From Periconia sp. R9002 (lineage: Eukaryota > Ascomycota > Dothideomycetes > Pleosporales > Periconiaceae): DNA of 64,000 bases. The position numbers and the translations under genes were made by a program. The notes under the pieces are model-generated. The model made no database searches. It saw only the letters and a program-made list of their open reading frames with translations, and was not told the DNA's origin. Positions 1-64,000 of this stretch are shown here, one piece after another; the stretch's first letter is position 1; the number at the start of each line of letters is the position of its first letter. The stretch covers positions 1 through 64,000 of the forward strand of contig JAMAHW010000085.1 in assembly GCA_023627715.1 (NCBI GenBank), in the 5' to 3' direction.

Positions 1-933
1 CCCTGTCGTTCAGAGTGCACGAGCCGTATTCAAAGGGATTATACTCATAATCCCATTTACGTCTGATTTGATAGGGCGTGTTTGGAATAAGGATACTTCA
101 TGATTCTAGATAGGTGGTCGGGTACATAGGTGTCTCGTGTATGTTGCATAGCGGTTTTCAACTCGGCTGCAAGAGCTCGGGCACGAGACGTCTGGGTAAT
201 GCGACGGTTGCATGAGGGCTCCTGGAGCGTAGCTATCTTCGTATACTCTGCCCTGTATATTCGCCATTCGATCCAAGCGGGACCCAATTCAGCTAAGGAA
301 GACACACCATGATGTTCCATACCTAGCCAGGGTAGGGTGATGTTTAAGTCTGGGAAGGTCGACGATCGACTGAGGCGTAGCGGCAACATTTTGTCGGTCA
401 TATACATGGTCCAGAATAAGCTCCCCTTCTGAGTATTTTATTCTGGCTTATCTACTGCTGACACTGTGGACAGTTATTATCCTTTTGGATCCGCTACCAA
501 GGCTCCGCGTCGACGTTATGAAATCCGACCTACCAAAAGCCATAAGAGACGTCGAATCTACACAAGCAATTCCGTTCATAAAGGAATACAGTAAAGCCCC
601 TACAGGTACTAACTTTGGTCTGATCGACTTCTTCAACGGTAGTCAAATCCAGGAGAAAACGATCCGTCAACTAGGATGGAACCTAGCAAGCACAAACAGT
701 ACCGTCACGGGTATGACAACATGGTTGCAAAACATGCATGCAGATCGACGAAGCAACTCCAATTTGGATATTACTAACCCTAACCTAAATAATACATAGA
801 GATGTTATTTAGTTCCTCCAGTTCGCCAGTTCCGTGCTCGAGGAGATAGGCCTTCACGCTACCGACGATTAACTCATTCTGAAACAGCTCGCCCAGACCG
901 AGGAAAAATCAACATTTACCAAATGGTCTCTAT
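1..933. other. Left edge, no confident gene
   Basis: I see no recognisable gene here. One open frame at 485-799 (+) is about 100 codons long, but it starts with TTG, its first ATG is at 518, and it resembles no family I know. It may be the tail of a decayed gene. Confidence 0.4.
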
Positions 934-1762
934 TCAAACTACAGTTTCCCATCCACCCTTTTCATTGTACCTGATGTTGCTAGTCTGTCCAGGAGACGGG
1001 CTAACGGTAATGTTCTTGCCCCGGAAATTGACAATCATGGTCGCTGACTCGGCTTTTTGCTGGAACCAGAAAACGACCTTGGGAAGGGGCGTGAGAACAG
1101 TCATCCCAGGCGGGACCTGGGCAGGACTGATATAGACTGATTTCAGGAATAAACAAAGTGGCCATGATGGGTGTAACAGGGTGGGAAATATTTACCTGGC
1201 ACAAAGGATGAGTCTTGCTTCATGCTAAGCAAAATGGAGCAAGGAATTTCATTGCTGAAACCAATGGAATCGTTCTCCACGTTTTCTGAGTCCTTAAAGG
1301 TCATGACCTTGGTCCAGCTGGTGATTGCGTAAGTCTCGCCAAACTCAACCCCCTTGCCTTTAGCAACTCCTTCGATCTTGGCTGATATGCCCTCAGTATA
1401 CTAATGCATCGGTGGTCCGTCAAATATACTAACCTCCTTTGTTGAAAACAATCGTCGTGGCTTGAATCTGGTATTCGTCCCTCCACGTCACGGTGAGCTC
1501 TGGGGCAATCTCGGCTGGAGAATATGAGCTTCCCATATTCCGTTAATGATTGGACCACCAATGCATACTCAAAGTCTTTGCGATAACGTTATAGACTTCC
1601 TTTCCGCTTGCATCCCTCGTGGCCTTGGCCATGCAGAGGCTCATTCCACTGGTGTTGAAGGTGTCAACCCAGTTGTCAGCTATTCACCAATTAGTACAAC
1701 AGAGTAGAGCCAGAGATCTACACCATCATACCGATGTTGATCTTAACGGTATATTCAGTCAT
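934..1762 (-). CDS. Unknown five-exon fungal protein, 203 aa
   Basis: Five exons join cleanly: 1732-1762, 1569-1679, 1434-1514, 1196-1381 and 934-1136. All four introns (52-59 nt) start GTATG, GTATG, GTTAG or GTAAA and end in AG, and the 612 coding bases give 203 residues. The protein starts MTEYTVKINIADNWVDTF and ends GGWETVV. It has no signal peptide and no membrane segment; alternating hydrophobic and polar stretches suggest an all-beta fold. The second half contains VYISPAQVPPGMTVLTPLP and VVFWFQQKAESATMI, a style I associate with small, uncharacterised cytosolic beta-sandwich proteins of fungi, but I cannot name the family. The four consistent introns and full frame make it very likely a real, intact gene. 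The function is unknown. Confidence 0.7.
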
Positions 1763-2749
1763 TCTGAAAGATTACACAAAAATAACTTGGATGGGTAGAA
1801 GTTCGCTGCAGTATCGACTGTGTCTATCGAAGATCGAAATATCGTTGAAAAAGGAGACGAACTGATTTTATATAGCGTTGCCGAGGCACTGCTGGAGGTT
1901 ACCATAATAGCACGTTAGCCGACAGAAAGCAGGCCATCGTCTTCAGGTCTCCGCTGATTTCGGAGAGTGGCTGATATGCAAGATTTGCCGCGTCGACTGA
2001 TCAGCAATTTCCCTTGCTCACTCCCTCTGCTTGTCTCGAGTAGTATCATAGTGAGTTATCAGTCCATGATTGTCAGTGGCCGGTTGATACGAGTGATGCA
2101 TGGCTGGAGAGTCTCGACTTATCTATTTCGTATATGCTACATCAGGAGATGTCGAAGAGGTGAGACTAGATGTCCTGACTGCCTGGATAAACAATTTAAC
2201 ATCGCGTGACAGATTGTCCAAAGCAGAAAATCGAGCTGACCACAACAGTTCACAGAAACAATGTGGCGTGACGCCCATTCGTGGTGCAGAGTGGTGTCGG
2301 CTCCTGCAGTGGGCCATTCAACGTCATGCAAGGGAATCTCCCGGGTATCTGCTATTGGCAGCACTGCAACGCCACTCGTTTTCTATATTGATTCGCTCAA
2401 AGAAAACCACCTGCGCCAAGCACTCTGATCCATCATATGAGTGCTTCTCGCTTGAATGGTGCCATCTAGATGGTACGGCATCCCGTTACTATTGTCGCAA
2501 TAATGAAAGTTTGATAATGGGAGCATTGAGCTGATTTAAGTGGCGTGGTGTGTTCTCCACCAAGTGATATTGTAGCAATCATACCAGGAAAGAGATCTAG
2601 GCACTTGTGTTGGAAAACCCAATATATTAGCTCGCTTATAGTGCATTAGTCGTCCGTTCACTGGATTTTACTCGCGAATTGGAATTAGAGCGGGCTTTGG
2701 GACTTCTCCCTTTTCATACACGCTCTGAACGAAGGAACTCTACCTCGAA
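1763..2749. other. Intergenic, no confident gene
   Basis: The region lies between two divergently oriented genes and should contain both promoters. A 144-codon open frame at 2100-2534 (+) starts at an ATG but has no recognisable domain or typical fungal composition, so I do not call it a gene. Confidence 0.4.
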
Positions 2750-4275
2750 ATGGAGGAATTTGAGATATCCACTATCAGTGCGGTGCCACAATTCAATACC
2801 TACAACGGTCGATACAAATGCACAACGCCAAAGAACAAGTCAAACATCATTTGGACTAAAGACTACCCCGATGCGTTTAATGAAGGACTTACAGGTTCCT
2901 CCCGATGTGCAACATTTCGCCTGCAGACGAATCCTCTTACCAAAACCTGGAACCCGATCTCCATACAGGTTTCTGCTCGATCGATACTGCTGCCTCAATG
3001 GTACAAGCCTCCAGATCAGCAGCCGCCGGCAACATTCAAGATAGCAGCGTGGATTGATGGCAGGGACACACTGCTTTCAACCGAGAATATACCCATCACG
3101 TCTTCTAGTGTTTTTATCAACGTCGCGAGCCTGAACGTTGTGCCGGACGTATATGACCTGCCGTTTCGTAACGCCGGCGATTGGACCTGGAGTATCCAGC
3201 GTACGGACATTCAATGTGAGATTCCCCAAGAAAATTTCCAAGTTCGAGTGACTAACTGTTAGAGCAGCGTCTCCGGTGTTCTTCAAAAAGAAAACTCGGC
3301 TAGAACTGTGCTTCGTCTTTGCAGCGCTGGCTCCGCACGGGCCCTGGGAAATTGACGATTCTCGACTTCCCACCAGGCCCGATTTTCAAGATAAATATTA
3401 TGTCGACCTATTCCGGCTCTTCTTACCAAGCCAGTGGGAAGTCATTGACCAAATCGGTAAACGCTCACCGCTGCTGCAATGGTACCTCGAGCGCAACATG
3501 GATGTAATCTGGTCATTTGGCGTCAAACCTCACCCGGAATATCCAGATCGACCAGTAACAAGATATGACATCGCTGGGGGACAATCCTTCTATCTATCTC
3601 CCATCCAGGGAGTGACACGAAAGGACTTCAGGGCTCAGTATGGTGGCGTCTTCCAGCTCCGACGGTGGATGCAGGGGGTGTACGCATACTGTAACGCGTT
3701 CGACCTTGCTGCTTTGACGCAGTTGGCATGCGCTCTTGTTCTTGACAACGACGGCGAAGAGCTACTTGATTCGAAGTGGATTTGCAGCACCGGAAACCGC
3801 TCGCTAGGCCAGACATACTGGGGCTACGTCAATCCGGGCACATTGTTCGGATGGCTAACCTATCCCAAATGCAACTCGGCGACGTTTTCCTTGGGAGGCG
3901 TGCCCATGTACCCAGCCACCAAAAACGAGGAGCGTGTGCCGATCTTTCGGCATGCATGGGTTGAAGTTCGGCTGCCAGATACTCCGAACCCCCGGGTTCT
4001 GGACGCCTCTCAGGCGTTTGGAGACCCCATTAAGGTCTTTTCCGGTACAAAGACACGATTGGAGTACCTCCAGGTTAAGATGGATCCGGATTGGAGGAAG
4101 CCGTCGCGGCTACCGGTGAGAAATCCCGATCGGCAGAATATGAATGCTGTTGTGTTTTGTAAGTAGGTACTTTGGTTGTTGGCACCCACTAGATGCTGAT
4201 ATTATTCTAGATTCAAATCCTGAGACACATCCAAATCGGATTGGTGTTATGTCAATTGCTGATGATGAATTATGA
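2750..4275 (+). CDS. Transglutaminase-like (TGc superfamily) protein, 473 aa
   Basis: Three exons: 2750-3215, 3268-4158 and 4211-4275. Intron 1 is GTGAGA..CAG with a CTAAC branch point; intron 2 is GTAAGT..CTAG. They total 1422 coding bases. The N-terminal third is beta-rich (VYDLPFRNAGDWTWSIQ). The second half has the order Cys (YCNAFDLAALTQ), His (FRHAWVEVRL) and Asp (VLDASQAFGDP), the Cys-His-Asp arrangement of the transglutaminase-like cysteine protease fold, where H-x-W-x-E and L-D-x are typical. There is no signal peptide, so it is probably intracellular. Without intron 1 the gene looks frameshifted, since an in-frame stop lies at 3260. The triad is seen in the sequence; the enzymatic role (protease, amidase or cross-linker) is not known. 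Confidence 0.6.
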
Positions 4276-4644
4276 GCTGAAAAGTGTTTTGAGCCTCGTT
4301 ACTTACAGAGGGAAGCTGTAGGGCTGTTAATTACTTTTACAATTTCCTTTGAATTCAAAGTGAACGAGTGTGGCTAATAATACGAGTTAAAACTTTATTC
4401 TCACTCTACTTTGAGGAGTGTTCGAGATCTCACTCCCCGTATTGATACCGCAAATAATCAATACTCTGCGATGATTAGATTATATTTCTCATACGATTTC
4501 ACTTGGATGAAATTAATTAGATTTACTGTCTGGGACTTTCAAATTAGTCAGTCACATCCTTCTGTTAGGTACAGCCATTGAGGGTGTTCCATTATAATAA
4601 AAATTACTGTATGAAGCAGCTAAACGTGATATGAAAAAGCTGGC
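4276..4644. other. AT-rich convergent intergenic region
   Basis: This spacer lies between the 3' ends of two convergent genes. It is AT-rich and probably holds both polyadenylation regions. I see no gene. Confidence 0.4.
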
Positions 4645-5649
4645 TTAAGCAGCAGCAGCAGCAGCAGCAACGGCTGGAGCTGGGAGGGCCTTACTGACGT
4701 CTGCACCGTTGGCAGGTGTTGCGACTAAAGTAACAGAGGACATGGTGCGCTTGATTGACTGTTCAATATCTTCCATCTTTGGTTTTTTTTTTTGTTTTGG
4801 GTCCCATTCCATAGCAGCAGCCATGATCTGGGCGACATCAAAGTTATGACCAATTTTAGGGAATACAACTAGCACTGTGCTAGGATCGACGGGCGTACGC
4901 TCTGCAACATCGTCCAGAGGGGTCCGGTTAAAGATCAACAAGACAGCCTTTTGCGCGCTGGTAACATTGATGAAAGAAACGTAGTTGGTATCGTGCAAAT
5001 GGCGGCGGTCTACGTTTACGTCTTCTTTCTAGAGTCTGCCTTCACTAGCGGCTGCGGCTGGGGGCCGAAGGTCCTTGTACAAGAGTTTCCCGAGCGGTAA
5101 GATGAATGTGGGGGGGGGATACGGGCAGTGCTGGCGGTGGAGCTGCTGCTGCAGCGGATGGACTTGAGACTGGCGAAAGTGCGATAATACAGGGATGGAC
5201 GTTTGGCTTCCCTGCTGCCGCCGGTTCTCCTACGGCGGCCTCCGGGCGCGGGGGCACCACTAATTGCAAGTCCAATGGCGAAGGCCTGATGACGAATTGG
5301 CTCTCCTTGTCCTCAGTCAACGGGATGTCAGTGGCACCACCCTCAGCCAGGCCGTCGAAGAGTTTAGAAACCGATGAGGTATCACGGAAGTCGATATCAA
5401 TAAGCATGCTGAGAATTTGCTCTGCTGTGAACTTGGATGGAACTGGTTGAGGCTGCTTTCTGCTCCATTCCAGATACTTTTCAACGTCATCAGTGGCCTT
5501 TCTCAAGGCGGCGAGGTATGCGGTCGGGCCGCCCTCCTCTAGGCTATTGTTAGCGAAATCGACTCTCCTCTCTTCTGTTGCGATGATATGGACTTACCAA
5601 AGGCAGCAGTGGCTTGGCGTCTTATATCCCTATATTCTGCGTTCGACAT
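4645..5649 (-). CDS. Unknown protein with Pro/Ala-rich centre and poly-Ala tail, 297 aa
   Basis: Three exons: 5598-5649, 5081-5538 and 4645-5028. Intron 1 is GTAAGT..CCTAG; intron 2 is GTACAA..CTCTAG in phase 0. The 894 coding bases are in frame. The protein starts MSNAEYRDIRRQATAAF and has a helical N-terminal part (about residues 1-80), then a Pro/Ala-rich low-complexity stretch, then a more ordered C-terminal segment with VSFINVTSAQKAVLLIF. It ends in eight alanines, seven of them encoded by a GCT/GCC-type trinucleotide run at 4645-4668. A lysine-rich run (KQKKKPK) comes from a poly-T tract near 4790. There is no signal peptide, and I do not recognise the family. The homopolymer tracts make length variation between strains likely. 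Confidence 0.6.
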
Positions 5650-5711
5650 GTTTCCTAGACCACAGCAACTGGAAGTATAATTATTATTTTCTACGTTGCG
5701 CTAACACTAAT

Positions 5712-6382
5712 TACGATGCGTATGTCGACGGAAAAGCGCTTAGATCGGTTTTTTGAAAGTATACTGTAACTGCGGCGCCTATGGCAGTGACATTTGAGAC
5801 CACAGTGGTATTCCTCAAAGTGGTCACTACCGGAGTCCCACTCTCATAGTTCAGAGTAGAATTGAAGTCCAGGTAGACCGAACCTTCGTACTCGTAAAAG
5901 GTGAGGATCGTAGTAGGGGTCGTAATAGAGGTAGCGCAGTCAACCTTTCCGAGGCCTGTCCATCCACTAGCTTTGTTGGTATCTGGGAAGTTTGTAAAGA
6001 ATCAACAGTGAGTTCTTTACCTCGCACAACAGTTTCCCGTATAGACAGTTGTTTCACCCTCCTGGACGTATTGCTCAATCCATCCAATCGTTGATCCGCT
6101 AGGACAAACACCAGGGCTATATGCAGCATATGTAGCGGAGTATGGCTAGCATTCGGCCCAATATGACTTCTTGACCATGACCGTTTTTGAATCAAAACCT
6201 AGTTTGTTGCTACTTAAGCTACCCCATCCATTATCATGGGCATAAAACCACCTTATCGAGCAGCCCGGTGGGGGCGTGAAGTGAGTAGTAAGCGCTGTTT
6301 TTGGCTCTACGTAATCGACCGTGTGAAAATTCGTTGAATCAGCCCCTGGAGTACTCCGCGTGCGAATAACTTGCGTTAACAT
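5712..6382 (-). pseudogene. Broken gene of the fungal SPGVCPSG cysteine-rich family
   Basis: The frame from 6382 encodes FTPPPGCSIRWFYAHDN and then meets TAG at 6146-6148. Directly beyond the stop the same frame continues with SATYAAYSPGVCPSGST and GNCCAR, a pattern I know from ascomycete surface or secreted proteins of unknown function. After a likely intron (donor GTAAAG at 6020, acceptor CCAG) the sequence TGLGKVDCATSITTPTTIL follows to a stop near 5712, but this frame is off by one base from the obvious donor. One nonsense codon plus a frame mismatch point to a pseudogene. The family members I remember usually end in a membrane segment, which is missing here. The stop would fit a C-to-T change in a Gln codon. 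Confidence 0.55.
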
Positions 6383-7885
6383 TGCGAATGCCTAAGGCTA
6401 GAGATAAAACAAGAACTCTAGAAAAATTAAGGGATTCCCCACTATGTAAAAGCATATAAGATAGGGAGCGGCAAGGCTGAATAACGCCTGACAACCCGCC
6501 TTACAAAGAGAGTCTAACCGAATACGGAACAACAAATCAGAGTACTATTCACCTCACCCATTAAATCTGGGAGAAGGAAGGTGTTACAGTGCCCCTTCTT
6601 CCTATTGGAGGATACATGGATCTAATCATCGTACAATATAACTATAACTAATTACTTGGGACCGATTCCACGGAAAAGCACTGCTCTAGGTTAAGGGTGG
6701 GGGGGCATAAGCGCCATGCGATAGTTTCCTCCGTGGAGGTCTTGTGGAATGAGAATGAGAGATATAATATATACATACATAGAGATGTCCATAAATCATC
6801 TCGCTGTACATACCTGCTTCAGCGCTCAGCTGGACGGGGTTCGTAAAAAAGCTTTCTCCGCGGCTGCACATGTGCGACTTCATTTTTGATTAGTAACCGA
6901 AGAAAAAAGCTTGCATCGTGGCGTGGTTTTTTTATGTAGTCGGCGAGCTCTTTTGGTTCGGCGTATGTTGCGATTAGCAAGTGATGCTTTATTTCTGGGG
7001 GCGGAGGCGGGGGCAAGACGCAGGATCTATCGAGGATCCTAGTCACGCCTACCTCACTAAACACGAGCCTCGAGTCGAGGAAGTTGACGAGGGGGATGGT
7101 GTTTCGAAGAGGAAGATGTAGGAAAATTGAGAACTCCGATACAGAACCGGCGGCATTTGGATGACGCTAAACGTCCTAGAAACCGCGACCAAGCAACAAC
7201 CACATCTAGCGAGCTCACGAAACTTATTGCAGGGTTGCAGGACATCATCCTTTAACACAGCCGCACCATCGAAAAAAATCCAACCCGATCTCGCAGAGGT
7301 GAAGAATCAGACTTGGAGAAGAACTTGCAAACGAACTCGACACGTACTCGAGTCCCATCTGACTACGCGATCATGAGTTTCCACGATGAACCCGGGTCCG
7401 TCCTACGCAGCCGTGGCGCGAACGCCTCGACCGGCTCACCAGCAAAGGTGGTCTCCGACGTTTACACTATATTGTATTATCGATACTTCCAGCCCCACGA
7501 TGAAGGCGGCAGAGGCTCAGTGATTGGCTGATGATAGTTCCGCGATACGAACGATTCATTGCCTACATCTGCAGTCCTTATCATGCAGCAAGGCAAGAAG
7601 AAAATCTGCCTTGGAGAAAGCGGCGATCTCTTTGGTGACTAGCTAACAATATCCCTTCCCTAAAAAAGGATAGTGTTGAACTAGAGTACGGTGTATTCCG
7701 CAGTCCCCAGGAACCCATCTTCTTTCATCTTCTTTTGCCTCGCCCCTCGACAAGATCTTGGCAAATAGCCTACCATTGTGGCCCACCTGCTCCTGTGGCT
7801 AGTATCAGACTGCAATTCCTATATCTTTCATGGTAAACAGTATCAGATCGCCCAAAACCTCCTGCAACACCCTTCAGCCCCAGCC
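6383..7885. other. Long intergenic region with promoter of the 7.9-kb gene
   Basis: No open frame here resembles a protein. The part after 7161 (+) is probably the 5' leader of the next gene. A G-run at 6698-6705 and several T-runs are the only obvious low-complexity features. Confidence 0.4.
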
Positions 7886-10364
7886 ATGGGCGACGATGGT
7901 TCTGCGGAGCGTTGGCCTCAGGTAGACGTCAACACTAGCCCGTCGTTCCTCGACCTGTTCGACCAACACCAGTCTACATCGTACCTGCTCCATCGATATT
8001 CCACGCCACACGTACAAGACAATCAGCATGAACATGGCGAAGATGAGGCGTCAATTGAGTCTCGATCCTTCAATGGTTATGATGCGTACGAGGTTCAAGC
8101 ACCAGGAGCTGATGAAAGCGCACGCTCCAACCGGTCCAACGAATGTGATGGCGCAAGCAAGTCATCCACGGCCGTCCTTTGGAAGGGCCAGCCATTTTAC
8201 ATGCTGACCTGGGAAGCCTTGAGTCTTCTAGCTTCTGGGTGCTTCCTCGGTATGCTTAACTAATGTGTGCTTCGGAACCAGCAATATGATACTGATGGAT
8301 ACACAGCTCTCGGTATATGCGTCGCGCGACTCGAAGGCAAGCCGGAGAGCCCGTGGTCGAACCGTGTAATTCAAGCAACCCGCATTGCGCCTTCGATCTG
8401 GCCCATTATATTCTCAGGAGTGCTAGGCAATGCGATCAAAGTGTTCGCGGGTTGGAAAGCCGAACGGGGAGTTTCGCTTCTTGTACGCGTCATGTCTAGC
8501 ATTGAAACGAGAATACTGACCTATTGTAGACATTGGAACAGCTGTTAGGATCATTGACCGTGAGTCGCAACGACTCTCAAGGCAAAACTCGCTGACCCAA
8601 AACTAGATGGCTAGCTCATTGATCACTGTGTTTCGATGGTCGACTCTGCAAATATCGTCGGCATTGCTAATAATCCTTTGGTCTTTTAACCCGCTAGGCT
8701 CACAATCATCCCTGCGAGGCACATATTTGCAGCCCAATATGGGCAGTTCAGAAAGTCTCATATACTACTATAATAGCGATTTTACTTCCACGCCAATTCT
8801 CAGTGTGTTTAACAAGGCCAATCCTGGTCTACACATGCAAGCCATCGTCCCTAGTTTGTATACTTCAACCCTTCTAGATATCTTTTCGAGGTTGCAGTAC
8901 GTGGATCTCACCAACAACACTGCAGCAGCTTTGGTTGCAGGCCTTGGTGGTGATAGCTCCGTAGGTGTCCAGGCTGCTACTGACAATTGGGGAAATATCC
9001 GCATACCTCATTACAGGTATATGCCAAATTTCGATGCGAAGAATCCAAAAAAATGGTTGCAAACATCATGGGACAAAAAGATACTCAATTACTCCAGCCT
9101 GGTAGGAGACAGGATTGACGGCGTAGACCGGTCTTTTACAGGAAATACGTCGTTTAATGTAACGACTAGCTACCAGGACTTTAGTGTCAGTAGACCCTAT
9201 ATAATTCCAGATCATGATGATTAGATGAATTCTAAATGAAGATACTAGTGTTCCCCGTGGTTCTATCTGAATTCCACAAATTCGGATGGTACCGCGTCCA
9301 ATTCCTCTGAGAAGGCGGCATGGCTCAATTCTCCCGCAGACGTCTGGATCCGCAAAAACACTGCTAGGCGACTCCCAAGCTTGTTGAGCCCATACGACTA
9401 TCCAGATTCTTTGCTACCGCTCTTTGTCACTAGAATCTTTGATGACCTCAATGCTAGCGAAGGGGGAGGTAAGTTTGTATTTGGTCATTACCGAGGCCCC
9501 GGGTATCTCCTCTCATTAACTCTGTGTTCTCCGCGCACCGTATACGTGGACGCAAACATAACTTGCGTCTCTCGTGGCACAGCAGGCAAAGCAAGTTGCG
9601 GCGTGGATGCCCTTCGCCCATCCCCCAATCCTCCCGAATCCTCAAACATGACGATCTTTGACAATCCGCTCGGCGTGGGCCATGGATCCGACAGCTTTGG
9701 GTATTTTCTCATTAACAGCCAAAGTTTCGGGCAAGGCTCCACCACCGCGGAGTACTTTTTAATGGACCCTCTGACAGCCTTCACGGGCTCGCGAAATGGA
9801 AATTCAGGATGGACTGACCCACAGCGATATGTGCCCGTCGACCTCAGCAGCCTCCCAATCGCCGAGTTTGAACGACGGTTTTCGCTCTTGGCGAATACAC
9901 TCTGGAAGATTTCGGTGCTGAGACAGACAATCCTCGGTGGAAATATGAGTTCTATTGGTGACAATGCAGGGGCACCTGCTTCTGCGTACCTGCGAAATAC
10001 CACGTCTCGCGTCACGTTTCCGCTTCCTCCTACGTATAGGATTAGCAGGCCCTGGCTAGCGCTCTATTTTGTCGCTGTTTTTGTTATGCTTCTTGCGGCT
10101 GTTTTTGCGCTAGTTGTGCATGCGCTTTGTCGCGCCCCAGCTATCTTAGGCTATACAAGCAGTTTATTGCGGGACTCAAATTACTTTAAGGACGTTGGTA
10201 TATATAGGGATAGCATCGAAGATGGTGTAGAAAAGACTAAGCGGCTAGGCGAGCTAAGAGTTATGATTGCGGATGTTGGTTCAGGGATAGAGCAGGTTGG
10301 TAAGATTGCATTTGCGCCAGTTGGAATAGGGAAGAGGGTAAGGAAGAAACGCTTATATATATGA
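7886..10364 (+). CDS. Large multi-pass fungal membrane protein of unknown function, 754 aa
   Basis: Five exons: 7886-8249, 8307-8482, 8530-8559, 8607-9185 and 9249-10364. Every intron has GT..AG ends (63 nt or less), and the coding total of 2265 bases is in frame. Exon 3 is only 30 nt. I chose the ATG at 7886 because the frame upstream has no other ATG. After a hydrophilic N-terminus come PFYMLTWEALSLLASGCF, SIWPIIFSGVLGNAIKVFAG and LITVFRWSTLQISSALLII (three membrane segments), then a large loop with many N-x-S/T sites, presumably outside the cell. A final membrane segment (LALYFVAVFVMLLAAVFAL) and a basic cytosolic tail follow. This layout and the segment around PFYMLTWEALSLL occur in a widespread but uncharacterised ascomycete family. 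The function is unknown. Confidence 0.75.
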
Positions 10365-11228
10365 TACTAAGCTTTTTTCTTCCTCTTTTTACCTAAAGTG
10401 GGTATAGTTATAGTAGTATTCGGATATAGAGTAAAATACATAAACTAGCGTATAAATGAGAATGAGGGAAAATATAGAGATATAAGTTTTTCCTCGATAC
10501 GTTCCCCATTATCAAAAGCCTGACCATCGCATAGATTGCAACATAATATGAACTTAAGATGGTAGTTGCCTAGAAGCTTCAATGCCGTGATGCAGTCATC
10601 CGATTTCCTTTTGACTTCCACCGATGCTTGCTAAATGAGCCTCTTTACTTCGTACGCCTTTTCTACTTGGTACTCCAGGTTTTTTTCCGTCAGCCCCAAT
10701 TTCTTCATCGGTCGTGGTTGCTTTGTCGGTCACAGTGTCTTCATTAAACTTAGTTTCTTTATCAAATATGGGGTATGTCATTTCCCAGTTTCAGAAAACC
10801 TTCCTCCAATCGTACATGAATGTTTGGATATTGTGATGAGGGCATGAACTGCTCGCATAACAAGGAAGGCAAGCGAGTTGCCGTAATATATGGGCTCAGT
10901 AGGCGGCATCCCTACGCAGACTATATATATATTTCCTTCGAGACTTTGAGAAAAACTCACACAAATGCGGCCGCTAATGAAACTGAGGTATCTGGGCAAA
11001 GAAGAGTCCAGTAAAGTTTCTTTTACGGATGTCGAGTGCTTTGTTAATACATGAATCGCAAATTTGACTCATTGCGGCATTGTTCTGGTTTTCAAGTATT
11101 TCAAGACTGAATAACGATTGAGGGAAGAAAAACAGTGTGACGGCACACAAGTGACCTAATGGTATTTCGAAAACCACGCGCTGTCGGATATGACGGGAAG
11201 CCCCATGCCTGTGAACAATGCCATTTTT
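10365..11228. other. AT-rich intergenic region
   Basis: The part just after the membrane-protein gene (10370-10500) is very AT-rich and fits a 3' end. I see no gene in the rest. Confidence 0.4.
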
Positions 11229-11602
11229 TCAAGTCCAGGTAGTAACCACAGTAACAGCACTCTCACACCCCATTGGAACAGGGTACTTCCTATTCGATCC
11301 CGACTCCCAAGTGACCGCACCAGTTCTTTCAACCTTGATGAACTTGTATTCAAAGCTCGTGCCCACGGTAACCTTAAGAGTCGTGGTCCACAAAGGATTT
11401 ACGTCAGTGCACTTCGGAGCATCGAGAGTAACTGCAGTGGAAGTATCCCAGCTACCAAGCTGTGGAATGGAACCGGCGATCTTGATGGTTTGGCCGTATA
11501 CTGTCTTTACACTTTAGTTGAACGTGATGGCAACTTGGCCAGCGGGGGTTGCGCAGGCCGCTGCTGTGGTTGAGGTTGAGAGAGTCGAAGACGTACCGAC
11601 TT
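11229..11602 (-). pseudogene. Remnant of a starch-binding domain (CBM20) with Ser/Thr linker
   Basis: Read on the minus strand, 11513-11229 encodes VYGQTIKIAGSIPQLGSW, then a segment with WTTTLKVTVGTSFEYKFI and VTWESGSNREYPVP, and ends VTVVTTWT plus a stop. This is the CBM20 fold found at the C-terminus of glucoamylases and some LPMOs, with the expected Trp positions. Just upstream in the same frame is a Ser/Thr-rich linker ending in TPAGQVAITFN, but a TAA at 11514-11516 separates it from the domain. No catalytic domain precedes the linker; the sequence upstream belongs to a different remnant on the other strand. I call it a detached, dead domain. A Gln-to-stop C-to-T change would explain the TAA. 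Confidence 0.7.
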
Positions 11603-11619
11603 TTATTGGTGTGCTCGCA

Positions 11620-11790
11620 AAGCTAGGATCCATTTCTCCAGTGCTGGACTCTCTATATAGGCGAATGCTAGACCAGATAAACAGGTCAGAAGACGCAGAT
11701 TTATGTAAAGGAATACTGGCCTCGGTCGCAAATGTTTTCAGACCTGTCGCATTGAGCTGACATCTCTTATTGAGAAATGAAACGGCAGAA
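11620..11790 (+). pseudogene. Fragment of a NACHT-type NLR (winged-helix part)
   Basis: The frame encodes VLDSLYRRMLDQINRS, then ADLCKGILASVANVFRPVAL, which closely follows the helical segment after the NACHT ATPase of fungal NOD-like receptors (pattern LYxRMLxQI..DADLCKxILA..VYRPVTLxEL). A TGA follows at 11758, but the next expected residues ELTSLIEK appear one frame over at 11757-11782, so one base has been lost. There is no P-loop upstream and no repeat domain downstream. It is a short fragment, probably left by recombination. Confidence 0.6.
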
Positions 11791-12099
11791 GACGACCCAC
11801 GCTGGTCATTGTGCGTAGCCGAAAAGATGTTCTCGAAGATTGTCGAAGCAAGAAATGCGTTCCGAACCAATACCGGATTTATGGGATTTGGCCCTATAAC
11901 AACCAATCCTGGCGACGTGGTTGTTGTAATTTCTGGGGGAGATGTTCCGCTCATCCTACGACCCTGCCAAAACTACTATCTTCTTGTTGGGCAATCGTAC
12001 GTACATGGAATCATGCACGGGAAAATATTTGAAAATTGTCCTGGTTTCCAGGATGGGAGTGACGGATCTGTTCCTTTACAGGCCTTTGAGATTCGCTAA
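11791..12099 (+). pseudogene. C-terminal fragment of a HET (heterokaryon incompatibility) protein
   Basis: The segment encodes TGFMGFGPITTNPGDVVVVI, SGGDVPLILRP and YYLLVGQSYVHGIMHGK. This matches the conserved end of fungal HET-domain proteins (G.G...T.PGD.V....G...P..LRP......LVG..YVHGIMDGE). The HET domain proper (N-terminal) is absent. The fragment starts immediately after the NLR fragment and in a different frame context, so these are remnants of two genes or of one scrambled NLR/HET gene. Confidence 0.65.
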
Positions 12100-12897
12100 T
12101 AGTATTTGTGCAACGGGCGGTTTCATGAAGTCCGCATTCACTCGTGGGCGTGGGCGTGGGTGCAACATGACGCCGTCCAGTTCTATTTACTGGAGTGGCG
12201 CGGTGCACGTAGATGTGGACTATGTATTCTCCATAGGTTATTCAGATGCGTAAATCTAGACCAGCGATGGATTCACAGTTTATTTCAAACGATGTGCACA
12301 GTTGTGTGTGTAATGGGTCGGACCGGGAAAGCTTGTTGGTGAAGTACCTTTTTATCATTGATGTCAATTGTGCCAGGGATCTGGGACTGCCGGGTGTGTA
12401 CTCCGTGCTGTTCTTAGTACACTGAGACGGGGATAGAGATGCAGTGGGTTCATGGATCAAAGGTAGGGGCATGTGAGGGAAAGTGAGGAGGAGGATTCTG
12501 GGTGTAATGGGCTATTGCGATGAGATGGGATGTATGCGTGAGTTCAGGGGGTTGCTGTGCTGTATGCATAGTATGGACGGTGACCGGAAGCAGAGTGCCT
12601 TGCATTGACAGAATGGTCAGGGTTGGGGCGGTGCGTCTAGGTCTTGATTTGGGTTTGGGCTTGGTTTTACATAGGCATTAATCAACCTCCTTACCCGCGC
12701 TTTCCACCCAGCCTCCGCAACTCAGCTGTCCGCCATTTAATGATTACGTGGTATCAAATGCTCTAGTCTTTCTATTCATTTGAATATACTCTATAATTTA
12801 ACGCACCTAACTTTATCCCTAATACTATTCGGAACCAATTACACCAATCAATTGCGAAGAAGAAAATACTTTAATAAGTGTCCCCTTACCAATCGTA
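12100..12897. other. Intergenic, remnant-bordered
   Basis: I see no gene. The stretch holds a dispersed repeat copy at 12838-12875 and the 3' region of the dehydrogenase fusion gene on the minus strand. Confidence 0.4.
12838..12875 (+). repeat. Dispersed 38-bp repeat, copy 1
   Basis: Contains caatcaattgcgaagaag; the whole 38 bases recur at 50699-50736 with about two differences. This copy sits just past the stop codon of the 12.9-kb gene. Confidence 0.6.
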
Positions 12898-14781
12898 TCA
12901 AGGTAGATGCGCCAGCGTAATACCACTGTATGCACTGTCTGTCTGAAAGATCTTCTTCTTGTCAGTTCCATCGCTGTTAAACCTATACACAGTACCCCCT
13001 AGGTCAGTGACATAGATATGCTGGTTCGCAGCGTCAATCTTCAACCCAATAGCTTCGTGGAAATGTCTCGCCAATATCTTGAACTGCACAGCCTCTCCAT
13101 CCTGAGTCCCCACGTATGCTGAGTTCAATGTATTGCCGAGAGGGTACTCGCCACGATCAGTCCAGTACAGCGTCTGACTTTCTTCCTCGAGCTCCAAGTC
13201 AATAGGCTCGGGCAGCTTGTCGAAGAGTACTTCAATATCCGATCGCGAGGATGCCGTGTCACCTTTGGGCATCTCCATGTTCGCACGAAGAATGCGACCT
13301 TTACCGCCCTTAGAAGGCCCCTTTTGAGACCAGTAGAATTTGCCAGCTTTAGCGTCCACAGCGACACCGATACACCATTTGGTCTGGTCTTCGACGTCAC
13401 TGGAACTGTAATCCCCGGTCTGCAAGATGACTTGGTGGTTGCTGCCGTCAAAGTCGCAGCGATGAATGCGCAAGCCTTCACGGTCACAGAAGTAGAGTTT
13501 CTGATTCTGATGATCGATTTTGATTTGCTTGGGCGTATGAACTTGGGCTTCTGGGATGACTGTTTGAATGTCGGATCCGTCCAGATTGGACGACATGACG
13601 CTTCCGTTGTTTGCGGATGGTGATTTGCCCATGTTGGTCCAGAATAACCTGCCAGCAGAGATAGACACATCAATTCCGTCTGGCATGAACTGTCCGCTGA
13701 CGAGAGTGCGCACATTGCTACCGTAGGCAGAGGCTGTCATGATGCTACCAGATATGGAGGCTTTTGTCAAGTCGGTAACATTGCTACCTATGCCAATATC
13801 TAGGAAGTAGAGTTTCGGTGCAGCAGGATTGTCATGGTGCTCGCTTTTGTCTTTTGAGCTCTTGCTCGTTTCACCAGCAGGGTAGAGACCTCCTTTATCA
13901 GACTTTGCGCCGAGTCTACCCTTCTCGACATAATTCTTCTGGAGCCAATCTCTGGCTGTTGAATCCAAGTGTCGTTCCTGGACATAGTTGTCTTCGATGA
14001 ACGCCACGGTGTCTAGGCCGACGTTGTCCATCATACCACAGGGTCCGACTGGGTTATCTTTGAACATAGTTAGGAAGAGTTTGTCAATCTCTTTTGGTTC
14101 CGAGACTCCTTCCGCCATGATCAACAGGGTCTCTCTCTTTATTGCCGCCCATAGCCGATTGAAAATGAAACCGGTTGACTCTTTGCGTGCGATAGCCGAA
14201 GTCATTCCAGCGTCCTCAAGTTTAGACTTTAGGAACTGCAAAACATCTGTATCCGTCTCTCCACAGGTCATGAGCTCAACGAGGTTGTTGCTTGGCGGCA
14301 TGTAGTAATGCATGTTGCAGACGCGTGGGCGTCGCTTCGGATCCACCTTATCGAGCATGAGTCGTGACTTGTATGAAGATGAGTTCGTCGCCAGTATGCA
14401 ATCTTCCGGTGCGTGCCGGTCGAGCTGACCCATCATTGATATTTTGAGGTCCAGCTTCTCTGGTAATGCCTCGATGACAAGCCACGAGTTTTTGACGGCT
14501 GACTCCATGCTATCGGTTGTGCTAAAGTTAGCTTGTTTGCGTTGATTCCCCGTGAGTGCTGCATATTTACTCCGGTTGTGATCGACGTAAAAAGTTGCCG
14601 CGTTCCTCTGCTGCTCGTTGAGGTCACATAGAATTGTCTCGTAGCCTGAAGCTACCCAGGACGAAGCAATGCGTCGACCGAGAACTCCTCCCCCTAGGAC
14701 TGCGATTGGTCGTGACGAAATGTCTGGTGATTTCCATCCTTCCTGAATAGGTGTCGATGATCGCTGACGCGGAGACAACAT
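12898..14781 (-). CDS. 3-hydroxyacyl-CoA dehydrogenase-like protein fused to a YWTD beta-propeller, 627 aa
   Basis: A single intronless frame. Residues about 25-310 form a 3-hydroxyacyl-CoA dehydrogenase: an NAD-binding motif (AVLGGGVLGRRIASSW, GxGxxG), the LATNSSSY segment where family members carry the catalytic-site Ser/Asn, NMHYYMPPSNNLVELM with the catalytic His region, and the C-terminal helical domain (FIFNRLWAAIKRETL, GPCGMMDNVGLD). Residues about 330-627 form an LDL-receptor-type YWTD propeller (KLYFLDIGIGSNV, RLFWTNMGK, KLYFCDREGLRIHRCDFDG, TLYWTDRGEY, HIYVTDLGGTVYRFNSDG). There is no signal peptide, so both halves are expected in the cytosol or peroxisome; the C-terminus HLP is not a PTS1. 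The dehydrogenase half should oxidise a 3-hydroxyacid or acyl-CoA with NAD; the propeller role is unknown. Both halves look intact. Confidence 0.85.
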   Translation of the reverse strand: MLSPRQRSSTPIQEGWKSPDISSRPIAVLGGGVLGRRIASSWVASGYETILCDLNEQQRNAATFYVDHNRSKYAALTGNQRKQANFSTTDSMESAVKNSWLVIEALPEKLDLKISMMGQLDRHAPEDCILATNSSSYKSRLMLDKVDPKRRPRVCNMHYYMPPSNNLVELMTCGETDTDVLQFLKSKLEDAGMTSAIARKESTGFIFNRLWAAIKRETLLIMAEGVSEPKEIDKLFLTMFKDNPVGPCGMMDNVGLDTVAFIEDNYVQERHLDSTARDWLQKNYVEKGRLGAKSDKGGLYPAGETSKSSKDKSEHHDNPAAPKLYFLDIGIGSNVTDLTKASISGSIMTASAYGSNVRTLVSGQFMPDGIDVSISAGRLFWTNMGKSPSANNGSVMSSNLDGSDIQTVIPEAQVHTPKQIKIDHQNQKLYFCDREGLRIHRCDFDGSNHQVILQTGDYSSSDVEDQTKWCIGVAVDAKAGKFYWSQKGPSKGGKGRILRANMEMPKGDTASSRSDIEVLFDKLPEPIDLELEEESQTLYWTDRGEYPLGNTLNSAYVGTQDGEAVQFKILARHFHEAIGLKIDAANQHIYVTDLGGTVYRFNSDGTDKKKIFQTDSAYSGITLAHLP

Positions 14782-15583
14782 CGTGGTTTATTGCAATCAA
14801 TATCCTAAAATCCAAATGACCCGCAGTGCCGATATTTCTGGGTGGTTTTATCTTTGTCTGGATTTACCAGTGTTATTGTTACAACGGGCATGCTCGGCGA
14901 AGAGATACGTTTAGCGCTAACACATTCGTGGTTGCGCATCTGCTAGCTCAAAATTTCTTAGACAAGCTTCCCGACCATGCCGCCCACCTCTAAAAACAAA
15001 CCTCGGTTTATCGGTTTGTCCTATTCAAGAGCGTTAACTGGAAGGTGTTCGGCGTCCCGTATTTCGGTGTCCGATGTCCGACATTTCTATAACGTATTTG
15101 CCTTCCGGTAGGCCTGTCGAGCTCATCATGGCGATCACACAACATGTTTTACTCCTGTCCTCTATGCTCTGTATAATAATTCAATTACATAGTCTAGGAG
15201 AATAGACAATTCCAAAAGTCCCCACGTTTACCGTTCGCTGGAGTTCGAAGGTCGTTTGCTAATGCTAGAATAAATATCCATCCCTTGCCAGATCCAGCTT
15301 AAGTTCATCATTGGCGTGCGAACCAGATCTTGAGGCTGATTCTTTGGAAGATATACCGTTGTTGAAGGGTGCATATCCTGAAGTTCGAGTCCTGCATTTG
15401 CTCATTGAGTTATTCAACCGTCGACACTACGGTGCATGTGGCACTTCTTAAATAGCTCCTTGAAGCCACAACAACAACAACTAGAAGGTGAATATCTCAT
15501 CTTGCGGTTTCGAGATCTTGCCTTGAAAACTAAGTCACCACCAAGACTCTACAGCCAGAGGTTGCAAGCTTGAAAATACCTGG
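14782..15583. other. Promoter-side intergenic region
   Basis: Upstream of the dehydrogenase fusion gene. I see no gene or RNA. Confidence 0.4.
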
Positions 15584-15987
15584 TCATTTGAAGCCTCTTT
15601 CTTGCAAAATCTTCACCATGCTTTCCACCATAGGGTCCGGTTTACAACCAAGCACTTTCGAGTCCATGCTCGAGGGCGCAGGTAGAAACTCTTCGATCAT
15701 TTCCTTGTTGACGCGACCTTTTCTTCCCTGGCACCTCTCTTGAAAATTACTGAGCACATTATGTACCTTGAACTGGTCGTGCTTCTCTGCAAACTGTCTA
15801 GCTCTCCATTTAACAGGGATATCATCTTTAGTCTTGCTGGCGTAGATAAGCGTAATCGTGGTGTCGTCCCGCGGGTCTTCGCAGATGCGACGAATAATTT
15901 GGAACATGGGTTTAATGCCGGTTCCGCCCGCGATCATGCCGAGCTCTTTCACCAGTTCATGCCTGATAGCAATATGCAGTCCTGTGG
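15584..15987 (-). pseudogene. C-terminal NAD-binding half of an NADH-cytochrome b5 reductase
   Basis: The frame encodes HELVKELGMIAGGTGIKPMF, then ICEDPRDDTTITLIYASKT and EMIEEFLPAPSSMDSKVLGC, ending ILQERGFK. This is the NAD-binding domain of cytochrome b5 reductases. The GPPPM-type nicotinamide motif is changed to CKPDPM, and the FAD-binding half (RPYTP/GxxS motifs) is missing upstream. With half the enzyme gone and a key motif altered, it is a remnant. Confidence 0.7.
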
Positions 15988-16759
15988 ACGTAGTAGAGGT
16001 TTAGATAATGTCATTCATTTTTATCATTAGAAAATACAGTTTCTGGTGTATACTCTGCTTATTCTATAGCTTACAAGACATTTTATAGTGCTATTGCTTT
16101 TTTCTTTGTTTCATCAATTTAACACGTCCTTTGTTTTTGATTTACTTTAGTTTGTCTATCTTTTGATTTCTGCAGTTGCGGCGTCTATATCGTCCATATT
16201 TGTGGTCCAATAGGAGGTTGAATGTGGATAGGAGGATAGGCCGAGGATCTCGGCAGCCCGAACACTAATAGGTAGCCTAAGTTGATGCGCACCGAACACC
16301 GAACTTTCGTACGAGGCGTGTGCGGATGGGGATTGACCAGTCTAGCGTAACATGAAGATTTACAACAATGACGACAATAAACTTGATTTGCATGTGCTGG
16401 ACGATCTTCCGGCGGCAATCTAGGCCAAGTAGCCAACATCGTTCTGTGGGAGCAGCCGTCCAAGCTCGCGCTATGAATTCCCGAATCTTTAGTACTACTT
16501 TGCTCGCAAGCTGAGTCGGTCGAACAAGATAACGCCCATTAACAAAGTGTCGCAAACGATGATAAGTTACGGAAGTATACGTCATGTGTACGTTAATTAG
16601 TCTGTATACTGTTCTTGTATGCTGTGCTTGCATCATTAATGTGTATCATGACTGTCCTTATTGCACGTAGAAAAGTTCGTCCTAACCTGTTGAAAGTTAT
16701 TGTATCGTGAAGCTTCAGTTTAATTGATTTTGATCAATCCCCACAAACTTCGTTCCAAC
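15988..16759. other. Intergenic between two gene fragments
   Basis: No convincing gene. AT-rich around 16030-16150. The FAD half of the reductase is not found here in any frame. Confidence 0.35.
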
Positions 16760-17395
16760 ATGACCAGCAGAGGCTTCTACCTGGTTGGTCAAAGTACGGA
16801 TCGATACTAGCAAAAGATCCATATCGACCAGTATCATGACTTTGAAGCTCTGCAGGTAGCCATAGCTGAGCGGTATAGTATCATCCTGCCAGCCAGCATT
16901 GGACTACAGGACTCAAAGGGTGACCATGTATCCGACCTAGATGCAGTGTTGGACACCGACAGAAACCTTGGCATTACTGTAGACGGACAGCCCATTCGAG
17001 ACCCTTCAAGACGACTTCCATTCATTGTCCATTGTGGTCTTTACTGGCTATTCTGCGAATGTTCCAAAGCAGTAGTCGACGGAAACACGAAGCGAGACTA
17101 CGACGCGCAGGCTTTAATATGCGAGGCGAACCTAGTGACTGTCCTTGCCAATCTTCACTTTCATCAGCCAACCAATATGGATTCTGCATATGCAATAGGC
17201 TTGGCAGTAAGCTGTTTTTCTTTTATTGCAAAAGACAATTCAAAGGCCTTATTCCAACTGATCTTGCCTGATAAGCCAAAAGGTTTGGCGAGACATCGGA
17301 ACCGTGTTCGCTTACTGGTGGCGAAAAGACTTGCAAATCATGCTGCAAACATGCATTGGTGCAGGCGGCAAGGCCGGAAATCCCGCACGCGCTGA
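16760..17395 (+). pseudogene. 5' fragment resembling the N-terminus of a fungal P450-type protein
   Basis: From the ATG at 16760 the frame reads MTSRGFYLVGQSTDRY, then TAG at 16808-16810, then continues open with QKIHIDQYHDFEALQVAIA, IILPASIGLQDSKGD and NLGITVDGQPIRDP. From memory, this resembles a PB1-like N-terminal extension ahead of certain fungal cytochrome P450s (pattern VGQST..YxKF..DLExLQ..VA). The frame stays open to 17395, but residues after PIRDP match nothing I know and contain no P450 motifs. A nonsense codon and loss of the catalytic part make it a remnant. The family assignment is an inference and uncertain. Confidence 0.4.
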
Positions 17396-17516
17396 AAGAG
17401 GCTAGCATAGCTTTCATGCTGGTAAGCCGACAGTCGTGACCCTAAAAACGAGCCACAGGAAGCTCCTCCCTTTAGGCCAATTCACCTGTCTATACGACGC
17501 CTGCAAAACCATCCAA

Positions 17517-18487
17517 ATGGCGGTTCCCGATCCTGTAGCAGTTATCGATCTCCTGTCCTACGGCCCGCACCGCTACGAGACGGGGCGGAAGCAAGTCACT
17601 CTGGCTTTGGGAGGGCTTTACATCGCCTCAACTACAGTCTCGGCAAAACCTAAGCTAGTCTGGGAGACTGAGACAGGCTACGGGCGTTACTATATCCCTA
17701 TCGCAGCGTTACATGCAGACATCAAGCGTCTTCTGAACGGCTCGGTGGCAGCTGATGGTGGCGATAATATCATCTCACAGATAAACACAGGACTAGACAT
17801 CGTGGAGATTGTCAGCGCGACCCAGAATGAATCTAAAGCCGCGATTGAGAGATTGACGGTAGGAAGCAAATCGACCACCTGGGTGCGTTTTCTCGAAGGT
17901 CCGTTCAAGGATTTCGTCAGATTTGAGCGACACGAGGTTGGTAAGTTGATTCTCTGCCTGCCCCTCTAAAATTTCTTTCCCCACGGGAGCATGATCCGGA
18001 CAGCTGACTCTTGGGCTTCGAGACGAATGGTTCGAAAACGGAGCCATATCTGTGTCCATCAAGAACCCATACAAGCGCATCGACACAACCGCCGTCTCTC
18101 AACATGTAGTCGTAAAAGTTGATGGTGAGGTTATTGCTGAGTCGAACGCCGCTGTTCTACTTAACGAGACAGGGCAAGTGGAGACATACTACATTCCTGC
18201 GACTAGCATCAAGAATTGGGGAGCCGTGGAAAAAAGTCAGTTAAGAACGGCATGTCCATACAAAGGAGAGGCATCGTAAGTCCCTTGCAATCACTTACCT
18301 ACCAACGAGAATGAAAATGGCTCATTATTTCATCAGCTATCTTTCTATCACTGTCCATGGCCAGAAATTCGAGAATTTGATATGGTATTATCCGTACCCA
18401 ACGCACGAGAGTGCGGCCGTCGAAGGCTTGATTAGTTTTTATCGGAAAAGTGGGGTCCAAATTCTCGTGGATGGCGTAGGGATCTAA
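17517..18487 (+). CDS. Tandem DUF427 domain protein, 280 aa
   Basis: Three exons: 17517-17936, 18004-18275 and 18337-18487. The second domain is clear: VVVKVDGEVIAESNAAVLLN, VETYYIPATSIKN, ACPYKGEASYLSITVHGQ and LIWYYPYPTHESAAVEG, the DUF427 order (V.V.G..IA.S..A..L......YY.P......CPYKGEASY.SV...........Y..P...). The first domain is more diverged (QVTLALGGLYIASTT, GRYYIPIAALHADIKRLL). Intron 2 (GTAAGT..CAG) is good. Intron 1 keeps frame only with a weak GTTGGT donor at 17937; the strong GTAAGT at 17941 would shift the frame, so this gene may be damaged or its model slightly wrong. DUF427 is a small beta-rich domain of unknown function, common in bacteria and fungi. Confidence 0.65.
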
Positions 18488-18865
18488 TGCACTCCACTCC
18501 ATCGAAATCCCTACTATTTAGCAGGTGTATGTTCGGATCATTCACTTTCTTCTATAGGGGCCCAGGTTCTTCACACAATTTATAGTTCGAGTACTGTTCA
18601 TTGTCATCAAGATTGAAACTATTATATATTGATTCAAGGTATATGCTGGTTGTACTAAAAACTTTTCCAAAGCACGGCATGCACGCTTTCCAACACTCTC
18701 TGAGTGTCTGGCACCGGTGAAGGCACCGAATGACTGATGATTTTCTTTTTCTCATCCTCCTCTTCGCCCTCTTCTTCGCCCTCGGTTCTTCAGGTAGGCA
18801 TGAGGCTTTCCGGGTCCGCAGACATGTGTGCATCTGCCAAGTATCTGCTGACGCACCGCTCTGCT
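18488..18865. other. Convergent intergenic region
   Basis: Holds the 3' ends of the DUF427 gene and the transporter gene. No gene seen. Confidence 0.4.
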
Positions 18866-20387
18866 TCACACCTTGCCGAAGTAGAAGAGACCCTTCTTGT
18901 TAGTCCGCGTATAGTGCATGCATACGGCAGCAACGAGGAGCCCGACACCAGAAAAAATGAAAACGTCATCATAGTTTGCTTTGGAGGGATCTGCAACTCC
19001 ACTTGAGTCTTTGGGCGTCTGCGACTTGAGAATCTCGCCGGCAATTGGGGCCCCAATAAGAGTACCGAGGGAACAAATAGTAAGCATCATTCCGATTCTA
19101 GTACCAATTTTGTTTAGCTCAGGTGAAAGGAGGCCGACTACCGCGGGTGCTGAATTAGTCAAACCACCGGAAAAGAAGCTGTACAGAATTGATATTGCAA
19201 GGAGATTACCTGTCTTGTGGACGGTAAGCCACAGCAGGCAGATAAGCCCTGAAATGTAGGTGATTGGAATGATGACGTTGAGGTTACCAACCCTATCTGA
19301 GTTAGCATCCGCAGCTTCAGATTGGAAAAGAAAACCTGCCTATCAGCGATAAAGTTGGGAACAATGCGACCCAGTGTGCCAGCTGCATTCATGATGGCGA
19401 GGGTATAGAAAGAGAGATGTTCGCTTGCGCCCACTCGAAGTGCAAAAGTTTCGATGTAGAAGAAGGGAATGAAGTAGGACATGAAAGCAAGAGCTAAGCC
19501 TAAGACGAATGCAGAATACGCAGGATCCTTGAACGATTCTATGTCAACCAGTGGACCGGCTTTGCGTGGAGGTAAGCGGGGCCGCAGCAGTGCAAATCCA
19601 ACAAGAAGGGATGCCAACATAATAAACCCCATTGCCCGAGTGGCCCATGGAAATCCAGAGTGGTTAATGATTTCACGGACTGCAATGGGGTAGATGATGC
19701 CGCCTAGAACAACATGCGTCAATTTTCTGATCGACGTATCCAAGTTCAGACCAGCGATGGCTTACCGACACTACTTCCGCTTGCTACCACACCCATCGCA
19801 AGGGCTCGTTTTGTGGAAAAGTAGGTGCCAACCAGAGACACTCCGCAGGTGAAAATGATTCCGGAGCCGATACCGACTGTCACTCCCTGGGAAAGAAAGA
19901 TTTGGTAATATTTGGTACTCAGCGACGTCATCATCATACCAAACACTTCTAGAAAGGTCCCAATAGCGAAGAAGACGTTGTAGTAACCCGCATCAAGGGC
20001 ACGCCCACCTATGACCCCAACAAACAGCAGCAAGAATGCCTGAATCGAGCCGATCCATGATATTTCAGATGGAGTTGATGTTGATAGTAGGTTTGTTGAA
20101 TAGTAAGCTTGGAAGACGCCAAATGTATTTGCCATTCCCCTGCAAGCCAGTTAGTTTTCAAGGATGACAGGAGCCCAGGCGGCGCACCAGCTGTTCAGGA
20201 CAAACAAGAAGCCTCCCGTCACTGCCAACCAAGCTTTCAAGCCACCGTTTAGTGGGGGCGATGGAATAGCGGCTTGGACGACTGGGACGGCGGCCCCTTC
20301 CCAGGCGTGCTTCTCGCTTTCAGTCGAGGCAACATCGCGTGGTGGAATTGAACCTTCGTCAAGGTTGGATTGAGAGTGAGTCGACAT
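18866..20387 (-). CDS. MFS transporter, monocarboxylate-transporter (MCT/MCH) type, 454 aa
   Basis: Four exons: 20188-20387, 19766-20139, 19340-19703 and 18866-19292, 1365 coding bases. A hydrophilic N-terminus (about 55 residues) precedes twelve membrane segments. Typical MCT features are NGGLKAWLAVTGGFLFVLNSWG before TM1, SEISWIGSIQAFLLLFVG, ISQ-like GSGIIFTCGVSLVGTYFSTK and RAMGFIMLASLLVGFALLRP at the N-half end; the C-half has FYIETFALRVGASEHLSFY and NAAGTLGRIVPNFIADRVG. Intron 3 works in frame only as a GC..AG intron (GCAGGT at 19339, GATAG ending at 19293), which restores the conserved ADRVGNLNV. The likely substrate class is a monocarboxylate, riboflavin or related small molecule. Two CGG-N7-CCG sites lie 185-240 bp upstream. 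Confidence 0.85.
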
Positions 20388-20571
20388 TTTGGATCCTCGC
20401 GCAACAAAGAAATGGTGAACTAATCGGCCTAGCAGAGGAGAGTGTAGGAAAAGCAAAGTAAGGGATAAGAAAGATGGTGTCGAGGTTCAGAAATAGGAGA
20501 ATGTTGAATGAAGCTCTCAGACCTTGGTCGCGACGCGATGCAATGTTTCTGATCTCAGGCACGTCGTGAAT

Positions 20572-20628
20572 CGGACATATTCCGCGATGCTTATTGATTT
20601 CAGTCCCAAACGAATCGGACATGTCCCG
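20572..20628. promoter_or_regulatory. Paired CGG-N7-CCG palindromes, candidate Zn2Cys6 operator
   Basis: CGG-ACATATT-CCG at 20572-20584 and CGG-ACATGTC-CCG at 20616-20628, each embedded in a near-identical 24-base direct repeat spaced 44 bp. Inverted CGG half-sites with a fixed spacer are typical targets of fungal Zn2Cys6 regulators. They lie 185-241 bp upstream of the MCT-type transporter start codon, a suitable place for its control. Direct evidence is only the sequence. Confidence 0.5.
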
Positions 20629-21881
20629 CGGTGCTTAGAAATTTTTGCATTCACTGTGCCTCCCTTTTGCATTTGGGGCGTACCACAGTAATCATTGCTC
20701 ACTTAAGACGTGCATCACGATTGACAGCACGAACTGGATAAGCAATGGCGAATGAGTGTTCAGCCGCTTCGAACATGCTGCTGGGCCCGGCTTATCCTTG
20801 ACTATTTAATGGCCATGCCTGTCCTCCATAACGCATCCTTCGCTTCAGGCCCCCAAAGTCTCGCGGGTAAGGCCTTAGCGACGTCTCCATAGTCCAGAGC
20901 CGCGGCCCGCTGACTAGCACGATCCGTGCCGCCAGAGTTAAATACTATAGCGGGCCGGCACGCGGTGGATAAAAAAGCCTAGACACCCAAAAACGTCGCA
21001 ATTTCTACGCAGCAGAACACCCCAACTACGAGTATTTTCCTACATTTAAGTATGCAGGGGAAGTGGAGTTTAGAAGAAAAGCCCATAAAATTAATTCTAG
21101 GCTTTAATTCTTTTATTTCGCTTGGATAGGAACTTTGGAAGTCGTAGAGAGATTCGTTTTGGGCTAGTTTAGGTTGTGTAATTAGTGTCCGAGGTCTTTT
21201 TTCTACCGCGTGGCCGGTTACGCTAGTGCTGCACTCTATTCCTACGTAAAAGCTACGCTCAGCACCAAGGCCAGGCAGGAGCCCAAGCCATCGAAGATGC
21301 TGCGGCTTTGGGAATCTTCTTTGAAGCTGCTGTTAAGGAGGATATCAGAGAAGATCCAGCGTGCTTATCAAAGAGACTACTGTATGAATGAATGTATTGA
21401 CGTGAACAAGGTCACGTGCTTCCCTGTATATATCAAGTCTCTCATAGTACTGCACCATCACTCAATCAATCACTTTCTCCTTCTCTAAAGTTTCATGCTC
21501 ATCATTGTCCTCCAACAACTACAGCTTTTTTGAGATGTTCGAAGCCGCCACGCAGCAGCAATGCAGATCTTTTCGAATGTTGGCCAGGAACAAGGGGAGC
21601 GTGTTGCTGCAGCAGTTAAACTTCACGTTGATGGTCCAGTTCCAAACACTCTTGCGGAATCCATGATGTACAACTTTAGCTACGATGTCCGGGAGCACAG
21701 TTTCAGTTTTCTGAAGGAAGCGGGTATTTGAAGGATCTCTTTTTGGGGAACATCTACCAATGTTGAACTTCAGGTAGACAGTAACGTTGAGTGCAAGTTC
21801 ACAGAGGCTGTAAGATGACGTCTAGTGTTCCAGCACCTGCGCCTCTACTAAAGTGCTGGCGGCAATACTTTACCCCTTCTT
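20629..21881. other. Intergenic with unassigned open frames
   Basis: An open frame at 21210-21488 (+) and coding-like text around 21560-21725 (for example HVDGPVPNTLAESMMYNFSY) suggest the remains of a gene, but I recognise no family and no start-to-stop frame. Confidence 0.3.
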
Positions 21882-23236
21882 CTAGACCTTGATAAGCCTC
21901 ATCCTAGAATCTACCAGGCGCAGAATTTCCGCAAGGTCTTCTCCTGTACGTTTCCGAGCATTGTGAAGCACCATCATTTGCATATCAAGATATCTATAGG
22001 AAGAGTGTCAACGACGGCTACAAATTAGAAAGGAAAGGTAGACCGACCAAACAAGCTTTTCATCCAGACCGGACAACTGCTCTGGAGGTGGGATGACAGA
22101 GTCCGAGATCAGGACCCGTGACCCGTGTTTCAGTGCAGGCACCAGATTTGCTATGATTTTAACTGCGTATTTATCTGACCAATCATGAGACATGTGTCGC
22201 AAGTAATACGCGTCGGCACCATTTGCTGTCTGCTCTTTGAACATGTCATGTTCTTCAAACCGAACACGATCCTTCAGAGAAGGCGGTAAGCTGGCTTTCC
22301 CTTGTTCGATGGGAGATGTACAATCCTGAACGATAAAGATAAAGTTTAGCTCTGGATAAGCGTGCTAATGCAACACTGATATGACCGTTGCGTCCCCCCC
22401 TTCCCCCCGCCAACCTATCGAGCGAGAGGGATTAGCGAGACTTGCAAGTTACGAGTATGGGGAGGGGGACCCACATCAACAACGGTGGCGCGGCCTAGGT
22501 CTCCTAAGCATAACCCCCAACCACCTGATCGGCACTACGGCCGCCACCTTGTGAGATTCCTGCCATCGTTTCATTAAATTGGCGAAGCGGTCCGGCTGCG
22601 TGACCAACCAGGGGAAGAGAGGCTCGGTTGTATTAAAAAGCAAAGTTAAACCCCGCTTCATCGGCCTCCTCGTCATTAAGATAGACGCGGAATGCATCGA
22701 CTAATCGAGAAGCTGGAGGAAATGGCTCATGTGTGCAGTGCTTCATGAAATCTGCAAGCAATGGATTCTCCGCAAGATAGCGTGAGACGTTAGTATGTGC
22801 GACTTTGTTGGGCTCCGCCTCATAGGAGATTCCCTTGATAAAAAGCAGGCGTAGAATGCGCTCTATGCGTCCAGGGAGGATTCCAACACTTTGAGATAGC
22901 TCTTTGATACTGATGCTTTCTTCCTTAGGAACGGCTTCATGGACTTTGAACTCAAGAGTGATCGCAATGGCTGTAGTCCCGTGATACCAAATATCGAATA
23001 AGTTGGCGCACTGATGTCCCCTTGGAGACTTACGGCGTAGGAGAAGCTCTTCAGATAGTTTGAAGCTCCAGATGCCACCCTCGAGATACGGATGCGGCTT
23101 GGATCAGGCTCGCCGTAGCGGCGATGACGCCTTGCGGTAGTGGTCCTTCGCTTAGCGCTGCGACTGTCTCGTTTACTTGTTCGCCGAGCTTGTAATGCGT
23201 GATTATGGAATCATTGACAATAATTGTATTTTCCAA
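21882..23236 (-). pseudogene. Decayed O-methyltransferase (SAM-dependent, fungal class II type)
   Basis: Pieces in order on the minus strand cover a whole plant/fungal-type O-methyltransferase: an N-terminal dimerisation part (SNYLKSFSYA), a winged helix (ISIKELSQSVGILPGRIERI), TTEPLFPWLVTQPDRFANLM, the SAM-binding GLGRATVVDVG region, the catalytic His region YYLRHMSHDWSDKYAVKII, LKHGSRVLISDSVIP, and a C-terminus DLAEILRLVDSRMRLIKV. Several lesions break it: a frame change in the N-terminal part near 23090, a frameshift in a T-run near 22635, and an in-frame TAG (near 22367) just before HAYPELNFIFIVQD. It is clearly a pseudogene. Such enzymes methylate phenolic polyketides, and a dead PKS lies 8 kb away. 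Confidence 0.75.
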
Positions 23237-23758
23237 TTATAGTAACGAAGTGTCATGGCCGTGGGAGGTGCCGTTGTTGTCTAGGTTCTTCAACATCTTG
23301 TTGTTGATAGTTCTTTCTCTGTTATTGCGGGTTTTAAAATACCATTGTAAGTTGTGCTAAAAACTCGCATATAGTAGGATAGGAAATACTTATAACAATC
23401 AGCGCCGGCGTGATAATGCTCTAGGGCAGGTGTGGAATCCGGAGGAGTGTAAAGGGGCCTGCATGAAGCCAATCCTCCAATATTAGCTGGACTTGTTTAG
23501 CTCTGCTAGTGAGGCGTATTAGAGCGGTTCTCTTTTGCAGGGTTATTCTGCAGCAACAACAACCTTTTGCTTTTAGAGTGGTGCGCTAACACTACTTAAG
23601 CTTAAGACCACAATACGCCTCCTTTTTGCTCACACTTATAAGATAAACTGTGACAGTGCTACCAAACTCCTCAAAAATCCTTTGAGAACTCTTGAAGACA
23701 TTGATCTGGCTTATCGTTTTGCCGCTGAACTAAATCCATTTTTCATTCATAGAAGAAT
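23237..23758. other. Divergent promoter region (O-MT remnant / P450)
   Basis: Separates the O-methyltransferase pseudogene from the P450 gene, which point away from each other. No gene is seen. Confidence 0.4.
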
Positions 23759-25587
23759 ATGACTTTGTTGGACTACTCACTGATTCTTTCTCACGGTCCT
23801 ATCGTGATTTTAGCCTCATTGGCTATATATCTCGGATATCATGCTCTACAGGCCACCAGGTTTCATTACAAGATTTCTAAAATCCCAAAATGGCAGAGAC
23901 ACAGAGGCATTTTTGGAGCTTGGGAAGATGCGAAAGAATACAGGGATGACAGTGCCCGCATCCTCCGTGAAGGTTATCAAATGGTAGGTACAGCGCCAAC
24001 AGGATTGGGTACTTTCTAACGGCTCTCTCAGTTTTCAAAAGCGGGGAAGTGGTATCAAGTTTCGACACCCACCCGCTGGGTCACAGTCATCCCTCCCAAG
24101 TTCATTGAAGAAATCCGCGCTGTGCCAGAAAACGCTCTAAGCTCCCAAGTGGCTTTGGAAGACGTAAGAACAATCGCCCACATCTGTAGAGCAATTGCTG
24201 ATCATTTTTCAGATCCTTCAAACTCGGCATATTTTCTCGCCAATTGTTGAGGAAAAGAAATTCCATTTCGCCATTGTGAAAAGCCATGTGACACCGAATC
24301 TTGAGGTCCAGGTAATGGATATCATGGATGAAATGCAGAGAGCGTTTGCGGACGAGATTGGCAATCCAGCAGGTAGGAGTGCGAATTAATAGCGCAAAAA
24401 ATATTTGTTGACGTACCATCAGAGTTCAAGTCGGTGATTATGGCTCACGCTGCCCACCGAATTGCAACCCGCACCGCCAACAGAATGTTGGTAGGAGCCC
24501 CACTTTGTAGAGACAAGGAATATCTGGATATGACGGTCAAGTATACCACGGATCTTTTTGGGGGAGCTGATAGAGTCAGAGCCTATCCAAACTTTCTCAA
24601 GGGCTTGATGGCCAACATGATCACCAACATAAGCGAAAGGCAGCTCGTTGCGCGCAAACATCTTATCCCGTACATTACTGCCCGGCTGGAGCAAGAAGAC
24701 CAACACAGGCGTTTGGGAAAGCTTGACGAATGGAATAAAATCCAACATCAAGACTCATTACAGTGGATTATTAACGCGGCCCCAGATAGCAAGGAGCGTG
24801 ATCCAGAAAGGCTGATGCTACGTGTCCTTCACCTCAATGTCACCGCTGTTCGTAAGTGAGCCATTTATTATGACCAGTCTACTTATGCTAACTTCTTTTT
24901 CGACACCACTTCTGTCACATTTCTGAATTGCATGTTTGATCTTTCTTTTCATCCTGAAATTGTCCCTGAACTTCGTGAAGAAGTCATGAAAGTGGTCCAA
25001 GAGTTTGGATGGACAAAGAAGGGACTCAATGAGATGAAGAAGCTCGATAGTTTCATGGTGGAGAGCCAGAGGCTAAGTCCAATGTCGAGCAGTACGTCAA
25101 ATTCAGAACGAAGTTGCTGGATTCACAACTCATCTCATTTGCAGCCCAGATGACGCGAGGCGTGTTGAAGGATATCACCCTTTCGGACGGCACAATCCTG
25201 CCAGCCGGCTCATGGATTTTTGCGCCCATGGAAGCAATGAACCACGACCCGGATATCCACCCTGACCCCGAGAAGTTCGATCACCTTCGTTCGTGGAGGA
25301 AACGAGGTGGTGATATGCCAAACGATGCCATTGGTCGGCATCAATTCGTTTCAACGTCAGCGGCGCGCATCAGTTTCGGACACGGCAATGCCGCATGCCC
25401 TGGACGGTTTTTTGCGGCGAATGAGATCAAAATGATGCTGGCGCATGTGCTCTTACGATATGACATCCAGCTCGAGGAACAGCACGGCGCTAACGCTTTG
25501 CCCAAGCCCAAGTGGTATGATCGCACTCGTATTCCCAACCTCGGTGCCCGTGTTCTTTTCCGGGCTAGGGGGAATCCAGAATTCTGA
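23759..25587 (+). CDS. Cytochrome P450 (ent-kaurene-oxidase-like class), damaged splice acceptor
   Basis: Six exons: 23759-23983, 24032-24163, 24213-24372, 24423-24851, 24903-25091 and 25145-25587, 525 residues. An N-terminal membrane anchor (PIVILASLAIYLGYHALQA) is followed by an I-helix region (VTAVHTTSVTFLN), an ExxR motif (ESQR), the PERF-like ...DPEKFDHLRSWRKR, and the heme-binding loop FGHGNAACPGRFFA with the Cys ligand. Order and motifs fit fungal P450s near CYP68/CYP503, which oxidise terpenoids and other specialised metabolites at the ER. Four introns have normal ends. Intron 4 has donor GTAAGT at 24852 and a GCTAAC branch site, but the only in-frame junction follows TTTTTCG at 24902, where CAG would be expected; no usable AG is nearby. 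One lost base may have silenced the gene. Confidence 0.75.
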
Positions 25588-26895
25588 GATATGGATGGGC
25601 ATTAGAGCGACATGCTGCAGTTTGGGTATGTATAGTTGGTAGTCCTATCGCTCACGCGCTTTCTTTTTTGTTTGCTGTTTTTTCTGTGTTTTTTCATATA
25701 TAATACTCATTACTGTCATTTTTGTTTTCCTATTTCTATTATATACTCCACCTTTTTGTATGGGTAAGGATAGCCCTTAGTACTCCGGTACTATGAAATA
25801 TCTAAATCTGATAGTTGGTAAAGAGAGAGGGATTCCAAGGAAGAATAACATTTGGCTCTATCAAGTAGTGCCTCAGTGCTAGCTGTACGGAGCAAGGATG
25901 TTAGTTCTAATGCAACTGTGCCTTACAGACCAGATTGTGTATTACAAGGATTATTCAAATGTTTTGCGCGTTACCGGAGCATACGTTACCAAGGAAAAAT
26001 CATAGTGTAACCTGTTTTAAAGGGATCAAGGACCTTAGTTCACATCAATCTCTACCAGTATACTCAGAGCCTTACAGAACGGAACGCTCCTCGTTCCTAA
26101 CCTTAGCGCCACCAATTATATTGCCATCCTTATTTTTGCTGCGGGTAAGACATTTGTCTCAGCCTAGTATTTAGCCCGCATATGCGGGCGTGTGCGTGTT
26201 TGAAAGATAGGTTGTAGATCGGGGGTAGCAAGTAGGACTGAAAATTGTGGCCACCCGAAGCAGAGGCAATAGAAGCTTTGAAAGCCAACAGCGTACGCAA
26301 AATTTCAAATCACCCAATCACGATTGATTCGATGAGCTTCTACAAGTGCCCACTATTATCAGTTTCACTATTCTCAGTCCCATTTGCTTACCCCTTGTAC
26401 CGGCTACCTTAAGCGTAGGGCAACACATTATCATTAGGCCATCATAAGACGGGGGAAGAGAATGAAACACCACGCGATCCTTCTAATCGCTCACTGTGGT
26501 GGACTAATCGGCCGCTTCAACATCCATTACCATCTAGCTGCCCTTATTCCACCACAAGTACCATATACTACACTCTGTCTTTAAAATCCGGTTATACATC
26601 AACATCCAGGCTACATGGAAGAAATTGTTGTTGTTCGGCGATGAGACCTTCAAAAACCTTCCTGTTCACGGGGCAAGGAAGTCATTACGCAAATATGGGA
26701 AAACTCTTTTTCGATACATATGCCTTTTGTCGTAGGTGTACATTGAGTACAACTCAATCTTTACTCAGCAAGGTTCCGACACTCCCGAAAAATATTCTTT
26801 CCCAACAGGGAAGCATCTAGGGGATCTAAGAAAGTTCATAAATTTGGATTTAAAGATTTCTATCCAGGCGGTACAAGCCAACGATGCTTTGTTTG
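25588..26895. other. Intergenic region with dispersed repeat
   Basis: The first 220 bases are AT-rich 3' flank and contain a dispersed repeat (25719-25808). No gene is seen in the remainder. Confidence 0.4.
25719..25808 (+). repeat. Dispersed repeat, copy 1 (pair with 44941-45041)
   Basis: Shared core includes cctttttgtatgggta and agcccttagtact, with a palindromic agtactccggtact in this copy. The two copies differ at scattered positions, so they are old. Confidence 0.6.
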
Positions 26896-28069
26896 CTAAA
26901 CCTTCAACGCCTCGTCAACAATCAGCCAGATACGTATCCTGTTCCACAGTCCAGCAGGCAAATCCACTTTAGGTGTTTCCTTCTCCACGAGACCTCGCAA
27001 ATTCGTCAGCAGTCGCGCTAGGCCTCTCCAGTCCCACAGCTCCAATTCGGAGCTCTCTCTGTTGTTTTCGGGAGGTGATGAATGGTTTGGCGCTGTCTTG
27101 TCTGCCTCAAAACAAGCAGAAACATCAAGGTCCCATAAATACGGAACGTCAAAGCCATTTGTCAGCAGCGAAAGGAAGAAGCGCTGATCGAGTTGAATAT
27201 AAGAAGCGAAGATTTTGCAAGAGAGGCGGAGTTCTAGAAGGGAGGAGCTTGGCAAAAAATCGCATATGCGGTCAAAGAGTTCTCGCGGGAGAGTGGCTAA
27301 CCTGTTGTTATTAGACGGTAGTGGATGGTTGGATGGTAACGATCTGGTCCTGTCGCCGGGCTGTTGTAAGGGCGCTGGTTGCAAAAGACCCAAAACATAC
27401 GCGGTTGTATCTGCGATGCGGATAGGGTCCGCGAGAAAGATCTGGGGAATATGTAAGTATACCCTGTAACCAAGCACGAGTTTGGCGTTGAACAACTCTA
27501 GGTACCTCGTTGTTATCGCGTTCATCATCCCAACAGCTGTAGTCCCAACATTCCGCAGCGCCGTAATATTCGTGCTCCCACCATAGGCCTTGATACTCCC
27601 CACCTCCTAAATTTTGCATATCTGCTTCTTGACGCCGACGCAGCGCGTTGTAGAAGTTGCGCAACGAAATGGCAGGGTCAGTCGCCTTCCTATTTTTCTC
27701 TTTAAGGTCTACTACGCGGCGTATAATTTCTGCGCATGCTTTATGCATAGGGAAAACAATATTGCCGAACTTGTCTGAGTAGAAACCAACGTAGATGCGT
27801 CCATCATAGCGGAAATCACCAGGCTCCTCAACCCATGTGGCTGGACCAAAGAAGCAAGGCTGCTCTGTAGGTAGAGGTTCTGGAGGTCCTTCATCTTTGT
27901 CCCGATTTGTGTCTTCACGGCGCGGTAGTGAAGATGGCAGAGCAAGTAGTTGAAGGTCTTCGATCCAGGCTATGCTGTTTATTGGCTCACTACCTGTTGG
28001 CTCATTGTATCTGGCGGGTATTTCAAAAGGGCCGCCGCAGATGGGACAGTACGTGACTGGGAGTCCCAT
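26896..28069 (-). CDS. F-box protein with N-terminal Cys motif, 369 aa
   Basis: Two exons: 27506-28069 and 26896-27441, joined in phase 0 by a 64-nt GTACCT..CCCCAG intron. The protein starts MGLPVTYCPICGGPFEIP, a CxxC knuckle seen at the start of many fungal F-box proteins. A central F-box follows (LATLPRELFDRICDFLPSSS then LLELRLSCKIFASYI). The rest, rich in Trp and aromatic residues (LELWDWRGLARLLTNLRGL), fits the uncharacterised C-terminal part of this family. F-box proteins recruit substrates to SCF ubiquitin ligases through Skp1; the substrate is unknown. No lesion seen. Confidence 0.8.
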
Positions 28070-29144
28070 GGTGTTAGAAGCTGCGCAGTCGTTTTCGCAG
28101 GACTTGGGGAGTCCTCTTTTTTTTTTGCCTTTTAGGGGAAGTAATTTCTCTTATGCTGACTGAGGAAGAGGACTGTAGTCGACGTGGTGAGAAGTGGATG
28201 CATTCGTGACACAGACTAGTCTGTACAAGGGTAGCACCGTGTAGTAAGCAACAGCACAGCCGAGTCAGAAAGCCAATCACGTCACCTCTTCGGGTAGCTA
28301 CCTAGTCGGTTGCTTACAGTGATGAAATTAGATATTTGGATCTAAAACAACTAAATGCCACCCTCTTAAATTCTCATGTGCACTCCGACGTGCCGAAGTC
28401 CGTTATTGATATTCGCGTGCTTGGCGTAAGCCAAATGTTATTTGGTTGGGCTACGAGACTTAGTAAGCTTATCAATTTTAAAGAGGCTGTGCAGTGTGGG
28501 GGCAGAAAGGATAGTATCAATGCACCTCTGCCGGTTAGATTCTTAGGTACACATCCCCTTTACCCACCTCAAGACCCACACAGTACCTATTGATAATATA
28601 CGTATACTCTCACACACTTAGATTAGAAGATCGCCTTAGATGGTGCGACTTGCTTGGCTTTCCTAATACGTGTGACCTGTGTCCATCTTAATTGATATTG
28701 TTGATAGCGAAAGGCACGATTCTGGAGAGATTTGAAGTCAATTTACGCATTTGTCAATGGCTGAGCTGGTGCTGCCCTATTACCTCATAGTCCATTGTGT
28801 CGACACCGCAGAGGAAAAATCTCAGATCAGCACCGGACGGAGTCCGTTTTCTACCCGACAGTCGCCATCCTATTGTGGGGAACAAAAACATCCTTGCTAC
28901 TTCATGTGAGCATTGGGGGCCGACGTAGCAGATCTCGAAATGATATTAAAATGCCCTGACTTCTTGCACAACTCACGACCTACATCCATTCGCTTCCTCA
29001 CAGTTGTTGAGTTTTACATTCGTTTTTGTGCGCCTTTCTCTGTTCTTTCATTTTATTTCACAAGTCACTCATTCACTTTTTACATATTCGTTATTTCACA
29101 CACACTCTTTTTAGAACATTGGCGCTAGCCTACCCAATATCAGG
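28070..29144. other. Divergent promoter region
   Basis: Between the F-box gene and the secreted-protein gene. The last 150 bases before 29145 are pyrimidine-rich (runs of ttc/ttt), usual for fungal promoters. A short open frame at 28336-28593 (+) has no support. Confidence 0.4.
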
Positions 29145-30966
29145 ATGAAGCTTCTCGGCACATCTCTGCTGCTATTTGGCAGCATCGCTCTTGCCGATCA
29201 GAAAGCTGCACTGGAAGAACTCCCGCCTCTTGACGAGGCTCTCTGTGCTGCCGTTTATGAGGCTGTCAAGACGACCGCTAACGTTGGCCTGAGAGCCATC
29301 TATGGAGACCCCGTTGATAAGGAGGGGTTCGAGGTCGGTATCAAGGCGGCCAAGACCATCAACAAGTATGGCGAAGGGCAGGATCTTTTCAAAGTGTGGT
29401 ACGACGGATCCTGTGCCTCGGGCGAGATAGGCGAAGGTACGCATGAGCTTCGTATACTTGACCGAGCAAAAACTGACGTTTGTCCGTATAGATATCAGCA
29501 AAATCTGGGATGAATGGGCTAGCATCTCTGAGGAACTCATTCCATCAAGCCATAATTCCAAGAGGGGATCTAAGAACCCGAAGCCGCCTAAAACTCAAGC
29601 TCCACCGCCCAAGACTGAACCGCCCAAGACTGAACCGCCCAAGACTGAACCGCCCAAGACTGAACCGCCCAAGACTGAACCGCCTAAAGCCACTACCACT
29701 AATGCACCCAAGAGTTCATCCAAGGTCGAGTCTTCCAAGGCCGATTCTACTTCCAAGGCCGATTCTACTTCCAAAGCCGATTCTACTTCCAAAGCTTCGT
29801 CTTCTTCCCAAACTGGCACATCCAGCCCGTCAGGAACAAGCGCAACATCTAGCACAACTCCAAGCTCATCTTTGTCGTCAAGTTCTGGGACCGCCTCTCC
29901 TACACCCTCTGGTAAGAGCTGCTACAGATACACTGCGCTTTCCGATAAAGGCCCAGACAACGACCTTGGTATTGAGAAGCGGGACAATCTCGCTGGCCGT
30001 ATTGACCTTGTCCGCCGTGCTGCCAAGGATCCCAGGCTCGAGCTCGGCTCATGCAAATATCCCGACGGATTCCAGATGAAATGGAACGACGCCGCCCCCG
30101 CCGTCAGCAATGTAGTCAACAACAAGAATTTCAAGGGCAAAGGAAACTACAACGAGGCATTGGACAAGATCCCACGCTGGTACGATATGGAGGAAAGTTG
30201 CAACAGCGCGCCTGGTTACAAGAAGATCACCGAAAGCGCCGCCAACGAGAACGACCTCAAAAACGGTAAAGAGGGCGCGATGAAGAAGTGGAACGTCGAT
30301 CACATTTGGGAGAAGAACATGTTGAAGCTCTTCATCAAAGATACTTTGGCTGGAAAAGCTTCCTGTGATGATTTCACCAAGGCTTTCTTCAAGGATGCCA
30401 AGAAAGATGAGGAACAACCCCTTACGAAGCTTTTTGCTTTGATCCCTCGCAACCTTGAACCCAAGGAAGGAGACCAAGCTGAATTCATGGGTCTCCGCAC
30501 CGCCATCAACGGAAAGAAAGCTCGCCTTTTCAACCCGACTCGTGGTCTAGGCGACCCGGATTTCAAGAAAAATCAAATGAAGGATGTTAAGACAAGTCTT
30601 GATATTATTCGTCAAGTCGGCATTGCGCAGGACCTTTGCCACATTTCCGAGGTCAAGTCTCTATGGGAACGCGCGCAGAAACGTATGACGGCGTACCTCG
30701 AGGAGTTGGACAAAGACTCGGGTGCTACTTTCAAGTGGGCCGACGCCTTTACTGCATGGATGCGCGATTTCTTGAACAAGCGCGAGCAGGACAACTGGAA
30801 GTTCATTCAGGACGCTGTCAAGGATATTGAGGCGGACATCAAAAAGATGGACGACAAGAAGCCGGAGGTGAAACAGGAGAAGGATGATTACCAGAATTGG
30901 CTGGACGTCTTCAAGAAGAGCGAGTATAACAAGAAGACGCACTACGATTTCAAGTTCTCCTTGTAA
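29145..30966 (+). CDS. Secreted toxin-like protein with repeat linker and NVDHIWE motif, 588 aa
   Basis: Two exons: 29145-29436 and 29492-30966 (intron GTACGC..TATAG). A signal peptide (MKLLGTSLLLFGSIALAD) is followed by a helical N-terminal domain with two Cys (about residues 20-100), a long low-complexity linker, and a Cys-containing C-terminal domain (about 240-588). The linker has five exact PKTEP units and three ADSTSK units, then Ser/Thr-rich sequence likely to be O-glycosylated. The C-terminal domain contains KKWNVDHIWEKNMLKLF; a DHxxE motif of this kind recurs in secreted fungal proteins, some attached to chitinase or toxin-like modules. IEKRDN at about residue 260 is a possible Kex2 site. 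The frame is intact. The function is unknown; a role in antagonism or host interaction is inference only. Confidence 0.75.
29605..29679 (+). repeat. Coding minisatellite, 5 x 15 bp
   Basis: Five exact copies of ccgcccaagactgaa encode PPKTE units in the linker of the secreted protein. Confidence 0.95.
29737..29790 (+). repeat. Coding minisatellite, 3 x 18 bp
   Basis: Three near-exact copies of aaggccgattctacttcc encode KADSTS units. Confidence 0.95.
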
Positions 30967-31248
30967 AACAATCATACTGTTGAGCATAATTTCTCTTATT
31001 CTTCTCACTTCTGTAGATGTTTTGATAGGCGGTAGGATTGTAGTAAGTGTGTAACGTAGCAATGCTGTATTATTCTATAGATGGACGTTTGAAATGATAC
31101 TATTGTATTGCTTACTTACTACATAGGATGGGGCCCTACTCTAATTATATGATATAGAAATATTAATACGTTTGTATTGAAAAACTATATACATTCTGGT
31201 GCCGTTTTTGTGACTCAACAAACGAAAGGACAGACTTAAAGTGCGCCA

Positions 31249-33800
31249 CTGAAAGAGCAGAGGTTTTATACCACCGCTTTGCACAGAGTGGAGTCTGAAA
31301 CCATCCATGAAGATGGCATCACTGTGGTTTTTGCACTGAACATGCTCCATCCGACCTTGAGGCCAGTCATCGATGGACACCAGGGTAACCGAGCGAGTCT
31401 CTGCCCTAGTACACTGTATGGCGACATGGCATCGAGCGCCTCTGCCTACCTCTACTATCGTATCTCTCCTGGCTCTGATATACCGGTAATGGATGTAGTG
31501 GGAATGGAGGTAACCCAACCTTTCGTCGCTGATCCAACAGGGACAGAGCAATATCGTAATGTCACCGCGTACAAGGAGTCTGACTCGGATAGCATTCATA
31601 TCAAATACACGTCCGTGTCAGGAGGCAATACTACTGATCACGCTACCTCCACAGTAACATACGGCGATGGCAAGCAGTGGTTGACCGACTGGCAAAGGCA
31701 GACATATCTTTCAGACAGTCGTATCGAAAGACTAAAGCATGGTGAAGATTCTGTTACTCACAAGATACATTGGAAAATGATTTACAAGCTCTTCGCCTCT
31801 CTAGTCACTTCTAGTGAGCGCTATTAACGCAATAGGAAAGTCTATCTCAACAGTGACGCATCTGAAGCTGAGGGAGATGTTGAACTTCCTTTCAGACCCT
31901 CTCAAGATGAGTTTTACTTCAACCCATACTGGATTGGTAGTCTCATACAACGTTGTGGGTTTGACCTGAACGGGAGCAATAACACCGCCGAAGACTCGGT
32001 GTATATCACTCATGGCTGGAAAGCTTGCGTTTACCCAAGAAGTTACAAGAAGGTCAAGTTTACCAAACTTACGTTAGGATGCAACCACTTGGATCTGATC
32101 ACGTCTTGGCCGGGAAGTATACATCAGAGATAATTATTCCGTCGTTAGCCTATGTACAGGCTTGAAGTTTCAGAAGATCAAGAAATCTATACTGAATCAT
32201 CTCCTACCAAACCGCACCTCAACTACTGTACCAGTGGATTTTCCGACCAAGCGTTCCAAATCTAAGAGCCGTGTCCGCCCGCAGTCATCTTCTGCATCCC
32301 GGGAAACCTAACAAAACGGGCATTTTATAAAAGTTGTTTCGGTGATTGCCCAAGAAGCTAGATTGGCTCAATCAGATCTTGGGAAGAACGTTGAGTTCAT
32401 TGAGATCGGCATTGACTCACTCCTCAGCCTTTCGAACACCGCCAAACTTCAAGAAGTAACCGGTCTCGAAATACCTTCTTCGTTTTTCCTTCCGTATCCA
32501 GGCGTCCGAAATGAACGGCCTTTTTTTTTTGCAAGAGAAGAGGGCAGATTCTTTCTCTACTGGATCAACATCGGATAGTTCCGACTCTGAACTTCCAGGA
32601 ATACAATTTATTGCTAGCGCTGAGACATCAGCAGAGAGCCTGGTGGTGGTCGATCCTTTTTGAAGAAAGTGATATCAGATAAGCTTGGAGTGGCAGAGTC
32701 TGAGATAGAATCCAAAACCAATTTCGCTGATCTAGGCATTGACTAGCTCATGAGCCTCCCTATCTCAATCGAGTTCAAAGTCTCAAGAGCCTTAGTCTTG
32801 AACTAGACTTTTTCCTCCATCATCTAACGTTCGGTGACGTTCAGAGAGCATATGGGGCTGACCTCTCTCACGTTAACACTGGGGACGTGGGCAATCTCGA
32901 ACGGATAAAAGGCATCTAGAAGTCGCACAGAAGATATGCCACTTCTCCTGGTTCGCGCGAAAACTTGGGAGTCCACCGGGCCGCGTGAACCCTTTCATTG
33001 GGCAGCGTTGCCAACAAGTGTACTTCCATACTTCTCCAAGGCAGTACGGATTGCACGGCTCGATTATTCTTATTCCCCGATGGCTCCGGATCATCGGTTA
33101 AGTATGCGCAACTACCGCCATTAGCCGATGGTGTTGCTGTCTACGGACTGAACAGCCCCTACCTAAATAACCCCACACCATTTACCGACTCTGTTGAAAG
33201 CGTTTCCTCGCTCTACGTTGCAGAAATACGGCTTAGACATCTTGATGGTCCATACATATTGGGAGGATGGCCAATACGAGGTGTTCATGCATATGGGGCA
33301 GCGCGGCAGCTTGTCTTAGCAGGGTAGGAGGCCTTGGCAATCCTAACAATTGATTCACCGTGTCTGAAGAGACTGCCACCGATGTCGGAAGTAACTGTCG
33401 ATCTACTTACCCGATAACAAGTATTCGGAAGTCAGGAACCAATACCACCGACAGTATGTCTTCTACCACTAATTTATTTATGTCTTAGTACCATTTTCGC
33501 TCGTGTAGGTTCAGCAGCATTTCTTTGGTAGCGTGCGGTCGCTTCGAGAGTATTCGCCACAGCATATGCCCAAAAAGAACTTAAAATACTCTGCATTGCA
33601 ATTTGGGCGCGTAATGGCGTATTCCAGTATGATTTCGAGAAGATTTTGCTCGGAGGCATCGCACCCGACGCGGTTAACGAGTGGTTGCTCTTTCCACGGA
33701 AAGACTACGTATCTAATAGTTAGGACGAGCTACTACCGAACTACAGATCGCTTGCGATGGATGGCAATCATTTCTTTGTGAATGAAAGAGCTACAGGTAA
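31249..33800 (+). pseudogene. 3' half of a dead non-reducing polyketide synthase (PT-ACP-ACP-TE)
   Basis: Domains appear in PKS order across shifting frames. Product template: TTALHRVESETIHEDG, LCPSTLYGDMASSASAYLYY, VMDVVGMEVTQPF, GDGKQWLTDWQRQTYL, then an in-frame TAA at 31825 before KVYLNSDASEAEG, and NPYWIGSL, where the catalytic Asp of the usual W-x-DSL is Gly. ACP1: KNVEFIEIGIDSLLSLS, attachment Ser intact near 32417. ACP2: VAESEIESKTNFADLGID, but the attachment Ser codon is TAG at 32744. Thioesterase: FLFPDGSGSS, YAQLPPLADGVAVYGLNSPY, and GGWPIRG, where the nucleophile Ser of GxSxG is Pro (33271); the end (FFGSVRSLREYS, DGNHFFVNER) is in other frames. SAT, KS and AT domains are missing. 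The layout matches PKSs for naphthopyrone/melanin-type polyketides. Confidence 0.85.
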
Positions 33801-34501
33801 TATATAACATTGCGATGATAAAGTTCCTTACTAACATATTAATATATATTATCCTCCCTCTCTCTTCTTAAGCACTAGCTTATGGCAGCCTAATTAATGT
33901 TACTGTCAGCTTAATCATCATTTGGTAATAGGCAATCGTTCGTGGGGAAATGGAGCGTGCTTAGGTCTGTCGCCAATGCTTAGCATAGTGTAATCCATAC
34001 AGGCGAATATTAGTGCATCTCGAAAATTAAGCTAGTTTAATAGAAGGGAACATCTGAGCCACATAATTATCCCGACATAACCTATAGCCACCGGGCACAC
34101 AAGAAAGAGGCCTTGCAGATAGGGGGAATGTTATAAGACCTATGTGTATCTGTGTATCAACAATACGATCGCACGCTAATATATGCATCCTCGCCACTCC
34201 TCAAAGCCTAGCACTATCCTTTATCGTCAATTAAATCAACGTAGACATGCATTCTTGGTCATAAGTTCATAGAGATGATTTATCTGCCAGTGGATGTACT
34301 CTGTTAGGAAGTCCACACAGATTTGATTTCAACAAATATGATATTTGCACGGTATAGTAGTGTATCCAACCTCTCAATTCAAACCTATCTGATCTCGAAA
34401 AGTGCTTAATCGCCATCACGGCGTACAAGTTTCTGCTACAGTCCCACCACTAAAATCTACATGGTCTTCTAAGACTTCAGTCCACCAACAAACAATGCGT
34501 C
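33801..34501. other. AT-rich spacer between PKS remnant and peptide gene
   Basis: AT-rich, with no open frame of interest. It covers the 3' flank of the repeat-peptide gene on the minus strand. Confidence 0.4.
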
Positions 34502-34953
34502 TCACTCTTCTTCTCCAGGGTTAAAGATTTCCGCACCCCCAGCCCCAGTATACTCCACTATATGGGAATCAGTATTTAATCAAGATATGGGATTATCTGC
34601 AGTAAGTACTCACCATGAGGAGTTCAGTCTCGGGCTTCAACAACTCCAGGATTGAGGATGTTCACGCCGCCAGCCCCAGTATACTCGACTGTATCGGAAT
34701 CAGTATATAATACATATGTGGGGTCATCTGCAGCAAGTAATCACCATGGGGAGTTGAGTCTCGGGCTTCAACAACTCCAGGATTGAGGATGTTCACGCCG
34801 CCAGCCCCAGTATATTCCACTGTATCGGAATCAGTGTCTAATAAATATGTGGGATTATCTGAAGTAAGTACTCACCATGGGGAGTTGAGTCTCGAGTTTC
34901 AACCACTCCAGGATTGAGGATGTTCACGCCGCCAGCCCCAGTATATTCCACCA
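34502..34953 (-). repeat. Tandem exon-intron array, unit 131 bp, four repeat exons
   Basis: On the minus strand, repeat exons of 78, 75 and 75 nt plus a shortened last exon of 56 nt are separated by three introns of exactly 56 nt each (34820-34875, 34689-34744, 34558-34613). Unit length is 131 bp. Every exon is bounded by phase-1 introns, so units can be added or lost without changing frame. The two central units are the most alike. Confidence 0.85.
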
Positions 34954-35109
34954 CTGTCTCAGTATCAGTCTTCGTGGATCCTTGACAATTCCCTTAGGCA
35001 ACAAACACTTACCGGGTTGAGAGGCTTGATTAGCCGCAACTGGTGCGGCTGCAGTTTGGGCAGCGTAAAGCCATGCCACACTAACAAAAAGAGATAGGAC
35101 TCTGACCAT
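34624..35109 (-). CDS. Secreted repeat-peptide precursor, candidate RiPP (dikaritin-like) precursor
   Basis: The ATG at 35109 opens a signal peptide (MVRVLSLFVSVAWLYAAQTA, cleavage probably near AAA-PV). Exon 1 (35013-35109) ends after NQASQP; a 59-nt GTAAGT..CAG intron leads to repeat exons 34876-34953, 34745-34819 and 34614-34688. Each encodes a copy starting VEYTGAGGVNILNPG, continuing GVVE(T/A)RD and ending DSTPH in copies 1 and 2. In copy 3 the Ser codon of that end is TGA (34624-34626), so the product stops at 104 residues. An unused fourth exon (34502-34557) would encode VEYTGAGGAEIFNPGEEE plus a stop. The plan (signal peptide plus near-identical Tyr-containing repeats, beside a UstYa gene) is that of dikaritin RiPP precursors. 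Unlike UstA or GigA there are no KR sites between repeats. A RiPP role is inference. Confidence 0.7.
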
Positions 35110-36527
35110 GGTGAAAGTAAAGATTCGCTGAAGAGAGGTGATCCAAGGGGGCAGGCAGTGATGAGAATAAAGATGCAGTTCAATTCTCTTGGGCAGACAG
35201 CATTGATTTGGGAGATTCGAAGTAGTATAAATACCTCGCTCAAGGGCTGAATAAGAATGATCAAAGACTGTGCGACTGCAGGAGTGAGAGGGTCGTGCCG
35301 TGTGTGTCTCAGCCAACTAGTCTGAAGTAAGCAATCTGCAAGCTTCGTCACCAATAGACTTCTCCGCCATCATCCTAGGCAGGTCACGGAGTGTGTACAG
35401 GTTTGATGAAACTCTCGCTTGCACTTCCAGTTTCCGGTTTTTGCACACCACTCAGCGTTCATCCCACGCTCACTCCGGTCTCGCTTCGTAGAGGCCTTTA
35501 CTCAGACTATTCTAGCTTCACCAGGTAGTTTGACAGGCTCACGCGTTTCCACAACCGCACTAAAGCATACACGGCTGACAAAAACTACTCTCATCTAGGG
35601 ATACATTTTGTTAGGTGGGACAAGGGTGAGCGTTGGGATGAAAAATTGCAGCTTGCAAAAAACGGCAACCGAAAATGCAAGCGAGTGTATATCATGTAGT
35701 AAAGGAAGTAGCAACCAATTCACCATCCGCCCAGCGTCCAGAGGTAAAACAATTAGCATTTTCAAGTATCTGTGACAATATACTTCTCCGCCGCCGCGCC
35801 AGTCGAGTTATTGAGTGGTAGTAGTAGTAGTGTAAAATTACCGTCCTATCAGAGCACTGTTCAACCGAATAGGTAAAAATTGGATTGCTTATCACTGTCA
35901 AGCACTAAAAATTGAGTTGTTTTCTGCCGTACCCCGGACCGTACGCCGTGCCACACATTAGTTGCAGAATTCTAGCGCTATGTACCTGAACGGACCACCC
36001 GAGCTGAATGTCGCATAAGCATCAGCGAATCAGAAGGCTAAGATTCCAAGCTGCCAAGACCCCATCGTCAGGATCAGTCTACCCTCAAACCCTCACGGTC
36101 CGATTCATCTATCAAAAGTCATGCTAGCATTGCTACTACAGTCAGCTTGCTTCGTAACCTTTAGTCAGATTGGCCACTTGTGAGTATGAACTTCGGGCCA
36201 CCAAACTGAATTGGGACATTCAGCTACGTAGCAATAGGCGCAGAGCGACTGTTCAGCGTGGTACGGGCAGCCGAATCTCCAGCTCTTATCTTGCTCGGGC
36301 CTGTATTAGCTGTCAGATTCCACGAATCGTGTACGGGGGCTTGTCGGGGTTGGAAACAGTTCGGGGAATAACAAACTGATACAATGTTGGATCATTATTT
36401 AGCAAACGCGAAAGATCAACTGGGCAGAGTCTACGAGGATTTCGCGAAAACTCTTCACATTTCATCCGTCTCACCAGAGTTCCTCACGCCTTCCTCTAAG
36501 CATCTGCGCTCATCTTGAATCATAGAA
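35110..36527. other. Shared divergent promoter of peptide gene and UstYa gene
   Basis: 1.4 kb between two divergent genes. A TATA-like element (TATTTATA read on the minus strand) at 35226-35233 lies 117 bp before the peptide start. A (gta) run at 35818-35831 is present. I see no third gene. A shared promoter would fit co-expression. Confidence 0.45.
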
Positions 36528-37491
36528 ATGTTCACCTCTATGACCCGCTCTTATCAGCAGGTCAGCAAAGGAGAGAATATTGAAGGAGAAGATGAGTTCT
36601 ACTTCGGCAAACATACTGTTACACTGTCGCAGCAAATACAACAATGGAGAGTCTTATTTTGTTTATCATTTGTCAATGTTATCCTATTTCTATCTACTTT
36701 TGCATTATGGAGATCGATATTCTCTCACAGGAGCTATTCACCCCATGAGCTTTCTGCGTATTGTAAGTCCGAACAATCCAGACTTCGTACAGGCCTTAGA
36801 CTGATTCATCCTCAAGCTCCCTTACTCGGCAAGATACCGGTGCGCGACGATAAAATAAATGGTACCTTTTGGCCTCAAAACCCGCCTTCCGTATTCCAGC
36901 AACCTCCAAGCCCTGCTGTGGATGCCGCTTGGAAGCGCGTAGGAAACCTCTTTCCCATACCAATCAACGCTTCCGACATCATGAAGAGCGGCAAAAATCC
37001 GGAGGAGTGCTTTATATATCCTCCCGAGTTAGTTGGTGGCCAGAGCGATGTTTATCAAGGAATGGTAGACGTCTTTCACCAGATCCATTGCTTAGATATG
37101 TTTCGTAGGCAATTCTGGAGTGATTACTATGGTGATCTGCGTAAATCGTTAGTATACTTGCATACAAGTTCCCTAAGAAGTGGACTGACTGTCACATAGA
37201 CCCAACGGAACCCTTTTTACAGTCGAGGCTCATATGCTTCACTGCCAGTATCTACTTCTGCAGACGCTCATGTGTCATGCTGACTTAGAGCTGATTACAT
37301 TCAATAAGGTTGAGGGGGTGTTTGGACCATTTGCAGACTTTAGTGTACAGAAAAAATGTCGGGACTTTGAGAGCCTACTCGAGTGGCAAGAGGCGAACCA
37401 GATTCTTATACCTGATAGTATGCGAGAGGAGACAAGTCCAGGTATCAAAGAGTTGCCGGCAATTGGTAACAGTCTGCCGTTTCCAGGTTAA
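36528..37491 (+). CDS. UstYa-family (DUF3328) oxidase-like protein, 293 aa
   Basis: Two exons: 36528-37140 and 37223-37491. The donor GTAAAT and acceptor TTTACAG give 882 coding bases in frame; the donor choice is the less certain part. A cytosolic N-terminus is followed by one membrane segment (LFCLSFVNVILFLSTFALW), then a lumenal domain. Both HxxHC motifs that define the family are present: VFHQIHCLDMFRR and EAHMLHCQYLLLQTLMCHAD. UstYa-type proteins act on RiPP precursors (oxidative Tyr cyclisation in ustiloxin, phomopsin, asperipin and victorin-type pathways) and on some non-ribosomal products, and bind copper through these His residues in studied members. It is intact and divergent from the repeat-peptide gene 1.4 kb away, the obvious partner. 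Confidence 0.85.
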
Positions 37492-38639
37492 CTTGTGCTT
37501 TTATTTTCGTAGTTGTATTTTAAGCTAGCTGAAAGAATACATTATGGAAAGTGTTTAGGAGACGCATTTAAGAATCATGGTGAATATTATGAGTCGGCTA
37601 TTGCCTGGATAACGTTAATTCAAGGACGCCAAAGTTCGGGACACCTGAGGGGAGCGATGTAGATTTACTAGATTCACCCTCACCTCAACGGACGCAAGAG
37701 CAAAGGTAGCAAAGAGGGAAGAAGCGAGGTAGAAAAAGTGAGAGTTCTAGTCCTTTCACAAGGAAAATTTATCTTATGCAGCGACAATTGGATAATCTTA
37801 TTGAAGAACGTGCTTCAGGCAATCTACGCCAGCTATATGGTCTGATTTGTCTGTTTCTATCTGCGCATTATTGAAGGGGAAAGATTCTAGATAGATAGGT
37901 CTCTAATACAGGCGGATTAAGCTGTAGACGTAGACGTAGGCAGTGTAAGTGACAGGGATATTAGCATAGAGAGTTAGGGTAACATTAGTGAAATAGAAGG
38001 TAGTGTTAATAGTAATAGCGAAATTATAGTACTGCAGCGACAGCCGCGTAGAGATGTACTAGCTAATAAAATAAAACACGCCCGTAAGCTATTTACGTAG
38101 AAGGATAATTAGAAGGCGCTAGTAATATAGCTATAGCTTTCGCTAGGTAGTAGTACTAGAGCTATACCTTGCTAACTTTATTTATTCTTATAGGCTTTAG
38201 CAGTAATAAGTTTTTAATTAAGGTAGTTTAATATCTTACTATACTAGGTATTAACACTTAGACAAAATACTTATACACTATAAAGAAGTTCTTATATATC
38301 TACTAGCGTAGTGTACTGCGTTTAAGTACTAGCAGCTAAAAAGATTTTACCTACTGCTAAGCGCAATAAATAGACGGAAGAAGACTGTAAGGTATTTTTA
38401 TAAATATATAAGAAGTATCTAGCAGACGGCTTATATAGTCTAATAAGTATAATGCTAAGTGTACTTACGTACAGTAAACACGCAGCGCTAAAAGAAGGAA
38501 ATACTAGTAACGTGTATTAGTCGCCTAACAAGATAATCTTTTATCTTAGCGGCTAGCTAATCGTGATGGAGCGTAGTGTGCTGGGTAGTGGCTTGTATGA
38601 CTACATCTGGAGTAACAAGCAAGGGGTGTGGAATACTGA
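37492..38639. mobile_element. AT-rich, RIP-like degraded transposon block
   Basis: From about 37880 to 38560 the sequence is rich in TpA steps and stop codons in all frames (tagtaatatagctatagc and similar). This is the look of repeat-induced point mutation on an old transposon. The start (37640-37880) keeps some coding-like text (SDVDLLDSPSPQRTQEQ and IYLMQRQLDNLIEERASG) that I cannot assign. No terminal repeats are visible. Confidence 0.5.
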
Positions 38640-38910
38640 CCGACTCAAAAGGGTGCTGAGGCGGGAGACAGGCAAGCGACTTGGCGTGGAGCTGAATAGG
38701 CCAGACTAGCGTTACACAGCTGTGGGAATGGTGCGGGTGCAAGTGGGTGAGTCGTTTGGGAAGGGATATCAAGATGAGGTTGGCGAGGTGGATGAAGCTG
38801 AGGTGGATGACAACGAGGAGGCTTTGTTTGAGCTGCACACTCAATATGAGGGTTCTGGTATGAGATCAAGAGCCACTGCTTATGATGTAAGCTCGTATAC
38901 CGAATTTTAG
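38640..38910 (+). pseudogene. Fragment of a repeated fungal helicase-type ORF
   Basis: Encodes RRETGKRLGVELNRPD, a TAG, then RYTAVGMVRVQVGESFGKGY and QDEVGEVDEAEVDDNEEAL. I recall this acidic stretch from large repeated RecQ-helicase/C2H2-type ORFs in subtelomeric and transposon-rich parts of ascomycete genomes. It borders the AT-rich block and is broken by a stop. Confidence in the exact family is moderate. Confidence 0.45.
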
Positions 38911-39884
38911 CAGGGTTTGTTGGAAATTTCACAGTTGACTCTGGTAAACGCGCATTGCTCCTCATCAAGGGCCGCTTAATTTATAAAATTGCTGTAAAAG
39001 ACTGACAAAAACATGACCAACCCAAAAATTCGGATTCTTTTTAATATACAAAATTCATGGGTGGGACCATCTCGATTTTCTCAATTGTCCATCATTCTTG
39101 ATTGGAGTTGTTGGCAATGCAGAGCAAATTGTATGTTCTGGTACATCGGTACCTCATACCAACATCAAAAATGAAATCCGACGGGATAGTCAAAACTTCT
39201 TCGAAAAGTAATTTGGAGGAACTTTAAATAGCTTGCGCGATCTTAGCATAACGAAACATCTTCGTGTCCTTACCCATAATCAATCAACAATGCCATCAAA
39301 GCTACCGTGTCTATGTATTACCGACATCAGCACTCATGATTCTGTTGTCATTCTCTTCAGACAACATATCATTGTGCGTGTATTCATTCAGGATCTTTGC
39401 ATTCTTAAGATGCGAGCGGTCTGGTTAGCATAGAAAGTAAATGAAGGCGCATAATAAAATATTAATTCCTTTTATCTTGACTCCAGACAACAACTGTGCT
39501 TGCTGCTAGGTTTACTTAAACCTTACTAAGACATTTGGAGGGCTATGGATGGACATTAGCGGCTGTATTGGATTTATTACCGAGCTAGGAGATACCGCTT
39601 TGCCAGACTCCGTAAGACACATAGGTAGATACATATTTATGCGATCTCCCACTTCCTCATGTGACTGGAAGGTCATGATGCTTCGGCGTCGGCGCCAGGA
39701 CCGGCGGGGAAAGTGCGGGGAAGGTGCGGGGATGCTAACTGAGAAAGGAATAGTCTGCTGCCCGGGCAAATGTGCTGCCGAGGTGCATGACTAGGTACAT
39801 ACATTGATATGAAGGTACGTAGGCACGGTAGGGTCAAAGACTGACACGTGTAGTACTCCGGGTACTAAGCTTTTTCGTTCTGTC
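38911..39884. other. Intergenic, no gene recognised
   Basis: No recognisable product. A GC-rich patch lies at 39680-39740. The segment tagtactccgggtacta at 39852-39868 resembles the palindrome in the dispersed repeat at 25.78 kb. Confidence 0.35.
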
Positions 39885-40150
39885 TATCGCGAGTATCCAA
39901 CTCTGCGACGCAAGTCCCGCTGCGATAAGATCTATCCATGCGAGCCCCCAACACTACCTGCGTCTATTCCCGAAGAACGCGCTTTTCGAACAGGGCATGT
40001 AGAGCACCTCGAAAGGCGCTGTCGACATTTGGAGGCAAGGAATAAGGTGTGTGCCAACAAACTGGCTAGAGCCAGAGCGCATGTTACGGCATCAGTGGAC
40101 CCTGCTACCTCGTCAGCCGTATCTAGGCCGCTGGCCGAGGATGACTGACA
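39885..40150 (+). pseudogene. Remnant of a Zn2Cys6 transcription factor DNA-binding domain
   Basis: The sequence gives LRRKSRCDKIYPCE, then after a frame change TTCVYSRRTRF, then HVEHLERRCRHLEARNK. This is the RRRKSRCDxxxPC....C.YS order of a fungal Zn2Cys6 domain plus its coiled-coil dimerisation helix. The first Cys pair is damaged and at least two frameshifts are present. There is no regulatory domain downstream. A dead pathway regulator would fit the dead PKS nearby. Confidence 0.6.
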
Positions 40151-40372
40151 CCCGGAGCTGTCGATCTACACCTATATTTGACCCGGATAAGTCAATCGGT
40201 ATTTAGTCCAAATTTATGACGCATGAAGTCAGGAGCTTTACAGGATCGTGGAGTGCAAGTTGGCAATGGCTAACAGTACATATCTATCGATAAGCCGGTT
40301 AGGATTTTAAACACTGAGTATTCCCTTCCGGCAGCTATCTAATCGTTTATCTATAGGTTACTCACTCTGGAC

Positions 40373-42315
40373 ATGCGTCTTCGTCACACTATCTCTGTGT
40401 ATGCCTCATGGGTCCACTTAATCTCTGCAGCAATTGTTACCACGTCCGAAACGGCCAATCGTTGCAAAAGTTTTGTACCTTCTCTTCCTGCATCGGAGTC
40501 ACGGTTTTTCAACTCAAGCTATGTTGAGGCAGGCGGATTGATCATCGGCCTTACAGGGCAGACCAATCAATTTCCATTTTGCAGGGTGTACATGCAAGTA
40601 GCATATGCCAATAATGACACGCTCAACTACGAAGTTTGGCTTCCGGATAATGCATCGTACAATAACAGATTCATGGTCGTTGGTAAGCTTTGCCCAGTCT
40701 CTCACCAATTACATATGCAACCAGCGCGTTTGATAGATTTACATGTTAACAAACCATTCACCTACACAGGTAATAGTGGAATGGCAGGTGCAATTGATAC
40801 TTGGAACCTAATGCTGCAGTTAAACTCCGGGTTTGCGGTAGCAGGCGGCGACTCTGGTCACTTGGCATCGTTGAATAACAACGGCAGTGGCGCGCCTGGT
40901 GTTTACCTTCCATACCTTCACGATACGGATCAAGTCAAGGCATGGATACATGACTCCATTTCTATTTTCACGCCGCATGCGAAGGCACTCGTGGAAAAGT
41001 ACTATGGTGATACACCACGCCATGCTTATTATTACGGCTGTTCAACGGGAGGGGCCCAAGCCTTTGCGCTAGCACAGTATCATCCAGATCTATTCGACGG
41101 CATAGTAGCAGGTAGTCCAGGTAATTGGTACTCACACCTCGCACTCTCGTTTCTTTGGAACGCAAAAAAGACCCAGGTAAGCCGACTTGAGATGTTTTCA
41201 TCTTGGATGTCAATAGTCATATTATTAAAACCTCGCTCCTAGAACGATGGCCACCTTGATCAACCGACTCTCGACTTTATCACATCAGCCGTCCTCGACC
41301 ACTGCGACTCCCTTGATAACGTCACTGACCGCGTCCTCGAAAACCCTCTTAACTGCAAATTCGATATCGCCACCCTGGCCTGCCCTCCTTCGTTTCCCTC
41401 TCATCCCGTGAATGTAACAACCTGCCTTACCCCCGCCCAACTAGCCGCTGCAAAAGCGATTTATGACGGGCCGGGTGCGGCCGTTTATCCGGGATTCTCA
41501 TTAGGTTCCGAGACGCAGTGGGCACTGCAGGAGGGGTCGCTGTCCAATGCATTCACGGTGCCGATTTTGCAGAATCTGGTATACGATGATCTTGCCTATA
41601 ACGCCACGACGTTCCACTGGGACAAGAACATTGCCGACGTAGATGATAAGGCTGGAAGGTTGATTGACGCGATAGAATTGGATCTTAGCAAGTTTCGGTC
41701 AAAGGGTGGGAAGATGATTGTTTTCCAAGGTGAGTACCAATTCCTGCATCCAATCCTTTGAGCCCGTGAAGTACAGTAGTGGTTGAGCTTGAAAATGTGG
41801 ATCGGCTTATATGAAGGTCCAAAGATGAATCAAACAAAATTTGTGAAAATAGACTAACTATATTTGTAGGTTGGGCGGACCCCTACAACGCCGCGGTTTG
41901 GCCCATTCAGCACCTCCGCCAAATACAGTCCGCTATTGGCGGTAAGCAACACGATGTTTCAGATTTCTTCAACTTGTTCATGATTTCTGGTATGTTTTTC
42001 TAATTGGTCTCCCGGTATTTGCCCACATCTTCTATTTTAGCATTAAAATACTCTGGTTCGCCGCTAACGAGACACACACTTGTAGGAGGAGGCCACTGTG
42101 GCGCGGCCTCGTCATATCCGCAGGTCCCGGCTACCTATCACACGATCCCAAAGCTTATCACGTGGGTTGAGCAGGGCCACAAACCCGCATTTATTGAGAG
42201 CAGCGACCCACCCGACAATAGTAACAGGACCAGGAAGCTTTGCCCTTGGCCACAGACAGCCAGCTGGGATAAAATGGGAGATGTAGAGAGCTCAGAGAGT
42301 TGGGTGTGTATGTGA
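40373..42315 (+). CDS. Secreted tannase / feruloyl esterase family protein, 517 aa
   Basis: Five exons: 40373-40682, 40770-41176, 41243-41729, 41870-41989 and 42086-42315, 1554 coding bases, all GT..AG. A hydrophobic N-terminus suggests secretion. The nucleophile motif is YYYGCSTGGAQAF (Ser in CSTGG), the Asp is in GWADPYN and the His in GGGHCGAA. The Cys residues beside the Ser and His (GCS, HC) are the pair that forms the characteristic disulfide joining the catalytic residues in this family. LNYEVWLPDNASYNNRFMVV is the usual start of the domain. Such enzymes cleave ester bonds in gallotannins or feruloylated plant cell walls. No lesion seen. Confidence 0.85.
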
Positions 42316-43437
42316 TACTCAGAAATAGAGGTGTGAGGAAAGCAACTATGTAGATTCATGACTGTAATGTAAAATTCGGTAATTGCAACTGCAGAATACT
42401 AGATTTCAGTTCTGAACGAAGAGAGGAAAAAGCGATCTCGCAACAATACAAGGTATATTTCTGAGCCCGATACATTATAGTCTAAGTAGTATCCTTTGAG
42501 AAGGCATAGAGGACAGCTGAGACCTCAACAGCTATGTGAATAATCGCAAGAGGCTGGATACGCTGACTGTATATATTTCAACAAGACTACCTTAGTTAGA
42601 AACCTCTTTTTGCCTTTAACCGATGAAATGATGGCCGCAGGAACATAACGCTCATCAATCTGCATTCATCCACCTGATTTCCAGTGATGAACAAGCTTTT
42701 ACGTTTTACATAAAACCTCAGCTGTACCATTCTAGTCGATGCGAGAAGCGTGAGACTCTTGATTCTTGAGTTTTTTGTAAGGTATCCCTTGTAATGCAGC
42801 ACAAATATCCCTTACTCAGGTCCAGCTTAGGATGGCGGCAATGTCTGGGAAACCATATTGAAGAAACTTTAATCGGAATCATGATTGCGGACTTCGTTTC
42901 CATGTTCATACTCATACCGGTAAAAGATGTGAATTTCAAGAACAGTCGAGGTGCATGGGAAGCTCTCAGCAACAAAGACAACATTCGAAGTCCTTCGACT
43001 CAATTAAACAAAAAAGACAATGTTCAGTGAATACAGGCCTATGATATTTTGAGAGAAAGTTGTGGAAAGACCAAGACAACTATGTTAGAGATTTATGCCA
43101 TGTAGAAGTGGAGCAGAGTGTAGCGCTATAAGACCACGTCATTCACATTTCTTTTATTTACATCTAGGAGCGGCGCGGTATATGAGAACTGAGAATAAAA
43201 GAGTGGACTCTATATTGAAAAAGAGAAAACAGAGAAGATAATATATACGGTGAAGAAGGGAAAAACGCAAAACAATGTATGGATGCGGGAGAAGCGGTAA
43301 GATAAAAAGGAACGGAAAGAAGGGCAACAGGAAAATCAGATGCATGCAGGAGGGCCATCCGTTACTCGGGAGGAGTGTTCAGGAAAACCCAGCCGTCACA
43401 ACTGGAAGTGAAGCCAATAAAACGTGACATTTCTCAT
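42316..43437. other. Convergent intergenic region, AT-rich
   Basis: Between the 3' ends of the esterase and PUD-like genes. Short open frames here have no family match. Confidence 0.4.
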
Positions 43438-44091
43438 TCAAGCATGCTCAGCCTCGACCCATTTGGTCGAAGTGACAGTTTTCGAGGTACCGGAGGGGGA
43501 CTTGAAAGTAATGGTGTTATCGGCATTGATGACAATAGTTGTGATCTCGCCCGCATCTTCCTTTCGCAAGATGTGCTGCTTAAATCCGTCCGTCTTCTCT
43601 TCGTTGAAAAGGACATCGCACATGGCCTTGGACACGATTTGCGCTACTTTGGACGCAGGAAGCAGCGCTGGGTTGGACCCTTTGGCAGCTTTGATGGCGG
43701 CCTTGATGAGCGTTGGGGCCGCGCTCTCGAGGAAGTCGATGATATTGCGGAAGTTGGTTGGGTCCGAATACCACATCAAGAGTTGGTTGGGTCGCACCGA
43801 GTCGGCTTGCTTGCGGTGATAGGTTATCAACCACCAGTCGCGGCCGAGGGTCAAGAAACCCGTGTTGTATTCTACTTGGTGAATCATCGGAGACGTAGCA
43901 CCGGGCTGAATGTCACTAAACTCAGCTTGATTTTTGTAGTTGTCGCTGTACTTGTGGGAGATGGTTGCGCCGCTGATAGTGTCGGGAGTGTTGTTCTGAA
44001 TCGTGACATACGCCGTGCGTTTGTCGACACACAGGGCAAGCGGAAGCCAGCAGAGAACAACTAGGAGTTTAGAGATGCTGGAGAAGTGCAT
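43438..44091 (-). CDS. Secreted protein resembling fungal PUD (up-regulated in daf-2) domain proteins, 217 aa
   Basis: Intronless, starting at the ATG at 44091. A signal peptide (MHFSSISKLLVVLCWLPLALC) is followed by RTAYVTIQNNTPDTISGATI, SHKYSDNYKN, HQVEYNTGFLTLGRDWWLI and FRNIIDFLESAAPTLIKAAI. A beta-rich core starting with xVTVxNxTxxxIxxVxVxHKYS and a DWWxI segment are what I remember of fungal proteins with the PUD1/2 (daf-2 up-regulated) domain. The function is unknown; family members are small beta-sandwich proteins. The frame is intact and composition is normal for a secreted protein. The family call is an inference. Confidence 0.65.
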   Translation of the reverse strand: MHFSSISKLLVVLCWLPLALCVDKRTAYVTIQNNTPDTISGATISHKYSDNYKNQAEFSDIQPGATSPMIHQVEYNTGFLTLGRDWWLITYHRKQADSVRPNQLLMWYSDPTNFRNIIDFLESAAPTLIKAAIKAAKGSNPALLPASKVAQIVSKAMCDVLFNEEKTDGFKQHILRKEDAGEITTIVINADNTITFKSPSGTSKTVTSTKWVEAEHA

Positions 44092-45377
44092 GATGAATGA
44101 ATGAATAGGTTTCGGGTTTTGTTGCGGTGGACTATGTTGTTTGCCTGTGGAGCTGTTGCGCTTGTAATGATTTGGTATCCCAGAGAAGTCTCTGTCCTTA
44201 AATACATTGATTCGAGTATGTAGTTAAAAAAAGCTGTCTTGTATCTCTTTGATCAAATTGGAACAGCCGCTCAGCTGTTCGACTGGCGAGGTGGCTCAGA
44301 CCTCTTCTCACAGCTGAATGGTGTTTCCGGCGGTCAGGCGAAGTGCTGAAACCCAACACAAGTGGAACCTTGGCCGCGGTCCTGCCAACGCCGAGCATCC
44401 AACTTATCGCCGAATGTTCGTCGGTTGCAAATAAACGGTATGGCTGGAATTATGGATTTTCCTACACAATGACGTGACTGCTGATCTCCTCATTACATTT
44501 TGGGCAATTTTTCAACGCTTGTGTCGCAGATGCCAGAAGGTTGTGATTCGGGTTGCCAAGGAAAAGTGGCTGCGCCCAACCGGAGGCGCCCGACTAGTTT
44601 TAGCGTAACAGCCAGACCGTTGGCAGCTGAATTTATACGGGATATCCGAAGAGCGGTTTATACCTATTAGGAATGTCGACCCATGTACCGCGTTGAATAG
44701 TTGTATGCTATAGGTCTACCCGCGACTCATGCGCCTCGTATAATTAGTCCCCGTTGAGAAATGAAACTACACTCTACGACACAAGGTGTGCACGCACTGC
44801 ACTCACGATTTTTTTGTCTTCGACAGCAACATTGGAAATTTTTGCAGCCAGCTATTTCTTAAAGCTGTTTGCGCAATGAAAAAAGACGTGTCGAAGATCC
44901 CAGTGTGATGTAGGATACCAAGACGTATAGAAATTTATCTTTTTTGTTTTCCGTTTTTATGTGTTTAATATATATTCCTCCTCCTTTTTGTATGGGTAGA
45001 GAGAGCCCTTAGTACTATGGTGCTATAAACTATCTGACACTTATAGAAATTTATCTCAGATTGATTGCGAACATACAATCTTTAAAGAATGAGACATAAT
45101 CTGCGGAAAGATTCAAAAGAGGAAAGAAACCTTGATGCAAACACGATTCCGTGCCGTGCTTGTGGCTAAGCTGAATCAAGGTCATAAAAGTAAATGTTAA
45201 AGATCTAAATCTCCGGAACAAGGCGGGTACGACGCGGAGCTGAGAAAGTCCAATGAGGTTCAGGGTCTTAGAGAGGATTGGCCTCGGGTGTACAAGAAGA
45301 GCAGCTGTACGTGCGCTCGTCTCAACTTTTAGTGCAGCTTGGTACATGACTAGACTTCAACATTCATACTTGTCAGC
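44092..45377. other. Intergenic with dispersed repeat
   Basis: Holds the promoter of the PUD-like gene and the second copy of a dispersed repeat (44941-45041). No gene seen. Confidence 0.4.
44941..45041 (+). repeat. Dispersed repeat, copy 2 (pair with 25719-25808)
   Basis: Shares cctttttgtatgggta and agcccttagtact with the copy after the P450 gene; the palindrome is less perfect here. It may be a small non-autonomous element or an LTR remnant. Confidence 0.6.
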
Positions 45378-46016
45378 ATGTTTTTTAATTGCCGCGGGGT
45401 CAGCGGTGGTCAACTCATCCTCTGTCCTGTTTTTTCTTTCCTTCTTTTTTTTTACATGGAAGTGGTCCGACGATGTCACATTAGATCCTATTGTAGTACA
45501 CCCAATGGCAGTCTTTCGGCAAATCGTGGAAGGACGTTGAAAGAAGCTGTATTCTACAAAAGAGTGGAGATTTGTCGGGGAATACGCGAAACCGACTCCA
45601 TGACCACTTTGGATAGAGTGACTGGCAAATTCATCGGCATACCCAACGTATTGATGTTTGATCCTAAAATTACATGTGCCTTCAGGAGCGCTGGCTGCAG
45701 TGTCGACGCTACCATTGTCAGCGACATGACATGGTATGTTCCTGAGACAATGCATGTAATTGGGCGAGAACGTTATGCTTATGTCGCAGTTGTATGGCGA
45801 AAGAAAGTTAGTAAAAGGCTTATATACGGTGGTTTTGAATCTTTCAGGACCTCAGACCCTGGTACTCGCCCTCCCAGCAGCCCCCTCTTCGAAAATATCG
45901 TGGGTTTCTTGAACGGTCAAACGAATTCCAATAACCTCACCTCCGAGGTATTCCCACCTGCTATTCCTGCGATTCAAAAAGGCACGAAAAAGCCGTCTCT
46001 GATCCAAGAGGAATAA
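45378..46016 (+). CDS. Uncertain open frame, 212 codons
   Basis: An uninterrupted frame from an ATG, with a hydrophobic segment near the start (LILCPVFSFLLFFYMEVV) and a hydrophilic remainder. It matches no family I know. A 132-codon frame overlaps on the other strand (45357-45755), so which strand is coding, if either, is open. It could be a spurious frame. Confidence 0.25.
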   Translation: MFFNCRGVSGGQLILCPVFSFLLFFYMEVVRRCHIRSYCSTPNGSLSANRGRTLKEAVFYKRVEICRGIRETDSMTTLDRVTGKFIGIPNVLMFDPKITCAFRSAGCSVDATIVSDMTWYVPETMHVIGRERYAYVAVVWRKKVSKRLIYGGFESFRTSDPGTRPPSSPLFENIVGFLNGQTNSNNLTSEVFPPAIPAIQKGTKKPSLIQEE

Positions 46017-47796
46017 CGCGATACAAAAGGCCGAAATTGGGGCGGGAGTGGCTCTCGTGGCTCGCAGAATAAGATCCTAGTAGGGGTGACAATACCATGC
46101 AGGTGCGCCATTATAGCCGAGACAGAACAGCTACATTAAGGACATTCAGCTGTAAACTACGGCAAGCCACAATCATTTCTTCCACAAGGTAAAATGAAGT
46201 TTTCCGGATGAGAGGCTTCAACGGAAGATATTCATTTCTCTTAATTTTAGAATGGACCAAGGCAGGTGCTCATGAAACTCATCAGCTGAGAACAAGTCCG
46301 TGTGTTTCCGTCGAGTTTGATCGAAAGTTTACGGGCCTGTTCGTTAAGTGAAACCGGTTCATTAGCAGGAAGAATTGGCAGCGGAAAATGTCTGAAATGA
46401 TAGAGTGCATTGTTTTCGTTGCTAATAATTGTAACTACAGTAAGATTTGGTTCAACAATTTCGAGAAAGTTGAAGAAAATAGAGCAGACTTTCTGTAATA
46501 CTATGTGTGTTTTCATTCACCGTGAACGATATAAAATGACGCATAACCAATTCAAAAAGATTGACAAGGCATCATTCTCCACCTTTTCATCACCACTACG
46601 ATCTTTATTATAGCTCACATCACTTAGAGTCTACGACTAAGGGGAAAATTTACTCCTAGCCGTCTCTCCAGGTCATAGGAACATATATGGACAGTGTCGA
46701 GGGAATCTTGATCGCGGTCATTCCTACCACGTTGCAAATTATAGATATTTATGGTACTGCTTCGGTTTAAGACGCTTAAAATAGTACGTATAACACCGAG
46801 GCCGTCCATGCCTAGTTTGAAAACTTGTTTAAAAATGTAGGGGGTAGCATTTCTTGCAGTAAAGGGACAGAAAGAAAGTGAATTGATACTGCACTGCGTC
46901 AATTACCGGTCACTACACTTTTCGACGCATGTTCGTCTCAGAGAGAAAAACCGGATGCTTACGCTTGAGAGGAAATGGCTCTGCCTGAAAGACAGAACTG
47001 GCGGGAGGGGCGTGGAGGCAGTGATATCGCACGAGGAGATCAGAAACACTAGGAGGAATGAAAGGAAAATTGGAAGACGTGCAGATAAGTCATAAAAACG
47101 AAATAGCAGACAGCACGACGGAGGTAGTGATAGAGTGAGGGTGCTAGGGCGGGGTTGGGCAACGCTGTCCATTCGTGATTAGTCGTGCTGGAATTGAGGT
47201 GGCTGAAAACAGGACGGAAAATTAAGAAGCAAAGTTTGTGAGCGCACCTGGGGTCTAATATCCTGAAATCAACTTAATCTATCATACTTATTCTTGAACC
47301 TCTTCTTTTGCTTTCAATTGCTTTCTTCTTTAAGTGTTTCCTTCGTGCTCAACACATGTTCACGACTTTCGCACTCATACTTCAACACATCTGCTAGGTT
47401 TCCATCTTAGGTCCTCGCAGTCAGAACAGAAGCAGGACACTGTCGAACAGCTCACCCACGACGAAAACTGACTCGTCAAATCTGGCAAAACATTTACTGG
47501 AATGAACTTTACTAATAATCTATAATTTCGGGAGCTCACGTTATCTTCTAATTCTTATTCTAAACTGTTTAAGAGTGGCTACGGAAGGATTCTGATGACG
47601 ATAGCGTGACGTACATGTAGAATTGTATGATAAAATACAGCGTAGATAGCTTGCATTGCGGGCCAAAATAAGGTGTTGGAATTGCGAGGGATCGAATGAA
47701 GTTGTAGGGTCGTTCCAGGAGACGGGGTCTCTTTGATAGTATCGATTGAGGAAAAGGTGTGTTCGCCTCAATGCCATTCAAGCGCAAACGAACGAA
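46017..47796. other. Long intergenic region, no gene recognised
   Basis: 1.8 kb without a convincing gene. It includes the 3' flank of the QDR-type transporter. Several short frames on both strands show no known domain. Confidence 0.4.
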
Positions 47797-49625
47797 TTAC
47801 TTGGCTCCTGTAGGGATCCCATCATTCTGATCCCGTGCTTGTACCTGCATCTGAGTCTTCTTCATCTTCTTCTTCTCGACTTTTTCCTTTTCTTCCTTTC
47901 TCCATTGCACTCCCTTGACTACCGTGAGGAGCAAAAGCGGTGTGGTAGCCAGCGCAATAATTGCGATAATTGTATATGCCCAACCCTCGCCCACACCCTC
48001 AGTCATTGGACTTATCACTGCAGCAGCAGCAGCTCCCAACTCGCATCGCACCAGATTTACTGCAGCAGAAACCGTAGCCCCTCTTCCAGGGTACGTATCG
48101 ACCAGCAGAACGTTCATGACCTGGAAAAAGGCCGACATAGTCCAATTCATGGTCAGCATTAGAATTATTGGTCCCCAAACAGTAATGCCTTCGCGTAGAA
48201 TCCAGCCATAAATAACGAGACATGCAGTTCCCAGGAAGAAGAGTGGAAGCCCAACCTCGAAACGAGCTCTTTCAAGCGGGAAGTTGGAAAGATCCTGGCG
48301 TTTGTTCTTGGTAAGCGTTATACCCTGTTTGGCTGCGTGGCGCTTGAAATTCCAATTCACTAGTTTTCCAGTGGTAAGGGCGGATATAATACCACCTATA
48401 CCAAGAGGAATATACATGAGGGATACTTTGAGCTGGTTGAATCCATAGATGACCTTGAAAGTATTAGATGCCCCTGTGAGGACAGCATAGAATGTCCCAA
48501 ATGCAATCCCAGATGGAATCAAAATCATGGCTGTTTGCTTCACTGCAAAGACTTTCAAGGTGGAGATGGGGTTCGGAATCTTCATCTTCCGTGACTTGGG
48601 GAGAGGTTCTGATTCTGTCTCGGGACCTTGTTGGTTCTGCTCTCTCATGTGTAGGTAGTCTGTCAAGGAACGATTCAAGGGTGGTGGAACTACGGATCCA
48701 TCACCGACTACCTTCCTGCATGTTTCGGGGAAGAACAGAAAGAACGGCACGCAAAAGGCTCCGCAGAAGATCAGCAAAAACCAAAATATCCAGTGCCAAT
48801 CCAAATATTGCGAGATAAGTCCACCAATAACGGGGGAGATGGTTGGGCCAAGGACGGATCCGAGTGATGCAAAGGCAATGAAACTGCCTCGCTCTTGTGG
48901 TGTGACAATGTCACTCACGACGCCGTTGGCCAATGCTATTGCCCCGCTGCTACCGGCAGATTGAAGACATCGTAAGACCATCAATGCCGCATAGCCTGTA
49001 TGTTGTCAGTTCCCCTTACTTTTTTTTGTTGTAGCGTAGGAGCATTACTGTTTTGTAAGGCAAGGCCAAGATTGGCCGCCATGTAAATGACGAAGCAGAG
49101 GGCATATGCTGGCCTCCTTCCTGCGCTGTCACTGAACCCGGCGGTGATCATTGGAGCAACGCCTTGGATAATCAGATAGGTCGTCACTGTCAAGTTGACC
49201 TTCGAGTTGGAAACGTGGAAATCCTCTGCAATGATAGGAAGTGCAGGGTAGTATATGCTGGCGGAGAGGGGAGAGAAGAAACCGGCCAAAGAAGCTGCAA
49301 GCACAATCAATCTCCGTTTGCCAACACTATGGACAGAGTAGGCGCCATTGTCCTGCGCCCGATCGGTCGATCCCCCTTTCTTTTCGAGGCTCTCAATATC
49401 TTGGGGTTCCGATTCTCGTTCAATAGCAATCTCGTCATTGTTCGACACTGCACGATGACTTTTCATCTCCAAATCGGGGCTCCGATGAGATTCGCCGACG
49501 TCATCCACCCCCTTCTTTTGTTCCATGTGGTACTCCTTCGACGTGCTTTCGGAAGTCTGCGTTGGATCCTCACTCGAGGGAATTCGCTGAGGGCTCAACA
49601 TGTCCATTCTCTGGTTGTCGATCAT
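47797..49625 (-). CDS. MFS drug:H+ antiporter (DHA1, QDR-like), 591 aa
   Basis: Two exons: 49049-49625 and 47797-48995 (intron GTAATG..CAG). A long acidic N-terminal tail of about 110 residues precedes twelve membrane segments. Typical DHA1 motifs: ASIYYPALPIIAEDFHVSNS before and in TM1-2, GFSDSAGRRPAY (loop 2-3, motif A: G.x.D..GRRP), SAGSSGAIALANGVVSDIV, ERGSFIAFASLGSVLGPTISPVIGG (motif C region) and WHWIFWFLLI. The middle loop is long and basic, and the C-terminus has a Lys/Glu-rich coil (EEKEKVEKKKMKK). Similar fungal proteins export quinidine-like drugs, organic acids or polyamines at the plasma membrane. It is intact. Confidence 0.85.
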
Positions 49626-51738
49626 AGTAGTGCACTTTGATCGTTTGAAACAAATTGCTTCTCGCAGATGACATGGGTTTTTGATATAGAAGATTTTGGA
49701 AGGGACACCGAAGGGGGAACACGTGATCGGTATTCGACGCTAACGCCGCTGTCTTAGCTCCGAAAGGCCGAATATATGTACCACAGATACAACGGGATGG
49801 AAAAACGAATGCGATCATCAGTGTCATGAGCATTGCCCATTTTTGTTAACTTGATTACATCGGTGGTGATAGACACCTCACGCCACAATTGATACCTACG
49901 TACGTACGGATACTCTGGCGTCAAATTGACGTCACTTGCTACATTGATCTTTTGGGGCATCAAATCATTTTTGAAGATAGCGATCGTATGGTCTCAACAC
50001 ACATGCACTCGTAGCGTGGTATCAATCGAAGGCGTGCAACAATAGTATTGTTCAGGTACCGCAGTAGGCGAAAAGCACCCCTGACCCGAACGGAAACCGA
50101 AAGGTTGCGTGATTATGAAGAATCTCAAAGTTCACAGTTGTTCTCAAGCATGTAATTTAACTCATTGTCATATAACCGCTTAATATACGGATCAATGTAC
50201 AGCGAAGAAGGAAAATCTTAGTGTTCTTTCGCGAGGTCGGATATCTTTCTGAGTGACGCGGTCCTCAGTTCGGACATAATTCCGTTGCCTCGCAGAATGC
50301 GCGCAATCTGGGTCGCCTTGACATAAAGTTATCTCTGTCCGCACCTCACAGAACAGTCGGTCCTCATCTCAGCCTGCTCATCTATGGATTGATTAGCTCC
50401 TAGCTTGATCGATGTTTGTCACTTGCACTAATATTGGATGACATGCAAAGCGCTTACATGTTGGTCGTAGTTTGGATCAGTGTTCTGTGGTCATTGGTGG
50501 CTATAACTCCTAGGTTGCAACTTGCATCGTTTCGCATTGGATCAGTTATTCATTTGATGCAAGAAGTTAATTTCCTTAATCGTGGCGTCCACAAAAGCTT
50601 TTGCAGATGGATAGTGCCCCATGGCGTGTAATGTCGCGTCTTTGGAAAGGTGTAACACAGTCGCGCGACACGCTAGGTTAACTATTTTCACGCCCGTGAT
50701 TACACCAATCAATTGCGAAGAAGAAAACACTTTGATAGCCGAGTTGAAAATAGGATGAAGATTGGCCAACAGCATAATGAAGAACGAGGCCTCCATTGAT
50801 CACCGTAGATACTTCCAGGAAGCTTTTCTGGCCTGCCTAACGCGAAGGAGCTAGCTGGCGCCCCACAGCTTACCCGCACCCATAGCACCACTCCACCTGG
50901 ACCGATCTCACCCTGGCTTTTTCATCGCTTTGCACGAACAAGAATTCCAATATCTGAACGATAAACTCTGCTCATAGATGCTATCGTTCGTTTATACTTC
51001 CTCAATGCAGTCAAATATCTACTGGCATTAGAAGGGATGCTGATGCGGGAGATGCAAATATTTACTGATGAATGATTACACTGGTTTGATTTGTGTATAT
51101 GCTCAAATGACTATATCCGTAGGTTAATATCTCTATTCTCCAATAGACAAGAACTAAAAAGCCTATTGATGACGAAGTTTTGGGGCGGGAACTCGGAGTG
51201 TTACGTATGACAGCACTTCCGATAAGGTTTGATTGGAAGGAAGTCATCGCAGTAAAATCTATTCATTGCACTGAATCTGCATTTGGACATCGGATTGTTC
51301 ATCTACCTAAACTACCTCACATGTGCTACTCCTCTGATGCCCTTATTTCGTGTATTTCTGCCGTCGTTCTCCGTCCCATGAGTATGCATTATCTGCTGAA
51401 TCTCGGATCTTTTTGTGAAAACAATTTGGACTACTTTCTTATTAGAATTCCAGTCAATGCCAAAAAGGTGTGTGAATTGCTCTTTTTTCGATAATACTTG
51501 GAGGCGTCATGAATGAGCAATGATATAAACGAATTTTACAAGTAGCTGTTGTTTTCTCTCATTGAAAGGTGGATTTTGACGTGAGCATTCATTTTCACTA
51601 GGTTCTGGCCCTTCCAATGTAGAATATGATTTCTTTGCTCTTTCTCAACAACGCCTTTTCCCCCTCCCACTCTCTCCTACCCATGACTCAAGAACATTCC
51701 GTGTAGGAAACACAAATGAGTAGTGCATATCCAACCCG
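49626..51738. other. Long intergenic region with dispersed repeat
   Basis: Starts with the promoter of the transporter gene. A dispersed repeat copy lies at 50699-50736. A minus-strand frame at 50542-50796 spans the repeat and encodes helical-looking sequence, but I cannot assign it. No other gene seen. Confidence 0.4.
50699..50736 (+). repeat. Dispersed 38-bp repeat, copy 2
   Basis: Near-identical to 12838-12875; same orientation, 37.9 kb apart, about two differences. Confidence 0.6.
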
Positions 51739-51969
51739 CTAACGACGCTTCACTGCCCAAACAACAACGCAAATCACTACCACTAATATGATTGCTCCTA
51801 AGCTGGGCAATATGTAGTAACGGAGCACTCGAGCTTTTGAGCCGTTGTGCCATTCGTCACCCACATTCTCCATGCTCCACCAAAGGGACCTCTTTCCGTC
51901 CGTCGATGCTACTTTCGGGGTCGGCTTTGGGCTCAAGGAGCCATCTGATGCGGTGCGGTTAATCGCCAT
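51739..51969 (-). CDS. Small tail-anchored membrane protein, 76 aa
   Basis: Starts at the ATG at 51969 (MAINRTASDGSLSPKP) and ends with a single hydrophobic segment (ILPSLGAIILVVVICVVVWA) followed by KRR, the shape of a tail-anchored protein. The centre (RSLWWSMENVGDEW) is polar with aromatic residues. I know no family. The clear membrane anchor and basic end support a real gene, but an unseen upstream exon is possible. Confidence 0.45.
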   Translation of the reverse strand: MAINRTASDGSLSPKPTPKVASTDGKRSLWWSMENVGDEWHNGSKARVLRYYILPSLGAIILVVVICVVVWAVKRR

Positions 51970-52756
51970 GATTTTATTCGATCTTGGTGTTGTCAACTTG
52001 AAGTAGGGAAGTTGGAAAGGGTCGGAGTAATACGATGCTAGAGAATATCAGCATGTGTGAGGAACTAAGTGCAACTTGATTATACTTTTTTCGACTTCTT
52101 CCCAGTAGGTTCAGTTGCATATGATGAGTGTTTAAAGATGCTCTGTAGCTGTACGTGCGGCCGAATGTTGCTTGATGATCACTCACAAAATTATTTGGTG
52201 TAGATTTTCTAATTCCATGTACACTGACGCATGTTATACTGTCCAGTTCCCAGATATAGTCCACTTAAAAGGGGTCGCGGTGTTCAGAGTTATGCCCAGC
52301 GTGGCGAAGCATGATGTTACACGTGAGCTGACCTCACAATGGGATGGACTGGGATTCGGGTATTTCACGGACCACTGGTGGCATGCCAACTTTAATTCAA
52401 CGCCCTGTAGGATTGAGGCGTAGCAAAGCACAGCTGACTACCGCAGATGCAGGTTCGTTGAGACGGGGTTGACCCCGTCTCTAAACACCAAGAATCACGG
52501 CAATTTACTCCGTAATTGTATTAATAAGAAGAGGGGTGCCAAACTCTGTAGCTGCAAACTTCACCATAAAACCACTTAATATCTTCTGATTAATAATATT
52601 TTTTTCGGTATACTTTCATTCTTTGAAAGTAGTTACTAGCCGCTTCCCATGCCGAACAAAAAGACAAGTGATGAGACCTTGTGGAAAGGATGAACCAATT
52701 CGCCACATATAAGGCCCCCACGACGTAAATACAACGGCCGTACCCGCAAATGGGTA
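51970..52756. other. Intergenic with perfect hairpin
   Basis: No gene recognised. Contains the hairpin at 52460-52481. Confidence 0.4.
52460..52481. other. Perfect 10-bp inverted repeat
   Basis: gagacggggt and accccgtctc are exact reverse complements separated by 2 bases, GC-rich in AT-rich surroundings, about 280 bp beyond the 3' end of the signal peptidase gene. Role unknown. Confidence 0.5.
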
Positions 52757-53332
52757 CTAAACCAGGGTGCCTAATAGAAATGCCAAGCCTATGAGCGCAT
52801 ACAATATCCAGGGATGCTCTCGACCTAACATTGTAAAACGCCCCACGTAGGGAACATAACCCCAGACTAGACCCACAATCTCTTCACGTCGGACAAAGGA
52901 TCTCCCTTCAGGGTAGAGGATCGTATCATCTGCCACATTGTTATCCCCTTTTGTAAGAATCTGTTGCCTGAAACTTCAGTCAGCGATGTTTTCTCGGAAC
53001 CTCCACCTCACTTACTCAATTCTGGAGCTTGCCTGTGACACAGCGTTCGTGACCTTCACCGCCCTATGTACCATTGGTAGCGGGCGCCCTTGAAACCACA
53101 CCACTGGTATGTCCCCGACCTGGACATTTTGCCGAAGATTTGAGAGAAGAATAACGTCGCCACGAAAGAAGGTGGGTTCCATGGACTCGGAAGAAACAAC
53201 AAAGATGGGTTGGGAGCAGTTTGTCAGTAGTCGTAGGCTTGTCCAAAGTATGAAAAGCCAGGACGCCGTACTGATGATGGAGAGCATGTATTGCATCTTG
53301 CGGAATGAGTTTGACATCGACATTGCGCGCAT
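52757..53332 (-). CDS. Signal peptidase I, ER type (SEC11-like), 175 aa
   Basis: Two exons: 53016-53332 and 52757-52967 (intron GTAAGT..TTTCAG). A membrane segment near the N-terminus (MLSIISTASWLFILWTSLRL) is followed by SESMEPTFFRGDVILLSN with the catalytic Ser in SMEP, then MVHRAVKV with the His that replaces Lys in eukaryotic enzymes, and KGDNNVADDTILYPEG with the conserved GDNN box. GLVWGYVPYVG and a C-terminal hydrophobic stretch complete the SEC11 fold. It cleaves signal peptides in the ER as part of the signal peptidase complex. Divergent from typical SEC11 (for example VVSSESMEP instead of VVLSGSMEP), so in this accessory region it may be a second, specialised copy rather than the housekeeping one. 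Confidence 0.8.
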
Positions 53333-53514
53333 AAAGTAAAGAATTTGAAGTCATGTGGAAGTAATATCATTTGGAGGTATGTGCATCAATGTAAGGCTTG
53401 TCACAATTTAATATGTTTAATCATTCTATACGCGGGAGAATGATGACCCGAGTCTAGAAAGTACAGGGGTGCGCAATCCGATTGAAAATGATCATGATAT
53501 CTATGTTGTAGGTG

Positions 53515-53660
53515 AACCCGTTGATTCTGTGTTGGGGGCTGATATGAAATAAAAATGAATCGTCGCAGAGTAATTTCACTCTAGGTATCGACACAGACAG
53601 GGGGGAAAGACTTGACAACGTCCTCGACCAAGACGGACACACAGGCAACTAATTGCGGTT
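53515..53660 (+). repeat. Dispersed repeat, member A
   Basis: The part with aacgtcctcgaccaagacgg and acacaggcaact recurs inverted at 57735-57790 and, more diverged, direct at 57560-57645. Confidence 0.55.
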
Positions 53661-54823
53661 GGGGGCTAACATAATACCCTTTTCAGTGTCTAGGTTATAG
53701 CGAAAAGCTTGCAAATATCCCACGATTAGCTTGGTATATTTTTGTGATTTTTTTTTTGCGACCTGAATATGCCTAATACTAGCTGGAAGAGCAGAATACA
53801 ATCATTTGAGGTATGTTGTCTCCTCAGCGCATCGAAGTGTCGATAAATGCGGCTCTCAGCTTCCGCTTGTTTCTTACGCACGAGTGAGATCGGAAGCCTT
53901 GCCTCATCAATCAACGCCACAAATCAGTTCAAGACTCACTACAGATAATGAGCGATAGATTAGAAACCAGGCATCTGACACAAGATTCCGTGCAGGAACT
54001 CACTAGTGTAATTCGTGCGAGAAAATGCTCGACAGTATGTTGTTTCTTAGACCCAGCCTTTTGATCACATGGGGACATCAGGCGTACCAAAATCATGTGA
54101 GATGGCTTATAGGTAAGTGCTATGGGCGTTTTATGATGGCTAGAATGAGCCATTGCCCTCAAAACATGCAAGTATTTTTAAATTCCCATAACCTAATACG
54201 GACTTCCATTCTGCCTTGCAAACGACCGGCCAAAGCTTTGTAACAGTGAGGGCATATCACCCGATGCTGCCATATTTCATTCATGGACCGCAATTTCTTC
54301 AGTTGGTCTTTTGGCACATAACAGGTATCAAAATCCATTTGAAGACAAAAGAATATACATTCAGGCTGGCGATACCCAGGGTAGTTACTCTGTGAGGATC
54401 AAAATTCAATTTCATACACTCAGGCTGGATTTGGAGATTCTCGTAACAGTGGAGATTCTCATAACAGTGGAGATATTACAGTTGCTGCCTATTATCTGCA
54501 CATTATCCAGTACTTTGAATAATTCTTTAAATAGTATATGGCTCTTGCCACATGCATTCTAAACTGTGACAAAATCATGCTGCCCGTTTTCAGCATGCCT
54601 ACTGGTAAGCAGAATCCAACGGAGTTCATCGTGACATTTAGTAAGAGCTGAACTCACACAGTGGGATCTGAAACTTACCCTTTTTTCAATTACAAGTCAA
54701 ATGGATTTCAGAGATTCGTGATTTGTCTTTCATTGTGAAGGATGAGGGACGCCTTGTTCTAGGTCGAAACCACGGCATCAATATGAAAAAAATTGATACA
54801 GACTCGGGTCGAAGGGATAGGGA

Positions 54824-54831
54824 TATATAAA
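54824..54831 (+). promoter_or_regulatory. TATA box of the small secreted protein gene
   Basis: tatataaa, 182 bp before the start codon at 55013, followed by a CT-rich leader, as in strongly expressed fungal genes. Confidence 0.5.
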
Positions 54832-55012
54832 TGAGCACTTTCCGCTCATTTCATTTCAGTCAGGCTCAGCAACAAACCTTCGTTTCCGTCTTCTTCCTTC
54901 TGATTAGAATACATCCCGAATCTTTCGAATTCTCTTCATTCGCTTTATTCTTCACCTTCGATTCACTGCCCGTTTCCAAATCATTTACCAATTTGACAAT
55001 ACTCCGGTCATC

Positions 55013-55528
55013 ATGAAGTCCTTTATCGTAGCATCCACCTTGGCTGCCATTGCCCTCATCCCTTCCTGTCCTGCTCCACCTGCTTTCATTCCCGGCCTCA
55101 TCGCCGGCGGCGTTGGAGCTGTTGCCGGAGGAATCACCGACGTAGTCGTCAATACTCCAGGCGTATCGGGCCGGAGTGTTATCAGACACGATCGTCGCCA
55201 AATCACTCTACCTCCAGGTGTTTCTCAGCACGTTCTGGACCAATGCACGGATTCGATGCGTGGCATCACCATCCACGTCACTGACAAAGGTGCCAATTGT
55301 AAGTTTTGAAGCTCTGCATAACATAACGTAGATGTCTAACATGGTTCAATTACAGCCTTCGTTATCAAGAATGTCCCGGCCCCCTGCATGAATTTGGCAA
55401 CGCTCTTTTCCGGCGCAGGAGCCCACCCGGTTCCTTGTGGCAACGACTGCCTTACCTACGACAACTTGAGCAATAACGATGCTCAGATTCTTAGGGGTGC
55501 AATCCAGACATTGCAGAAAGCGAGCTAA
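55013..55528 (+). CDS. Small secreted protein, effector-like, 152 aa
   Basis: Two exons: 55013-55298 and 55356-55528 (intron GTAAGT..TTACAG, 57 nt). A signal peptide (MKSFIVASTLAAIALIPSC) is followed by a Gly/Ala-rich hydrophobic stretch (FIPGLIAGGVGAVAGGITDV), RSVIRHDRRQITLPPG and a C-terminal part with four Cys (VLDQC, PAPCMNLATLF, VPCGNDCLTYDN; one more in the signal region). Small, secreted, with no known domain, and a TATA box: an effector-type gene by general features. DRRQ could be a processing site. The function is unknown. Confidence 0.7.
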
Positions 55529-56168
55529 GGGCCTTCTCTGTCTGGCTTTCTACACTGTGTACAAGTTCTAGCATCGCACCCGGCCTTCTGTGGCACTCTA
55601 GTAGCTGGTCTTCCTTTCTTTTTTTGTCGCTCTCTTCCGTAACTGTCTCCGTTTTCGTACATCTATAGAATTATATATTGTCTTCCAAGTCTCTGATTGC
55701 GTGTGATCTACTTGTAGTGCATGTCACTCAAATCATGAATTGGACGAAACATCATTTATTGAAATCAGAATTGTTGCTAAATGAAACCCCCTATCATGGT
55801 GTTTGGTATAGCAGATAAATGTATGGCAAATTGCAAACCATAGGTGAGCATCGATCTGTGTACGAGGTTAACCATAATACTCTTATATCATGCATAAAAA
55901 GAAACAAGCAAAGGGTTACGAAGGATCGTATTCCTGGGAATTCCGAGCTGTTATTGTCATACTTGAAGGGCGAACGCTTATCCGGTGGCGCAGGGCAGAC
56001 CCACGTTTCGGCCCCAATAGTAAGCTACAATGTCTAACTGCGCCGCATGCGTCCTTCATCTGTAGCCACATATATCCTTCTTAACTGTGCTTTCCACTAA
56101 AAGATTTTATACCACTGCAAAAATTTTTTTTGTCTGATTTAAACAGTTACAGGAACACGCCATTGAAA
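55529..56168. other. Intergenic region
   Basis: 3' flank of the secreted protein and promoter of the MBOAT gene. A short frame at 55819-56037 has no support. Confidence 0.4.
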
Positions 56169-57410
56169 ATGGGCTTCACAATTCTTGACCCTCTCGTGGC
56201 CCTGCCTGTTCTTTACTTCTTGATATCATCCGCCGGATTTTTCCTCTGCGTTCAGCTTTCTTCACGAATTCGACTGTTCACCGCACCAATTATATTTGGC
56301 TTCGCTATCCTTTCTTTGAAAACCAGCGTCCACCTCTCATGGATCTACGAAGGCGCGGCCTCCTATTGGAACCTCATGATCTGCATCTGGATGCACCACG
56401 CTTCTTCTGTTCTGTTTATTGACTCTTTTCGATTCCCTTGTGCACCGCTAAGCCAGCAGGGCTGGATCCTCGCGTATAAAATCTGGGCCGATCCCCAGCA
56501 TCAACTAGACTGGTCGGTTTATATGCAAACACGAGACAAAAGTCTCGTCCGAACGAAGACAATTGTGTTGTTCGCTTTACGAAGATTGATAAAGATCGCT
56601 TTTTGTTGGTACTTCGAGCTGCGCATCATCAACCCTATGATTAGCTCCTACTTCCAATTTACAGCAGAAGATTTCGCGCCCCAGTACGAACCTCTCACTA
56701 GGAGATTGTTAGTTTCACATCACGATGCACCCATCACTTTTCGAGAGCTTCAAGTCCGCGCCCTTATTTCCATATACTGGATCTGGCTCGCCTACCTCCT
56801 TCTTGACGGCGCCAACGTCCTTCTTTCTCTCTTCTTTGTCTGCGTCATGCGTCTTGACAGGCCTGAAGAATGGAAGCCGCTGTTTGGGAGTATGTCCTCC
56901 GCCTCTTCACTTCGAGGCTTTTGGGGGAAGTTGTGGCATAGGTTGGCAGCACCATCCTGCGCCTCTTCGGGTCGGTTGCTCACTCGACATATCTTGAGAA
57001 TTCCGCCTCATTCCAAGAGTGAGAAAATTTTCATTGCTTTCTGGACATTCTTCGTATCAAGTATCATACATGCAACGGCAGAGTGGCAGGCGGATGAGCC
57101 GGTATTTCTGGAGAGGCAGTTACAATTTTGGCTTAGTAATTTTGTGGCTGCGGCGCTGGAAACGTACGTGGTTGGTATATGGAGACGCTTTCAAAACAAT
57201 GGCGGCAACATCTCTAGCAAAATAGAACGGGGTATCTTGAAGTTACTCGGGTATATATGGGTGTTCCTGTTCTTTTTCTGGATTGTGCCAAAATGGCAGT
57301 ATCCTAAGCTTTTTGCTGTTCTCTCACCCAAAATCACCGTTCACGACGATGACGAATCAAATCTGTTTCTGGGGTTGATTTTGGCGGGACAGGGAGGTGG
57401 TACAGAATAG
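56169..57410 (+). CDS. Wax-synthase-like membrane-bound O-acyltransferase (MBOAT), 413 aa
   Basis: Intronless; I chose the ATG at 56169 because the upstream extension starts with TTG. About eight membrane segments. The wax-synthase-like signature is present: SLRGFWGKLWHRL (R-x-FWGxxWH) and, about 75 residues later, FFVSSIIHATAEW with the catalytic His. Related fungal proteins transfer acetyl or acyl groups onto hydroxyls of terpenoids, trichothecenes or meroterpenoids (TRI7-type and similar) in the ER. Its presence near a P450, exporters and PKS remnants would suit specialised metabolism, but no intact core enzyme lies beside it. Intact frame. Confidence 0.75.
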   Translation: MGFTILDPLVALPVLYFLISSAGFFLCVQLSSRIRLFTAPIIFGFAILSLKTSVHLSWIYEGAASYWNLMICIWMHHASSVLFIDSFRFPCAPLSQQGWILAYKIWADPQHQLDWSVYMQTRDKSLVRTKTIVLFALRRLIKIAFCWYFELRIINPMISSYFQFTAEDFAPQYEPLTRRLLVSHHDAPITFRELQVRALISIYWIWLAYLLLDGANVLLSLFFVCVMRLDRPEEWKPLFGSMSSASSLRGFWGKLWHRLAAPSCASSGRLLTRHILRIPPHSKSEKIFIAFWTFFVSSIIHATAEWQADEPVFLERQLQFWLSNFVAAALETYVVGIWRRFQNNGGNISSKIERGILKLLGYIWVFLFFFWIVPKWQYPKLFAVLSPKITVHDDDESNLFLGLILAGQGGGTE

Positions 57411-57559
57411 GCAGCCAAAGCTGAGACAAATACATACCAAATAAAGTGAACATGATCAATTCATGGCCAGCACATATCGTGTATATGTACGGCCAGATAT
57501 TTCCTCTCTCATTTCGTAGAGACTGTTCTTTCGAGTCTTTCTGTACATGAAATTGAATT

Positions 57560-57645
57560 TGATCCTCACAGAGTATCGCTACCCTGGGTATCAACACAGG
57601 TGAAGGGGGGGTACACTGGGTAACGTTTGGCCAGGACGGGCGTCT
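57560..57645 (+). repeat. Dispersed repeat, member B
   Basis: cacagagtatcgctaccctg.. to ..ggccaggacgggcg follows the same order as 53560-53640 with many differences. Confidence 0.45.
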
Positions 57646-57734
57646 TTCTGTACATATTTGAAAGTTAGCTTATATCAAAATTGAACCCGCTAAGGTTAAA
57701 AACCAATGTTGATCTGCCCATTTGGTTCCAAACA

Positions 57735-57790
57735 CAAGCGCGAACAGTTGCCTATGTGTCCTTCCTGGCCGAGGACGTTACACCGTGTTT
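57735..57790 (-). repeat. Dispersed repeat, member C (inverted)
   Basis: The reverse complement contains aacgtcctcggccaggaagg and acataggcaact, matching member A over about 40 bp with few differences. Confidence 0.55.
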
Positions 57791-57865
57791 TTTCTGCCTG
57801 CGTTAATACGAAGTAACAATACTGTGTGATGATTCATTCTTACATCTTACAGTTCTAAACAATGA

Positions 57866-58360
57866 GTGGCGACTGCACTACGGTCTGGAGTCACGACAGC
57901 ACTCCCATTAATCGCCCTTAATATCATGCGTTTACCTTCTCGGGTCTTTGCACAGGGTCTCGGCTACAACAACAACATTGACTACAACATCCCAAAGCTC
58001 AAAGTGGATTGGGAACCAAGTACTGTATGGCCTCGGTGCAGGTATAGGGGTTCCCCCGAACATGCTTGTTGTACAAGCACTTACACTGTTCCCATGGAAG
58101 TTTCTCTTGTAAACTTGACACAGATGCTATGCTCTTCCATCATGGTAGCGATAGCGCACACTGTGTTTATCAGTAACCTAGAAAAAGGCATTCTAATAGC
58201 TTAGCGTCTCAATTGGACACAATCTAGTCCACCGGAGCAGTTGCGAGCAGTGTTGCCGGCATATAGCTACACCGTGACAAGAACATTTTTCATCACGCCA
58301 GAGTTGAGCCATGCGGCGTTGATTGTCATGTGCGGACTTCAATAGACGAATATGAAGGCG
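57866..58360 (+). pseudogene. C-terminal remnant of a DHA2-type (14-TM) MFS exporter
   Basis: Pieces in changing frames follow the last third of a toxin-efflux MFS protein: RSGVTTALPLIALNIM, GLGYNNN, then YGLGAGIGVPPNMLVVQALT (other frame), MEVSLVNLTQMLCSSIMVAI, AHTVFISNLEKGI, then PEQLRAVLPAYSYTVTRTFF and AALIVMCGLQ followed by a stop. The frame changes at least three times and the first ten membrane segments are missing. Such exporters are standard parts of fungal metabolite clusters. Confidence 0.65.
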
Positions 58361-58668
58361 AGGAATTCGTGATCCGGAAGTTTGCTAGTGAACACATTAT
58401 AAAGATGAATATACAGTTGAATCCATTGTTGTCTAGTGACATTTGAAAAGTTTTCCATGCCGAGATCATCTACCGAGAACAGTAAAGCAAATACGTCGCG
58501 CAATCTCCCAGTGTGCACTTGGACCGTCCACGTATCTTTTGCCCGTGATGCAACAGGATGGACCGAGAACGCCTTGCCCCGGTGCTGACATTGCGACGTT
58601 TTCTAGACAGGGATTCACCTTGATATTTCTTATACGACGGGTGTTGCCTTGATTCGTTAATAAAATAT
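58361..58668. other. Short spacer
   Basis: No gene recognised between the exporter remnant and the DUF3237 gene. Confidence 0.4.
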
Positions 58669-59230
58669 CTATATTCCAGCTATGTATTGCTCTGTGTTGA
58701 CACTTACCTGCCACATATCAATAGTTATTGAGCCCACTTTGTTTAATTTCAAGACGCCGACTGCAACAACACCGTTCATCCAGGAATATGTTCCGTTTGC
58801 CGATGTCTCGAAATAGTTGTTCAACAAAGTACGGCCGTTGGGTTGAGCGATTCCTTGAGATTTCACATAGATGTCCGTACCATCATCGGTGCGTAGGTTA
58901 TAACGCGCATTAGGGCGCTGAACTCCTTGCGCATCGACCAGAAGCCAGTCAGCCCCTAGTGGGAGGACAGTGCCTGTATTTCATCAGGAAGATGCATGTG
59001 TTATTTTGGCTGTGCTCACCTTTCAACTTCGGACCATTAAAGGATCCGCCTACAACGGGCAAAACAAGGCGTTCTTCTCCAGTAGGGATTGGACCAATGG
59101 GGAACTGTTCTCCTATGCTCACTTGCAGGGTAAAAAGTAGAGATAGCTGGGGAGGGACAGGAGAATCTTGTGCGGCAATGAGTGTTGCGAAGCCTACAGC
59201 GACTGCCAATAGGGCGGTAGCTAGATGCAT
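58669..59230 (-). CDS. Secreted DUF3237 protein, about 171 aa
   Basis: Two exons: 59020-59230 and 58669-58973 (intron GTGAGC..TACAG). A signal peptide (MHLATALLAVAVGFATLIAA) is followed by the DUF3237 order: LLFTLQVSIGEQFPIGPIPT, LVLPVVGGSFNGPKLKG, TVLPLGADWLLVDAQGV, NARYNLRTDDGTDIYVKSQG. The domain is a small beta-barrel of unknown function, often near aromatic or polyketide metabolism genes. After DMWQ the frame runs through a GTAAGT, so a further small exon may replace the last eleven residues. Otherwise intact. Confidence 0.75.
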
Positions 59231-59984
59231 TTTTGAATAGGTGAATGGTTATAGTATTGAACGATGTGGCTTTTGAGAGGTGATTATTGTTGAGTAATAA
59301 GGGATGCCTTCGATATAAATGCATGGAAATGAACTTGGCTTGCTGCTGATGCTAATAACTACAAGTTTTCTATCCGGCCACACCTGGCACGCTGGCACGC
59401 CATACTATACAATTTGTCAGCGTGTTAAACATCACGCGGAAGACGCCGCCGCCTCCGCCGCCGCCCTCGCCGTCGAAACATCACGCGGAAAGACCTTGCA
59501 ATGGCCAATAACGGATTTGACGTCATTTCCAATAAAGGCTTTGGTGACAAATTCTCTGCCCTTGCAATACAACGACGTTTTCGGATTACCGCTGTCTCTC
59601 GACCGGAAATAGAAAGAGCTTTTTCATAGTTCAGCTTATGAGTAGCTTACCTAGTTCCAAATTCCATCCACCTAACTAACTTGAAAGATGTCACTGTCGC
59701 AAGAAGAGGCTAGGATATGGCCATCAGTCATGATTGTTAATCATTGTAAAGCATAATGTATTGTAGAGGTAAAGTGGCGACGACCAGACAAATGTTACCA
59801 ATAAACACAGTCTACTATTCCAATGCAAAATCTTTTTTCGCATATCTCACTACCGTCCGTCAGCGTGTTTATTAGCGTCCGTCAGCGTATTGATTAGCGT
59901 TCATCAGCGTGTTCATCAGCACTCTCCATAATGTCCGTCAGAGCGCTTATACGATTCTTTGCCTTCTCACCCATGCCTTGAACG
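59231..59984. other. Intergenic with tandem repeats
   Basis: Holds the DUF3237 promoter, a gccgcc-rich patch with a duplicated aaacatcacgcgga (59428 and 59477 areas), and a 3 x 22-bp repeat at 59854-59919. Confidence 0.45.
59854..59919 (+). repeat. Tandem repeat, 3 x 22 bp
   Basis: Three imperfect copies of cgtccgtcagcgtgtttatt plus ag, immediately before the thioredoxin-reductase-like fragment. Confidence 0.8.
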
Positions 59985-60359
59985 TTGAAAAGCAAATTTC
60001 CTCTTTCAGCCACTTCAAATACATCATCTACTAAAACATATTCCAAAAGCATCGCCACCAACGAGTGCAAATTGATCGATGCGTTGATCAATGGAGGTGG
60101 GCCTGCAGGTCATGCCTCGGCTGTCAGTATCGCATGGAATGTTCACACTGCGATTCCATTTGACTCTCACGAATATCGCAATGGAAAAGCTGATCAGATA
60201 CACTTGGTTCCAACAAGAGACGGGGAAAACTTTGAAGACTTCTGCGCTGCCGCAAGAGAGGATACGCCAAGTCGCTATCCCCTGCATTTTTTTATCGACG
60301 CCAATATGATCAGAGCAAAAAGGTTGGGAGATGAGGCATTTAAAATCAAGAATAAATAG
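59985..60359 (+). pseudogene. N-terminal fragment of a thioredoxin-reductase-like FAD enzyme (GliT class)
   Basis: Recognisable from about 60065: LIDALINGGGPAGHASAVSI (FAD-binding GxGxxG), HTAIPFDSHEYRNGKADQIH, LVPTRDGENFEDFCAAARED and DANMIRAKRLGDEAFKIKNK. This is the start of fungal thioredoxin-reductase-like disulfide oxidases such as GliT. There is no good ATG, and the frame stops after about 100 recognisable residues; the CxxC redox pair and NADPH domain are absent. It is a truncated remnant. Confidence 0.65.
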
Positions 60360-61593
60360 GGTAGAGCATGGCATGGCATGACAACATTGTAGTTCTTGCA
60401 ACGGTCGTAGTCGATGTGTTGGTGAATCCTCTTAGGCTAGACGAGTGCTCGGGAAGAAGCACGTATGCTGCTCTTTTATAGACCTAAGTGATTCAACTGA
60501 TTGTTTCAGATGTCTGCGTATCTTTGGTTTTGTTGAGAGGATCGTGGAAGTTTTTTCTTTAGTATTCTCCATTCTGAAAACGACTTTCAACTGGCCGTCG
60601 TTCAGCACATAGCGTGTAATGGCCCCCAGCTTTCTCAAGCTTTCACGACCGATACAAACGGCAGTATGAAGCCTTCCAATGCCGTCAAAGCCCACAGTCT
60701 TGAAGGAACTTTTCAAAGCCAGAGTCGAGGCGCATCCACCGATTTGAGGTTAGCCCCAAAGGATCTGGGGTTCTTATCACCCTTGAGGACGGGTCTAGGA
60801 AAACAGAGAGGTTCATTGCGCGAACACTCATTATAGGACTTCGAAGCAGCACCCTCACAATGCAGCTGGGCGTGGAAGAAACACCCCAGGGCGATGATAG
60901 AGATTGCTTAAAGATCCTTTCCGAAAATATACAGGTAGTTTTTGGAGATCGGAGCGCCAGAATCTATGGAATAGGAATAGACAATTGCAGAACTGTGATA
61001 TTGACATGTCCCGCTTGAACTAGTTCAAGATTTTTGCGGCGATACAAATAGCGTCTATTTCGGTGGAAGCCAGTATTATCCGGTTTCAGTTTTTCTCAGT
61101 GAGAATTGTTGTTATGTAGCTTGAAATCCTGTGTTGATTGACTGTCGTGGCAAAAATTTGATATAGTATCAAAGCAATCGGAACGGATACGTTGAATATT
61201 TTGGATAAAATATGGGATGGCCAAAGTTCCCACGGGAGATTTTTGCCTAGTTCCAGAAAGCTGTTCTCGACATTAATAACCACAGCTTGAGCTGTGTTCA
61301 AAATGATGAAAGCACCCGAGATTGTGCTCGCGGTGTCAAACTAAGGTCGTTCCCAACATTTTACAATTGCTTTGTTCAATTGTATTATTTGTGCCATACG
61401 AAAGAGAGCATGGCGATGGGAATTTTAATTTGGTGATGTTGAGAAGGTACATATCGACAACAAAAAACATAGTTGGAATAAGGTAACCAGGTAAGATTCT
61501 TCGCAGAAGACAGATATTATACCTCTTCTTCTAGATCTCACCCGAATTTCCTTACACTAATAAAATAAATGCTACTTAAAAATACGACCAAAA
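60360..61593. other. Intergenic, no gene recognised
   Basis: A minus-strand frame (60432-60716) and plus-strand text near 60750-61020 look weakly coding, but I cannot assign them. The remainder is AT-rich. Confidence 0.35.
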
Positions 61594-62646
61594 TCATTCA
61601 GTACTAGTTGAGGCTACGTAATGAAGCTCAATTGTGTAGCCGCCGCCGAGGTTCGGGGTTGGAACTAGTATTTGTCAGTGTCTCAAGGGAGTGAAAGTGG
61701 GCCTGGTACTCGTAATACCTTGTTGACGACCTTCTTCCGCTAATTTCTCCTTGACCTCCCTCGCAGAAGGTCTCTTCGTAGGATCCAAGTCGCAGCACCA
61801 CATGACCAAATCCCTCCACCAGCCTGGAAGTCTTGCAGTGACTTCTCTTAGGCGCGAGCCATCCCGTATTTCTCTCTTGTACTTGAGAAGGGCTGTTTGG
61901 TATTGTTCCTCGGTATGCGACGCGTCAAATCCATTGAAATCAAGGTCTTCATCGGGGAAAACCTTGAGTAGGTGTCGCAAGATGATCCGTCCTACAGAAT
62001 AGATGTCATAGGAAGGGTACATAGGGATGGTTGCAAAAGACCGGTACGCCGCAGGGAACTCATCCACATCAGTAAAAGATTCCGGAGGACAATCCAACCC
62101 CGACTTGGGCTGACCAGTCTCGCCGACCTCGAACGCGCCACCAAAGCCACCGAGCTTGATTAAGCCACTAGGATATTCGGCATCATATTCGCGTCGGAAG
62201 ACGAGGAGGTGGGTGAGGGCGACAGATCCGTGCACAACATGACAGGTGGTATGAAGATAGTCCAATGCATCAACGACCTGTATCAGTTGCTCCAAACGAT
62301 TGGAGGAGACGCTCCTTCTCTCAACATCGGAGGTGCCACACCTCCCAATGTCGCCGTAGGGGGCAAGTTCCAGATCGATTGTAATCTCGGCCTCATTTTC
62401 GGAATCATGGAATCCCTTGATGCGGACGATGTGGTCATGCGAGAATCGGGAGAGGAGATCAGCCTCGCGACGATATCGTTCGACAGGACTTGGGCTGTAG
62501 GGTCCGCGAATAATGAGAAGGTTTCCAATGTTCTTCTTGAAGATGGGAGTTCCATCGTCGGCATCTATAAAAAATGAGCATTAGTCACTACGAGTCGGAA
62601 ATGACGTACAGCCATTAGGCGCTCGAGGTACCCTGAAAATTTTCAT
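61594..62646 (-). CDS. Protein pseudokinase, 317 aa
   Basis: Three exons: 62610-62646, 61719-62564 and 61594-61664 (introns GTACGT..ATAG and GTATTA..CTAG). The kinase fold is traceable: an N-lobe (YRREADLLSRFSHDHIVRIK, then LELAPYGDI), LIQVVDALDYLHTTCHVVHG, DIYSVGRIILRHLL and CDLDPTKRPSAREV. The catalytic residues are missing: the HRDLKxxN loop reads VVHGSVALTHLLVF without the Asp, and DFG reads GGFGGAF without the metal-binding Asp. The Gly-rich loop is not visible. It should not be an active kinase, and the ordered frame argues for a functional pseudokinase rather than decay. Role unknown. Confidence 0.7.
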
Positions 62647-63553
62647 TTCTCCTATCAGTTGAGCTGGTAGTGCGTGTACAAACTGCCACCGGAAAGGGGA
62701 GGGATGGTGTAGTTATTCTATCTCTGGAGGTGGTAGATAGGCCTAGCTTTATAGCACTGTTGCGGTTTCGTTTGATGTCCACACGTGTCTCTATCAGACA
62801 GGCTTAGGTAAAATGGTGTGTAAAAGTTTACACAAGGTTGAGAAGCCTAGCATTAAGGTGGGCTCAATATTAAAAGCAAGTCGCCCCTCTAGACGGGGGG
62901 TGAGCAGAGGCAACGCTGCCATGAATTAGTGGGTCCGTGCTGCGGCACAGAGCTTGGCTCCCTGTAGGTCTAGCGTCACTACAAAGAGTACTGGATCGCA
63001 TGATTGGCGAGAGTTTACAGGGTTTCACCCAAAAGCCACGGCACAGCAACGCTAAGGGTCGTTTAAAATCCGGTGAAGAACCACTGGGGTGTTGGGGTGC
63101 GGTCTGCCAAGAGAGACAATTCACTGAATTGATGTGTCCAGACTTTGCGAGCTACTTGATGAGTCCGACTGTTTCGAGGCAGAGGTTAGGATTTCCTCTA
63201 GTCTAGCCATGATCCAAGCGTCACATGTAGGTCGCCTCTGGCTTCGCATACTATGGGGAAGATTGTATATTCGATTGATTAAACGAGTGTGTTCCATATC
63301 ATCTCTGCCATCGAAACGCAACTAGCAAAGAACATAAACAACGAGTGTGTTCCATATCGTCCCTGCCGTCAAAACAAAACGAGTAAAACAAATAACAAAA
63401 CGAGTGTGTTCCATATCGTCCCTGCCGTCAAAACAAAACGAGTGTGTTCCATATCATTCCTGCCAACGAAACGAAACGGGTAAACCAAATGACAAGACAC
63501 ATCCTCCCTACTCTAGCTTGCCGAAGTATTGACTGTTCGTGCCGTCGTCGACA
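62647..63553. other. Intergenic with tandem repeat
   Basis: A GC-richer stretch at 62880-63110 gives overlapping frames on both strands with no known product. A tandem repeat lies at 63282-63470. Confidence 0.4.
63282..63470 (+). repeat. Four copies of a 38-59 bp repeat
   Basis: Copies start at 63282, 63340, 63399 and 63437, each with aacgagtgtgttccatatc followed by a variable cctgcc-containing tail. Frames through the array repeat CSISSLP/PVKTK-type peptides, but no gene is supported. Confidence 0.75.
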
Positions 63554-63751
63554 TCAATAGCGGCGGTAGCTATACCCTGCATAGTTAGCCCTCTTTACTG
63601 CTGCGGTATTCCGTGATACTTGCCTATCGTTATTGCAATTGGGACACAACCCGTACTCAGTTCCCCCATCAACGATCTCCGGGCACGGGCAGACTTGGGG
63701 CTTCCAATATGTATCGCGGCAAAAGGTATAGTAGACGTACTCCTTGCACAT
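63554..63751 (-). CDS. Small Cys-rich protein, 65 aa
   Basis: Starting at the ATG at 63751: MCKEYVYYTFCRDTYWKP, then CPCPEIVDGGTEYGLCPNC and an end rich in Tyr/Arg (NYAGYSYRRY). The Cys spacing and the MCxEYxYYxxC start recall short zinc-ribbon-like proteins found in many copies in ascomycetes, function unknown. An in-frame upstream extension exists, but the MCK start fits the family best. Moderate confidence. Confidence 0.45.
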   Translation of the reverse strand: MCKEYVYYTFCRDTYWKPQVCPCPEIVDGGTEYGLCPNCNNDRQVSRNTAAVKRANYAGYSYRRY

Positions 63752-63814
63752 GATGAAAGTCTCGTCTTCGCCGCGTAGAACTTCGAAGGGACAACTTTGT
63801 AGTAGGCGAAGAGT

Positions 63815-63920
63815 TTGTGTTGACGCAAGTGAAGAGTGTGCGTTGAAGCAGTTCAAAGGTTTGTATTGAAGCAGGTGAAGAGTTTGTGTTGAAGTAAATG
63901 AGAGTTTGTGTTGTGCTGAG
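63815..63920. repeat. Imperfect tandem repeat upstream of the Cys-rich gene
   Basis: Four to five degenerate copies of gaagagtttgtgttgaagca, about 18-28 bp each, in the promoter side of the small gene. Confidence 0.6.
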
Positions 63921-64000
63921 CTACATTATCTTCGACATACTCTCCTCATATTTATATAGCTGCCTCCTAAAGAAGAGCGCTTCCTAAAACAAGAACATCT

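Follow-up and report, generated by a model that had tools for sequence, protein, structure and literature searches.

The window analyzed here, the first 64 kb of contig C85 in a 42.9-Mb assembly of 267 contigs, has the gene content and introns of a fungus. It likely contains a dikaritin-like RiPP locus belonging to a filamentous species and composed of a gene for a repeat-containing, putatively secreted precursor and a divergent, intact UstYa gene. The locus is probably functional and is perhaps losing its distal repeats. A RiPP locus had been suggested in an earlier note on the basis of these two genes, and the suggestion is backed by the presence of repeat precursors in nine of 31 other UstYa regions of the same genome; the claim of a new RiPP family, made in the same note, is overstated, as UstYa-linked repeat precursors are known and their cores are very diverse (PMC7329392; PMC9632046).

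The precursor gene lies on the minus strand (35109–34502, ATG at 35109) and is modeled with five exons, four of which each contain a single copy of a 25-residue unit, so that a full repeat exon is 75 nt, that is, 25 aa long. Exon 1 (35013–35109) contains the start codon and a putative signal peptide (MVRVLSLFVSVAWLYAAQTAAA, followed by APVAANQASQP), whose n-, h-, and c-regions were discerned by eye. Repeats 1, 2, and 3 are encoded by exon 2 (34876–34953; VVEYTGAGGVNILNPGVVETRDSTPH), exon 3 (34745–34819; VEYTGAGGVNILNPGVVEARDSTPH), and exon 4 (34614–34688; VEYTGAGGVNILNPGVVEARD), respectively. The four introns (34954–35012, 34820–34875, 34689–34744, and 34558–34613, of length 59, 56, 56, and 56 nt, respectively) all have GT...AG boundaries, e.g., GTAAGT...ACTGAT...CAG in intron 1, all are in phase 1, and all contain ACTGAT, taken by eye as the branch motif, shortly 5' of the acceptor; the donor of intron 3, GTGATT, is weak. 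The array found by Tandem Repeats Finder at 34539–34951 (period 131, 3.2 copies, 90% matches) agrees with the exon model. An in-frame TGA (34626–34624) in exon 4 follows “...VVEARD” and the complete core, and hence three of the four copies would be translated, yielding a predicted product of 104 aa with three repeats. Intron 4 and exon 5 (34502–34557, minus strand) lie past this stop, exon 5 being a divergent fourth unit, VEYTGAGGAEIFNPGEEE, with its own stop, outside the predicted reading frame. Thus, the earlier description of a signal-peptide gene with a near-identical peptide in each exon is correct as to one repeat per exon, but the frame ends in exon 4 and exon 5 is divergent.

Tandem copies are alike by descent, and therefore their likeness proves little. 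The distribution of the differences is uneven: among repeat exons 2–4, seven of 75 sites are variable, compared to 13 of 56 in introns 2–4 (Fisher p = 0.048), and the sums over pairs, which are not independent, are 14/225 and 27/168, respectively (p = 0.002). Four out of six variable codons among exons 2–4 are synonymous (naive chance 0.04, taking 25% of changes as synonymous; the numbers are small). When exon 5 is compared to exon 4, all three changed codons within VEYTGAGG are synonymous (naive chance 0.016 at 25% synonymous); on the other side, six out of eight changed codons 3' of VEYTGAGG are non-synonymous. One reading frame is restored by all four introns, and VEYTGAGG..I.NPG is conserved as the core of the units. 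These selection tests draw on small numbers and are in part non-independent; we treat their outcome as signs of purifying selection in the precursor exons. Taken together, the variation in exons versus introns, the synonymous changes, and the frame-restoring introns favor a coding gene with a conserved core.

The UstYa/DUF3328 gene (36528–37491, plus strand) is divergent from the precursor gene, with 1,418 nt between the two start codons, and is intact; with its 52-nt intron (37148–37199, GTTAGT...CATAG) excised, it encodes 303 aa. Exon 1 (36528–37147) contains HQIHC at 37077–37091 and a hydrophobic segment taken as a transmembrane helix, exon 2 (37200–37491) contains HMLHC at 37231–37245, and both exons match PF11807 from Pfam (2.1e-25 and 4e-19, respectively), in accordance with the initial report of a divergent gene 1.4 kb away with both HxxHC motifs. 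When aligned with 14 relatives hand-picked from 120 listed, neither motif varies at its H, H, and C positions. Among these 120, the nearest relative has 67% identity over 65% of the query, and the best organism-named one among those listed, from Trichodelitschia bisporula, has 47% over 68%, both values being obtained with a query that contained a one-residue slip. DUF3328 proteins are described as binuclear copper enzymes (PMC12435403), and a DUF3328/UstYa protein with two HxxHC motifs, as encoded at this locus, is class-defining for dikaritins (PMC12048977). The idea of a recent duplication of the UstYa gene was dropped, as the other UstYa regions fetched are only ~22–45% identical to it in aligned pieces. 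The divergent intergenic (promoter) region between the precursor and UstYa genes, at 35110–36527 according to the gene coordinates, contains an inverted repeat at 35411–35688; the idea of a mobile element at this repeat was dropped, since the surrounding 301-base stretch matched itself alone in the genome.

No neighboring gene is clearly part of the RiPP locus. Pfam matches in the window include a P450 fragment (25 kb), a tannase (40.3–41.8 kb), an MFS transporter (47.8–49.7 kb, 10 kb from the locus), and an MBOAT protein (56–57 kb). Two further matches, a thioesterase fragment (32989–33327; PF00975, 2e-9) and, weakly and below the cut-off, a dehydratase-like stretch (31240–31827; 0.014), may be left over from a polyketide synthase, and, as these fragments adjoin the locus, the UstYa enzyme might formerly have belonged to a different pathway. 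Contig C85 has one DUF3328 gene only and no match to tyrosinase, and thus ustiloxin-type chemistry is incomplete; no peptidase or methyltransferase was found above the Pfam cut-off in 30 proteins (the precursor and 29 longer window frames). The accessory genes of the Ding criteria (tyrosinase, methyltransferase, several DUF3328, transporter or peptidase, as quoted in PMC12048977) were not found at the locus, the MFS transporter lying 10 kb away; according to the same source, working clusters can miss one or more of these genes.

The adjoining thioesterase and dehydratase-like fragments, as well as an AT-rich stretch at 38.0–38.5 kb (33% GC), may also be seen as traces of decay, the locus then being a once-working RiPP pair that is now losing its precursor. 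The stop in exon 4, the weak donor of intron 3, and the mostly non-synonymous changes 3' of the core in exon 5 point in the same direction. We consider this explanation unlikely, as neither UstYa exon is disrupted, the stop comes only after three complete cores, four out of six variable codons in exons 2–4 are synonymous, and the stop lies 3' of the proposed cleavage site (see below), so that the last core could still be released. The earlier suggestion of a recent relic is partly backed by the distal stop and the weak donor, against which stand three complete cores and an intact oxidase.

The genome contains 61 UstYa matches, grouped by eye into 34 regions, of which 32 were read, namely, the window, 20 regions at ~10 kb, nine at 5 kb, and two at 2.5 kb (three with extra flank; the C4 and C9 regions were left out). 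A scan for 5-residue words present three times or more flagged nine of the 31 fetched regions, the window apart. One flagged region, L031, was excluded from the count, as in the stretch shown it has a single 1.8-kb open frame at the locus edge and no precursor; another, L034, is below the scan threshold and entered the count by eye. With these changes, a repeat precursor is present in nine of 31 other UstYa regions, or in ten of 32 with the window, and in 22 of the 32 regions read none was found; the pairing of repeat precursors with UstYa thus recurs. The sole control for the pairing was the remaining 54 kb of the window, where one of seven slices (1 to 10 kb each) was flagged. The flagged slice contains a repeat array at 63.3 kb, overlapping a 59-nt TRF array.

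The UstYa-linked precursors of this genome are diverse in core sequence, their repeats being YDITYIDKR (L012), AYPESYKR (L015), NIYPGVKYPGDAD..KR (L018), TEFAPWYRG/ATNILPN..KR (L029), NWYxDS..KR (L034), DAPWYRDS..EKR (L035), AHIYYADV (L014), VGLDDGHYGK (L036/L042), and DPHHKGRKNNRR (L040/L041), in agreement with published data (PMC7329392; PMC9632046). Dikaritin precursors are described as having tandem repeats, whether perfect or imperfect, that are 10 aa or longer and lie near a UstYa gene (PMC9632046), and such repeats occur at the locus. Nine dikaritin clusters of Venturia inaequalis were found through the precursor–UstYa pairing (PMC9632046), and in Umemura's survey the mean distance from a DUF3328 gene to the repeat-precursor gene was 3.09 genes (PMC7329392).

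The split into one repeat per exon is seen in three of the ten precursors of the genome: those of the window, L029 (about five units), and L014 (three units), with exons assigned by eye; L040/L041 have introns only between the first units. The layout is a trait distinct from the absence of KR, since L029 has KR sites. Introns are also present between the repeats of gigA. Homology of the window repeat with that of L029 (NIL..., period ~130 nt) is not claimed, as the introns are placed differently in the unit and the match is short. A literature search, with subscription papers mostly outside its reach, yielded no paper that, judging by the listings, describes one-repeat-per-exon precursors, and we do not claim that the layout has not been described.

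The predicted product contains zero KR, RR, or KK, and each translated unit has one Arg, in VETR↓DS, VEAR↓DS, and VEAR↓D of repeats 1, 2, and 3, respectively (the arrow marks the proposed cleavage), so that the absence of KR between the repeats and a single Arg before Asp in each, both noted earlier, are borne out. The codons of these Arg residues of the proposed monobasic kexin sites are at 34892–34894, 34761–34763, and 34630–34632 on the minus strand, and the candidate kexin-site stretches are NPGVVEARDSTPHVEY and VETRDST. In the Kex2 motif, P1 is Arg, P2 is preferably Lys, followed by Arg, Thr, Pro, Glu, and Ile, and P4 is Leu or another aliphatic residue; the expanded motif used in searches was LxxR, and in vitro Kex2 cleaved some effectors whose sites are non-canonical (PMC8528282). 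Acidic and small residues are over-represented at P1' and P2' (PMC2515848). Val at P4, Asp at P1', and Thr at P2 of the precursor sites fit this motif; Ala, found at P2 in two out of three sites, is absent from the five best alternatives given in PMC8528282.

Similar sites occur in other UstYa-linked precursors of the genome. In the precursor of L041, [LIV]-E-[AT]-R↓[DE] is found at 12 positions, in the forms VEAR↓D, IEAR↓D, LEAR↓D, LETR↓D, and VEAR↓E, compared to three in the window precursor; the L041 listing is restricted to a single Arg preceded by Ala or Thr. KGR↓K (no aliphatic P4) and RR sites are present in the L041 units as well, and hence its single-Arg sites may go unused. In L036, LNTR↓V occurs four times, with LNSR↓V ahead of the first unit and no dibasic site, and L014 has LSIR↓G, AQVR↓G, PERR↓G, and one KR. 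For comparison, L, I, V, A, or P is at P4 of 67 out of 206 (33%) non-dibasic Arg in 15 window frames. No p is given for the aliphatic P4, because the sites were chosen after being seen; a chance estimate (four out of four precursors) was left unused for the same reason and because the L041 listing is filtered. The P domain of proprotein convertases (PF01483) is matched once in the genome, on contig C29. In the simplest reading of these sequences, an ordinary kexin acting at a monobasic site could suffice. The earlier note had held that processing requires another protease or site, a requirement that is not supported, since V-E-A/T-R↓D fits the extended Kex2 motif (PMC8528282) and recurs in the L041 precursor. 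Judging by the listings, a literature search gave no paper on non-canonical Kex2 sites in fungal RiPPs, subscription papers being mostly outside its reach.

These data also bear on whether the two genes might be chance neighbors, that is, a secreted structural or surface repeat protein unrelated to a UstYa of a polyketide or non-ribosomal pathway. DUF3328 enzymes act outside RiPPs too, e.g., CctR on cyclochlorotine (PMC12435403), PKS-like remains adjoin the locus, and KR sites are lacking; still, repeat precursors in ten of 32 UstYa regions (with a control of only 54 kb of the window), [LIV]E[AT]R↓[DE] in common with an unrelated UstYa-linked precursor, and the short 25-aa units with one Tyr each make such a coincidence decidedly improbable. 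A non-coding minisatellite with an incidental open frame would fit the tandem array and its period of 131 nt, no multiple of three, but is highly improbable, as a single frame is restored by equal-phase GT–AG introns of similar length with a branch motif, exons vary less than introns, with four out of six variable codons synonymous, and the leader encodes a plausible signal peptide.

For a dikaritin-like RiPP locus, we infer the following pathway. If expressed and spliced as modeled, the precursor would enter the secretory pathway via its signal peptide, and the resident Golgi kexin (Kex2/KexB type) would cut after the single Arg of V-E-(A/T)-R↓D in each repeat. The released units would be DSTPHVEYTGAGGVNILNPGVVE(A/T)R, the first one retaining the N-terminal stretch 3' of the signal peptide, and their ends would be trimmed by exopeptidases. 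The core would be modified around VEYTGAGG..I.NPG by the UstYa oxidase, which would be bound to the membrane and, in analogy to CctR, be a binuclear copper enzyme; the most likely modification is an oxidative cross-link starting at the single Tyr of each unit, presumably the natural substrate of the oxidase. In ustiloxin and phomopsin, the bond is between Tyr and Ile (PMC7329392), and Ile is retained in four out of four units of the precursor. Tentatively, and as a possibility that falls somewhat short of probable, we suggest that some UstYa-linked precursors of the fungus form a subclass, in which kexin releases the peptides at monobasic [L/I/V]-x-[A/T]-R instead of KR, the site being common to unrelated precursors and missed by dibasic-site surveys, and that the locus would yield a new family of cross-linked peptides around EYTGAGG..I.NPG.

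No relative of the precursor was found: protein searches gave zero matches at E ≤ 10 both for the 104-aa query (among four candidates) and for a 219-aa query with more repeats, aimed at longer relatives (among 1000 candidates listed), unannotated DNA of other fungi being outside their reach, and the genome search gave no further copy. In the literature, the letter strings YTGAGG and NILNPG led to nothing on fungal peptides, judging by the titles listed, many of which suggest primer sequences. Thus, the repeat is without support from outside the locus, and the core was matched by none of these searches, in keeping with the earlier statement that it corresponds to no known ustiloxin, phomopsin, or asperipin core. 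Since the cores of the class are very diverse (PMC7329392), the absence of relatives weighs little against the RiPP reading.

The locus shares with dikaritins (ustiloxin, phomopsin, asperipin-2a, victorin) a putative signal peptide, tandem cores, and an adjacent DUF3328/UstYa gene with two HxxHC motifs, and also Tyr in each repeat, which is absent from the described cross-link of victorin. It differs from them in having one repeat per exon and no dibasic kexin sites, and its core is unlike the dikaritin YAIG, YVIG, and YVIP (PMC7329392). As in asperipin-2a, there is one UstYa, with no tyrosinase match on C85. KEPs are secreted repeat precursors as well (PMC7329392; PMC6339444), and a DUF3328 gene is found near 22% of KEP genes (PMC7329392), but the KEP pipeline demands KR, RR, or KK between repeats (PMC6339444), and the locus has none. 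Epichloecyclins also derive from a repeat precursor, GigA, with likely Kex2 processing and a Tyr–Ile cross-link (PMC9233826); their class and core differ from those of the locus. K2PP effectors (SnTox3, SIX1/4/6) are cleaved by Kex2 at canonical or non-canonical sites, LxxR, and, unlike the locus, have an N-terminal pro-domain, with neither repeats nor UstYa in their description (PMC8528282).

The closest parallels come from the same genome: L014 and L029 have one repeat per exon, L040/L041 have [LIV]E[AT]R↓[DE], and L036 has repeats without a dibasic site, while their cores (AHIYYADV, TEFAPWYRG, DPHHKGRKNN, and VGLDDGHYGK) are unrelated to that of the locus and, unlike it, L029 has KR, L040/L041 also have RR, and L014 has KR and RR beside single-Arg sites. 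Putative kexin sites between repeats have served as a survey criterion (PMC9632046), and if UstYa-linked precursors are cut at monobasic V/L-x-A/T-R, dibasic-only surveys arrive at too low a count for the class, and orphan UstYa genes may lie close to precursors that were overlooked. This provides a testable search rule, that is, repeats beside UstYa with one Arg after an aliphatic P4, one exon per repeat being allowed. A UstYa-linked repeat precursor is of a known kind; this one differs in its core and in falling outside the dibasic criterion for KEPs, the most useful novelty being the monobasic site common to unrelated UstYa-linked precursors within one genome.

The precursor gene of the window is not the only one in this genome that lacks dibasic sites. 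A second KR-less case is the UstYa-linked precursor of L042, another UstYa region (about 290-700, contig C91), whose five VGLDDGHYGK repeats carry no dibasic site and have only L-N-[ST]-R. The UstYa-linked precursor of the region L029 (2300-3000, minus strand) also has one repeat per exon, with KR sites, and by eye its last core is likewise broken by an in-frame stop; this stop, lying inside the last core, is much like that of the window array, which precedes the last unit.

The intergenic region common to the precursor and UstYa genes contains an inverted repeat with 35-nt arms separated by 208 nt (35411-35688), for which the only match in the genome was to itself. Beside the UstYa gene lies an AT-rich stretch (38001-38500, 33% GC), perhaps RIP-affected repeat DNA. 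Close to its end (63281-63478) the window has tandem arrays with repeat lengths of 59 nt and 38 nt, a spot also flagged by the repeat scan.

Two plus-strand fragments adjoining the precursor gene, one dehydratase-like (31240-31827; E 0.014, below the cut-off) and one thioesterase (PF00975, 32989-33327; 2e-9), resemble polyketide synthase domains and are perhaps the remains of a decayed polyketide synthase.

The UstYa-linked precursor of the region L041 (400-1700 of L041, contig C65) carries many DPHHKGRKNNRR units, which contain no Tyr, and has spacers of two kinds, EVEVEAR and EEEDDSEHDLEAR. Umemura's list, too, includes di-histidine repeats near DUF3328 (PMC7329392).
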